Source: Protonemura montana
Taxonomy: Eukaryota > Arthropoda > Insecta > Plecoptera > Nemouridae
DNA: 64,000 bases
Assembly (NCBI GenBank): GCA_947568835.1
Contig: OX387603.1
Span: forward strand, 7,616,943 to 7,680,942
Direction of reading: 5' to 3'
Both the position numbers and the translations under genes were made by a program. The notes beneath the pieces are model-generated. The model was not told where the DNA came from. It did no database searches and saw nothing but the letters and a program-made list of their open reading frames with translations. Below are positions 1 through 64,000 of this stretch, piece by piece. Positions within the stretch are counted from its first letter, which is position 1, and every line of letters begins with the position of its first letter.

Positions 1-148
1 TTAGTGTGGCTTTTGTGGCAAAAACAGCAAGATCATTTGTGAACAGAAAGTTACTGACATAAGTAAAAGACAAGAGAATGCGAAATGAAACGAAAATAAA
101 TGTAACAAGGTGGTTTATACTTCCACGGTCATTCAAAGTCAGTTTTTA

Positions 149-682
149 CTAATAATAATTTATTTATACATTTGTTTTGAGTTACATGTTATACTCGGTT
201 ACAAACATCTTAATATCATCTCTTAGTACAATTACAATTTTAGAATTTGAGAATTTTAATTTGGGTTTTAAATTTGTTGACATTATCTGCTATGGGATCC
301 ACTAATTCCCTTGGGAGACGATTCCATGCACGTACACTGACTGCTAGAAAGGAGTATTTTCCTATATCTGTGTTGTAGCCCCTTTCCAGCATCTTCTTAG
401 GGTGGTCCGATCTTCCGCGGTCTTGTGCTGTCTCCAGCCTCCTAGCAATATCTCCCCAGGACTTATACCCCACAACTGATTTGTACAAGCCGTTCAGTTT
501 CGCCTCAGTTCGTCTCTGTTTAAGCGATTCCCATCCCTAGTCTGCAATCATTTCTGTTGGACTTTGCCTCGGACCGTATTTCCGAAGTACGTGCCTTGCC
601 GCTTGTCTTTGAACCCTTTCAATTGCTTTTGAGAGCTGCTGTGTGTAAGGATCCCATATGATAGCAGTAACTGCAGTAACTG
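149..682 (-). mobile_element. LINE 3' fragment: reverse transcriptase C-terminus and 3' tail
   Basis: On the minus strand this reads as the thumb and C-terminal part of a non-LTR retrotransposon reverse transcriptase. Visible motifs include a WDPY segment, a QRQAAR segment, a WESL-QRR segment broken by a TAG at 537-539, and the closing AWNRLPRELVDP followed by an F-K-x-x-I stretch that stops at 240-242. The arrangement is that of CR1/L2-like elements. The 3' UTR ends in an AT-rich tail near 149-168 (TAATAATTTATTTATA on plus). Only one stop interrupts about 145 codons, so the copy is 5'-truncated but not very old. The upstream side ends abruptly in a short tandem repeat. The clade assignment is inference. 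Confidence 0.8.
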
Positions 683-735
683 TAACTGTATACAGTAACT
701 GTATACTGTAACTGTATACTAGTAACTGTATACAA
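663..735. repeat. Imperfect tandem repeat of TAACTGTATAC-like units
   Basis: The words GTAACTGTA and TAACTGTATAC recur about six times with small variations, some in partly palindromic order (GTATACAG, CTGTATAC). The array lies exactly where the LINE reverse-transcriptase frame on the minus strand is lost, so it probably expanded at the breakpoint. Confidence 0.7.
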
Positions 736-759
736 TCCAGTATTGCCTAGTTCCTGTTT

Positions 760-1075
760 TGTTGTTCAAATGTTTTTTTGTTGTTAAATTCAAAGTTAAC
801 TGTAAATTCCGTGAACTATTTCTCTTTCCAAACTTAAATTCTATCCGTTAACATAATTTTAGCAAGAAAATGTTATTCCGCGTTTAGCGCTGTTTGTGCA
901 ATTATTCACGGGAAAAGTCTTTCAGAGGAATGCACGTATTCACCAACAAACCCTTGCATGTGCATGTGTGCTCAAAATATGTGCAACGATCTGCTAATTA
1001 AAATAAATTTTTCACTATAATGGTGGCAGCGAGTGGGATTGTCTACTACAATGGTGGCAGCGTGAGGGATTTCTT
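760..1075 (+). mobile_element. Possible LTR end with duplicated primer-binding-site-like motif
   Basis: An AATAAA-containing AT-rich stretch is followed at 1021 by TGGTGGCAGCGAGTGGGATT, which looks like the tRNA primer-binding site just after a Gypsy-type LTR. The motif is repeated 31 bp later at 1052 (TGGTGGCAGCGTGAGGGATT). No gag or pol sequence follows, and the 5' edge of the putative LTR was not located. This could be a relic LTR or chance similarity. Confidence 0.25.
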
Positions 1076-3700
1076 GCATTCAGTTTTTTGTTTTGTTTTT
1101 AAACGAATTGCGCAATATATTTGCTTTGCATTCGGTTCAGAACGAAATGTCAATTATATTCCAGAAAACCATCAATGCAAGTAATGGACCTCGATATTCA
1201 AACACTTAACGCTAGCGCGGTGTAATTTATTATACCCAACAATGTATAGATCAATGATCCGAACAAACTGTCATCAGTTGCAGTTACTAAAATGCAATCG
1301 ATTCATCAAATTCAACAGTGCAAAATTATTTTATGCTAACTTTGTCATTAACCAAGCTGATAAAAACTATTGCTGGAAGGCAATGTGTTTCTAACGAATA
1401 CAGCAGGGTATAATTAATGGCGGTATTCTCTTTTCTATGCAACGGGCTAACAATATCCGGCTGGCACACAGTTACGCACCTACGCACGCGCCTCGTCGTA
1501 CGGTGCATCGTACGGTTGGCGTGCGTAAACAAAGGGTCATTACGCACGCTATTCCAGCCGGGGTAATTACCAAAAGTACTATCAAGTGAAGATAGATTAG
1601 CTGGACCTTTTTTTTTGGTGTATGATGGACTGCAAAAGGAAAATTAAATTTTGCCTCGGTGTATATACGAGCTGTCGTGCGACTTGCTTTACAAGATGCT
1701 AAAGTACGTTGACTCTTAAGTGATGAAGGAGCAATTTAAATGTGGGTGCGTGCTGCACTGGGGGCTGGTAAGTCATTAAGACTCATCTGTTTTTTTTTTT
1801 ATTCACTTCCCAAAAGTAGGGCAAGTTTGGTGACGAAATGGTTTTAAAGTCAGTTTTCAGGGTAAAAAAAACCTAAGAATGGGGAATAAACCTTTTCTGC
1901 CAATTACCACCAATAAGATGGTTTATTGTAAGGGTACGATTGATCCAGCCTTCAGGGTCATCTGCGTCTGGTTGTTTTTTTTTTGTGCAGACTTGGATTC
2001 TTAATAAGAGATTAAACTCGCGTACAAAAGAGTGTCCTACAGTAACTTAGATAAATTAAGCGAGTATCAAGGGCTCGTGGCACCTCCACAGTCGCGAAAA
2101 TAGCGTAGAAGTCTGTTTGTTCAAAGCCTCACCCATTGGTTTTGGTAAAGAGCTTTTGTTTCTGAACTAAATTTCTGCTTGAAACGTATTTATTTTTATG
2201 TTGTGCCCTGAATGATCACGGAATATAATACCGAGAATTTCTTTAATTAGTTTAATACTCTTGGTGCTGGGTATCCTTTTTGCTATTCTTATGGGCTATG
2301 TTTAAAGCGCGCATGTGGTATGTCATCAAATGGTTGTGAAAACAAAATCATTTTTTAAAAGGTAATTAGTAAATGCATAACTAATGAACATAAACATGTG
2401 TTAAAATTATATTTCAAAAGCAAAGATCCCTTTGCAGTTTCCTTTTTGTGAGTTTCTAAAAAATTCGTTCGCAATTTATGTGACTCGAAAGCAGCTCAAC
2501 AAAGTTACTAGTGACTGCTTTAAAGAATTGGAAACAAACCTTAAAAAAATTCTGTGGCAACTTCAATTAATTAATTTTTTAACATTATGCAAAAATGGCT
2601 TGTGTTGCCAGTTTTCTACGGTTACAAGAGGCAAAAGGTAAAAGACAAAATTGCGTCTGTTAACAAGAAAAACACTCTCAAACACGCGTTACTGAAAAAC
2701 ACCTATTACAAACAGCTTAAAAGACAGTTTATTTGAGAACTCATTTTACATTCAAGTTAAATTCATAACGTGCCGTCAAGGGAGTGAGAATAACGTAACA
2801 GCTCCCCGAGGCGCGCGCTCTTGAGCGAGTGCAAATAATCACGTAGCACAAACTAAGCGCTTCTGTATTTCTTTGAAGAAGATCTCCAATACCACTGAGC
2901 AAACAATCTCCTCGCTTCTTCCGCAATTATATAGAAATATCTCATTGAAATAACCGCGAGTGCTTCCTCTCGTGTATCCTATGGGAATCAATTGTCAAAG
3001 TACATGCCATTTTATTTCAAACATGAATCAAGTACGCTTCGTCGAGATTAATTGTGTTGGATCGAGGCTTTGGTATCATTTTGCACAGACTGTGAAAGGG
3101 ACACGTCCCTTTTCGATGACGCACTACTTTTTCGCTATATGTCGTTTCTCATCTTTAAACATTTTCTTTTAGAAAATCGACACTTAAAAGAAAAGTCGGG
3201 AAATCGTGAGCCTTTCCATGATTTAATCCATTACAAGTCCATTACGAGATGGAACATTTCGAAGACCACTTAATCACGTGTGTTGGTAGATTGAGGTTCG
3301 GTTGTCTCGGGTTGAGCCCCTTTGTTCGATAATCAATGGCTATCTGAGGAATGCCCAGTCTATTCTCTCAACACAGTTAGCGCGTTCTTATGAACATTTC
3401 GTGCTAAACGGACAAACATGCGATCAGCGGTTGTAAGGATACAACATGAAGAATCCTTATTAAGAGATTTAAATTAACTTATATTCTTCTGTATTAGCAT
3501 GTATGGAAATGTATTTAATTAGAGTTTCCATAACTGGAGCATTTTATTACTATATACACCAGTCAAAGTAGCAAACTGTTCCCTTAAAGCAAATATTTGT
3601 GAATACTTTGGTACAATTAAGACAATACCTAAGGATTTAGGGCCCAATTAAACATTTTGTTCTGCGCTGTGAGATGTAAGCACTTTAGTACAGCAATATA
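1076..3700. other. No gene seen
   Basis: Only short open frames with no recognisable protein are present. A local CpG-rich patch at about 1450-1560 has facing TACGCACGC and GCGTGCGTA words. Several poly-T tracts occur (1609, 1791, 1976). Confidence 0.5.
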
Positions 3701-3708
3701 TTGATATC

Positions 3709-4460
3709 TTGCAAATATATATGTTGGCTTATCAGTTTTTTTGGTCATATTTTGGTCAAATAGTCATAATGGGGACTGATATTGAAGATGTTAGCGAAAT
3801 AAAGTACTTAGGAGTGGTAATTGATAATACATTTAATTTTAAGGACCATATAAAATCAGTAACTAATCAAATTGAAAACAAAATTAGGATACTTTTACAG
3901 AGAAGGAAGACAACAATCAATGTGGACGAAATCGATAATTTTCAATGCAATACTTAAACCGCATTATAACTACTGTACTACGATTCTAGCAATACCGAAT
4001 GAAAAAGAATATAATAAACTGCAAAAAATTCAAAACAGGGCAGCAAGAATAATCTTAAAATAAAATTGGTTCTTAGACCAAAGAGAAATGTAAAATTCAC
4101 TTCAATGGAAAAATGTAACAGAACATTTTGAAATAGATGTATGGACTTTTTTATTTAAGATCCTACATGGCAAGATGCCAAAGTACTTAGAAATTTAGAC
4201 TTAATTTTAAAGATCACAAACATAACACTAGATCAGATAGAAATTCGTGTGTAGAAGGCAATAATAGTATATTTTATAGAGGAGTAAGAAAGTATTAAGC
4301 ACTTCCTGCAAACATTAATGGTGAGGAAGACGTTAAGTTAAGTAGAAAATTAGAAAGCTATGTTGGTATTTAAATAAAAATTTAAGCTAGGAAATTAAAA
4401 TTATTGAAAATGTACTGTAAATAGCATTTTGTTTTGCTAAATAAACAACTTCAAACAAAC
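3709..4460 (+). mobile_element. Degenerate LINE reverse transcriptase C-terminus with 3' tail
   Basis: The plus-strand frame from 3709 gives VSEIKYLGVVIDNTFNF, the typical start of the RT thumb region of non-LTR elements. Near 3890-3930 it shifts by one frame to YNKLQKIQNRAARIIL, the usual LQ-x-IQNRAARII signature, which stops near 4062. Further decayed blocks (KIL-G-MPKYL-like, then ALPANI before an LSRKLESYVGI stretch) continue to about 4370. An AT-rich 3' UTR ends in AAATAAACAAC. Frameshift and stops make it a dead 5'-truncated copy. The family resembles CR1/L2-type LINEs; the exact clade is inference. Confidence 0.82.
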
Positions 4461-4587
4461 ACCTCTTAAGGATTTGCAGCTTTGCCATCTGCGCTCCAAA
4501 AAAGTTTTGAGCGAGTAGAAATTCAGGGACAAAGCACAAATTCAGAGCCTAAGAGAGAAATTGAGAAAGCCCTGATGAAATTCACCT

Positions 4588-4700
4588 TGGACCGGATCCA
4601 CAAAGCAGAGTTTAGGTTTAACGTTGCGGAGTTTGAAGTGATCAGCCAATCACAGACGGTGTTTCCAGATTTCCAGAAAAACTTAACCCCTAAATAGAAC
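4588..4700 (+). repeat. Dispersed repeat family A, copy 1
   Basis: The stretch GGATCCACAAAGCAGAGTTT, followed by a gap and then CCAATCACAGACGGTGTTT and CAGATTT, also occurs at 18224-18395 and, inverted, at 33601-33722. The copy at 18224 has inverted termini, so the family looks like a small foldback (MITE-like) DNA element. This copy lacks a clear right terminus. Confidence 0.6.
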
Positions 4701-5288
4701 AGCTTATAGATATTTCTTTGTAGAACAGACCCTTTGATAAGTAAGTATGGTGCCGTCCGTGTGAATGACAAGCGCCACTAGATATCCAACTTAACAGGCT
4801 TAGAAAAAAGTTTATAGGTACATGATCTTTGAGCCCAAACAGCTGTTAGCCCCTTTTCAACACAGTATTGCTATAAAAGGCTTCAATACCTTTTTTTTTT
4901 ATTAAGATTAAACATTTCATTTTTTAATAGTCACATCAAAACAGCGTGCTAAATCGAAACGAGCCTTCAGTTGGCAGTATATGAGTTAACAATTTCACAG
5001 CGTCAACGAAGAAAAACTGTTAATGCCATGGTTGCGAGAGCTAGTTCATAAAAATACGCAATTTCCGTCTCTGTGCAGACTATTCGGAAGGTCACTGAAT
5101 CTATGGAGTCTCATGATTTGGAAACCTACCAACGAGACATTAAATCTGCAAATCGCATTGGCTCGATACGGCGCGAACTGTTAACTCACTGTTAGAATAG
5201 GTGAAAGTAGTTAAGCTACAACTCTTTTGCCCCTATTGTTATAATTATTCATGTACTAAAACTTTTTAATTTATACAAAATTTCTCAG
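4701..5288. other. No gene seen
   Basis: AT-rich sequence without a recognisable coding frame or repeat. Confidence 0.45.
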
Positions 5289-5519
5289 AGCACACTCTCG
5301 TTTTGTCGATGGCTACTCCCTTGCTGCCAGGAAGCTTGATGGCCGTCAACCCAACCTAGGGGGTAGCATCGATGTACGGGTGGCAATCAATCGCTTCTGG
5401 AGGGCAAATTGCTCTGCCGGGATCAACCAGCGAGGCTATTATTCGGCGGGTATGCCCCAAACCACTCGCGAGAATGGCGTGCGGCGTCGAGCCATCAGAT
5501 CCAACAACTCAATGACTTA
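5289..5519 (+). other. Unrecognised open stretch, possible terminal exon
   Basis: A GC-richer island stands out from AT-rich flanks. After an acceptor-like TTTCTCAG ending at 5288, one frame stays open for about 76 codons and closes with TAA at 5517-5519. It encodes a segment containing FVDGYSLAARKLDG, then GGSIDVRVAINRFW and RGYYSAGMPQTTRENG. No family is recognised, no partner exon was found, and no polyadenylation signal follows closely. It may be a decayed exon, part of a repeat, or chance. Confidence 0.2.
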
Positions 5520-6150
5520 AAACTAGCATATAAGAGTTAAAATTTTGTGAACTATTTCATTATTAGATATTCTAATGACTTCACAAAAATATTTGTCCAA
5601 ATGGAGACTCGAGTCTAGATCTCCACCTGTCGAGGGTATTGCTTTAACTGGTCTTCTTGGACATGTCATTTTTGGGTGGATTTTAGAGCATTTGATGAGA
5701 ATATCGGACCTCTAAGGGCTACTTCAAGTAGCTCTATTTGTTTGAGCAACATCCGCGACAAGTGGAGATCGCGGTTCAAGTGCCCGTTTGGGAAAACAAT
5801 TTTTAGGTGTTATTAGTGTTTCTAGTAATAAAATACTTTGCGCATTCCAAGCAAATGCAATTGAAATCAGATTTAACATTTTGTACACTAACTTTTCAAC
5901 ATAGTTTTAGATTCAAGGGTATCCATGGAGATGCCGATATTAGCTAACAGAGCTTTGAAATTCTTCATGCTGCTGGTAGAGTCACAGTATCCTATGCTTG
6001 GTTTTATTGAAAAAGCTGTATATTACTCTATAAGCTCACCGCAGGCTAGACGAACAGTGTTTTTCTATAACGCAACTTTCGTTACCTCTCCCTTGGTAAT
6101 AGAAAACGTACTCAAGAATTGCTGAGCTAGATCAACGAAGCGAATTTTTT

Positions 6151-6477
6151 GATTGGTACTGAATACTCTAGAGGTCGCACTGCGTTGTCGTACCAACGAC
6201 AATTTCAATTATTGATTGGTACTGCCCTCGGTCTGATAGATTTCCGATGAGAATTATATAACGCCTCAACGAGCAAGTACTCGCGTCGTGCCTGGCATTT
6301 TAGAGTTGATAATAGCTTTGTCTAGCGTCTAGACTATTACGATTCACGAACACCATGTGTTTGATTGGTTTGGTCATGTTTCATGTTAAAATTAGTTCGC
6401 TGCTCTTGAACGTTCCCTAATGTTGGGTTTGTGAACAGTTGGTGTACCTGGTACCGAGGACGAATTGTCTGATTGGT
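6151..6477 (-). promoter_or_regulatory. Cluster of four inverted CCAAT boxes
   Basis: GATTGGT occurs at 6151, 6214, 6363 and 6471, each reading as ACCAATC on the minus strand. The first two share the longer word TTGATTGGTACTG. Such spacing is compatible with NF-Y sites, but no transcript start or gene is evident on either side, so the regulatory reading is inference. Confidence 0.2.
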
Positions 6478-6570
6478 CAAAAACCAACTCATTTTGACAT
6501 TCGGTTCAGTGCATTAGTTTCCAAGACTTGTTTGAACTTTGCGTTCCAAAAAAAAATCTTATTTCCATGA

Positions 6571-6770
6571 CACCGAACGGTCTGGCTTGTTGGAAACAAC
6601 ATTGTCTTTGGAAACAACGGTTCGAAGATATTCGAAGATATTCGAAGTTAAGCAATACTGCGCTGAGTCAGATATTGGATGGGTGACACGTACAGTTCTG
6701 TTTGGGAGAGAGGCTGGAGAGTTGAAAGTGAGTACAGCAACAACTTTATTCGCCCTCTCGATGTGGGGTT
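6571..6770 (+). mobile_element. 5S rRNA-derived SINE, copy 1
   Basis: From CACCGAACGG this copy follows the 5S-like head shared by four loci in the window: GTTGGAAACA, then GAAGTTAAGCAA (5S box A) and ATTGGATGGGTGACA (box C). It is too divergent and too short at the ends for a working 5S gene. An internal 10-bp triplication (TTCGAAGATA) lies just before box A. The body continues with CAGTTCTGTTTGGGAGAGAGG and AGTACAGCAACAACTTTATTCGCC, which also occurs in the 42.9-kb copy. Confidence 0.75.
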
Positions 6771-6914
6771 TACTTTACTTTGCCCTTGAACGCTGAAGTC
6801 TTTGCCCTCAGGGAGTGAGATGAAGGTGAATTTGTTATCTGCAACTGATTACGTCTTATCAAGATGTTACCAAGAGTTCCAGTTTGATTGTCGCAATTCT
6901 TCGCCATGTACCTA

Positions 6915-7253
6915 CCCCTGAATGCAGCCCGCAGAACATCAAATGAATTTGAAAAATGGATTAAGTTGTACCGACAGAAATAAAACACGGAAAAGCGTCT
7001 GACCTTGGCAATCTTTATCTCTTGTCGTAAAACCTTATTATGTTTTTAATTTTTCTGTTCCTTTCTTCGGTGTTAGTCTTTTCAGCCCCTGAATGCAGCC
7101 CGCAGAGCAATACACGATTTAAGAATGAGCTTTAAACTCAACAGCATAACTTTTTTTTAACAGCTTTCATTCTAAATAATGATTTTAAATTGTTTAACAT
7201 TTTCATTTTCCGTGACAATTAGCTGTGTGCCCCTGAACGCAACCCACAGAGCA
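6915..7253. repeat. Three spaced copies of a 24-bp motif
   Basis: CCCCTGAATGCAGCCCGCAG occurs at 6915 and 7086, and a variant (CCCCTGAACGCAACCCACAG) at 7230. All continue as AGCA or AACA. Spacings are 171 and 144 bp and the intervening sequence is not obviously related. In one frame the motif reads PLNAARR, so decayed duplicated exons are one option. Confidence 0.6.
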
Positions 7254-7874
7254 AGTTCTATCTTCACTGGCTGGTGATTCACCCAAAGTTCAACAAACTC
7301 CGTTGAAATTGAAGGAAATATTTCAGAAAGTGAAAGATTATAATAAATTGTGTTAGCTAAACCAAATATTGTGTTTCATATATATATTTCAGCTCACACC
7401 GCACTCGCTTTAGTGTAGGCTAGAACTTCCTTTTGCATATTCAACACCGGTTATTAATTCACATCTTGACGCCGTTTTGCATGCACCTATCCCGATTCTG
7501 GCGCACACAGCGATAGCCAAGCATCAGATAATTAATTAACATCATCCATCATTCTCTGTTTAATTACTCTTAAAGCTGGAAATGTCACCGGTGACCGCGA
7601 CCGGCTTCATTGTGTGAGGTAGCTTCCTTCTAATTGGTGGACATGAAGTCAACTTCACACAATCTGAAATGGCTACTAATCTCTTCCACTGACAAACACG
7701 ATTACTGGGCACACAATTGGACGACGCTGGACTCGGGCGGGAGCACTTTTTTGTCCGCTTTGTTAGTTGACACTCTTAGATACGAGTTTTCCGGTGATAT
7801 TTTTAGTCTCGGTGTGGGTTGAGGGTTCCATTCACTCAAACCGTACTACCAAAGCGCTAATGTCAAAATTTATT
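7254..7874. other. No gene seen
   Basis: No repeat shared with the rest of the window and no recognisable protein. A 62-codon frame at 7634-7822 matches nothing known to me. Confidence 0.45.
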
Positions 7875-8145
7875 CGTGAAAAATAGCTGCCAAATGACTA
7901 TTTTACCGAAAAAAATTGAGAGTGCTGCTAAGTGGAGTCACCGTCATTTTGAGTGTTACGAAATTTAATTTCGTTACTACTCGCAGATTACTCGCATTTG
8001 AAAATGGTTTACGCTTAATTGATCTTTATTAAAGGTAAACTTAACAATTGATATACGTGTGTCGATATTTTAAATTGTTGTTATTTAATTGTAGAGGTTT
8101 GTTAAAAAGGTCGGTCGCAAGCGCCATCGGGATGCACCTACCGTT
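7875..8145 (+). repeat. Dispersed repeat family B, copy 1
   Basis: Shared blocks are AATGACTATTTTACCG, AAGTGGAGTCACCGTC, GAAATTTAATTTCGTTACT, ACTCGCATTTGAAAATGGTT and AATTGTAGAGGTTTGTTAAA. The same order is found inverted at 47706-48215, and the first part at 20021-20240. About 270 bp long, no coding capacity, probably a non-autonomous DNA element; termini are not resolved. Confidence 0.7.
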
Positions 8146-11100
8146 ACCACGTGTCACCGGCTCGTTTGCTCAGCAGAATCATTAACACTAACCCCTTGGC
8201 TGTACAGATAAACTCAATACTGAAATAATATTAATAGAGGTAAAGAACTAAGTGTTTTCAGATATCTCTCTCTAATTTTAAGAAAATTTTAAAAATATTA
8301 GTAGACTTCTGCTTCATTAAATAATAATTTCGAAAAAATATGCAAGTTTTTGACATTTAAAAAACACGACTTGGCTGAATACCGAATGTCGGTTTTATTA
8401 AAGAAACCTCTGTTTACTTTTATCGAGTTTGTCTACAAATTCATCACATGACACGGTTTTTGAGCGCGGATGAATTTCGTCGCTCTTTTTTCAGCTGTGA
8501 TATTAGTTGGAAAGGGATTTTTTTTAATTAAATTTGGAATTGCAGCGCCTGTTAAAACTGGATGACACTCGGCGCCGCTTTGGTGACGTCTGTGCAGCCT
8601 ACGAAGGTCAGGGTTCGACGCCAAACGAAGTTGATTAAAACGAAGGGTGTAACTGAAAAGTAACTGAAATTATACAAATACACTTTAGAGGTTGTTTAGT
8701 TCGAAGGCGATTTTTCAATGCCGGAAATTTCATTCATGGTCCGGCAATGCTGTAAATCTTGAGTAAAGGATGATCTAGTGTAATTTAGGGGTTAGAGTCT
8801 ACGGGATCAGCAGAGAACATAAAACAATTGAGTAACATGTTACTCTGCTCAATGTACGTCCAAGAGTAAATAATACAAGAGCAGAAAATAGTCCTTGGAG
8901 TCAGTGGTCCATAAATTCAATGAGTACTGCTGGAGGAGCATCTTAACTTCTGAATACTAGATATAGCAAGTCTTGTTTAGGAGCTGGGGGGGGGGGGGGG
9001 GGGGGGCGCACGTCTGAGCTTCCAGTGAGGAAAAAGTGTATAAAGCAGCTAGACTGGTAATCGAGGCTGATGGGTTTTTCCGCGTATCCGGCTGAATTAT
9101 GCAATGGCTTTACCAAGCATGACTCTTGACCTCGTTTTCAAGGACGACGCCGAGGGAGGGGACCCAATAAAATTGCGCAAATCTCCATAAACATTTTGCT
9201 GATAAATAAGCGTCTTTCCATGAAGAAGAAAACACTTTTGAAAAGAAAATAATATTTTTTCTTGCGTAGAAAAGTGTCTGAAAATATTTTCATGTAAGTA
9301 GCTTATTTTACTAAAGAAAACTGTGCCAAAATTGAGAGAAATGGTAAACCGTGCGCCGTTCGTAAAGAGGTTTTACTAGTTTGGGTCAAAATGACCAAAA
9401 GGCAAGCGACATGAAAAAAAAACTATCAAGATGACATACATTTTACTACCAACTCTGTGTTGCTAAATGTGACCGCGTGAAAGCACACAAGAAGTTTCCC
9501 CTTTGAAGCAAAAGATGAATTCAAACTCATATCGATATGCTGTGAGCACGGTTATCAGAACTATGTGGTATCGAGGCGATGCAATTCGGAAAGTTTCTCT
9601 GGCTAGGGTGGTGACAAGAACAAATAAGACACGAGACGAGTTAGTGAAACTTTTCCTGGCCGCCGCGTGTTCGACGCTCGTGAGTTTAACTTCAACAAGT
9701 GCGTCATCGTTTAGCTTGCAGACACGAACCTGCTTTCTTCTGACTTGATAATTTCCTTTAACGGTTTCCTTTAGCGTGGAAATTAGACTGACGGCTGGGG
9801 TACATGCTTGAGAGCTTGTAAAACGGTGGAATATCAATCAAATGCCTACTATGTTTTATATAAATAGGTAGGCCGAAAGTTTAAAATACATTGCAAATTT
9901 ATACAGCGCGTAGTTTAGAAATATGGGTTTTGGTTTTTAATTTGGCCTAGTTTCAACTTACATTCGTCAGTACACGCAAGACAATCAGTGAAGTGAAGGC
10001 CATCGTATCTTCTCTGCTTCATTTATCACGTTTCGTTCAAATTTTACAGAAAATTGCATATTACTGTTGCTGCAAAGTATATATCTATACAATAAATTAA
10101 TTCTTTGTATTTTCCTCCAGTGAAATACAATTTGTTCCTTGTCAGAATCTTTCCATAATTAAAATAGATTGCGTTATCACATTCCTCGTCGTATTATTAA
10201 TGGGCAGTGCGCGAGATGGGAAACGAGCTGGGCGCGCTGGAATTAAATCCAAAAATGCGGGCAGCTCGTGGAGTTGGCGTCAAGGATCGCATCCTGCGAT
10301 TTACGACGGACTTCGGGGTTTTAAGCCAGATGTAAAATCTGAAACAATTGTTTTCATGTTCTTATTGAATAAAAATTATATTCAAAATTTCTTTTGAGTT
10401 TAGCCGTGATTAATTATGCTTTGAAGGATAATAAAATCACTTTTTTCAACGAACTTAGCACCAGTACAATACATTCGGAAACCATTTTAATAAAAAAAAT
10501 GGGAGTACCCATGAAATCCCGATTTTAAATTCCTGTACTCCATATTAAGAAATAATTTATCAAGATCTGTAAAATGAAAAAAGCTTGTAAAGTTGTAAAT
10601 AAAAAATGCATTCAATGTCTACCAACGTCACTCGAGTGACGTCGAAACAGAAGAACGTATGTAATAATGGAACCATGTTTAACGACAACTCCTTGCTCTT
10701 TTTTTTTCCCGTAAAACAAGTCTTTTTCTTTCCGTCTGATAAAATACTGATGCCGAAAGCGCAATCATTGAGATACGACTGCATAAATAAAGACAGCTAC
10801 CGTTTCCCATTCCCGAATGAATTACCATTGTCTCGATTTTATTTCAAATGTTTTACAGCCTGCAGGAATTATGTGAGTACCTATGTAAGTCTCATGTGCA
10901 CAGGTCATGAGATGATTTATTGTACACGTACCGCGAAATGCTCCGCTAGGTACCAACCATTACAAGCTCAAGACGAGACTTCATCCCCAACATTATTGGC
11001 CGATAACGCCGCAACTTAAAAACCAATTGTCGATTTGAATCGACCACGGAGCATTTTTATCGGCAATTCACTACCAAATTGGCAGAGAAAGTTGATGTAA

Positions 11101-11854
11101 CTGCTCTTTCGCTCGCCTCTGGTATTGGGGTATATGGTTATGCCAAGATCCATTCATTTTTCATCTTGCTTATTGCCAACACGGAAACATTTCTGTATGC
11201 TATTTCTAAAGGTATGGAATATTGGCACCGATAGCAGAATAGAGTCCTCGCACTTAATGCCATTGAAAAGTTAGGAACTTAGAGCGTATTACTTATCTTC
11301 AAGCATTCACAGAAAACTTAGGACTGTAAAAGTTTTGGTTTCGATAGAAGCCTTCTCGCTGTCGGCACCTATATAAAGCAAAGTGCAAGAAAAATATTTG
11401 AAAATTCTTTCCGATGTAAAAATTGAACTGGTTTTGCTACGTCGCCGTGGTATAGCCGCAATAATATCAACTTTTACGATATTGCCCCGAAGTGCGTATA
11501 ATGCGTCGAGGGAGGACCCGGTTTTCATTCTGTCCACTCATCTCTTCCAATCCTTCTCTCTCTCTTCCTCTTCTGCAACCCTTCACGTAAGCCCCAAGAC
11601 AACGTGGATGGGAAATACCCCACGGAGGATTCGCGGAAAATGTGATCTTTTTGTCGAGATGACCCAGATTTGATATTTCGAATCGCGCCACTATTTATTC
11701 TCAATCCTCGTCTCAATTCTGCCACGCGTATTCGTGGGTATGCAGTTTTTGCCAGTTGCTTAGCATACATAAGGTTCTGAAAGGATGATTAAACGCGGAA
11801 ACCAAGTATATTGCGCTCGTTCCGCACATTAACATGCCAATTTTATTCGGATTA
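8146..11854. other. No gene seen
   Basis: The longest frames (a 124-codon minus frame at 9463-9837 and a 137-codon plus frame at 10606-11019) show no domain, no splice context and no repeat homology, so they are taken as chance. The stretch contains the G21 run at 8986. Confidence 0.45.
8986..9006. repeat. G homopolymer, 21 bp
   Basis: Twenty-one consecutive G on the plus strand between GAGCT and CGCACG. The same length recurs at 39062-39082. It is a potential quadruplex and a likely site of length polymorphism or assembly error. Confidence 0.95.
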
Positions 11855-12116
11855 CAAATGACTTATATTTTGCAAATTGAATTCAATACCCTTCCTTCCT
11901 ACATAAAAGAAATCACAGGTGGGAGTTTTAAAACAAAACTAAGGTCCTTTTTAGTACAGCAATGTTTCTATTCAATTGACGAGTTTCTGCGTTTTAAAGT
12001 ATAAATCCTGATTTGTATAGTATATGATGTGATATTTGTATACTATGATGACTGTCTACATAACATTTTATGTTGAACTGGACAATAAACAATAAACAAA
12101 ACAAAACAAAAACAAA
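11855..12116 (+). mobile_element. LINE 3' end with short A-rich tail
   Basis: The frame EFNTLPSYIKEITGGSF, then FKTKLRSFLV and IDEFLRFKV, stops at TAA 12002-12004. It is the standard C-terminus of a CR1/L2-like reverse transcriptase (WN-x-LP-x-x-I, then FK-x-x-L). An approximately 100-bp 3' UTR follows and ends in AATAAACAATAAACAAAAC-type repeats at 12085-12116. Everything upstream of the last 50 codons is missing, so this is a heavily 5'-truncated insertion. Confidence 0.78.
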
Positions 12117-15100
12117 ATTCGACTCAGTTGGTATGAAACTGGCCTCACAAAAATCCCCATCATTCTTTTACTTTACATATTGAATGTCCAATTATTTCCT
12201 CTACCAAATTTCCAACGAAAACTAGTGGAATTCATTAAAAAATGATTTACCACTTATTTTTCCAAGCAGTAACAAATTAGCTACATGGTCTCTCAATTGA
12301 ATTTCAAACAATGGATTCCATTGTAAGAAACGGCGGAGACAAGATTTTCATCGACTGAAACCGATATGCAATTGTTGTCTGCAGCCTTTCTCCATTCGGG
12401 CGAGCTTTGAAGTACGTGTCGTGTGTTCACGAGCCGTCCTCGCTCGAGCAAAGTCTCGTCGAAATGAAAATCTCGGATCCTTCAGAATCAGAATCAAGGC
12501 GTGCTGCACAAGACGTGCCAGTCGATGACAGCTTTCATTGAAATTCCTTTCTTCACTAGCAGCGAAAGAACGGCACGCATCTCGTTGTACTCGCTGAGTT
12601 GGCAGTCCTGACGAAACCCATACGTGCGCTCCAAGGTTGGCACTCATGTGCCACCAAGGTCGGTGAAAGTGACCGTGAAACGACATCCAATCAAAAAGAA
12701 CAAAACAAGTTGCCACTTTGTCGTGAGCCAACGGGATTCTTGCAGGACTTGGTGTTCCTTTCATATCATAGATCGGAAAAATCTTTGTCAAACTGTTGAC
12801 CCATTTTTCACCAGGAGTTTCTTACCCTTGTGAGCAAAAGAAACTGATGCTGAAACTAACAAGTACAAACTCAACACCAAAGACGCGTTGAAGATGAAAC
12901 CTCTGACCTGTTTTGTGTCGATTCTTGAACGGAAAGGATGTGGAAAACTGAAAAGTAATCAACACACGACGTAACAGGTGCGTTGAACTTTCTGTTCGCG
13001 ATATCGGTTTCAGGTTTAATTCGCGCTCGGGTGCGTGACGTCGAACCGGCGACGGCAGATTAATCTGGGAGCACTTGACGCATTAAGCGTGAATAAAATG
13101 GCTGGTCACGGGGTTCGAACAGTTGAACGATTACCAGCGGGGGTCGAAGCGGGAGTAACAGCCCCTTCGGTTCATGTCCTGTTGTTCAGCGTAATCCCAG
13201 CGAAATTGACTGATTTTAATTCGTGCAAAGCATTAATTTATCGTGATGTATATTCGATTAGATTTTATTCGGTAATTCTAAAAATAGAATGGTACACCGA
13301 AAAGTGGAAAAATACGGATTCAAAAAAAATTGCTTGAATCTGCAATCGTGTTCAAGGGATTGTTAAAGAATCGTCTAAGCGCATCGTCTCTCTATTCCAG
13401 TTGTCAGCAAGATTTTGATTGGAAAGTCCATTTGCCTATTACTGGAGCTTTCAGTTGATGAACAAAATCAATCGAACCAATTCAATAATCAAGTCGATTT
13501 TCGTATGCATATGACATTCCCATGAAAGTTAATCAGAATCTAGTCTAGCCGCAATCAAAATTTTTTTCTTAAATCTCTGCATTGTTACAATTGGGAATTG
13601 TTTGACAAGCTTCCACGGTGAACCATTTGAGCGTCAATCAGTAATTGTAATTACAACCTACTGTTATATTGATTTTATGTGCATTTCACGTGCAAACAGT
13701 CATGTTTATCAATTCACGTGTCATGTTTTGTTCATGTTGTGTACATCATACGTTTAACCACATTAACAAACGTGATATCCGGCTAATGATTTTCTCGATA
13801 ATTTCAACCCCAAATTTGCGAGTTTCGCAAATTACCGTTAACACTGTTTCATCGCTGTCCGCAGCCATTGTGCACGTGTTTGTCATTTTTTTGCGACTAT
13901 GTTGTGTCAGCTAACGATTCAAATATCGACAACGGTTTTTTCAGAAACTAAAGATTCGATGAAAATAAAAGTACAGCTTGAGCGGTGTCAAGTTTTCGTT
14001 GATTAGTGGCCTCTGTGAAGTAAAGATAATTACATTGTCATCTGCAGGAGAGCAAGATGAACGAGCTGAGACGGGTTTGTTGTCGAAATTTTTTATAACT
14101 GTGGGTGTTTGTGACAAAAATGTTGAGACACGTTTAAAACTCTTGTAAACACTGTTAGAACGGGCGAAAAATAGAGACTTTGAAGACTCTGGAGTAAATC
14201 CATCAAACATCGATGAAAAATAAATCCTTGCTCTCTGGAGACTTCAGAACTTTTCTCGTGGCTGTGCTACACTCTTCAGATCAGAGGCGACCGTCGAAAG
14301 ACTCGGTGCGCACAGATCAACATCATTTGGACCGATGGACGGGTTTTTTTTTTGACGAAGCAAGTCACTTTCGCCCCAACGCAAATACGGGATGAACGAC
14401 GAAGCTTCGCTCTATCAAAGAAAAAAACACGTGCAACTGTTGGCGACCTTCATTTCCCCGACTATCTCTCAGGCCTGGGGTCGGCCGGAGAGGCTGGCAA
14501 AGCAAATAACGAACATAAGTAGACTCGGTTTACGGCGAGCAAAAATAGAATGCTGGCTTATGGAAGAATCCAATTAGCAAAAATCCTGAGTTCGGGAGAA
14601 AATACGGGAGCTCTGATGAAATCTGAAGTGTACTTCGTTCGAGATGCTTCATTGCACGCCAACATCGCGTTGTTGCTTCATTTCCTTCCTATGGTAATTA
14701 CAAATTTCAGTTTTACAACCGAAACAATCTTCTCAGTTATTTCCACTTGCAACGTCAAGCATCGACGCAGTGCAGCAACGAAATCTAAACACGCTGAAAC
14801 ACGAAATCCACAACACTTGAGAACTGTGAAAGTATATATGGTGTACTCTAATGCAAAGCACATAAATCTGAGATAAGCTCGTGTTTATTCAAGTCGTGTA
14901 GTCGAGCGAATGGCGACTTGTAAATTTTGACCATCGCCCACGAGCGAATACTTTTGGCGCCTGGGTGCTAGCCAACTGCCGGATAAGGTCACAAGCTCTG
15001 GCGCCCCAAACGCATACAAGGCACGGGTTCTATCGAAACAATTGGACGCTGATCCCGGCGAGTCACTTCGGTTGTTGTATTCATCCCGAAGCCAACCATT

Positions 15101-16380
15101 GAAACGGATTCTATTTTACGTCACACATTATTGGCCAGACGAAATTAATTTTATTATTTTCCTCGAAGAATTTAATTTAAGACGTTGGCTATTGGCATTG
15201 TGTGTTTTTTTTTCAGAATCCATGGATTTTATCTGCCAATGGAAATAACTTACAGCTGGCTCAATGAAAATGAGCTTCATGAAGTTGCTAAAAGAAGTAT
15301 TGCCCATAATTTTATGTCGTACCAGCATTTGGCGTAATAATAAGAATGTTGCAAAGTTTTTTTGTCCGTAAAGGAGGCCGATCGGCTAAATCAGTGCAAT
15401 TCAAAAAACTGTTTTTTGGTATCATTGGCTTCCATGAGATGCCACTAATGGGATGCCACACTAATCATCAGTCATCGGCATCACTCTCCTCCATAAAGTA
15501 CACATAACCCTCAATATGCCTACTTTATCACCCTCTGGTCATCATAATTCTGTTAGTGCACAATAACGTCATTTTACATCCGGCGTTTTCAAAACCATGT
15601 GGCAGAAGAAATGTTTGAGAAATGGAATGATATAAAAGTAAGTTTTCGAACTTACAAAAAGAGTTGTGTTATTTCTAGTTCATGCAAGAAGCAAATGAAA
15701 ATGTCCTTGTTGACCTTGACAATACCAGCATAGACTGAACCTGCTTCCTCGGCAACTTCGGAGCACACCATTCAACTCACCTGAAACAAAACGAAGAAAA
15801 CGGTTAGTAAGAAAGTAGATTTAGCAGCGAGAAAGCAATATCAATTTGCGAAATAATTCGCTAGCATCTTGTAGTAACAACATTTCTTGCCAAGTTTTTT
15901 GCGTGTAATGTTACACTAATGGATTAAGTATCTTTATATTAATCCAGTGGGAAAAACCGGAGAGCGGGTAGGTACTTGAAACGCTAGCTCTGAGAAGTTC
16001 TTCGATATTCTAACATTTCCGGGACGAAATAAAATAGGTACATAGACGTTAGGGTAAAAAATTGACAGTGTTTGACATTCTGTTCAAGACAGACGAAATA
16101 TTTACAGAAAGCTTAGTGGTGCGCGTTTGGCAGCTGTCTGGCAGCCCGGACATAAAATGTAATTGCATTTATGACAATTAAGCATGTAGCTTCTTTATAT
16201 ATTTATCTGTGATATGAATATGACACGTACGGTTGCTTTCTCAGAATCTATGAAAATGCATTTGACAGCTGAGAAAAACGTAATTTTACTACGAAAATTA
16301 CGAAATTTTTCACTCACTAGAACGCTTATCATACATTTTTATGATTTTTGATCCTTTTCAACCCGGTATTACAATATTTT
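12117..16380. other. No gene seen
   Basis: A 147-codon minus frame at 12348-12791 has no recognisable domain. A CpG-rich patch at about 12,960-13,190 with TTAATC and GACGTC words could be regulatory. No repeat family of the window occurs here. Confidence 0.45.
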
Positions 16381-16490
16381 TCAACTAAGCTTCTAGCTCT
16401 CAGAAACAGCTGACTTTCACTGACTGTGATTGGTAGTTACCATGGCAATTGATTTAACTCTCACATTATCCAGGAGTTAAAAAAATGTTT
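16381..16490 (-). repeat. Dispersed repeat family C, copy 1
   Basis: On the minus strand GAGTTAAATCAATTGCCATGG, ACCAATCACAGTCAGTGAAA and GTCAGCTGTTTCTGAGAG match, block for block, the plus strand at 45285-45410. TAACTC and GAGTTA words at both sides suggest a foldback element. Confidence 0.65.
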
Positions 16491-18223
16491 AATCCTGGGC
16501 ATTAGAGCTATATTTTTGGTAAGTTAAAATTTACAGTAAAACCAATCGTAATTTGTTATCTTTCCCAAAATCCTATCACGGAAACTGAGCGCAATATAAA
16601 TGGAGTGAGTGATTGTCCACTCGAACCCAATGCACTAAATTAAACCAAATTAGTGATACATCTTGAAATTGAATTAAGACTCTTTTCCACTTGAGCAAGT
16701 CAACTTTACGGTATACAAACTTGCCGATACCTTATAATGAACGCCTTCCTGTCAGAGTCTTGCTAAGGACATACATTTGTTGGCTAACACAACTTGCTGA
16801 CGAAGTAATTCAAATTGTTTGACCCTGTTTTGGACTTAATGAAAACACCAAAGTTGCATTTCCAATTATTTCCCTGCAATTTCCTTCGAATGGAAATTGT
16901 ATTTGAAGTTAGCATGTAAATTGATTGTCGCTTGCACATGTGTTATGTTGTCGACTTCAGTCAGTATTTTGCCAGTCAGTTTGCCAAAATTGTTGAACGG
17001 CACGTATAAAGGGTCGCTTTTCATTTCAGCCACTTTTATATTGTTTGGGGTAAGATAAATGACCAATCTATAAAGCCGGGATTGGTTTTAATTTTCAGTA
17101 TTCACGTACATCTTGGTTTCAACTTTCAATAGTCTTAAAATATATCTAATCATTAAAATCATGACAGTGCTGCAAATTTTTAATTACTTCCATCTGAACT
17201 GTGACTTTTACATCCAAAAATGCTACCACCAGTAATCAGTAATCAGTAAATAGTTACCTTTGCAAAAGTCTGCCATTAAAAGTCCCATCCAAAGAAAGCT
17301 TTTCATTTATAGAATATGAATTTCCTAGCTTAGAGACAATATGGAAACCGTTAGTTAATTAACTTATCATATTTTAGTATTCTTCGCTATGAAAACTAAA
17401 AGGAAACTCACTGTACATCATAAGTTTTTGCTACCTAAAATCCATGCCTTGAAAAAGGATATCATTATTTCCTCCATCATTATAAAACTGTTTAAAAAAC
17501 CAAGCAGAGTTTCTTAGATTTTTTAAGAACATGCCGTTGAGATAATGAAACGTAGTAACGTTTAGAGAAATGTAATGGGGAGGGTTTTAGCGACCTCCTG
17601 CCCCAGTGACCCTTGTTGGTAAATGTCACACTTCGTCTGGCAAATTGCGGCGTCCACGCCAAAAATGTCCCGCGCGTGATCATTACCCGTCGCACACCGC
17701 AATGCTGGTCTTCATTTATCACTCATTACTGATGCGCAAGGAGAAACGAGGAACGGAATTCATATCGAATAATAGAAATGCTTTGCGGTCCATGGTGAAT
17801 AAACTAGTTAAAGCGACGATCATTTCAATCTGAGCCGATTTATTTTGATTTTCAAAATACATTTTTTTTTGTGTCGCAAGCAAAGCTAGAGGCATAGACT
17901 TTCTGAAAGATTCTTGTTACCTTTTTGTTTTTCTTTCAAAAACATATTATAAAAAGACAGGAGATGTAGAAGGCATTGCAAGAAATCCTCTTTTTTCAGG
18001 ACGTACGGTTCCCTAGCCGATATTGGCCGATAAGTATGGGGATGGGAGTGGGGTACTTACCCTCTTATGGAACCAGAGCCCCGAGCGCCCCGAGAATTTT
18101 CCAGCTTGCTCACTACATGGACATGCTTGCTCAGCGGAAAATGTTCACTCGTGCGTCATGGATTTAAGACGAATTTGCAGTTTGCGCTTTTTCTAACACT
18201 ATTTTCGTCGTTGTAACAATTAA
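16491..18223. other. No gene seen
   Basis: No recognisable protein or repeat. Short convergent frames at 17492-17833 are unsupported. Confidence 0.45.
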
Positions 18224-18395
18224 GGGTCGGATTCACAAAGGAGAGTTAAATTAAAATGCAGAGTTTAAAGATGGTTAGACAATCACAGATGGTGTTTTCA
18301 GATTTTCAGGGTTTTTTGCCATGATTTAACCCCATATTTATATGAGGGTTAAGCTGAACTCTGCTAAGCTGAACTCTGCTTAGTGGATATGGCCC
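18224..18395 (+). mobile_element. Repeat family A, copy 2: foldback element with inverted ends
   Basis: The left end GGGTCGGATTCACAAAGGAG and the reverse complement of the right end, GGGCCATATCCACTAAGCAG, agree at about 18 of 24 positions, so this 172-bp unit has terminal inverted repeats. AGCTGAACTCTGCT is tandemly doubled near the right end. The interior ACAATCACAGATGGTGTTTTC matches the copies at 4588 and 33601. It is a MITE-like unit without coding capacity. Confidence 0.65.
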
Positions 18396-19777
18396 AAGAT
18401 ATTTATCAGGGTATTTTTCGTTGAGTCCCCATCTTTCCGTTGGAACATACAAAAACCTTTTTTTTTTTGTAAGAAATAAATTGATGAAAGCTTTGAAAGC
18501 ATTGCTCTTTGCTTCAGTGCGTTAAATTTCCACCTCAGCTCCAGTTCATGGCCGTAATTAAATGTCATTAATTAAAATTTCCTAACAAAATAAGCAGACC
18601 AGAGCGCAAGCCTCTACGGGTAATTGTCATGGATGTGATTACGTGGCTAATTAGCTCTTAGGATAAAATTCGTGGTTTTGTGAATAGATCTGTCATGTTT
18701 TGTTTTATTGGGATTGGCCAAATTAATTAGTCAACTTTGTGTGGGTGGCAATTTTTTTGGGGCCAATGGCGCTTTTATCTAATGTACTTGTATCCTTCTA
18801 TTTCTATACTCTAATTGACCTTTCAAGGCACAACAACAAATGGCTTCACCAAAACGAAAAAAATAAATGCAGTCTGTGACGCTCTTTCTTTGATTAGTTT
18901 GCACATAATAACATCAGACCAGTATTATTATTGTAGTGAATCAATAACAAAGGCGACCAACAAAGTGTATTACATACACTGCTCACCAGAATAACTCCGA
19001 AATGTCTAGCATAACCTCAAAATACTTACTTAAGAAAACTCAATTTCGCCTTCTGACATCAATCGAGCCGGTGCCCCGTGCTGAAATTGAGGTTATGTCG
19101 CCGCCTTTTTTTCAATTTTTTGCGGGAACTACATTTTACGAGTTCCAAGACGAGTTCCTTTTGGCAAAATGAAATTTGTCTGGTTGCGAGTTTGTTTATA
19201 CATTAGACGAATTCAGAAAGATGTTATCATTTATTTACAGAATTGAATGTGCATTAGCGGGTCTCCGCTGCATATGGCGTTCACACTCAGCGCAGAGATT
19301 CCGGAACAAAATGTCTCTGGATTCTCTCTCACTTTTCCTTCAATGACTAGCATGGAATAACTGCAAATGACATAAAATACTGAGTGGGAATAAAAACAAG
19401 TAATTTTCCGCGGCAAGTCTCATAATCCTCATACCCCGCATAGTGACACGTCCGCTTTAGTAAGAATTATTTCCCGTCTGCCTCGCGCCGCTCCTTTTCA
19501 AGCGTAAGCGACTGCCGCTTCGACTCTGATGACGTCAATGTTATCATGCAAAGTGCAGACGAACTTTGGTCGCGGAAAAATTTGCATGTCTTCTAGCATT
19601 AATTTTGCATATTACTTTGGTATGTGCGAAGAATACGATCTGCACTATTTGGTGGACTTTCAGGATAAGCCGTGAACTGCAGATTCTTCTCTTAAGCGGA
19701 GGCATTGGCATTGACAGGCAGAACTAAAAGACTTTGCAATTTGAAATATATCTGGCAGTAAAAAAATATGCTTAGCT
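18396..19777. other. No gene seen
   Basis: AT-rich, with several TAATTA words at 18,550-18,730. No coding frame or repeat of the window was recognised. Confidence 0.45.
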
Positions 19778-19780
19778 TTT

Positions 19781-19990
19781 GCGTGTTGGAAACAACGGTT
19801 CTCGTTGGATATCACCGAAGTTAAGCAACAATGCGCACGGTTAGGTACTGGATGGGTGACCATCATTCATGCCCGGCTTTGAAGTTAGTACAAAACTTCA
19901 ATAGCCTCCTTATCAACCTTTCCGTTCTTCGGAAGGGGTATCAAGCCAGTTTCCTCCTTGGTGCTGTTCTACAAGAGTAGACTACTGGCA
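19781..19990 (+). mobile_element. 5S rRNA-derived SINE, copy 2
   Basis: GCGTGTTGGAAACAACGGTT, CACCGAAGTTAAGCAACA and TACTGGATGGGTGACCATCA follow the 5S control region. The non-5S body GTTAGTACAAAACTTC, TTATCAACCTTTCC and CTTCGGAAGGGGTATCAAGC continues to AGAGTAGACTAC, parallel to the copy at 42884. Head plus body define a chimeric SINE of about 200 bp. Confidence 0.8.
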
Positions 19991-20020
19991 TTGAGTGGGC
20001 AGGTTATAGGTAGAGGCAGA

Positions 20021-20321
20021 ACGTTAATGTTACACTTTCTGCGTGAAATATGGCCGCCACATGACTACTTTACCGACAAAAATGCAGAGTACCGGAATAC
20101 CCCGTTAAGTGGAGCCACTGTCGTATGAAATTTAATTTTGATATTTCTCGTAGGCTTACTCGCTTTTAAAACTTTTCATGCTCAAAAGATCTCCATCAAT
20201 GTTTACCTCAACGATTGATATACACGGTACGATATTCAACTGTATTCCGGTACTCTGCATTTTTGTCGGTAAGGTAGTCATTTAACGGCCATCTTTCACG
20301 CAGAGACTGTAATATTAACGT
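20021..20321 (+). mobile_element. Repeat family B, copy 2, with 80-bp inverted arms
   Basis: The left arm (20021-20100) and right arm (20242-20321) are inverted repeats agreeing at about 71 of 80 positions, including CCGACAAAAATGCAGAGTAC. The left arm and spacer follow family B (TTAAGTGGAGCCACTGTCG, GAAATTTAATTTTG), but the right arm is absent from the copy at 7875. Either this is the complete element and the others lost an end, or this copy acquired an inverted duplication. Confidence 0.7.
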
Positions 20322-20420
20322 TTTAATATTAATTAATCTTTATTATGAATTACTTAATTAATTATACTTAATAATTATAAGAATTAATTATAATGAATAA
20401 TATATTAATTAATATTAACA
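20322..20420. repeat. AT-rich imperfect palindrome
   Basis: TAATATTAATTAAT at 20324-20337 is exactly reverse-complementary to 20404-20417. The about 65 bp between are nearly pure A/T, with repeated TTAATTAATTAT words that pair imperfectly. It abuts the right inverted arm of the preceding element. Confidence 0.75.
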
Positions 20421-23400
20421 TAATATTAACCTATAATCTGCACACTCAACGCTACTGGGTTTACTCTCCTCCCTTCTCAGCTAGGTGAGGCTCATCATCA
20501 GCCACTCATTCACCGACGACATTAGACCACTGCCACTTTTACAGATGAAAATCACGCCCCGTTCAATTTCTTACTATGCGATGAAAATATTTAAAAACGC
20601 TAAAGGCGAACTTAGAAAAATGAAATTAATATGAGATGAAATTGCTGGTTTCTTTTAACGCTTCGTCTGATACCAAGATGCCAAGTCAACATCATGTCGT
20701 CACGAAAAGTCCTCTTGTAAGAATCTTTGGTACAAATTACGAGACCTGTGCGTGGCTCGCGTAAACACTAAATGTGATTTGAATTTTAAATCAACAAACC
20801 GTGTCAAACGTCTAGCAAGAGAGTGGGCGAGTTTCACTTTTCAAGCCAGAAAGTTTGCTCACTTTCAAAGGTACGAAATGTATTTATAAAATATTTAAAA
20901 TACTAATGTGTCAACTTCTAGTCGCTCCAGTCATCTTGAAACTGTAATCTTGTAACTTCTGAACTCGCCCACGGGTTGATGTGAAAAAGTGAAGCTACCC
21001 CCCGGGCCCCACCCCCAACCACCACAATACATCACCCAACACACTGTTAGTGACAGCACGGTACACAAAACTAAGAACAATGTCCCCGCTTTGAAAATCT
21101 TGGCATTTTATGCTGCGAATTGTGAAAAGAATGTCTAATGGGAAATTTTTAGAATCTTTCATGCGAAAATCAATTGCATTACAAGAAAACACATTTTCTA
21201 CGCAGATTCAAAAGCCAGCGAAAACCCAGAACCAATCCGGTGTCAAAATAAGTGCTGGTCACTAATAAAATTACTTTCGTGGGAAATTTGCTTGGACAAA
21301 TAGAAAAGTGTTTTTAATATTTCCCTATCTATTTCATGCCACGATGGCTATTTCGGAAAGAAAATCGCTTTCCCCGCTTCGTAATGGGAAAACTTGAAGC
21401 GAGAGGAAAGCGACAAAAACTGGTGGGTGAGGGGAGGTCTCAAAAATAGGCGTACGCACGCTGGGCGTTTTAGTCAGCTGTTATCAAACAAGAAGGTGTC
21501 AAACTTCATGAATATTCAACCATAGGCAATATTATAATGTAATATTAGTTAAGTAAAACTTGGTTAGAGAGATAACTTTTGTCTATAGGTAATCTAATAT
21601 TAGATGAAAAGCTGCCTCTCGATGAGGAGGTAGCCTGCCACGCGAGGTAAGGATCTGGATTTGTTTGACGTCAAATGCCCGCGGGGCACCTTTCGATCTT
21701 AGCACGTGTGATCACGATTGCTTCGAGAAGGGAATTCGTATATGCAGATCCAATAGAGCTCGATTTTCAACAGAAAAAGCCTACGCAACTTCGCAATCAC
21801 AGATTCAGAGCCAACGAACACGCGCGTCGCAATCAGCTTCCTTCTTGCGTGTCAGGGAAAGAACCTGAACACAGCTAATATAATCCTACTCTAGAGTTTA
21901 GAGTTCAGCATGTTCATTGGATTTCTCAAATTCACAGAATTTTTGCGAATTCACGTTCTGGTTTTAGTATAATACTTTTCATTGTAAATGAGATAGCGAT
22001 TATTTATTACTTTTTGAGAGAAGAGGACTCGAGGTTGATCCTGATTATCTCGTGAGGCGGCCTACGGTTGAACCGTGGTCTCGCTTCCGTGCCGCGGAGA
22101 CGCTAATTTCGCGAGACTTTGATTGATACTTAGCATGTATTTCTTTCTCTTGCTGATTTATTGCTCAGCCTAGAACGCAAACCATCGCAAATGAATGATT
22201 ACATATATAGGGTCCAGGATTGATATATCTCGCTTTGAGACATGCGACGCAGTACAAAAATATGTAGCAAGCCAACAGGTTGCGAAGAGGTAACGGTAGT
22301 CATAAACCCAAATATCTTTTTAAAGAAAAAGTTTCTTACTATGAACCTCTTCTCTTGACACAGCATAGGAAAATCGGTAAAGTTTGTGTTACCCATGCGA
22401 CGAAACTATTACGCCAACATCATGGTGTGCGCCTGTATCGAATTGAGAAACTTTTCTAGCCCGTGCACCCCGTCGTTTTTGACCCACATTCAGCACGGCT
22501 GGCCTCTCTTATCTCTCTTCGCCTACTTCCTTTCCGTGCTAGTTACAGCATCCTCCCGGCGGAATGGAAACGAAAACACCGCCCGAACTGAGTCGTCGGC
22601 GCCGAACGGGACTTGGGGGAACCATCCGAACTAACCGCTGGCCAGAGCGGAACGGAACGGAACGGTCTTGGAACGTGGCCGAGGTCGCGCGGATTGACCG
22701 TTTGTATTACAATTCCAGCAACCACCCCCTGGTGTACATTCGTTCTGGTTTATTTGAACGAAGAGGTATCACTGCGGAAGCAAAGCTTGCGGTGGAGGGA
22801 GTCTGTGGCGGTCAGGCGTGGCTAGCATGGATTTTGTTGTCTTCTGTGCTCTTCTAAAGAGATCTGGAGTGGGAAGTGTGTAAAGCTGGATTTTCATAAC
22901 TTAAGTGTTAATTTGTATCACCACGGTAGTGGTTAACGGAATGTTGTGAGTGTGGTTTATAGTTTAATTCCGGCGTTATCTGATGACCCCGCTCTGTGGA
23001 AATATTTCCATACCCACCCACGACTAGCTAGCTTTGCCTATCTATTTAATTCAGTTTAGTTAATTCCTAAAGACGACGACGTACTGAGTTTTCTAGGCAA
23101 TTTGTAAAATTTGGGAGAACAACGGCAATGAGTCGTGGTTGCTTTGGACTTTTATCAGAAACCTTTGATTAAAACTGAATTCTGTATATTGCTAGAGGAG
23201 GCAAATATGAGGCATTGGGTGGAGTTTGTATCGTTTTAGTTTAATTGATAACAAGCCTTTTTGCATAATTATAAACAATTGCACACGCTACACTATAACA
23301 GTTATTATAATCGGCATAAAACCAGCAACTACAAAATGTAATTAACTTCATCGGTAAATCGAAGCAATTACACGCAATTAAAATTTGCATTCGAATAGAA

Positions 23401-26400
23401 GATATACATAATTTAGCGCCGAAATTAAATTAATTGGTTGCAATAAAATAACAGCTGTTTCACGGAGCCATGTTTCTATATTTAGAACACGTTCAAATTC
23501 AACAGTGAATAAAATAATGGCCATAATTCATTACAGCTACGAAAGGGTAAATATGAATTGTCGAAATAAACAGTTTATCAGTTCAATTAATATTTGATTA
23601 AATAAAGCATTTATTTAGCGCAGTTTAACCTTTATGGGAAATTAAAATATAATTTCTTTTGTGAGATGACATTTTCAATTTCAAGTCTGCGTAACAACGC
23701 AGTTAAAAAAAAACTCTCTAAAACTGCAAATCCAGTACTAGGTGAATGTGGGATGGAGACACCGCAAGCTATTTCGTTTCAATTCTCCAAAATATTCTGT
23801 AAAGAGACCTACGTAAACTCCTGTCCTAGGATAACTGTAAGGGTGCTATGCGGAGTGTGTGGGTGGAATGCCGCGAACCCTGCGAGCCAACTGAGCATTC
23901 CTCTTCGCCGGAAACTACTAGCACTTTCGCCTCCGACAAGGATATAGTATAAATTAGGTAATGTTTCACATCTCATCTTTCCCATTTCCTTATGATGCTG
24001 TTTCGTCCTGCTCGTGACGTACTTTGAAATCGTAGGGTGCGAGAAAGGGACGATCCTTTTCGTTTAATCAACACAAAGGTTCTCAGAAGGCAATAGTTCA
24101 GCAATATAATATCTAAACGAAGGACTGAAACAAACGCTAGGAGGTTTGAAGTCATTTTTATATCAAGATTCTGCATCTTGGTGTACAGGAACCAATAAGA
24201 AAAGTAACCAATGCAGGATACCAACAAGGTTATACATTTTTAAATTTTATTTTCACTTTGGGGTTTTATTTTAGCTCTCGCTACTAATTCCTAGTTCCAG
24301 TTCACTGTGCTGGGCTGTTGCTGAAGTTACTCAACCCCTAATTTTAATTTGAACTTGAACTTGGGGATATTGCATTTAACCAGTCCCTGAAAAAGTTCTG
24401 TAAACGGTTTTATCAGCCATACAAATTGAGTAGACAAGTTTCGTGTAGTTATACTCAACTACTCTAGAGTAGAACTATTCCTAAATAATTCTGTCTACTT
24501 AATGCTAATCGGATGCTAAAATATAACATGAAGTTACAGGTGGTGGAAGGGCACTAGAGAACCTAGGTATATGTTACATTCGCTAACATAACTCTAAAGT
24601 GTTCAAGATCAAAGATATCTTTCCAAAGACATGTTCGAAAATACAAATTTTTTTTTTCTTCAATTATTGGCCTTGATTATTTTAGGTAGATGCATTTAGG
24701 ATGATTAAACTAGGTAATTGTTTCACTATTTTTTGGTTTTTTGTTATCAGAAAATTGTCAGGAAGGCTTTCACCCTTGATAAAGTAACAGGTACAAGTTA
24801 CGAAACGTTGGGAAATTTAGTTGTTCTTCACTTAGCATTCAAAACCCAGTTTAAAAAGTGTTTGTCAAAACTAGTGCTAAGATTAGATTAAGTAGACATG
24901 AGTCTAAATACCATAATATATTAACTCCTCCGCTATCAATGACTCTCTGCTACCAAAAATCAGACCACGTTATTGTGCCACTTTGCGTGGGTTCTGGTTC
25001 CTGGATGTCTTCGCGCCGATAGCTGATATCCAGCAAGTGTACCTTCATGTACGTAATGTAATTAGCTTGATGCGTCGTGCGTTCGTTTCGCTCCGTCGAA
25101 ACCACGGGCTGCTACGCAGGTTCGTTTCGGGGAAAAGTTCAAAACATGTTACTCTCGCGACTCGTCTCCTGGTGGCAGTTCATTCACTAGCACACGATCC
25201 CACATTCTGGGGTCATTACGCGTATGCCACAGCATCGAGGTATATATTAGCCGGGGTTGTCGGTTTGATTCCAATTTAGAGAGGGCCTTGAGTTTTAAGT
25301 CCTGTTTTATCGAATTATTTACACATTTTCGATTATAAATAAAAGTATAAAACTAGAATTTATTATTAGCAAGGAATATCAAGATTGTAGCGAAGTATGC
25401 TACTTGAATTCGACACCTCTAGCTTCAATTTCGGGGGTAATTGTCATTTTCTCTCTAGCTATAAATTGCCAACCTTTATAGTAATTACCCCATCATTGCC
25501 GAATATTGCCTCTATGTATTTTGGGCGACTATTAACTGCAGCACAGCAAGTCTATCAATAAATGGGCCCCTGCGCATAGCTAACGTAGTACGCCCTTGCG
25601 AGCGCCGGCTAAAACACACCCCCAGTCCTCCGTTGTTTAAAATTAAATTTTACATAACAAAATAATACGTCCCATTAATTATGTTCGTTATAGCAATATT
25701 TTACAAAGACTTTGGCATGACAAAATGTGTTCACAGCGATTCTCCTTAGGGGTGGTGAAAATGTTGTTGTTGAAAATAATGATCTTCGAGCCACAGGGGA
25801 TGTTTTTGTGTTCTACCACAGGAACATATCCAGTCGTAATTTTTTAACACTGTCGCTAATTTTCGAAGGGAGCCTGTTAGTCGTTGTTTTTTTTTCAGAA
25901 GGGATGAAAGAGTTGAAGAAGAAACCCGCGGGCATCTTTATCGTGATAAACAAATCACTTCCAAGGAAAAGTTTCATCAATAAAGTTCAAATGAGACTTA
26001 CAAGATACGCTGGTTGGCCTGTGGCTACGACCTGCTGGCCTGCGGCATCTCGGAAAAAAAGAAAAGCCAAGAAAAGTTGCTCTTGCCAAAGATGAGTGTT
26101 GTTGCGGAAGCTTTGCCAAAAAAAAGAATTATAAGAAAGCGAAGAACGAAATAAAGACACGAGATACGTGTATTGGATACGCAAACGTTGCAACTACGCG
26201 CGTTAAACTGTCGCCAAGGAAAATTAGGAAAAACTTTGGTAATAACACATTGGGGCAGAGAGGCAAAATGTTTTTAAATCGAAAATTTTGATGTTATTTT
26301 TTTTACCTTAAGAAATTACGAACGAAAAATGTATGCTGTCACATTAGAAAGTTTTATTTTAAATATATACATATTCTGGGTGTATAAACGAGTTTGGTCG

Positions 26401-28980
26401 AGTTTGGTAGTAAACGAAGCAAATACACCTTAACTTCTGATATCAAACTCGGTCGGGTTAGAAGTGGTTTAAGCCCCATTAATGACCAAAAGATCCCATT
26501 GTATCCCAACAAAGCACAAATGGAAATAATTGCCACATTTTTTTATGAAATCTCATGTAAATTGCAAACGCTTGCAATGCGCGGGGTGACCCCGGTGTCC
26601 CCATTTCGAGACGGTTATAGTGTTCATAATAATAAAATTGCCAAATTAAATGAATCACAGAGGGAAATTATCGCACGGAAGTATAATGTTCTTGTGCATG
26701 TCGTTAGCCGTAAATGCCACTTGAATATACCTGCAAAGGAGAATGTTGATAACGCGTACTTATTACAGCTCCCCTATAATGTCTGTATCGTTTGACTCAG
26801 CGCGCCCCGCATGCATGGCACACCTGATAGGCTGTCGCGATATTGGGCAAAGACGTAAATTAATGAGGTACCCTGCCGAGAGGCAAATGTCGCCCGTGGG
26901 TCGCGATCAGACCCAGGTTTCTTGCAAGGAAATGCTATGTACACGCACGGGCCGGGAAGCAATACACGGCGAAATGGGATGGGAATATTTCATGTCTCTG
27001 TTTGGTGGGTGGGTGGAAATCTTGACATGAATAAATAGTAGGTGAATTCATCAGTGAAACGTATTCTGGGATCGCTATCTTGTTGTATGTGATTTGATAT
27101 TACTAATTAAATGAGTCACTGAAACATTCAGCTTTAATTCGGAATGTGTATGCGTTTTTTATGAAGTCGAAGCTCGTATTATCTTACATATAACTAAAAG
27201 GCGTAATTGAAAATTTCCAACCAATTTTAAGGGGTTCATACTTATTTGCTGGAAAGGTAAAAAGACCAATGAATAGATAGATAATGCAAAGTTATCCTTT
27301 TTTATAGTTTTACAACTTTAGCTCAAAATTGTCTTTTACAAACTTTAATAGCTGATTATTCACTTTTGAAGCAATTACAGATTAAGTCACAGATCTAGGT
27401 TGGCATGCTACTGCTACCGTAGTCTCATCATTCTTCTTGGGGCGACCGGAATAAGATTATGAGAGGATGGAATGAGGGGGTGGAGAACGATCGAGTTACA
27501 CAAGAAGACCCAACAATGCATGGTGTATCAACGTAATGATGGTGGTGAACCAAAGATTAAGAAAAACATTCCACTGGATAGATGTCGAACAAGTTGTCCA
27601 AGCGACACCAAAGAAAAAAGGTAGCAAGCCAACATACTCTTGTAGTAGGAACGGGGCCGTTTTTACACCCGACGAGTCTCGCATATCCAAGCGGGCACGA
27701 ATATATTATTTTCAAAATCCTATAAATCCAGAAACGAACAGCATTACCTCTACCAATGCGTTATGCACGACCCTATCATATGTGCGGTTGCTGCGTGATC
27801 ATACGAATCAACGGCATAAAACGGTTAGGACTCTTCGCGAAATATCCCCTAGCTCGAATTGAAACTGACCAATCGCTCGCTGATGGTTTGAACGTTGCAC
27901 AAAACTAGGTTTGCCACTTAGCAGGCTCAAGAGAGCTAAAGTTAGCCTGCCGAGGCATGGCTTGCAATTTTCATTCACCCGGCGTGATGTAGCTACAAGC
28001 TAGCCTGGTAGGTGCGCCTGCTCCATCGCCCACAAATGGGTCATAAACGTGTGGGGGGTTAAAGACGTGGCATGACGGACACTCGTTAATCTTTTAGTAT
28101 CGCTTCGAGCCGTTCGGAAAGACTTTTCCGGCTGCTAACGCGCAATAAACGGCTTCGACGATATATTTGAAATGGTTGAAGAAGACCGTTACTTTTTTCA
28201 CTAGTTTACCGTGTCCGTGTGTACTCTCTGGTTTATTTACTGTTGTTGTTATCTGTTCAGATGGCATTTTTGAAACAATGACTGAAGAAATATTATTTCA
28301 AATCTTTAGAAATTGACACAAAAACTTCAGTTATTTAACAAAGTCTTGGATACTAAAATTATTGTTATTTTTATTTACTATTATTAGTATTATTATTTGT
28401 ATTATTATTTATCGAAAAATTGCGGTATTTCTGCTTACCATGAAAATTTAATATTAAATTTTAAAGCATTTTTTTTAATCTCGCATTTTCAAAGGTCCCG
28501 TACGAACATCAGCTATACGCCGTTTTATGTAAAAATCCGATGAAATATGAATTTTCGCGCACATTTCAAAGGTTTTGACTCATATTTATAAGTCCCCGAC
28601 GCGTCGTACGTTACCAGCATAGCAATGAGTTCGGTGTCGTATTAGAGACGTTCAGGCAGATTAAGACGGATAGACGATCCGAAAGGCATATCGGCCAAGT
28701 AAGGTGCACGAGGTCCCCGCGCAGACCGACGATAGAAGCCCTGGGATGCTGGGACAGAATCCAGAGAAGATCAAAGCTCGAAATGAAATGTTTTTAATAT
28801 CCCAAATATGTTTAGAGCTTTGGATCAAAAGAGTACCGCGCGCGGCCACTTTATCACTGGTATCTGGAATTTAGTGATGAAATTAGTTTCAGTTATGTCC
28901 ACCAAAGGTTTTATGCTAAAGGTAATTCCTCAAAGCTAGATTAACGAAGCAAACATATGTTCCGTTTGGCAAGAGAACAT
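20421..28980. other. Long stretch without a recognised gene
   Basis: Two CpG-rich islands stand out: 21,640-21,860 and 22,540-22,850, the latter with repeated GGAAC words (GGAACGGAACGGAACGG). Both have overlapping open frames in several phases, as GC-rich DNA does, and none resembles a known protein. The stretch 23,300-23,650 is AT-rich with many TAATTA-type words. Frames of up to 133 codons (26,394-26,795) show no domain. These may be regulatory or first-exon regions of genes outside the window; this is inference. Confidence 0.4.
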
Positions 28981-29350
28981 ACTTTCCCGGCAGAGGCGCC
29001 ACCGGTCGCTTTGTGGTGACATGAGGGCCAACTGTCATTTTTAAAAACACCACGAATAATCTCCACTATCATCCACTTTTTCTCAAAAGCTTTTGTTATC
29101 TCAAGATCCTTTGTTTTTCGAGCTATTTTAAAATATGTTCTTCCAACTATTACAATGGGAATATTTTGCAGATATAAACATTATTTTGAAATCCTGTCAC
29201 TTAAACCGTAACTGAAATTTTATTCGTGAGTTGAAGCATTGCTGAGGGGGCAGTCTTTGAACTGGCATCTTCTCTCGAGGGCTAGACTGTAGCAATGCTG
29301 GGGGGCAGTCCTCGTGCACGGACTAGAGTGTAACAATGCTAGGGGCAGGT
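28981..29350 (+). repeat. Dispersed repeat family D, copy 1
   Basis: GGCAGAGGCGCCACCGGTCG, AGGGCCAACTGTCATTTTTAA, TTTTTCGAGCTATTTTAAAA and ATTTTGAAATCCTGT match in order the sequence at 44202-44520. The 3' part carries three tandem units built on AGCAATGCTGGGGGGCAGTC (29234-29350), whereas the other copy has one. Confidence 0.75.
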
Positions 29351-30215
29351 TTAAAAATTTGTCCTGACTTTTTTAATAAAATTTCTAAATTCAAAAATGT
29401 TACTGTAAAGATCGAAAACGCTGGACAGAATTTCTTGAGCGACAATTTTTCTTCCTTGACGTACATCCGAACCGATATCATCTTGAAAATGCAAAATCAT
29501 CTCTTGCGATGAAAATTTCACGCTCCTAACCAGGTGCATATTAAAGAGTGATCGAGGATCATTTGCGTTCGGTCAGGCTAAGAGATCGTGAGGCGAGAAA
29601 ATCTGTGAGGACTCAGCGAGTTTTCCCACGAAGTTGATTTGACACAGATTAATGATGGATGCGTAGCCGACGCAAGTCAGAGCGCGTGACAAGACGCTCG
29701 ATCAACGTCGCGACGCCGGAAGTGACGTCGTTGGAACAGCAAATGCTTAAGCGAGAAGAAAGAATAATTAGGTATGAAGTGGGTCAGGAGAAATAAGAGC
29801 GATGCGTAAGAGAGCTTTGAGGAAAATAGGAAAAGAGGAAGATAATGCTTTTCCATGATACCCTCTTATGTTTTACTCGTTCTCAATTTGAGCTATCAGG
29901 TTCCGTAAAACGCTATTTATAGAAATTGCATGGGTAGTACCTGTGCTTTATAAGATTGCCCTTAAACCTAGCGAAATTCAATTACATAGTTTTTAAAATA
30001 GCATAGACGACACCGATTTTGTAATGGGTTTTTGTGTCATAATTCGCTCCTTGATAATATACGTACCATAAAATTGCTAAAAGTTTGTGAAATTAAAACA
30101 AAATATTACCTTTCTGCAACAAAATCTTCCTGTTAGTTGACGGAAAATTAAAATAAGTTCATCTGAATATTAGTTTATTAGTTTTAATAATGAAAAAATA
30201 GATTTAAGAAACCTA
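29351..30215. other. No gene seen
   Basis: A CpG-rich island at 29,560-29,760 (CGACGCAAGTC, CAACGTCGCGACGCCGG) is followed by AT-rich sequence. No coding frame was recognised. Confidence 0.45.
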
Positions 30216-30323
30216 ATTGAAGGGGAGCCAGACTGGACGAATGTGCAGTCGAACCGGGACACGAACCCGGGACCACTTATTTGCTAGTCGAGTGCTCTTC
30301 CAACTGAGCTATATTTTCCCCCT
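30216..30323 (-). mobile_element. tRNA-derived SINE, left member of a divergent pair
   Basis: On the minus strand TATAGCTCAGTTGGAAGAGC (A box and D arm) is followed by GGTCCCGGGTTCGTGTCCCG (T arm and B box), then a non-tRNA body beginning GCACATTCGTCCAGTCTGGC. The acceptor ends do not pair, so it is not a functional tRNA gene. It lies head to head with the plus-strand copy starting 57 bp away. Confidence 0.8.
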
Positions 30324-30379
30324 TGAGGAGAGCCCTTATCCCACCCGGCGAAAACTGCCCGGATAGCGCCCGGATGTGT

Positions 30380-30495
30380 GCCCGGATAGCTCAGTTGGTA
30401 GAGCACCCTACCGGCAATTGGGAGGTCCCAAGTTCGTATCCCGGTTCGGTTGCACATTTTTTCAGTCTAGCCATCACTTGCTAGTTGCAGCTCCC
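30380..30495 (+). mobile_element. tRNA-derived SINE, right member of a divergent pair
   Basis: GCCCGGATAGCTCAGTTGGT carries the A box, CCAAGTTCGTATCCCGG the B box, and the body starts GCACATTTTTTCAGTCTAGC, the same family as the inverted copy on the left. The 5' and 3' ends cannot form an acceptor stem. No target duplication was identified with certainty. Confidence 0.8.
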
Positions 30496-33400
30496 TAGTC
30501 GAAACGCCAGAAAAACCAAAAACCCTCAAACCTGATTGAATATCTTTCCAAAAATAGATCTCGCTAGAAAACATAAAAAAACAAGGTATCGTTTCAAAAA
30601 AGGGTTCAAAATATGAGCAATTACGTCCTGCAAACTCGATGCATTCGTGTTGTTGTTGCATTCACCCAACTGGATATAAATCTGTGAGCATCGCGTGCTC
30701 CCCGCGCGTCAACAATGTCGACGACTATTTTCCGTGAGTCTACAAAGGCACGCCACCATTGCAAATCATTGTCACTACAAGTTCATTCCCTCATCATATG
30801 CCACACTATTTACACAATGACCTTTTCGCAGCCTGCTGCTAACGCCCGAGCAAACGCTGTACTACAAACTAGACAGAAATATCTTGGAAAAAAAGCGATG
30901 ATTGCAAAACAACTGAACATAGGCGAAAGTTTGATGCTGATGGATGGACGTCCATAGATAGACAGACCACTTCGTTGTTTCATTTTTCTTCGTTTTTTTT
31001 TCCTTTGGTATGATTGTTGAAAACATCTAGAGCTCCGCTATTTTCAAAGTTCAATAACCATCCGACCCCGCGTTTGTACCCCTTCGATTTTCGATGCCTC
31101 GAAATTGAAACGTCTCTCTTGAGGATTTGGAGCGGGGGCGCGCTGTGTTTTAATGGGATATGGTGGAGGCGCCACGATATCATGAGAACATATCACCTTT
31201 GCGGGGGGGTGGGTGTCGTGAACCCTGCACGCACAGCTCCCCTCCTACCCTCGGCACCACTCACACATATTTCAATTGCAAAACCTCAGAGCTAACTTCC
31301 CAACGGAAACTTTCAAACTCTCATCGCTACGTTCTCGTGATTATTTCGAGAAAAAAAAAGAGAGCGGATGGAAAAAACACGCTTACGCTTTTGAAATAAT
31401 CGCGTTTGTTCGTGGATTTGTAAAAAAAAAAAAAAATGTTGGCCAATAAATTTTAGAAAGTTGAGCACGTGTTATTTTACCTATAGGTATTCTGTAAAAG
31501 AAATCAGCTTAAAATGTTGCCTCGCTTTGCATCATGATGCTTTTCAATTTTCTTGGTAGTCTAGCATAAAGTTTTTAACATCTTAAAGTGTTTATAAAAT
31601 GTTTACCTCACAACTCTAAAAGGATAACTAATTTTCAAAAGTTTAGCTGTCAGATGAGTTTGTAACTTGCGACAAACTTCTTGTCGCGCTTCAACAAGTA
31701 CGAATGTCACTAGTCACGTGCCTGGTATTGAATTAGGTGACGAGGCCCGCTTGCCCCCATGCTCGGCGCCGATAAATCATCGAGTGCATTTCTGTCATGC
31801 GTCGTCTAGGCGTGAACGACGTCCGGGAAGCAACAGGCGTCGGGACGCCAGCGTCTTCCGTGTGTGATGCAATTGCAGTTTTATGTGTGACATTTTTCTA
31901 GAACTTTGTTCGGAAAGGCACACGGTTCCGAAACAAACGTGGCTTAATATTGCAGCCCAACTCTTACGGCTCTTAAGAGGGAGAAACTTGTTTTAGCTCA
32001 GTTAAAAGCTGGTGGGATTAATGGGTGAAGGAATCGATTGTTGAAATTGCAAAAAAATATGTGACATCTTTTTCTTGGTGGCCCTGAGGCTCACAAGAAA
32101 ATTGTAGACATGTTTCACGCGTTGCGCATTGAATTAAAATTATCTTTTCAAATTAAATTATCATTTTTTAGCCAAAATATATTTAAAAAGAGTTGAAAAT
32201 TAAATTAAACGCATCGTGTCTGAAATTTCCATGTCTTTACTGAATCTTTTTCAATGAATTTTAAGCCTTTTATCTTTATTTAACGCTTCAGTTTCAACCA
32301 GACCTGTTTTAACTAAAAAAAAAATACCATCAACCAGATAGCAACTTTCACCCTTAGAACTATAAAAAAAAAACCCTTTTGGGAAACGATTTTCCAAGAC
32401 ATTATGCAAACCAAGTGTGAAAAGTGAACAAGGTTTGAGAAGATTTTCTCCTCGAGCTGCATGATGAATTATTAATTTCCCTCCTTCAAGGATAATAATA
32501 TGCCCGCGAGAAACACTGGCTTCTACAGCAACAATACCAACCTATATGCTGACAGGATAGCTTTCAGAAAGCGCCCCAACCACCAACAATACATTGTCTA
32601 GATGACATAGCCCACGTTCTATGTAACAATCCAGAAACTCGCCAAACTGTTCCACTCGGAGGTTTGATATACGAGCCTTCCGAAACTGAGGTGTAAAAAG
32701 GAAGGTGCGAGACTGGCGAAATACCACCGCTAGATCGATCAGCATGAGCCGAGCACTTACCCCCACCATGATGAAGTGGCTTGTAGTACTAGGTAATAGA
32801 TTGGTGATATGGAGAGGTTACACCAGGAAGAATCTGACACGCATTCATCAACCTCTTCGACCTACGGTTAGAAGGTTGATTTCGTGAACTTGATGGCTGT
32901 TATAGATAGAATGTAATTGGTGCGGTGCTATTAGATTTCTAGTGGGTAATGGCTGTTGGCAAAAAGGTGTGGTTAGATTTTGCTCGGACGTTGAGACGGT
33001 AGTGTTATCAAAGAAAAAATTGGAATTCGATTTTGTTTTCCGCGCAAATTGAAGTATACTTTACTGTGCTGTATATAGATTTTATTTTTTGTTTTCTCTC
33101 GATCCTGTTTATTTTGTAGTCTTTTAAGCTTGTCGTTATCTTCTTGAACGAGTTTTAAAATAGTTTACTTGCTTTACCGTCTTGAAAGTAATATCTTGTT
33201 TGTTTTTGGGATAATTTTTAAATTGCATCTTACGTAAGTTGTACTTAATGAAAAATTCCACCAAGTAATTGTGGACTTATAGTTATAATTAGTTATGAAT
33301 TCAAATAATTAATTAACACTGAATTCTGAGAAAAAAATTATCTCTGGCCATTTTCGTCATATTTTTATTTGTTTCTCAGGGATCTTATCAGAAAGAAGCC

Positions 33401-33600
33401 AATTATCAGAGACCAACTGGTTCATTTCTGTTGACCATTTTCAAAAGCAAAAAAAAAAAATACTAAAACTTCGTCCATATTCTGTTTAACAGTTTTCTCA
33501 CTATTTTTGAAATAAGGTTGATCACTCCTTTAAACAGGAGCCGTGGAAATTAGTATTGATAATTCCACCGGAGCTGGACCCAGAACGCAGAGTGCAAGCC
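30496..33600. other. No gene seen
   Basis: Poly-A tracts (31419-31435) and a CpG-rich patch at 31,740-31,860 occur. Frames of 60 to 93 codons are unsupported. Confidence 0.45.
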
Positions 33601-33722
33601 TAACCCCCATACATTTTTGGATTAAGTTGTCATCACCAAGGCAGCAACCTCTGCAAATCTGGAATTGGCTGATCATTTTCAAACTCTGGAGATTAACTTA
33701 AGCTATGCTTTGTGGATCAGAC
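33601..33722 (-). repeat. Dispersed repeat family A, copy 3
   Basis: On the minus strand GATCCACAAAGCATAGCTTA, GAGTTTGAAAATGATCAGCC and CAATTCCAGATTTGCAGAGG align with the copies at 4588 and 18224. It is the most diverged of the three and its termini are unclear. Confidence 0.5.
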
Positions 33723-36700
33723 CTCTGGAGTGTCACCATTAGTGAACCATAAGAGGGTTCTCACTTAACGCATGGAGTACAGACACTTATAAAGCACCCT
33801 AGATTCTGGAAGATGGTGAAGATGGTTAGGGTAATAAGCAAGTACAAGCACTACATTAATTTCTCCTACTTACACAAGTTTTTCTTTTTTCTTTTAGATT
33901 GTATGCAACCATGGATTACATGGATGAAATTAAATTAAAATAAACCCCAAATAAAATCTAAGAAATGTTTACGCTTTGTCCGTGTGAATTGGTTGTTATT
34001 TTAGTTACAAGTACAAAATAATCGCCTTTTAGTCTCGTGTGGTTGTGTCATTAAAAGTGACCGAGACCATGGGCACATAGGCTCATAGCAATGCGAGGAG
34101 TGAGACTGCGATGGCCAGAGATGGAGACTAGATCTTGGAGACTCGGTCTTGGGTACTCGGTCATGGTGACTTGGTCATGATAGATGATGGGAGTGGGACC
34201 GTGATCATGTCACGGAGTAGTAGTTGTATAAACCTGTACTACTTCTTAAAAAAAAGATTCACTGAGATCAAGAAGGGACGTCGTGAACCCAGTGGCAGTA
34301 ATTTCAATTCAGACTCTTCCTAATTATTGGTTGACAATAGAGTTTCTGTAGATTTCCTTGACCATAGTTGTGACATTTTTCTTTTAAAGTTATTTTTAAT
34401 AATTAATTTTTCCATGTCAATACTTGATTTTCTTTGTTTTTTCCCCAGCCTTGATTGGTTTGCGGTCAGTGCACTTTTTCAGGACGAATTACGGTGCGCT
34501 TAACCCAGTAGCTCTGATAAAAGATCAGCATAGAACCAAACATTGCACTGTAAAACATCGATTGGAGGCGAATTCCGCTTCCATCCCTGCAAGGCTTAAC
34601 TCATCCCTGGAAAGTCGACAAAGCGAACCCTATAATGTATTCAGAGTTCCAAATTTAGCCTACATTTCGGTAAAAATAACTCGCTCCTGGATGAAAATAT
34701 CTGAAGAGCTGCTTGCTTGTTACGTTTCGTTCACGAGCGCAGGAAGTGTGCCGCCATATCGACGCCTGCCAGTTATCTAGCCAATGAATTATGCAAATCC
34801 GCAATTATTCCAGGAAGCCTAGCGCACAGAAAGGCGTCGCGGCGGCGAGCGCCGTGAAGCATGCGGAGCAATGTCGAGCGTCGGTTGAAATCGCTGTCTT
34901 AATCTCCAGCTACTTTTGATGGGATAATCTCTCCGGGGGAAAGCAGGCTGATGAAGTTGTTTCAGGGTGATTAGTCTCCGGCAATTTGAAGGGGATCTGC
35001 ATTTGTAAAACATTGCAAACATACTTTGCAATGACTTCACACAAAGTCAATACCATATTCCGTGGTAAATTTAATTTACATTTGATTTGATTACATTTTC
35101 TATTCGACGCACTTGTGACTTTTCTTCTCTTGTTGGTTTCAGCTCATTTTTGGTTCACAGAATTTAGCTTGACTGTAAAACTCCCTGATTAAAGCAACAA
35201 AATTTCAGTCCCCCTAACCGTCCACACAATATCAGACCGCAAATCCCCAAGATAGTAAAAGTATAAGCGAACAACAAATACGTTTTACATCATCACGAAA
35301 CCATCCCCCATGCTCCAAGTTAATGCTAACGCAATATACTTTCTATCATCCCTCCATTAGATTTTCTATCAGCAGACTAAGACCACTTTCTCCGTTATAC
35401 CAATTCAGCTGGTGACGACGATGATGGCACGTTACGTTGGTTCAATGTGAGTTGGTTCCATCAACGAGCTAAAGTCTCATTCCGTACGTGCCCAGCATAT
35501 CTTTGTTACGTTAACCGAAGAGAACGACGATACAGAGAAGGGTGTGCTGCTGTATCGTGTATGCTAATATTTCGACACTAGACAATTCACATTAAATTCT
35601 GTTACATTTCACGATGTACACGCAAATAAACCCAGTGCACGGCAATTCATACCTTAACCTTGCATCTGTTGAATGTGTGACAGTTTCGGGGAGGTTGTTC
35701 GCGTGCTCGAACGTGATGAGACACGTTCCGGAAGCTGCAATGCGCATTCAAAACTGCAACTGCTATTGGGAGATGAACACAAATAAAGGTATTGCCACTG
35801 GGGTGAAGCCGCGATGTCTTTTGATAGAATTTAGATATTTCTATAATTAATTAGGGTGTGGAATTCTGTCGAGGAAGTATTACATCCTGTCGGGGCTACC
35901 GAATGTAGGATGTGATCCTTTTAAAATCCTGCAGATGAATAAATTCCGAGGTGGAAAAAGTGGATTCAATGCTGTAAATTCAATTAGATGGTGTTCATTT
36001 ATTGGATGTAGAGCGATGACTGATATTGTAATGAAATTTTTCAAGTGCCGCTGGCGTCGGTGAAAAATTGCTTTCAGTAGTTTCCGAGAAGAAAATCGAC
36101 AGCGCTAGATATGATTAATGTCTATAAGGTCTACACCGCTCTGTACACACAATCAGAATATGCTCAGTGTACATTTGACGCCTGATAGGCTGCTTGAAGT
36201 ACACCGCAAAAACTAAAATTTAGGATGAATTATTCATGTTGTGAAGTTTAATTAACCTTCATAGTTGATGCTGATCATAAAACGCCAAAAACGTCCGAGA
36301 AAAATCGGGAAAATCTTAAAAATGTGTACACAAAATTTACTGAGTTCTTAGCTCGATCCTAGATTTACTGGAATTGTTTGACCAGTCTGACAAGAATACA
36401 AATAATCTTTTTTCCGTTGTCTTAAACACACAACGAATTAAATTCCAAGGAACACCAGGCACGATCAGATTCCTACAAGTTTGTTGATGTGCACGTACGG
36501 TGCAGGGCTTGGGCACCTTTACATTTGAATCGATTTCATTTCGGTATCTGATACCGAAGTCGACAACTTGCACCTATCTTACTGTTTACTTAATTAACGA
36601 CGCCACAAAGCCCCTAGCGCTTAAATCGCAATTGAAATCAAAATGTCACCCGTTTTAATTAGATGTTGCTTTTGCTGATTCGAAAACGTCGCGTTCGGAT

Positions 36701-39061
36701 TGATTTACTCATCAGCAAAACAAGTTCACAGACAGCCAGAGAAATTTGCGATGTGATTAAGTCACGTTGCACGTTCTCTCTGCCGTTGTTCCATGAAGTG
36801 ACAGATAATTCAAGTGGTTCTTCGCGGAAGGGTCCTGAGCACGGTCACAGGACGAAAGTGTGGGCGAAGAAGGATGAGAGTTGAGACAACAGCTGACATA
36901 AGGACGGCGTCAGTAAATCTTTGCCTGGAAGAGGAACCGACGTCTTAAGTCGAGGGTCATTTACCGGTAAATTACTCTGGGGTGGGCACCGACCACTTCC
37001 ATCTGAATTACGTGGATTGAATGTCGTAGGTCAGTACAGGGTGTGGTAAGATTGAGGTTTGAGGGTAGATATAGTTCACTAGTTCAGCTGTGTTGGTATT
37101 GGAGTCGAGATTCGAAAGGTACTTTATGAGGTATGTTTGCTTCAATTCATTGTCACTGTTTACTTACCTGTGACTGCGGTTGTGGGTTGATTATTCTACC
37201 GTCTACCAAAACAATTATGATGTAAAGTGCTCGTTATTTATGTTAGTATAAAAAAACACCAATTATGAAAACAATTTCAAACTGCTGCTACATGAAACAA
37301 AAAGAGTAGGTTTTTAGTTCTATGTGGTTTTAATGAAACTGTGCTGCTAAAGTTATACCGAAAATGTTTGTTTCATATTATAATCCTTTATGCTTTAATG
37401 TTTGTTGATGCAAGTGAGGTTAGTTCCTTTAAACTTCAAGTTACTTACAACTTTCAATTGCCCACATATGTAAATAATTGCGAATACAGCCATTTATGAT
37501 GACTATTGACTATTAAAATTTAAAGTGAACATAGTTTTGAATTCGAAATATCTATTAAATAAAAGTAAATCGCAACAAGTTATAAATTTGCTAGTTACGT
37601 TTCGTCGTGTACCGTTTGCATGAAATAATTCTCGTTGTGGACGCCTATCCCCGCTTGAAATGTCACCACTAGTATATTATTCAGGAGTAAACTCAAACCC
37701 AGCTTCCCTATACGTCTAAAATCTAAAGCAATACCAACTCCATTTTGTGTGGTGACTAAATTATAAATTCAATTGTCCTAGCTTGGTCCATGCTTTTTGC
37801 GCAATTTTGTTGATACATTTGCATATTATACGATAGTACATACATATGCATCGTATTCTACTCTTTTTAGTCATAATTTGCTTAACCATAGACAAGATTT
37901 TAATTTGAGACCAGCAACGAATTGTTCAAGCACAATGCTTGACCACTGTCAATAAAGCTTCAGGCGAATATGCGAAGCCAGATACCTCAGTACAGAAATA
38001 TTAATTTTGTTTCTCGTATTCTTGTTGGGTTATCAAGGGATTTGTGCTGAATTTGGATGTAACCTAATTAAATATTTCTATAACTGCTGAAATCCTTTAC
38101 CACCAACTTGCACTCAAGAAGCATGGGCGTACGTACAAACGGAAAATATGTATGATAAAACAACAGAATTCTAAACAGTTCTGAAGCGTAACACACTTGT
38201 GAATTTGATTCAAAATGTCCTTTAAAGTCAGCAAAATTCCTTTGAATGTGCTTATTGTTTTTTACTTTTGTTTTGTCGCGTTGGTCTGTATTGTCCGTTA
38301 GCATGTTGTTTTACTTGGTATTCAGAGCGTGGTATAATTTAGCCGTAAGACACGATTTGAAATTCGGATCCCACAGAGATGCAGTGCATTTGGCACGGTC
38401 TTGCTCCAGGTTTTTACTGCCTAGAAACTGGTAATTAGCTACCACCACAACCCGCGAGTTAGAACTTCTGTACGATGCTTGGCGTAGGAATAAATATCAC
38501 AGGGATCTATCTCCTTAAGGGCATATTCTTATTCGAAACGCATTATCTTAATACTCCAGTTTTCTCCACGGTAGAAAATAAGGGCATTGCACAAAATTAT
38601 CAGAAATAACTAAAGAGATTCTGAAATAAGTGGCCATAATAATTTAAACACAAGGTTCAAATTTCAGAAATTATAGATTTATTTTGAAATTAGTGGCGTC
38701 ACGTTTCCTGTAATGACTTACAGGCGATAATTTGACGGTGGTATTAGGGAAAAGGGCATATGGCCATTGGGCCAATGACCTGAGACATAATTTTATATCC
38801 GTGCTAGAAATATCTTGCATGGCTCATAAAAGCTTGACGAAAGTGTGATAATAAACAAAATTGAGTATCGAAGTACCTGTGAGATGATTGGCAGATTTAA
38901 AATGGATAAGAAGGGAGGTGGGCAATTCAGTTTGGTCATGCTGGTAATTGGTATGCTCATTATTAATTCATTGTGGATTTCTATTAAAACACAGATCTTA
39001 TCGTGAGTATCAAATCAGCCAAATAGTATTAAGGCGATCTGATCGTAAGGGTGGTATTAGA
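33723..39061. other. No gene seen
   Basis: A short 15-bp degenerate minisatellite (units like ACTCGGTCATGGTG) lies at about 34137-34181. A 118-codon frame at 34424-34780 has no domain. The rest is AT-rich with TAATTA words. Confidence 0.45.
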
Positions 39062-39082
39062 GGGGGGGGGGGGGGGGGGGGG
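39062..39082. repeat. G homopolymer, 21 bp
   Basis: Twenty-one G on the plus strand after TATTAGA and before CATCATG, equal in length to the run at 8986. Confidence 0.95.
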
Positions 39083-42000
39083 CATCATGAAAGCATTCTA
39101 TAATGCTTAAATTAGTATTAGTATTTTATTTATTTTTTATTATTTGTGTTACGAAAAATGGAATTCTCTTCAATTTTGGGGGGCTGATACTTAAAGATCC
39201 AAATCAGTCGTATATAGACTTCGGCTTCAATTTTTTAAAGAAAATTGTGTTTGGGTGGTGGGAATAACATTTGCATATGATGATCCCACCCTCACTCCTT
39301 GCAGCAAACTTAGCTCATGAAACTTGCGCGGGAAAGCGTTGATTTGTTTGTGTCGTTATTCCTTTACAGTTTTCGAAATTTTTTAAAATTCCAACTACGG
39401 GGACTTTGAGTGATTGATATTCAATCACTCCCTGGTTGACATCAATACGTTAGAGTAACAAAGTGGTAGAACTTAGTTGACAACTTTTCAATGGTTCCTC
39501 ATCGCGGGTCATGTTTTTCAAATACCTTGGAGATTTTGGTGAAGGAATAAAGAGTTTGGCGGTGCGTATTTTTCATGATCACGAGTTATCATGGAAATAT
39601 TTTCTGAAATCCCTTTTAAAGACAGCTTCTCGTTCTATTTTCAGTACTAAATCACCGATTTTTTTTTGTGACAAGCCAGCCTGTACGTAAAAACAAGTTG
39701 TAACGCTTCTTCATTCTACGCCAGACGTATTCGAAACAATTAACGGTCAGTCGGCACGCACTTTTTGTTTAAAATTGTTTATTTTCTCAGACATAGTACA
39801 GTTACCGAATTGCATGCTATCGTACAGTATATTATACCAATTCATGTTGTTCTCGTCATATTTCCCCATTTTCCGGAACGCATCGTTTTCCTTCAGCTTT
39901 CCCCGAATAAAACTGACTAACACTTTCCTTTCCCAAGAGCAAGAAAGCTCGACTTCCCGGAGCCCAGACACTCTAGACTATTACCACACCCTGTCTCAAG
40001 CTGGAATCAGAAATGAATCTCTACCACAAAGTTAATGAGAATTTTAATTTGTTTAAAACTTTGGTCAAAGCTTATCTTGAACTTGAAGTGGGAAAGTCGG
40101 GACGTTGTCAAAGTGCAAATGCGGAAAAGAAATTAATAAGACCGGGATGCTAGTGCATTGTAAAGAAGCACTAAGACGTGAAACTTGCCGATATTAGTTT
40201 TCAAGTAATGCAGTCACGATCCCAGCAAAACGTGGGTGCAAAGCTCACGTATGTATGCAACTTATAAATGTGTGGTGTATTTCAATCTTATTGTAGGCAG
40301 TAAACACTTTGAGAAATCATAAAGTGCAAGATTCTGAAAATATTGCAAACGACTTTCTACTACAGACTACCACAGCTACCACGCAGGAGGTCTTTCTTAT
40401 TAAAGTTATTTTCTTTCAATTGGAAAATTTCAATGGCGCCGAGGAAAGCTGAGCTAGTCGTTATTTTCGGTTTTCATTTATGGTATAAATCACGTGGATA
40501 CCATGCGTGCAGATTATGGTGAAAATCCGTTGCGTGTGCCAATTTTACGGTACCTACCTAGATCACATACTACGAATGGTATGCGTTATCTAAGGATATG
40601 CTTTTAATACCGTAGGGTACAAGAATTAATTAGATGAGTCCAATCTATTTTATGGGTATATAGGTATAAAAGGTGTTGGTATACCTCTCATTGTCAAGAG
40701 CTCAACTCTTCGAACATCCTAGGGTATTTATGCTCATCACACTCATTAAAAGCTGCAGCTCACCACGTAGATGAATAACGCACCCATACTCAAAATCTCA
40801 ATCAATCATTTATAAAAGAAAACTTACTTATCACCAGCCAAAAAAGTGTCAAAATTATAAAAAAAAAAAAAAAACGCTGCAAATCTGTCAAGATCCACGA
40901 CAAAGACATCAAATTCCAAAAAAAAATCGTGCTAATTTTCTTCGGTCACTCGAGTTTAATCATCTATAATTAATTACGTTTTTTAATCTGCCCTTAATCC
41001 ACTAGCTCATACACCACGACGCGCGGAAAAAAGAACAAAAAGAAACCTCTCTACGATGAAAGCTTGGCGTGTGCACTGTTTCTGAAATGTTTAATGCAAG
41101 ATATTTTATTATTCCTCCCCCATTTGGGTTTCTGCGCAGAAAAAGGGAAACTAATCTGGAGGTGAGATATGACCGGCGCCTGGCACCGACATACAAATTT
41201 GCTGCATTTACCTTTAACTATGAGTTAGCAATTGAGCCCAAGGCATGGCAGGTAACGGACAGGGTGGGCTACCCCAACCCCCTTCCATTCCAGTGCGTGG
41301 GACGAGACAAACTCGGTGTAGGCGAACGAGTGCGGGCACCCCCCGAGTAATATATCAGGTGCAGGGGGGCAAAGGAACTAAAAAAACGAAGGGAATCCGT
41401 TTGTGCACAAGGAATTGTGGGTTGTGGCTTTATGGTATAGTGGTATGAAATCTCAATTTTTTTATGAAAAAGGACTTACTTGACTTAGAAAATGTAGGAA
41501 AAAGTTGCAGATGGTGACATGAAGCACAATGACAGTAAGAAAATCTGTTTCAAGTTCTTGCTCTATGCTGGTTCGATGGCCTAACATGATACTGGTACAG
41601 CTTTTACTTTATGTTGTATACTTTCAAAGGTTTACCCGTAGGTCTATGTTGTGCAATAGAAAATAAGACGAAAATCAACAAGTACAAAAATGAATTACTT
41701 GGGACAATTATGGGAGTGCTCACTCAGATAAAATAACGTGGACAACAAAATTTACTTTCGTTATTTTCATTCTGTTTCGCTCATTCGTCGCTTAGTGCAA
41801 AGAGCAGCATAAAATTGCCAGAATACATACTCTGATTTTCACGGCGTCTTTATTTTTCAGACAGTAAAAATCTTTCATTCATTCATCATTTTTCCTCATT
41901 TGCTCGGCCTTCAAATGTGAAATGGTGTTAAGAAATCGCACCGCGATGATCATGTCCAAGCTTTCTCCCTTCCAACTGTTATCCCCTCACTCTTAATTCT

Positions 42001-42883
42001 TGGCTCGGTTGTTAACATCTTCAATTCAAATCAATTTAATTCAATAAATTTGTTTTTTGCCCGTTGAAACGAAGAACTAGCTAGATAATGAGCTGGTCAA
42101 TCCTAAGTAAAATATTTCATGATATAAACTAACGCATTAAAGAAGTACCAAATAACATATAAATCTGATCACGCACATCCTTTAACGAGGACTTCTCCAT
42201 AATTTTACAACTTTTCCGACTCTGGATTCTATTCAAATCCGCATTTTATTTTCAAGAATAAATAGCGAAGCATTGGGGTGCTCCAAGCGTTAGTTATAGA
42301 CCAAGAACAAACAAAAAATCGACACTAGAATATAAATAACGAGACTCCGTCCGGCCATTTAGAGTTCACTGGGACAAAAGGCTGTGATAATCCCAATCCA
42401 ATCGGGTGTCATAGGTAAATATGAAATGCTCACACCCAAACTCCAAATAAAAGCTTTGATAACAGTACGGTTTACGGGTTTAGGGATTTAACGCACCTGT
42501 ATGCATGAGGCACGTAGATATGACGTCATTGAGTGGCCCTTGGGGTGTTGCATGGGTGGAGCTCTTATTCAAACATTCGCGACTATAATCCGTAAGCCGG
42601 GCATTTGATTTGGAACCAGCTGATTCAACTGCACATTAGTCCGATGCATTTCTATGAAGTTTGATTCATTGCATTTGTCGCGAATGTCCAATGGGTGTGC
42701 GACCTGGTAATTTAGTGTTAGCCCGGATTGAATTATGTTGTGCTGGATTTTAGGGTCGTATGACCAAAAGGGAGGACAGGGTCAAATAGGTGTTTAAAAT
42801 CAATCATGTCTAACTGTATAGTGTTATGTTGGTGATATAATTTGGTGTTTTAGAGCAAGGAGAAAAGAGTTATCATCGGAGAG
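39083..42883. other. No gene seen
   Basis: Poly-A at 40859-40874 and short unsupported frames only. A GC-richer patch at 41,250-41,380 has open frames in two phases without recognisable content. Confidence 0.45.
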
Positions 42884-43160
42884 GACCGAAAGGTTTGGCG
42901 TGTAGGAAACACCGGTTCTCGTGAGATTACCAAAGTTAAGTAACACTGCGCTGAGTCAGGTATTGGATGGGTGACCGTCATATACATGACCAGTTCTGTT
43001 CGGGAGGGAGGTTGGAGGGTTGAAAGTTAGTACAGCTTCATTCGCCTTGCTTATCAACCTCTCGATGGCATAGATTTGTGGAGGAATCCTGCTTTTTTAG
43101 TAGTACCGTCCTTCGGAAGGGACGTTAAGCCGGTGGTCCCCTTAGTGCTCTTCGCCAGGA
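42884..43160 (+). mobile_element. 5S rRNA-derived SINE, copy 3 (longest)
   Basis: The head has GTAGGAAACACCGGTTCTCG, then CAAAGTTAAGTAACACTG (box A) and GTATTGGATGGGTGACC (box C). The body includes CAGTTCTGTTCGGGAGGGAG, AAAGTTAGTACAGCTTCATT and TTATCAACCTCTCGATGG. It ends with CCTTCGGAAGGGACGTTAAG, CCGGTGGTCCC and a short tail near AGGAGTAGGC. The last block resembles a conserved central domain found in several animal SINE superfamilies; which one would need a repeat library. Confidence 0.82.
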
Positions 43161-44201
43161 GTAGGCTACGATTGAGTAAATATATTTCTTCGACTAGATT
43201 TCGTTCCATTTAGTGGTTAACCAGCTAGAATTTCGAGACCGAGTTAAAAGCACACTATATAAGGTGAATTCATAAATCTCTACCCCGATGGCGGGTTTTT
43301 AACAAGAACCGATAGGAGTGTCATTTCCGGCAACCTACTTTCCTTTCTCCCGATGGGAAAGCTCGGAAAAACTCGCCGAAAAACCACTGTAGCTCCTTTT
43401 GAAAACGAACTTCGGTGGAGCACTAACATAGTTTGATCCAAATGTTTTTTACTCCAACTCGACCAGAATCCAACGGGTGACCCAGAGCTGGCCACATTGT
43501 GCTCGTTTGTTCTTGATGTTGTGATGGTGTAGTATTTTTTTTTTTTCTGTCAATTTGTTAAAATGAATCTCTTCGAATTGTGGGCGGGAGCCCATTTTTC
43601 CCAAATCTTTTCCGAACGATAAATTGAACAATAAAACTGACCGAGAAGAGGTAAATTGTATTTTACGCTCGAAAACACTCACACCGATTTAAGAGAAACA
43701 ATGAGCAGTCACTATAGATGCCGAGAGAAAACACTCGACAAAATTCACATTTCCTTGTAAACTCATGGAATTCATACCGTGCTTTTTCCTCCCTTGCGGG
43801 AAGAAATAAACAATTTTTTAACAATCATCGTTATAGTACCATTAAAGGGGTGGTATGGGGTGGCAACGATTTATGGGATATAAAAGCTATCATCTATAAT
43901 GAACAAGGCTTCACTTGCGACTTACCCCAAAGCCAGTAATCATCTCCAAAATAGAACTACTTTACGATTCCCTTGGGCGATACACATGCATGTTTTCTAG
44001 GCTGAAATAGCCATAGATTCGAGCTATGCGTGCGTTATTTGCATAAAATCTATAAAGCTGACAGCCAGCGACGACGAAAGATTTTAGGACCCAACGCAGA
44101 CCGTGTTCCAGTTCCGCGTTGCCTTTTTCGTAATCACCTGAAGCCATTTGGTATTTATTTCAACATGATTTTAATAATTCTGGAATTGTTTGAAAATATA
44201 T
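43161..44201. other. No gene seen
   Basis: Short frames on both strands (43280-43682, 43718-43939) lack recognisable domains. Confidence 0.45.
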
Positions 44202-44520
44202 ACTTGTATTTCCGACAGAGGCGCCACTGGCTGTTTTGGGATGACATGTGAGCCAACTGTAATTTTAAAATACAGTACAAATCATCTCCGCTGATATCCG
44301 CCATTTATTTTTGCTCTACAGCTTTTGTGCCAAAATGTTTTTTTTCGAGCTATTTCAAAATATTGTTTACCAGTTCTAACAACCTTGGTAACTGTTTTGT
44401 AGAAATAATAAGTATTTTGAAATCTTGTAATTAAATCATAAGTGAAATTTCATTTATTAGTTGGTAGCAATGCGAGGGGCAGTACTAGGACTGGTATCTT
44501 CTATCACTGGATATCACTGT
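44202..44520 (+). repeat. Dispersed repeat family D, copy 2
   Basis: CGACAGAGGCGCCACTGGCTG, GAGCCAACTGTAATTTTAAA, TTTTTCGAGCTATTTCAAAA and ATTTTGAAATCTTGTAATTA match copy 1 at 28981. Only one GTAGCAATGCGAGGGGCAGT unit is present at the 3' side. No coding capacity. Confidence 0.75.
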
Positions 44521-45284
44521 ATTTAATTATTTTCAACCATAAAAGGTAAAAAAGCTTTCTTTCATCTATTTCTGAACTGACTTGTTTTTGATATGAGCAA
44601 AAATGGACAAACAATCCCTACAACATGTTACTTACCTTTCTCCTAGTATCATCCTTCACAAAACGTTTATTGCGCGATATATCTTGACGTAGATACGTGG
44701 TAGACTGGCTAAAGTAATTGAAGTTCCTTTTGGTAAATGTCACTGTTCTTCTATGTCAATGTGTACATTTTCCCCATCTTTTCACTTGGGTTAAGACCTA
44801 GCATCTGCAAAATTTGAAATTGCCCTTCTTGTGCGCAACGTGTGCTTACGACAGACATTTCCAGACTAGCCAATTATGTGAGAGGTATACAATGCTGCAT
44901 TATGACACTAAAAATATTGCCAAATCTTTACCCTTTGCATGTGAGACATGCATGATTTTACGAAAAAAAATCTTTTCATGAATGCTTGAATTCGTGACTG
45001 GTCACGTGCTGATCAGAAAGTCAAAGAAACCAATCAAAAGAAATTTCAATTTTGACTTATACATGTTGTAATCACATATCGGATAGCCTCAAGAAACACA
45101 ACTGCCAAAATACATAGTTATTTTACAACAATCCCTTCACTCTACCAGTTTTCGTTACTTTTGGTTACAGCCATTATAAAGTTAGAAACAGTAAAACGAC
45201 CATAAGTAACGAATAATCTGTTAAAATTTCATAAAATCGCATCTTGTTTAGTTAGTAAATCAATAAGGGCTTGTATTACAATTG
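44521..45284. other. No gene seen
   Basis: AT-rich sequence without recognisable genes or repeats. Confidence 0.45.
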
Positions 45285-45410
45285 TCCTAACTCCAAGATA
45301 AAGGGGGAGTTAAATCGATTGTCATGGCACAACCAATCACAGGCAGTGAAAGTCAGCTGGTTCTGTGAGTTAGGAGCTTAACTCTGAGTTAAAACATATT
45401 TTGTTACCGG
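45285..45410 (+). repeat. Dispersed repeat family C, copy 2
   Basis: GGAGTTAAATCGATTGTCATGG, ACCAATCACAGGCAGTGAAA and GTCAGCTGGTTCTGTGAG match the inverted copy at 16381. Flanking TAACTCC, GAGTTAGG and TTAACTCTGAGTTA words indicate foldback ends. Confidence 0.65.
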
Positions 45411-47705
45411 GTCTTAGTGTAACTATCCTAGAACCGTTGGAATGGCATGCATGGTAGGGTCTTTGCTAATCATCAAGTTAATCGATTTCAAGAAATTACA
45501 TCAGGCACAATGAATGATGAAATGCACACATACCCAAGATCATGGAAGCTGCATTTCCCTGAGTCACTTCTCAGCTCTCACTTTACATAGTTGTCGTTAA
45601 TTAAACTTCAATTAACCGACTCATTACGGCGCCTCGCGTTATTAAGGGATGCGGGAGAAATGTCCGATAGAGAAGCAATCAAGCGAACTTATATGACGCG
45701 GTCTCGCAGATCGCTACACCGATGAATCAATTGTCGTTCGATGCGTGGGTAAAGACAACGCCGACCCTAAGGTCGCTCCTTTTAATTGGGACTTGACCCG
45801 ATTCCGATGACCCACTAATCACGTGCCCATCTCCGCTTCAGAAAAACGTACAAATTGGTTTCATCCATTCGCGCCAGGCTAAAATAAATCGCACTCCCAA
45901 CGCAACGAAACGTCCTGTAATTGGGACCATGTCGACTGCGTCGTCGCCTGGCTAGTGGATATTTAAATACCTACTTAGATTGATGAACGCTGGATCCGGC
46001 TGTCTTTTGCCAAAGTGAAAAAGGGGATGCCATTTATTTGGGAATTTATTACAACTTTCGGGAAAGTCTCCTAAAGTTCCGGGAGCAAGCATTGCAAGGC
46101 AACAAAGGAAAGCTAGGCGAATTTAGTTCATAGTTTCGCCGCGTTTTTCCGGGTGAGAAACTATTTCACGCAGGGCGTTTATTGAAAGCGTAAAGGTGTC
46201 GAAAGGTTTTGGGATTTTTCGAGGCAGTGGAAAAATGCTTGTCTAAATGAATTCTAGGTAGAGTTTGCAAAATGTCAACGCAGGAACATGTCGCATTACA
46301 AAATGTTGGAACTCGTGAACAATCGTGAGAACTATTCGAAGGTGAAACGAATGGAAACAATTGATATAAAACTCACCTAAGATGGATATACGGCTGTTGT
46401 CATCGCTTATTCTTCTAGGATGTATGGAAAGACAAGTTTTAAGCCGATTCAAGCTGAAAAAACACTTTTTTCCGGAATTTCACTCGAGCTAGAAACTATT
46501 TTATATCGAAATATTCCTGTATCGTCCGATTATAATTGAGTACAACTAAAGCACTATTAAAGGTATGCTAACACGAACTAGACGAGCATCAATTTTATTT
46601 GAAAAATGAACCTTTAATAATTATTATATATTAGTAGTGATATTGTTATTCAATTTTGTGCGTAAATAAACTCCAATAAAGTACGATATTTTTTAATTAT
46701 ATTTCTCTTATTCGAAATGTCTCTACTTCACACAAGAACAAACTGTCCGCCGTCTAAAAGTCCGTGCATCTAATTTCCATGCAAGTACACAGTTGTACCT
46801 ACACGGGTGGGCTGACGAAGACGACGTCGCGGTCCTCACGTCGGGAGAGGTGGAGGATGAATGCTGGAGAGCGGCCCGTGCGCCAAGGGCTGTGCGGCGC
46901 ACGCAACCGTCCCATAGCCGTCACTAGTGGGTAGATAGGGGGTACCGGTTTCCCCGGAAAAACCAAACGGTCCCCCCCTTTTGAACACTGCGAGATATGT
47001 TGGAATTATGCTATACATATATATACATTGCTCTGCTTTGCTGTAACTATCTCCGTACAAGTTGAGAATCTTTACGGTTTCTATATAAGTTTAAAGAGTG
47101 AATTCTAATTCCCTTCTCACTAGAGGAGGTGCTGTTGAAATTTGCGTGACTATCCCGTGCACGTTTCTCCAAACGTTTCTATAGCTTTGGCCGACACAGG
47201 AACGTTTTCCCTTGCATAGGTAAGGAAGTTACAGAGGTATTTAAACACAGCTCTTTTCCTGCAGATATATTGGAACTTAATTCTGTTTTCATCCGTTCGC
47301 AGTTAAGATGTTCCGAATTTCAATAACCAGAATAGTTTAAAAAATAATTCATATATATGAGGACTATTTTTACTCTTGGTTTGGTTACAACATGCCCTTG
47401 GTCTCCATTACCTACAGCTCTCACACATGAGTGACCAAGAATTTTATTTAATCACTTCTTGTTACGATTGGTGGGGCGAAGAAAGGGGGCTTGTACTCGT
47501 GGCGAGGCACCGATCTGTTGACTCCTCAGTGGATTGAGGAGTCCGCTTCGACGTCAGCTTCATTTGAATAGACAGGCGCCATTACCTCCAGAGTTCAGAG
47601 TTCAAATCCAGGGTCAAGATACTAGCAATGAGTTAATACGTATAGTCAGAAGACCAGCGTTAATTTTACTCTTTCTGGTGAGCAAACGATGCCGGCAATA
47701 CTTAT
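45411..47705. other. No gene seen; one candidate regulatory island
   Basis: At 45,590-45,960 the composition changes to a complex, CpG-containing sequence with TTAATTAA, CAATTAACC, GATTAG-like and CACGTG-like words and no open frame. This is the texture of conserved non-coding elements, but conservation cannot be tested here. A GC-rich patch lies at 46,800-46,980. Confidence 0.35.
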
Positions 47706-48215
47706 TAACAGTAGGTGCCACCCGATGAGCGTACGGTCATCCTTTTTGACAATCCTCTACAATTTAATCGAATTATTCAAACTATTGCCATATTTATATT
47801 TAAATCGTTGAGGTTAGCATTAGTACAGATTAATTGAGCGTAAACCAGTCTCAAATGCAAGTAACCTGCGAGAAATAACAAAATTACATTTCTCAACACA
47901 CAAAATGACGGTGACTTTAGCTATGCCAGTCACATAGAACGGCACTCTACCAATCGGGCCTCTATTTTAAGGGAGCAAAACTATTGAAATCGCTGCCCGC
48001 CAGTCTAAGAGACATAGACAGCCCCAAAAACTTTAAAAAAAGAGTGAAAGTTTACCTAATGGGCAAGGAGTTTTATAACATAGAAGAATTCTTTAATGAT
48101 GATTAATAATTTTATATTGTTTGACGAAGTATAACTGTAATAACATGTGTGTTACGGAAATAAAATAAATAAATATGGTACCCATTTTTGTCAGTAAAGT
48201 AGTCATTTGACTCAC
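47706..48215 (-). mobile_element. Repeat family B, copy 3, split by a LINE insertion
   Basis: Read on the minus strand, 48215-48176 gives AAATGACTACTTTACTGACA. The match then resumes at 47919 with TAAAGTCACCGTCATTTTGT and runs through GAAATGTAATTTTGTTA, ACTTGCATTTGAGACTGGTT and ATTGTAGAGGATTGTCAAAA to 47706. The order equals the copy at 7875. The about 258-bp gap is filled by a LINE 3' end on the opposite strand, so this element was resident first. Confidence 0.7.
47920..48177 (+). mobile_element. LINE 3' end nested in repeat family B
   Basis: The frame YQSGLYFKGAKLLKSLPASL, then NFKKRVKVYLMGKEFYNIEE, stops at TAA 48104-48106. It is the C-terminus of a CR1/L2-like reverse transcriptase (F-x-x-x-GAK-x-x-x-SLP). 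The 3' UTR ends in AAATAAAATAAATAAAT immediately before family B resumes. Everything upstream is missing. Confidence 0.75.
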
Positions 48216-51200
48216 CCATCCACGTAGGTGTACTGCCCGCTGGAAAGATGACACGCGCTACCCATATCCACCCCCCCCCCCCCCCCCCCTGGCATGATAC
48301 GAAACAGCATGGGATTTTATTTACAAAGTGAGGCGTATTTAATCGCGGCATTTCACTGCTAATGCACTTAATTGAGTCTTTTGTCGCGAATTTGATTTGC
48401 GCGAGGTTATCACGAGCAATCCGTGCACGGTCGGACAAAAAGATGTACTAATTAATCACGCGGGTTGGATTTTCATCAGGAAAAAGCAATCGCAAATCGC
48501 GACATTCCATGCTCCGGGCCCTTCCAATTAAATTTGCGAGCAGCAAAATTATCAGATTTTTATTTTTATTATAAATTGTAAACGTTCTCTAATCGTAGCA
48601 GCAATTAGTCATTGTTTTCTATTCGAATCGTCCCTTTTATGGGTGGACACGAATTCTGTGGCATTTCAATTCTGTGTTTTATGTACATGCTGTTAATTTC
48701 ATGAACTATTCGCATAAGAAGTTAGCCAAGTTGGCTGGAGCTGAAACCCTACGGTGTCAAATTGTGGTTGCTGATCAAAGCAGCCAGTTTCGGTTGCTTA
48801 CAACAACAAAATCTTATCGAATACCGTTATATTTCCACATTATTTCAAATGAACATTTTAAATGTAAATTTCGGGAATTTAAACCCATTTGCTTGCAGCC
48901 GTTGTAAGCCCGTTCAACAAACCCAACGTGACCTTGAAAGGTAAACACGATGTGGAAATCAGAGACAGTGGTGGATAAACCGTTAATGGACATACCTTCC
49001 TACGCGTGTGTACCAAACCAATTCAATTCCCGTGGGAAATCTCGCCATCCGATACCTCTATGGTTTGTCACAAACATGCCCCTTTAATCCAGACTACGGA
49101 GTCTAATTTCAATCAATCACATACGAATGTCCAAAATTGTGTTCCAAAATGAGAAAGACATTGTGAACGTGTCTAATGAGTACGCAACTCATTTTGAATA
49201 ATAAAATAACTAGGATTCCTGGCATCCCATGATCTGGACTAATAAGTGGTCGTTTTAGACCACAAAAATAATTCGGATTGCAGCAGCTTGTATTTCAAGA
49301 TCATGCCATAAATCAGGGAGTTTGAAGGCCACATCGTTAAAACCACTGTCTTTTTTTTTTGCAAAAATACACTCTGAGCTTGAGATGGAGGATAGGTCTC
49401 CACGTGCTTCGAAATAAAGCCACGAGGCCCACTTTAAAAAAACGTGCAGGTAAGCTTATTTTTTCTATTGTGCGTAAGCTTCACAGCGCCACGCGCCGAG
49501 TGGATGAATTTAATCGCGTGCGTAAACCACATGCGTCAATGGCTAACCAGTAACCAACGCAACTGGTCACGCAGTTGACACTTAACGAGCTCGTGACATC
49601 TCGTGACACAACTCAAGATTTGTGTCCAACAATAGTTTCCGGTACCGGCTTACACGCCATCCGTTTCGACTCGGGGCTACGCTCAGCATTGTTCGTAGCC
49701 TAATTGTTTGCTCTGCAATTCTGATCCATACTGATTTGAGGTATTTACGAGCTTGGCAAGCTGTCAAAATTACAATGGGATGGTGAGGACGATCATGTTT
49801 ACCGAGAATTTCTCTAGTGTTCCCATCGGCATTGACAAGCGACTTAGGCGAATCTGTTCCAACAGCTTTGATATCGTGCTTTGCCAGAACTGGACAGCGG
49901 TAACAATACATTCTATAGAGTAATCACACTCTCACATAAGATAGTGATCCCGTTTAGTACGTCTCTTTACTTAAATTTACTCTCAAGAAAGTTTTCTATA
50001 CGGGTAATTTAGAGGACCTAGAGTATTGTTTTGCTTCAAACTTGTTCTGTCTGTAAAAGTTATGTGGGCAGGGTAAAGGTGAGCACAGCTTGTATTACCC
50101 AGAGAGCTCATTATTTTGTTAAGAAATATATAAGAAAACAGTAGGCATTTTCAGCTAATAGGAACCTCTAATAAAAATGAAAGACTTCTCACCGCCTTTT
50201 AGAAATCATGGATTATTTGTGTCAGCCATTTTCGTTGTTGATATACACATCTTCAAGGCCTTCACTACTCATAATTCACGGCAACGTCCGTCAACACTTG
50301 CTGGAAGTGGTTTAATGACTTTTTAATCGGAAAATACAAAAATAATGGAAACCTGACATATAATCACACATTTGATGAGAGAAATATCGATACGAAACGC
50401 AATGTATCGGTCAATTCCGTTTGCAGTACGTCCCTATATCAGACGCCTTCCGTAGTCGAGTGAAGACGGATACAAGCAGATAATCTATGGAAGTGATATT
50501 AATGATGGCAAGCGTGGAATCAATATTACGCATGGGGTAAAAGTGAGATGTTTGGGTGAAAAAAGCTCACATTTAACCTAGATTTTTGAGCGCGCCATGG
50601 TTATGTTATAGGTTTTTGATGATTTATTACACAGTCGAAACATTTGCAGCCCATTCATTAACCATAGGGCTGACAAGCATGCCCTAGATTTTTCTAATTT
50701 GTATAAAAAAAAGTGAATAATTAGCTTACAAAACGGGGATTGTTATTAATCAAAAAAATATTCGTTGAAAGTCGTAACCAATTTTGCAGAGATACAATTT
50801 TAAGTACGTTTTCTTTATTTATCTCTAATTGCCTCTCAGATGTCAGTGGATTTCAGGGGTGGGTTACAGGGATTGTAATTTGAGCCAGGGTAGCCATGAG
50901 GGGTCGAAGTGCCCCAAAATACCTCGTTTTCATCCCTCAAAATGGACCTTAGTCTACTTCTTAGAAAGTTACTGAATGACTCTGTAACATTGTTTGAGTC
51001 TCGAAAGCCGAAAGACAAGATACTTTTTAGTATTTTGGAAAGGGTAGGGGAGGGGGGGGGGGGGCCGAATTCCTTGTTACTGGGCCTGTTACTCCATTAA
51101 AGAATATTAAAATTAGTTGCATGCCACGTAATAGTTTCGAAGATTTCCCATCGGCAACGATGAGCTGCAAACAGGATAAATCAAGCTTGGGGTCTTCTAA

Positions 51201-53425
51201 AAAAGTAACTTTGGGACATGCAACAATGCCATCGACTAGATATGTTGGAAAACCCGAGAAGGAAAATAATTGCTTTCGTGAGTTACCTGTCGTTAATTCA
51301 GATGGATGAACAGTACTTATACAAAGGTGCATCACAATAATTTCCAAAAAATAAACGAAAAGATTGTGCAGAATTATAGTTTTTAGACTCATGTCTACTT
51401 TCTCTAGCCTTAGAATTAGTTTTGAAAAACCCTGTTAAAAATACGACCTTAGTATTTAGATATACTGCCAAAAATTAACTACACGTTTCTGGAGCCCCAA
51501 ACAGTGCATTGTAGCGTTTTCTCATTGACTGCAAGTGTGAATGTTCACCGTAACGAGAATGATAAGATATACTAAATTAATGAAACATCATTTCTCAACC
51601 GATCACGTAAATATGATTTTAGTTTTGAGTTTTTGTGGTGATCTTAGATTTAAAAACTCGTGGCATAAGGGGATTGGTCTAAAGATGGTCAGTCACTAAG
51701 ATGTACAAGTTTAAAGAAAATTTACGCGCAAAAAAAATTTCAGATAAAAACATGAAATTGTGATTGGTATTTGAATTTGGAACCCTTTGAATATCTTATG
51801 AACAGCGATACAGCTTGATTTGCATATCTCTTTTCAAGAAGCAGTGAAATAAAAACGGGATAGCGCGCTCGAATGCTAGGTTGTACATGCTGTGGCCTGG
51901 ATGAATGCTCCCCCACACAGTATAGTTTCAGCTCCCTTGCGTAGATAGCCACAGAGTAGAGAAACTGGCTGCAACTTAGTTTCCACACCGTTTGCTTGTC
52001 TGCGAAAGGGAAGGAGAAGGAGAAATGAGGACACTGAAGCTAAGGGAGTGACTATAAAGCCCTTAGATCCACTGCATATCCTGGATGAAAAAAGGGGTAG
52101 GCAAAAAGAAACATATTTTTTTATGTAAAAAGTCTTCTATCTTCTCACTTCATGGCACATGAAATATGCGTGGCCACATACGAAAATAATGGGGATAAAT
52201 TGCATCAATTGTTCGTTGTGGAACGAAATAACTGACTCTGTGGCCACCTGTGAAGTTGTTCAAGACGAATTGGCGTTGAGAAAAGCAGCTTCCAGTAGAA
52301 TACACTCGCAGTGAATGGAGTTGGAACGCGACGGCGGGGTCTATGGTACAACTTTGTCTTAATCCTTGCCTTGGCGGATACTGGCGCGCAGAGAAGAATA
52401 TTTATCGGTGGTTTTGCTTGGAATATTTACGCGAATTTTTGTTCTCAACTGTCATTGGTCAAGAGAGGAAGTTGGTACGATTTGTTATATTATTTAAAAT
52501 GTTTGGACATCGGTCACCGTGCCTCTGGTATATAATAACTTCATGTGATAATAACGTGGATGTGATTGGGTGATTAAACTAAGTCAGGATTGAAAACCCA
52601 GTACCGTCACGTAGGCACACTCCTGTCGAGTAAGGCTGTAAAGACTACAGGCTGAACAGGCAGAAAACAGGCTGTGTACGGTGTCGGTTCAAAGAAAATT
52701 GGTTACTCACCCATTTAATAACTGATCCAGCCCAGTGATGCTTATCTTCTGTGATCTCACAAGAACCGATATTTTTAAGAGTTCCAACTGGAATAAGAGG
52801 TCGTTTAACAAATTGCTGAACTGCCAAACAATTTTTTAAATCTTTAATCCGCGTAAGATTCGGGGCTTCGTGATTACAGGCAAGTTTTTAATTTTTATTT
52901 GAAGGTAACTTGCGCACGCTCAACGGATCGCACTTAACCTCGTAAATGCTTGAATGTTTGATCAAACCAAAGAGTTCAAACCAACGAAACTGTAACCCTA
53001 GCAGAGAACTGAAGAACTATTTGCGTTGCCTTTTCAAAGCGTGGGAAATATTTTGAATGGGGGGTTGATCCCTTGCAAAGATACTATTGCAACCTTATCC
53101 CTTGCTTGTTTGCTTTTTCAGAGAATAACCGGCTCTGTGGGACTGATCTAATGACTTTGGAAATTAATAGAATGAAACCAACCTTTTAAATAATACGAAA
53201 ACCCTGCATCTAGAACAAAACCTATTCAGTTTGAGCTAGTGGTTTGAAGCAAGTTTGAAGGTAGGCGCCGTTTCAAAATGGGCCCCACACTGCACTGTTG
53301 TCAAATTTAGTTCGTGTTTTCTGGGTTATTACCCGTAGCGGTCCATCCAACGCCACATGTTTTGTCATTTTTGAATACTACAAAACCCAAAATAAAACTG
53401 TGATAAAACGGAAAGAAGAGCAACT
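48216..53425. other. Intergenic stretch upstream of UTP3
   Basis: No gene recognised. It contains a C19 run (48271-48289), a G13 run (51052-51064) and a complex island with TAATTA and CGCGA words at 48,340-48,640. A 109-codon minus frame at 49,582-49,911 has no known domain. The last 300 bp may hold the UTP3 promoter, but no TATA box or initiator could be assigned. Confidence 0.4.
48271..48289. repeat. C homopolymer, 19 bp
   Basis: Nineteen C on the plus strand between ATCCA and TGGCATG, that is a G19 run on the minus strand. Confidence 0.95.
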
Positions 53426-56400
53426 ATGAAAAATTCAAGGTAAATTTCCTCCTATCTTCTGTAATTTTGGCACTTAAGGGTTTTTGTCACTTGTAGAAAG
53501 CAAGAAGTTATCTCTTTTAGGTTATGTTTTTTATTTGTGCATAAAAGCGATTTACAAATAACAGCTCATTCAATTATTTTAGGAAAAAAGCGCCGGCTCG
53601 GCTAGAAAATAACATGAATATAGAAGCATTTGACGAGTCTGATGATTCACCATCTGGGTCCGAAGAAGAATACACTGCTTCTGAAAAAAAGCTAATGGCA
53701 AAGGTTATGAAAAATAATGAGAGCGAACCCAAAAGCGACGAGGAATTATATGGGATTCTGTCTTCCGATGAGATGGCCAGTGACATTGAAGATGAAGAGG
53801 ATGACCTGCCGAATGTCCGAGCCTGGGGAAAAACGAAAATGGGATATTATGCAACAGATTATGTAGATCAAGATTACGAAAGTATGATTTTGCTGCTTCG
53901 GTCATCTCAATAGGCATTTCTATGTGTTCTTGTATTCTTGCTCATGGTAAATAACATTTGGCAAACAATCAACTGCAATGGGTAACACTTGCTATTACAC
54001 CTCGTTCCCTCGAAGGCGGATCTAAATGAAAAGTCGATGACCATTATCTTCGATTGTTTCAATAAACAAACTCTTAATAGGTAATGGTACAATAATGGAA
54101 TAATGGTACCATAACTCAATGGTTAACGCAATAAACTCAACTCAAACCTACTCATTTCACCTCATTTCGTCCAATATTTTCAAAAATCAAAATGAATATC
54201 ACGAAGGTTCATGGCCTTGGTGCATTGGTAATTGTGGTTGATTGATTGATGTAATTACAAGAAAATTAAAATTACCTATTTCTTATACCTTGCACTTGTG
54301 ACGCTATGCCCTAAATGTTATATGTAATCTCATTTAAAACTGAATGTTACATTTCTTTCGTGAGGCTAATGTATGCAGGTACAGATAAATTTGACTATTG
54401 AGCTGCAGCTTTACTTGTCTTTGACTGGTACCATTGAAAGTAAATAAAACATAATCAATCTTTGAATGTGTCAATTTTTTAGGTTTAGTAGAAAAGGAAA
54501 CAGAAAAGGCACAGTACGAAGAAAAAGAGGCTCGTGACATTCAACTACGATTGGCAAAGGCTTTGGATGACACCGATTACTCATTCGATCTACTTGTCAG
54601 CAAAGAAACACCTAGTGCAGCTCCTGAAGAAAATGTCAACCGGCAAAAGGTCAAAAGTGATCTTACCTCACTTTCCAAGCGCCAGAAGCAGACGCTATTT
54701 TACAAGGAGAGCCCTGAGTTTGCCAGCCTAGTTGAAGACATGAAAAGTAAATATAGTTTCAAAATTGTATCAATTTATACTTGTTAACTTTTTTTTCCAA
54801 TCACTAGACCTCTACAACCTTAACCATTCATAGACGATTCTTTTAGAAGATTAAAACTTCTTGTTTTGTTGACAGGTTCAATGACGGAGCTTAACGAAAA
54901 GCTGGAACCATTTTTAAAACTAGTTAAGTCGGGATTAATTCCAGAATGCCCCGCCACTAAATTGGTGTCTACCAAATATCACCTGACATTGAAGTAAGTC
55001 CATGTTAATTGAATAACTTTTGGTCATGTGAGTTTCTTAAGGGTCTCTTTACCGGCCAAGAGTTTGTTGAAACCAGGATCCTCTACATCCCAAACCTACC
55101 CGTCGCAACAACTTCCCTATTAAATCTTCCATCTCGGAACAGAAGGGTACTGTCGCACCATCAGTCGATCAGGCATCCCATCTACATTATGCTGGTCCAT
55201 ACCAGTGCTGGTAGCTTACTTGCACTATCTAAAATAACTACAGTGTCTATCTAAATTGTGAAGTGCTGAGACTTTCCTGGCCTGGAGGGACTGAACTACG
55301 AACAAAACAAAAAACTAATTTAATTTACCAGCATAAGTTATGTTGTTACAATAGAAGTATTTTGTCTATAACCTGGTATCATGCACAGACCCATTGTAAT
55401 AGCATAGTCAGAGCAGAAAAAAACCGACTTCGACAAAATACCGTACAATACAATACAACACACACACACAAATCAACATAATAAACTAGTAATTATACTA
55501 CTAGTAAACTCCACTCATCTATATCCAGCAACAGGCATAACTTGCCTACAAAGTTCCTTTGCAAGTTAGTTTTAAAGTTGCTTGTAATGTAAATCAAGTG
55601 TACAGTGTGGGAAAGGTGTGGGAGGGGAGGTAAGAAGATGGCTACGACCTTTTCAACAAGAAACCATTGCGGCATTTTTCCGAAACGTTCTAATGGCACG
55701 TCTCGGGGAATCAGGTCGTGTAAGTCGGTCTACTTTCTATTGGCATTGACGATTTCCCATTATTTCGTTGTAACAGTTACGTGACAAACATCACATTCTA
55801 CCTGATGCTGAAGGCCAGGCGTCGTCTCGTGCAGGAACACCCTGTCGTCCGTCGACTGGTGCAGTACCGCCAACTGCTGCAGCAGATCACGCCCATGTGG
55901 ATAGAGACTGTCGAACCACAGGTGGACCTACTACTGGAACTTCACCAGCAGGGCGTCGACATACAGCCGATGTGCAAACGGTTGGTGCAATTGACAGCAC
56001 TTTTTGAGCTTTGTTACCTGGGTAGTGAATGTAAATTAAAATGTGACACTTTGCTTAGTCTTAGCTGTACCTCAATTAGTTTTTGTGTAAGTGAATGTAA
56101 GGATGATCTTAACCTCTTCTGTAATTAAAGCAGGGTGTGCAAATTGTGTTTTTTAGTACCCAAAGCAATCGAGTTCTTTACAAAAAAAAATTTGACATTG
56201 AATGAAATATTGAATAATATGATTGAGGTGGAGCTAGGCTGGAAAAAAGTGTAACCGCACCGGGATACTAACCCGGGATATCCCAATTGCCGGTCGGGTG
56301 CTCTACCAACTAAGCTATCTGGGCACATAGGATCTAGCTTGGCAGGGAGGGATAAAGCTGGTACCTGTGTACCCAGGCAGCTCTGTTGGTAGAGTAGCTA

Positions 56401-58923
56401 ATTGGAAGGTCCCAGTTCTTATCCCAGTTCAGATGCACATTTTTCCAGCCTTGGTCACCTTCCATTCATTGCTGACTGGTTTTTGCCCCTATTTCAATAG
56501 TGGGATTGTGATGAGTTGATAACCCTATAAATCTAAAGCAAATTGGTGGATTTGTTAAGCTCAAAATTGTGCATATTTTATTGCTGAATGCCTAATATTA
56601 ATTGATTGCACAAAGTACAGCTTCCTCAAAGAAAGTTAGTTATCGAGTCCCTACAACTGTTCGTATCGTCGAATAGCAAAACAGTGAGATCGAATACGAA
56701 TTCAAAAAACAAATTTGTTCAATCATTTGATTAGTTTGAAAATTTGAACATCCCTAAATGAACGTAATCTCAAAGCACCTTGTTTGCTTCTAAACATCTA
56801 CTGAAGCAAGTTGGCTGTAGTGCCTTTGTTTTGCGCTATCACTGTAATATCACTGAAAAACACATATTCTCCATTCCAGAGCTCAAAAGAAACTCCTCAA
56901 TCTGTTGACTGCTAAATCCGACAAAGAAGGAAATATATTGAGTAATGAGCCTACAACCAGTCACGAGGAATCCACAAGTCAAGATGCAACTGTGAGCGAA
57001 TTAGCTGATTTGAATCTTGAACTGGCTTCCCTAAATAACAGCAAGTCTGCAAAGAGGAAGAGGAGGCAGGAGAAGCTAGATAACGAAGAAGAATATTTGG
57101 AGGCTACACTGCAAGCAAAAAGTGAGTACCTACTCTCTGACAACTTTTTATTTTGGTTGACTGGTTTTGGGTTGGGAATGGAACATTTCCATAATTATAT
57201 TGTAATTAATAATTACATAATTACTATTTTCTGCAAATTTTTATTGAATCCAATTTTTATGGAATTAAATTTCACAGTGCGCTGGAATAAAATAAGTGAA
57301 ATAAGTGGCGCTAGAATGAACAAAAAAAAAAGTCCTTACAAGTAGCACTATTTTTAAGTTTTGTAGTATTTAGTAACCTGCCACTTAACAGTTTGCAATA
57401 TAAATTTTTGAAAATGTTAATTTCAGTTTACATTTGCTAATCAAAATTTTATAATTTGAATTTTGTATTACAATTTTTTCCTACTCACCACTCGACAGCA
57501 TGTTACTCTTCAAATTGTGCCACCCTTCAGAAGGGACCGCTAACCGGCTATTCACTACTCAAGATCAAGCTACACATTGGCAGTAGCACCATCCTCTCCG
57601 TACCCCCTCTTTTTCTTGATCAAATTAGACTTCAGTACTCTCTTACAATGCCTCGTCGTTCAATTGCTGTCGTTCAATTTAATCCCAAAATTCAGTGATG
57701 TGGTCAATTAAGGAAAAAATTAATCTTGATGGCAATGAACTTGTTCTGCCTGCAGTCAAAAAGGCAGAAGAGCCAGATGTGGTTGAAAAGCGCGGCATCA
57801 ACCGGCAGATCGAGAAGAATAAGGGGCTGACACCCCGCCGCAAGAAGGAGGACCGCAACCCCCGTGTGAAGAACAAGCGACGCTACAAGAAGGCGGTGAT
57901 CAAGCGCAAGGGACAGGTAAGCCATATAGTGTGTTTAAAAACTAATTAGGGAAATATCTGGTGTAATGGGGCTCCCCGAGATTCTTTGTTGGTTGACGAA
58001 TACTTAACTCCTTTTCGATGGCACGTAATTTCGAAAGTGACGAAGTGAGGTTGTAATCACCAGCTAGTTTATTATTACAAAATGAAAGGATGAGTTCTGC
58101 CCTTATTGAACTTGTACTTAAAATAGGAAATTACAGCTGTCCAAATAATAAGACTTTTATAAGAAAACATAAAACTTAATGAATAAGATCAGAGTAACCT
58201 GTGTAGATGGGTGACTGGCATCCATCTATGGTTCATTCAGTTTTTTTTTAATGGATTTAAGCAAGTTTGATGGATTAAATTCATGCCCTGTTCTGGCTGG
58301 TGGTTGACCGGCACACTTCTGTGGCTCTTTCTGTATTTAAGATATGTTAGAGCAAATGGTATGGATTAAAATTCAGCAACACGTGCCCTGTTCTGGCTGG
58401 TGGTTGACCGGCACACTTCTGTGGCTCTTTCTGTATTTAAGATATGTTAGAGCATATGGTATGGATTAAAATTCAGCAACACGTGCCCTGTTCTGGCTGG
58501 TGGTTGACCGGCACACTTCTGTGGCTCTTTCTGTATTTAAGATATGTTAGAGCATATGGTATGGATTAAAATTAAGCAACACATGCCCTGGTCAGGCACT
58601 TGCAACGACGCTGACTCCATCTCTGGCCGACTTAATTTACTTGGCTTTGTAGTCATCGCAAATACAGTGTAACATGAGCGCCGAGGCTCTGACTTGTTGG
58701 AAACCCAACAATGATTTGGACACAGGCACGGATATTTAAGTCTTGTTTTGAATTGTTTAATGTCATGTAGGTGTGTGTGAGCATCACAAATGAATTATAT
58801 TTTAATTGCACCAATGTCGTTTTTCAACAGGTTCGATCAGTGCGAACGGAAACAACTCGTTATGGAGGGGAGATCTCTGGAATCAAGACGTACCTGAGGA
58901 AGGGAACCAAGATCACTGTTTAA
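53426..58923 (+). CDS. UTP3: UTP3/SAS10-like small-subunit processome protein, eight exons
   Basis: The UTP3/SAS10 family works in the nucleolus in the U3-containing processome that matures 18S rRNA. Proposed exons: 53426-53439, 53583-53881, 54483-54746, 54876-54993, 55777-55980, 56880-57121, 57756-57916, 58831-58923. All introns are GT-AG and phases agree, giving about 464 residues, near the usual family length. Residues 1-104 are acidic (GSEEEYTASEKK, then AWGKTKMGYYATDY, a family signature). Residues about 175-270 are the Sas10/Utp3/C1D domain (ESPEFASLVEDMK, LNEKLEPFLKLVKSGLI, NYVTNITFYLMLKARR). Residues about 388-464 are the basic Sas10 C-terminal domain (INRQIEKNKGLTPRRKK, DRNPRVKNKRRYKK, RYGGEISGIKTYLRKG). 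The ATG sits in a 14-nt first exon, and the segment with the acidic DDF/H motif of other family members was not found, so the 5' end is less certain. The exon 5 donor is weak; 56021 joined to 56882 is an in-frame alternative adding 13 residues. Confidence 0.93.
56225..56328 (-). mobile_element. tRNA-derived SINE in UTP3 intron 5, left member of a divergent pair
   Basis: On the minus strand GTGCCCAGATAGCTTAGTTGG (A box), GGGATATCCCGGGTTAGTATC (B box region) and GTTACACTTTTTTCCAGCC form the same tRNA-like family as at 30216-30495. It is antisense to UTP3 and faces away from the plus-strand copy about 40 bp downstream. Confidence 0.78.
56365..56475 (+). mobile_element. tRNA-derived SINE in UTP3 intron 5, right member of a divergent pair
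   Basis: TGTACCCAGGCAGCTCTGTTGG and GGTCCCAGTTCTTATCCCAG are a decayed A box and B box. The body GATGCACATTTTTCCAGCC matches the other copies. It is shorter between the boxes and more diverged than its partner. Confidence 0.7.
57510..57600 (+). repeat. Relic of the 5S-SINE 3' domain in UTP3 intron 6
   Basis: GCCACCCTTCAGAAGGGACC, then GCTAACCGG, resembles the block ACCGTCCTTCGGAAGGGACG, then TTAAGCCGG, of the SINE at 42884, with about 24 of 29 positions the same. No 5S-like head is present upstream. It may be a truncated SINE or another SINE sharing the domain. Confidence 0.4.
58270..58600 (+). repeat. 100-bp tandem repeat in UTP3 intron 7, about 3.2 copies
   Basis: GCCCTGTTCTGGCTGGTGGT starts at 58285, 58385 and 58485, a period of exactly 100 bp. 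Units two and three differ at very few positions (for example AGCAAATGG versus AGCATATGG). A partial unit begins at 58585 (GCCCTGGTCAGG). The near identity points to recent duplication. Confidence 0.92.
58676..58730 (+). repeat. Fragment of a 5S-SINE head in UTP3 intron 7
   Basis: GCGCCGAGGCTCTGACTTGT, then TGGAAACCCAACAATGATTTGG, resembles CACCGAACGGTCTGGCTTGT and TGGAAACAACATTGTCTTTGG at 6571. The 5S control region is missing, so the call is tentative. Confidence 0.4.
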
Positions 58924-58965
58924 TTTACATCCTGTACATTTCTGGAGTTTTTACATAAATGTTTC

Positions 58966-58971
58966 AATAAA
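58966..58971 (+). terminator. UTP3 polyadenylation signal
   Basis: AATAAA lies 43 bases after the UTP3 stop codon and is followed by a T-rich stretch (TTTCTTTCC), consistent with a short 3' UTR. It is the canonical hexamer in the expected place. Confidence 0.8.
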
Positions 58972-59149
58972 TTTCTTTCCCAATATGAAACCTTGTATTT
59001 GATCATTAGGATAAACATACAGAAAACTTACAAAAATATTTTAAGTACCTGCTAAATTGTGCCTTATCTATTAACTATTAATTGATGCCTATATTAAAAA
59101 AACAAATTTGGTGTCAATCCACCGATGGCACTTCTCATTGTTCATTTTT

Positions 59150-59493
59150 TAGATTGCACTGTATTGAACTGCAGTCATATGTCTCTCGAAGTAGTATTTA
59201 AAAGAAAAATCTTTGGCACAGATCAAACATTTGTGAGGTTTTCATGTGTGAGATCTAGTCATGTGCCTTTTGAGGCTGCTCTCATCACAAACTCCCCTAA
59301 CACAGATAGTACACGTGTGAGGTGTCAAACGTGAGTGTGTAGCCATGTGTCTTGACAGGCTGCTTTTAAAAGAACATTCTTTGCCGCAGATTTCACTTAT
59401 GTGAAGTTTAAAGCCGGCATGGATAACCATGTGCCTCTTGAGACTGCCATAGGAAAATTCTTTGGTACAGAAGGTACATTTGTGAGGTTTTAA
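59150..59493 (-). pseudogene. C2H2 zinc-finger pseudogene, downstream part
   Basis: On the minus strand from the TTAA at 59493: LKPHKCTFCTKEF, SLKRHMVIH, a finger that has lost its first cysteine (ISEICGKECSF, SSLSRHMATH), and CTICVRGVCDES with SLKRHMTRSH. A TGA at 59242-59244 sits where the linker should have glycine (GGA). Reading on gives another finger, KPHKCLICAKDF and FERHMTA. Several tandem fingers with a nonsense codon and a lost zinc ligand indicate a decayed gene or a decayed exon. Its upstream part lies beyond the inserted element, at 61043-61140. Confidence 0.8.
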
Positions 59494-59660
59494 AGGAACA
59501 CCTTCAATTGAAATTTAAAAATTACTGTATGTGAGGAACATCAATTAATTAAGGATCCCGTAAAAAAGAAAAATCTTAAAAAATGTGGTGCATATTTTCT
59601 CGCGCTTTTTCTTTTTGGCGCGAAGCTCCGCTAGTGACGTCAGAGATAGGTAGTCTGCAG
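59494..59660 (+). repeat. Left terminal inverted repeat
   Basis: 167 bp, matching the reverse complement of 60877-61042 with about 11 differences and one single-base indel. It contains GGATCCCGTAAAAAAGAAAA, TTTTTGGCGCGAAGCTCCG and TGACGTCAGAGATAGG (a CRE-like TGACGTCA). Its inner end is AGTCTGCAG. The THAP frame starts 166 bp inside it, so the repeat may hold the promoter. Confidence 0.93.
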
Positions 59661-59825
59661 GGCTAGCAAGCGCTGCCCGGTTGCCGCGGCTGCTGCCAGT
59701 TAGTTCGTGCGATACCTCTTTGCGAGTAGGATTGTTTTTTCTCGTTACTATATTTGTCTCGTATATTTGTCTATGTGTGCTATGTCTAACGATTGCTACT
59801 TTATAAGTGAACCAACTGCAGAATA

Positions 59826-60293
59826 ATGGTGAACAATCATTGTGTTGTGTATCAGTGTTCGAACACGAAAGGCCCATTTTCTTTCCACAAATTTCCAGAT
59901 AAGAATAAGTTTCCTGGGATGTATCGGCAATGGTTGCATAAAGTTAATCGGACAGATTTTGTCCCAAGAAAATCCTCGTGTGTTTGTTCCGCACATTTTC
60001 AAGAAGATGATTTTGAAATTCGCAACAAACTAAAACTGCAATTGATGGGCGATGCAGTGAAATCCAGACCCATTTTGAAGAAAACGGCAGTCCCGTCGTT
60101 GCTCATGACTGGTAAATCACATTCGAATGTTTGTCCTCCACCGAAAAAGCGTCAGAAGTCCATGTTTTTGATCAATAAGGAGAAAGAGGAGTTATTGGAC
60201 CATGTGCCAGATTATTTGAACGAGCCGTCAACGAGCAAATCGCACCCGAATCCGCGAGTGAAACCCATCGCTGCAGCGTTGAATCCGACGTAA
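59826..60293 (+). CDS. THAP-type zinc-finger protein of the TIR element, 155 aa
   Basis: Residues 1-93 form a full THAP domain, the C2CH zinc-dependent DNA-binding module known from P-element transposase and animal THAP proteins. Visible ligands and anchors: C6, C11, W36, C54 and H57 followed by F58, and the closing AVPS-type motif at 88-91. The remaining 60 residues are basic and proline-rich (PPPKKRQKS) with no transposase catalytic domain. The ATG at 59826 has an A at -3 (AATAATGG). The 3' end overlaps the convergent frame by 82 bp. DNA binding, perhaps to the element's own ends, is inferred from the domain. Confidence 0.9.
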   Translation: MVNNHCVVYQCSNTKGPFSFHKFPDKNKFPGMYRQWLHKVNRTDFVPRKSSCVCSAHFQEDDFEIRNKLKLQLMGDAVKSRPILKKTAVPSLLMTGKSHSNVCPPPKKRQKSMFLINKEKEELLDHVPDYLNEPSTSKSHPNPRVKPIAAALNPT

Positions 60294-60784
60294 ATTCCAT
60301 CGTCTTCTGGGAACGTATTGCGAATGGAATTCACGACGCAGGACGGAATAACAACACGCCTATTTTTCCCTAATGCAGCCCACGAATTGACCCAGGAAAC
60401 AAATGATTTATAAGCCAAATGGCGCCAAACTTTATTTGAGGGACAGCGCATTTTGTCTTTAGTGTCTTTGGATGCTGTGTGCATAATCAGTTTATGCCTG
60501 GTAATGTTGAGCACATCAATGCTTTTCGTGATAACGTCGAATGACCCGTGCTCGGTAATGCACTCGTCATTCTGGCACAACGCTCGTATTTGTGGTGGCT
60601 CTTTACAGCAATGCGATTCTACGTCGCTGTCCATTGCAACGCAGTTACCACACGTACACCACGAGGTGTTTCCTGCTCGCCCTACAAAGGATTCTTGTAG
60701 TCTCCTTTCATCGGCTTTTTTGCAAATATTTTCTTCAATCTCGCTCTGAGTAAACTTCGGGTCTAAACTGAAAGGTCCAGCCAT
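60212..60784 (-). CDS. P2X7-type cytoplasmic ballast-domain protein of the TIR element, 190 aa
   Basis: The first ATG (60784-60782) gives 190 residues. Most of the protein matches the cysteine-rich zinc-binding cytoplasmic domain of the P2X7 receptor: WCTCGNC at 42-48, HCCKE at 58-62, C70, CITEH at 75-79, W120, RHLAYKSFVSW at 121-131, RRVVIPSCVV at 142-151 and YVGF at 165-168. There is no transmembrane segment and no P2X channel domain, so it is a soluble stand-alone version. The last 30 or so codons overlap the THAP frame in antisense. Stand-alone ballast domains are known in invertebrates; a function in transposition or host defence would be inference. Confidence 0.85.
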   Translation of the reverse strand: MAGPFSLDPKFTQSEIEENICKKADERRLQESFVGRAGNTSWCTCGNCVAMDSDVESHCCKEPPQIRALCQNDECITEHGSFDVITKSIDVLNITRHKLIMHTASKDTKDKMRCPSNKVWRHLAYKSFVSWVNSWAALGKNRRVVIPSCVVNSIRNTFPEDDGIYVGFNAAAMGFTRGFGCDLLVDGSFK

Positions 60785-60876
60785 TGCCACACTTCAATGA
60801 AACAATGCGACACTATCGCGAGCGCGCCGACCCTACCGACTCTGCAGCGCGCGTCTTACAGTCTTGCAGACTGCCG

Positions 60877-61042
60877 CTGCAGACTCCCTATCTCTGACGT
60901 CACGCACGGAGCTTCGCGCCAAAAAGAAAAAGTGCGAGAAATGTGCACCGCATTTTTTTAGATTTTTCTTTTTTACGGGATCCTTAATTAATTGATGTTC
61001 CTCACATACAGTAATTTTTAAATGTCAATTGAAGGTGGTCCT
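60877..61042 (-). repeat. Right terminal inverted repeat
   Basis: Reverse complement of the left repeat, about 93% identical by eye. Just inside it (60830-60885) GTCTTGCAGACTG and CTGCAGACT words are repeated in both orientations, resembling subterminal protein-binding sites. The minus-strand frame starts 93 bp inside this repeat. Confidence 0.93.
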
Positions 61043-61140
61043 TTAAGCCAGAGTGTCCAGTCATGTGTCTTGTCAGGGTGCTTTTATTCAGAGGGCCCAG
61101 CACCAATGTTTGATAAAGCTCTCATCCACGTAGAGAAAAG
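61043..61140 (-). pseudogene. C2H2 zinc-finger pseudogene, upstream part
   Basis: Minus-strand reading toward the element gives NKSTLTRHMTGHSG and ends in GGC-TTAA at the insertion site. The preceding half-finger is recognisable only by changing frame (CAFLYVDESFIKH), so at least one frameshift has occurred. Together with 59150-59493 it forms one interrupted zinc-finger array. Confidence 0.7.
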
Positions 61141-61660
61141 CACATGAGGCATTTTTGAGAACAATACCTTCCGAGATATTTGTGATAGTTGTATAATAAC
61201 ACAGTTGATTGAATCACTGTGTTCAAAGACGCACTATTTTGCGAACAGCTGTTGTTGTCAGCGGTCTAAAGACGTCGGTAAATCAGTGGATGATGTTGTA
61301 ACTTAGGATTGAAAATGTCGTGCATTGCCGAATGCAATGCAAAATTCCTGTGGAGTTTGAAATAATTCCGTGCAAACCTCGGATTTAAGTAAATATAATT
61401 AAACATTTACAATAATGTGCATCTTGTGGTACAAAATGTACGATTCTGTGAGAAAATAATAAAATGTAAATGTATTAGTTGAAAGATTAGATATCAGTTG
61501 AAAGGCCAAAATTCGGTCCCAGTCTAACAATTGCCACTCACTAAGCAAAACTTAGCATGCGTACTTATCAGTTAGAATAAAAAACAAATCTTTTGCACTA
61601 CTGTAGAGCCAGAATGGAGAATCGCATCCTCTATTCACATTAAACCGACATTACGCTTAT
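61141..61660. other. No gene seen
   Basis: AT-rich spacer without a recognised frame or repeat. Confidence 0.45.
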
Positions 61661-61795
61661 CACCGAACGGTTTGGCGTGTTGGAAACACCGGTCCTCGTG
61701 AGAACACCGAAGTCAAGCAACAAGCGCTGGGTCAGGTATTGGATGGGTGACCATCATACACACAGTTCTGTACCGGAGAGAGGTTATAGAAACAG
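61661..61795 (+). mobile_element. 5S rRNA-derived SINE, copy 4 (3'-truncated)
   Basis: CACCGAACGGTTTGGCGTGT, TGGAAACACCGGTCCTCGTG, CACCGAAGTCAAGCAACAAG and GTATTGGATGGGTGACCATC give the best preserved head of the family. After CAGTTCTGTACCGGAGAGAGG the body is lost. Confidence 0.78.
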
Positions 61796-62009
61796 TGCGT
61801 CGTTAAATTTCACAGTTTTACGAAGTAGTACTGTCACAACGACCCCTAAGTATAATGACGTTGTAAACTTTTCCGCAGAAAAAGTTGCAAATGGATCATG
61901 ATCCAGTTGTCCAGAAACTCAGAATCAGAGCTTTCAGATCCAGAACCAGAGCATCCAACAAGATAAACATTAATCTCATTTGTGTGCTCTCCATTCACGA
62001 GTGCGTTTT

Positions 62010-62345
62010 CGCACCGAGCAAGATCTTGCAGATGTCAATTATTATTTTAGAAGACTTCAAAGTCGGAAACGCAGAATACAAGATCTTTCAAAAATCGCAA
62101 CACAAAAAAATAATTTCAAGAACTTGCTAAGAACTTGCCAAGATATCGTTTCCTTGCCAAGATTCAAAAATCTTGCAGCCATGTAAAATCCCACGGGACC
62201 GTGTCAAGATCTTGTCAATTTCTTATCAAGATCTTAAACAAATCTTGTCTGAAGGGAAAAATTTTAGGTGTTTTCAAGAAATTGCCAAGAAATTGCTTCT
62301 TGCCAAGATCTTGCCACGATCTTGCAAGATCTTGCAAGATCTATG
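62010..62345. repeat. Degenerate palindromic minisatellite, CTTGCAAGAT-like
   Basis: The 10-11-bp word CTTGCCAAGAT or CTTGCAAGAT, itself a palindrome (ATCTTGCAAGAT), occurs about fifteen times. It is perfect and contiguous at 62310-62341 (CTTGCCACGAT, CTTGCAAGAT, CTTGCAAGAT) and scattered with spacers upstream. Both strands read almost the same. Confidence 0.8.
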
Positions 62346-62477
62346 ATTTCTGGTTTTCTCCAGACTTGTGCCGACAAGACACTTGGTGCACCCCGTTTCA
62401 AAGGAGGCTTGGCCAACTGCCGCGGCGCTGTTTTCTGGCCTGCTCGTGTGCGGGGACCGTGCCGTAATGGCACTCTA

Positions 62478-62600
62478 AAGATAATAATAATAATAATTGT
62501 TTATTCATAGCTCAGGAGCCAATTACATAATTACAATTACACAAAATTATATTCTTCAATCATCATCAAATTATAATCTTAAATCATCAATCATAATAAT
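62478..62600 (-). mobile_element. LINE-like 3' tail
   Basis: On the minus strand an AT-rich stretch ends in GAATAAACAATTATTATTATTATT, similar in texture to the tails at 149 and 48177. No reverse-transcriptase residue could be read, so the assignment rests on the tail alone. Confidence 0.35.
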
Positions 62601-63117
62601 ACTTACGCGGTAGTAGGTAGGCAAGCCTCATTGAATCAATGGTTGCCAATGTACAACTTCTGGTTTGTCATATAGGTGGGTGGAGTGACTTTTGGCTGAA
62701 AATGCATTCACAAAAATAAAAATCCTGTTTATTATTTACTAGTAAACTCTAGCATTCTAAAATATTTGATTCCCTTAAGACCAGGTGATCTGTGTTTTTA
62801 GCCTGAAATTCAGTGTCTATTGCAAGTTTTATTGTTTCGTTGGAAATAACGATTAGAATTACCCTTGATAGCTACAAGAGTCAGTTACCTTATGTCGTTT
62901 GCAACTGGCCTGCACCAGAGCAGATTTGAAACTTGCTTGATGAGGTTATGCTATCGACTTGGTTTGCACCAGCGTGGGCACTCCAAGGGTGGGCACTCCC
63001 ACTGGAATACGTGATCATTAGCTGTCGGTGTATTAATTTGTTTTCTGATTTCACTATCAATATTTTTGAAGCAAGAAGAAAAAAAAGAAGGGAGCAACTT
63101 TGTTAGTTGAACACTTA
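62601..63117. other. No gene seen
   Basis: No recognised frame. GTGGGCACTCC is directly repeated at 62974 and 62990. Confidence 0.45.

Positions 63118-64000
<883 letters not shown>

Follow-up and report, generated by a model that had tools for sequence, protein, structure and literature searches.

We consider it close to certain that the element at 59494..61042 of the window (the whole stretch of 64,000 nucleotides from Protonemura montana that was analysed) is a non-autonomous derivative, shortened by an internal deletion, of a very young Kol0-type Kolobok transposon that looks autonomous when full-length. The initial annotation had described this element as pairing a THAP protein with a P2X7-ballast protein, possibly as regulatory cargo, unlike the standard families of DNA transposons. 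Neither view held up: the full-length parent is a Kolobok-type element with a transposase and the protein KolX, and the two frames of the window copy represent the stump of the parental transposase and an almost complete KolX. The odd pairing is already explained by the published layout of Kol0 families, which according to the accessible text of Kojima and Bao (2022; PMC9587614) code for two proteins, a transposase and KolX, the latter with the P2X7 ballast fold.

The window element

The features of the element and its target are as follows (window coordinates).

59494..61042, plus strand: internal-deletion derivative, very probably of a Kolobok (Kol0) element; 1549 bp without the TTAAs
59490..59493: TTAA target-site duplication, left
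61043..61046: TTAA target-site duplication, right
59494..59660, plus strand: left terminal inverted repeat (TIR), about 167 bp
60877..61042, minus strand: right TIR
59826..60293, plus strand: truncated transposase frame, 155 aa, consisting of THAP, linker and antisense-KolX tail
about 59841-60101, plus strand: THAP domain (PF05485)
60212..60784, minus strand: KolX (P2X7-ballast protein), 190 aa compared to 180 aa for full-length KolX; matches PF20478 and P2X7 chains
60270..60272: deletion junction with GCT common to both sides; relative to the full-length copies, 1875 bp are gone
59204..61086, minus strand: C2H2 zinc-finger array interrupted by the element (flanks only, outer limits approximate); repeats spaced by 81-84 bp, with a copy on the far side

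The element proper opens with AGGAACACC and closes with GGTGGTCCT. Its inverted arms start at 59490 and end at 61046 (108 nt with 95% and 65 nt with 92% identity), and the two ends are 94% alike over about 170 bp. Together with the TTAA at both boundaries, this bears out the annotation as a TIR element with TTAA target duplication. Both domain calls were confirmed by a profile search of the two proteins against Pfam: the plus-strand frame matches THAP (PF05485, E = 4.1e-15, residues 6-92, profile positions 1-86 of 87) and the minus-strand frame matches P2RX7_C (PF20478, E = 4.5e-18, profile positions 64-191 of 192). As had been annotated, the frames point inward and are convergent; their starts are set back from the ends by 337 and 263 bases (TTAA counted). 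It is plausible that each is driven from its own repeat by a putative promoter, in which case the near-identical TIRs may act as both inward promoters.

Full-length copies and the origin of the window copy

Four full-length copies (L009, L010, L027, and L029; 3435-3441 bp with both TTAAs counted) were found in the same genome. In L009, the forward frame has 583 codons from the same THAP start, with its stop inside a predicted 117-bp GT..AG intron that is followed by a second exon; the joined frame codes for 689 aa. This intron is predicted from the GT..AG boundaries and is supported by the uninterrupted transposase of a second family (see below). The joined frame is open in three of the four full-length copies (L009, L027, and L029), and in L010 it stops after codon 234. 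KolX (180 aa) is encoded on the opposite strand, convergent from the right, in L009, L010, and L027; in L029, the exact KolX start string was not found, and the domain is present in an open frame of 185 residues.

The window copy aligns to positions 1-783 and 2659-3435 of L009 with one substitution, the pieces of 783 and 777 bases having a 3-base overlap. The missing 1875 bp include the catalytic core and the intron. In the THAP frame, codons 1-149 of the transposase (689 codons in all) lead into 6 codons read from antisense KolX; this frame is thus a stump of about a fifth of the transposase. KolX is nearly whole, its final 8 residues being swapped for 18 others which are antisense of the transposase frame. 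The earlier claim of two intact domains therefore stands for the domains but not for the proteins that carry them, and the absence of a visible transposase applies to the window copy only, while the full-length copies encode a THAP-DDE transposase of Kolobok type. The suggestion that the element is non-autonomous was supported.

Two further copies at other loci and with other flanks (L019 and L024) are identical to the window copy. Given their different loci, this derivative has moved since it arose. The three identical copies, and the good scores of both domains in the window copy, would also fit a two-gene THAP and ballast unit that is independent of any transposase lineage. We find this hardly credible, however, because full-length parents are present in the same genome, the deletion junction is the very point where each frame passes into the antisense of the other, and other derivatives of the same parent are devoid of KolX. 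Unrelated cargo is ruled out by the full-length parents. It had been foreseen that the frames might be decay products of a larger unrelated element; a larger element does exist, but it is a related one.

For the preferred reading as a deletion derivative, we envisage that the deletion would go back to an excision whose gap was repaired incompletely, with joining at a microhomology. The derivative could then have moved in trans, using the transposase of full-length copies and its own intact TIRs. THAP would bind the element ends, and KolX would be an accessory protein of transposition.

Copy census

The first 34 bases of the element were used as a pattern to search the 258-Mb genome with up to 3 mismatches, which detects ends that are uncut over this length and within the mismatch limit and misses all others. 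This resulted in 44 end matches (23 left-type, 21 right-type), each with 0 mismatches, and the reversed control gave 0 matches; the element is thus repeated. Twenty copies are two-ended, L025 is a head-to-head copy with two left ends, L030 has a left end only, and L026 a right end only. All 20 two-ended copies, as well as L025, have TTAA at both boundaries. Besides the four full-length copies, which are the longer, transposase-bearing versions that the initial annotation had proposed to look for, there are 16 shorter two-ended copies of 1135-1825 bp (both TTAAs counted).

The full-length copies are nearly identical to L009 (L010: 99.8%, 6 substitutions; L027: 99.9%, 4 substitutions; L029: 99.7%, 5 substitutions and one 6-base length difference). 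Deletions aside, each of the 16 shorter derivatives has 1-3 substitutions compared to L009. Among the 21 copies, the 40-base flanks are alike only for L027 and L029 (cut-off: more than 25 of 40 ungapped positions), and these two loci are covered by one 4399-base alignment, element included, with 99.84% identity. They may represent one insertion which was duplicated with its surroundings, or an assembly duplicate; due to these common flanks, the number of full-length insertions may be three rather than four. A DNA search with the transposase core gave 13 matches: the four full-length copies, one partial copy (C5), seven diverged sequences (67-75% identity), and one match of 31 bases (in L018).

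The head-to-head copy (L025 501-2427) consists of two left halves (1-984 and 940-1) with TTAA at both ends, and is a palindromic transposition or repair product.

Classification

The assignment to the Kolobok superfamily rests on motifs, ends, and target-site duplication, which were set against published descriptions; the motifs were recognised by eye, from the accounts given in PMC9587614 and PMC6004289. TTAA is duplicated, and the ends (5'-AG and CT-3') conform to the RR..YY definition of PMC9587614. An N-terminal THAP domain (PF05485) is present, as is usual according to the available text of PMC6004289. The full-length transposase contains, by reading, the motifs SGDG, TDRH, DVWH, an H..H..C..H finger, and TGNLES. 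The full-length relatives thus have a DDE core with C/DxxH and a zinc finger between the second D and the E, a region which is deleted from the window copy; the E is encoded after the predicted intron. In Pfam, the full-length transposase has no match to a Kolobok family, only to Mutator and MULE, below the cut-offs. The second protein, KolX, with its homology to the P2X7 ballast (PF20478; P2X7 chains, E = 4.8e-7), points to Kol0.

The correlation with Kol0 Kolobok elements as described by Kojima and Bao (2022; PMC9587614, citing Kapitonov and Jurka, in the text accessible) extends to TTAA, RR..YY, DDE with DxxH and zinc finger, and a KolX with the ballast cysteines; the window copy differs in being devoid of the DDE core. 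Kolobok elements with THAP and TTAA have been shown in Xenopus, where, in the part of PMC6004289 that is accessible, T2-MITE/XKol elements are likewise described as Kolobok elements that are non-autonomous, have TTAA and AGG ends, and derive from THAP-DDE parents. While T2-MITEs are long-lived families of short elements (same source), the derivatives reported here retain 0.2-1.1 kb of either end and hardly differ from one another.

A piggyBac origin was ruled out by the RR..YY ends and the Kolobok transposase motifs, and a P element was ruled out because the duplication is TTAA rather than 8 bp. To our knowledge, the Drosophila P element has no KolX. The P element and its KP derivative (accessible text of PMC7776569) resemble the present case in having a THAP-headed transposase and internal deletions which leave a shortened protein (KP, 207 aa), but belong to another superfamily, with an 8-bp duplication.

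Deletion junctions and retention of the THAP domain

Eleven distinct junctions are present among the 16 shorter two-ended copies; all junction analyses refer to these (thus excluding L025, L026, and L030). Seven junctions have 1-4 shared nucleotides, and four have a filler of 3-10 nt. Both shared nucleotides and filler are expected of broken-off gap repair. Three junction types are present in more than one copy (783|2659 and 905|3035 in three each, 793|2660 in two); the other eight are single.

The left breakpoints fall between 744 and 1130 and the right ones between 2590 and 3233. As THAP ends at 612, the whole domain is kept at all 11 distinct junctions; the head-to-head copy keeps it as well. 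KolX is complete at one junction, nearly complete at two, cut further at six, and has lost its start at two. The chance that THAP is kept at all 11 junctions is 0.003 given the deletion sizes and 0.034 under a uniform model, in a post hoc test on 11 junctions of which two have a common left breakpoint. The left retained piece is longer than the right at all 11 junctions (Wilcoxon p 0.001). KolX in cis was rejected as a cause of the spread of a derivative: it is not needed, as the 905|3035 type, with most of KolX gone, exists in three identical copies.

The retention of THAP while KolX is often destroyed hints at either a KP-like repressor or a cis requirement of the left end. The left ~740 bp may hold cis sequences for mobility (putative subterminal transposase-binding sites), the protein content being irrelevant. 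The left-over-right asymmetry and the dispensability of KolX in cis, judged from the 905|3035 copies, are consistent with this; but eight of the 11 junction types are single-copy and may have formed in place without later transposition, and we regard such cis sequences as a tentative possibility. Less likely, in our opinion, is that the THAP-only deletion protein would be a functional, KP-like repressor of the autonomous element and that retention was favoured thereby. This would agree with the complete THAP at every junction and its low chance expectation under both models, with the KP precedent in P elements (accessible text of PMC7776569), and with the domesticated Kolobok relatives of Xenopus, which mostly kept DNA-binding motifs and lost the DDE; it was suggested for Xenopus Kolobok that DNA-binding remnants may suppress transposons (both from the accessible text of PMC6004289). 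On the other hand, the statistics are post hoc, from only 11 junctions with one left breakpoint occurring twice, a long left-end cis requirement or biased repair yields the same asymmetry, and the copies are too young for selection on the frame to be measurable. Biased repair or cis needs account for the retention of THAP as well as a repressor does. We are more doubtful still about the wider proposal that THAP-only proteins, some encoded beside a near-complete KolX in the same element, would repress or modulate the autonomous copies as regulators made by the family itself, as an independent parallel to KP of the P element. In the open-licence literature, PMC6004289 was the one relevant paper found on non-autonomous Kolobok elements with THAP or internal deletions, and no published test of a THAP-only Kolobok derivative for repressor activity was found.

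With open full-length copies and graded deletion derivatives, this very young Kol0 family offers a direct test bed for the THAP-only proteins and for the role of KolX. For the latter, types 783|2659 (nearly whole KolX) and 905|3035 (most of it lost) have each spread to three identical copies.

KolX and the P2X7 ballast domain

When the ballast frame of the window was compared to solved structures, P2X7 accounted for four of the five distinct sequences at E <=1 (best 4.8e-7), the fifth being a Wnt inhibitor (E 0.36). Judged from these sequence matches, KolX is homologous to the P2X7 ballast. The Pfam matches of the KolX frames include no P2X channel domain, and an AlphaFold model of the window KolX alone has a mean pLDDT of 32. 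As in the P2X7 ballast and Nanor-like proteins (accessible text of PMC7016195), the domain is homologous by sequence and has the cysteine pattern WCxCG..C. From P2X7 (residue numbering counted along the 595-residue chain), the RH pair and an Arg aligned with R578 are present in KolX, while Val and Glu take the places of the guanosine-site residues R574 and K583 (alignment reading; residue list from the accessible text of PMC7016195). Unlike the P2X7 ballast domain, KolX is free-standing and transposon-borne.

Free ballast domains across animals were described by Rump et al. (2020; PMC7016195), in the text of which the words "transposon" and "transposase" have 0 occurrences. The tail of P2X7 has been proposed to derive from KolX, a transposon protein: according to Kojima and Bao (2022; PMC9587614), P2X7 originated when a P2X4-like gene was fused to KolX. 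The idea in the initial annotation, that the ballast domain was on a mobile element before it joined a P2X channel, had thus already been in print. In the open-licence literature, PMC9587614 was the only paper found that has KolX together with Kolobok.

Related families in the same genome

A genome scan with PF20478 gave 24 matches, 13 in the family of the window element and 11 elsewhere; the 14 control genomes had 0. This survey covers KolX-bearing families, having used KolX for detection. A second family (L046/L050) codes for a 723-aa THAP transposase without intron and a convergent KolX, and has the ends TTAA AGGTAGACTCCGG / CCGGAGTCCACCT TTAA; its transposase (L050), 39% identical to that of the first family, passes PF20700 (Mutator) in Pfam. 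Nine further matches (L039-L045, L047, and L048) are 98.5-100% alike where aligned. The one of these that was read (L039/L049) has its transposase in broken frames, an open convergent KolX, and TTAA AGGGGCATTTACCC ends. The eleventh match outside the window family is at C16:78500. KolX identity among the three families is 34-39%, a divergence judged too large for dN/dS, with the cysteine pattern retained. Since the convergent layout of transposase and KolX occurs in 3/3 families read, it is no accident of one copy.

Apart from L046, all 10 KolX matches outside the window family are about 30-106 kb from a contig end, C28 itself being only 65 kb long. The nine on longer contigs all have the same orientation relative to the near end. 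The matched KolX stretch is without stop in seven of the 10. These contig-end copies look like a subtelomeric block copied between chromosomes.

Genomic setting

Flanks of the zinc-finger array are seen on the minus strand at 59150-59490 and 61047-61110 (C2H2 recognised by reading). When the flanks are joined into an empty site, the finger frame reads through the insertion point before a stop occurs further downstream; the insertion thus interrupts a zinc-finger gene or pseudogene.

On the plus strand of the window, 5S rRNA is matched above the Rfam threshold at two places, 61663-61776 (49.8 bits, E = 2.2e-7) and 42885-43005 (48.0 bits, E = 6.4e-7). Both are possibly dispersed genes or 5S-derived repeats. 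The start of contig C1 (L052 1-2000) carries a 98-bp tandem repeat with 20.4 copies and 99% matches.
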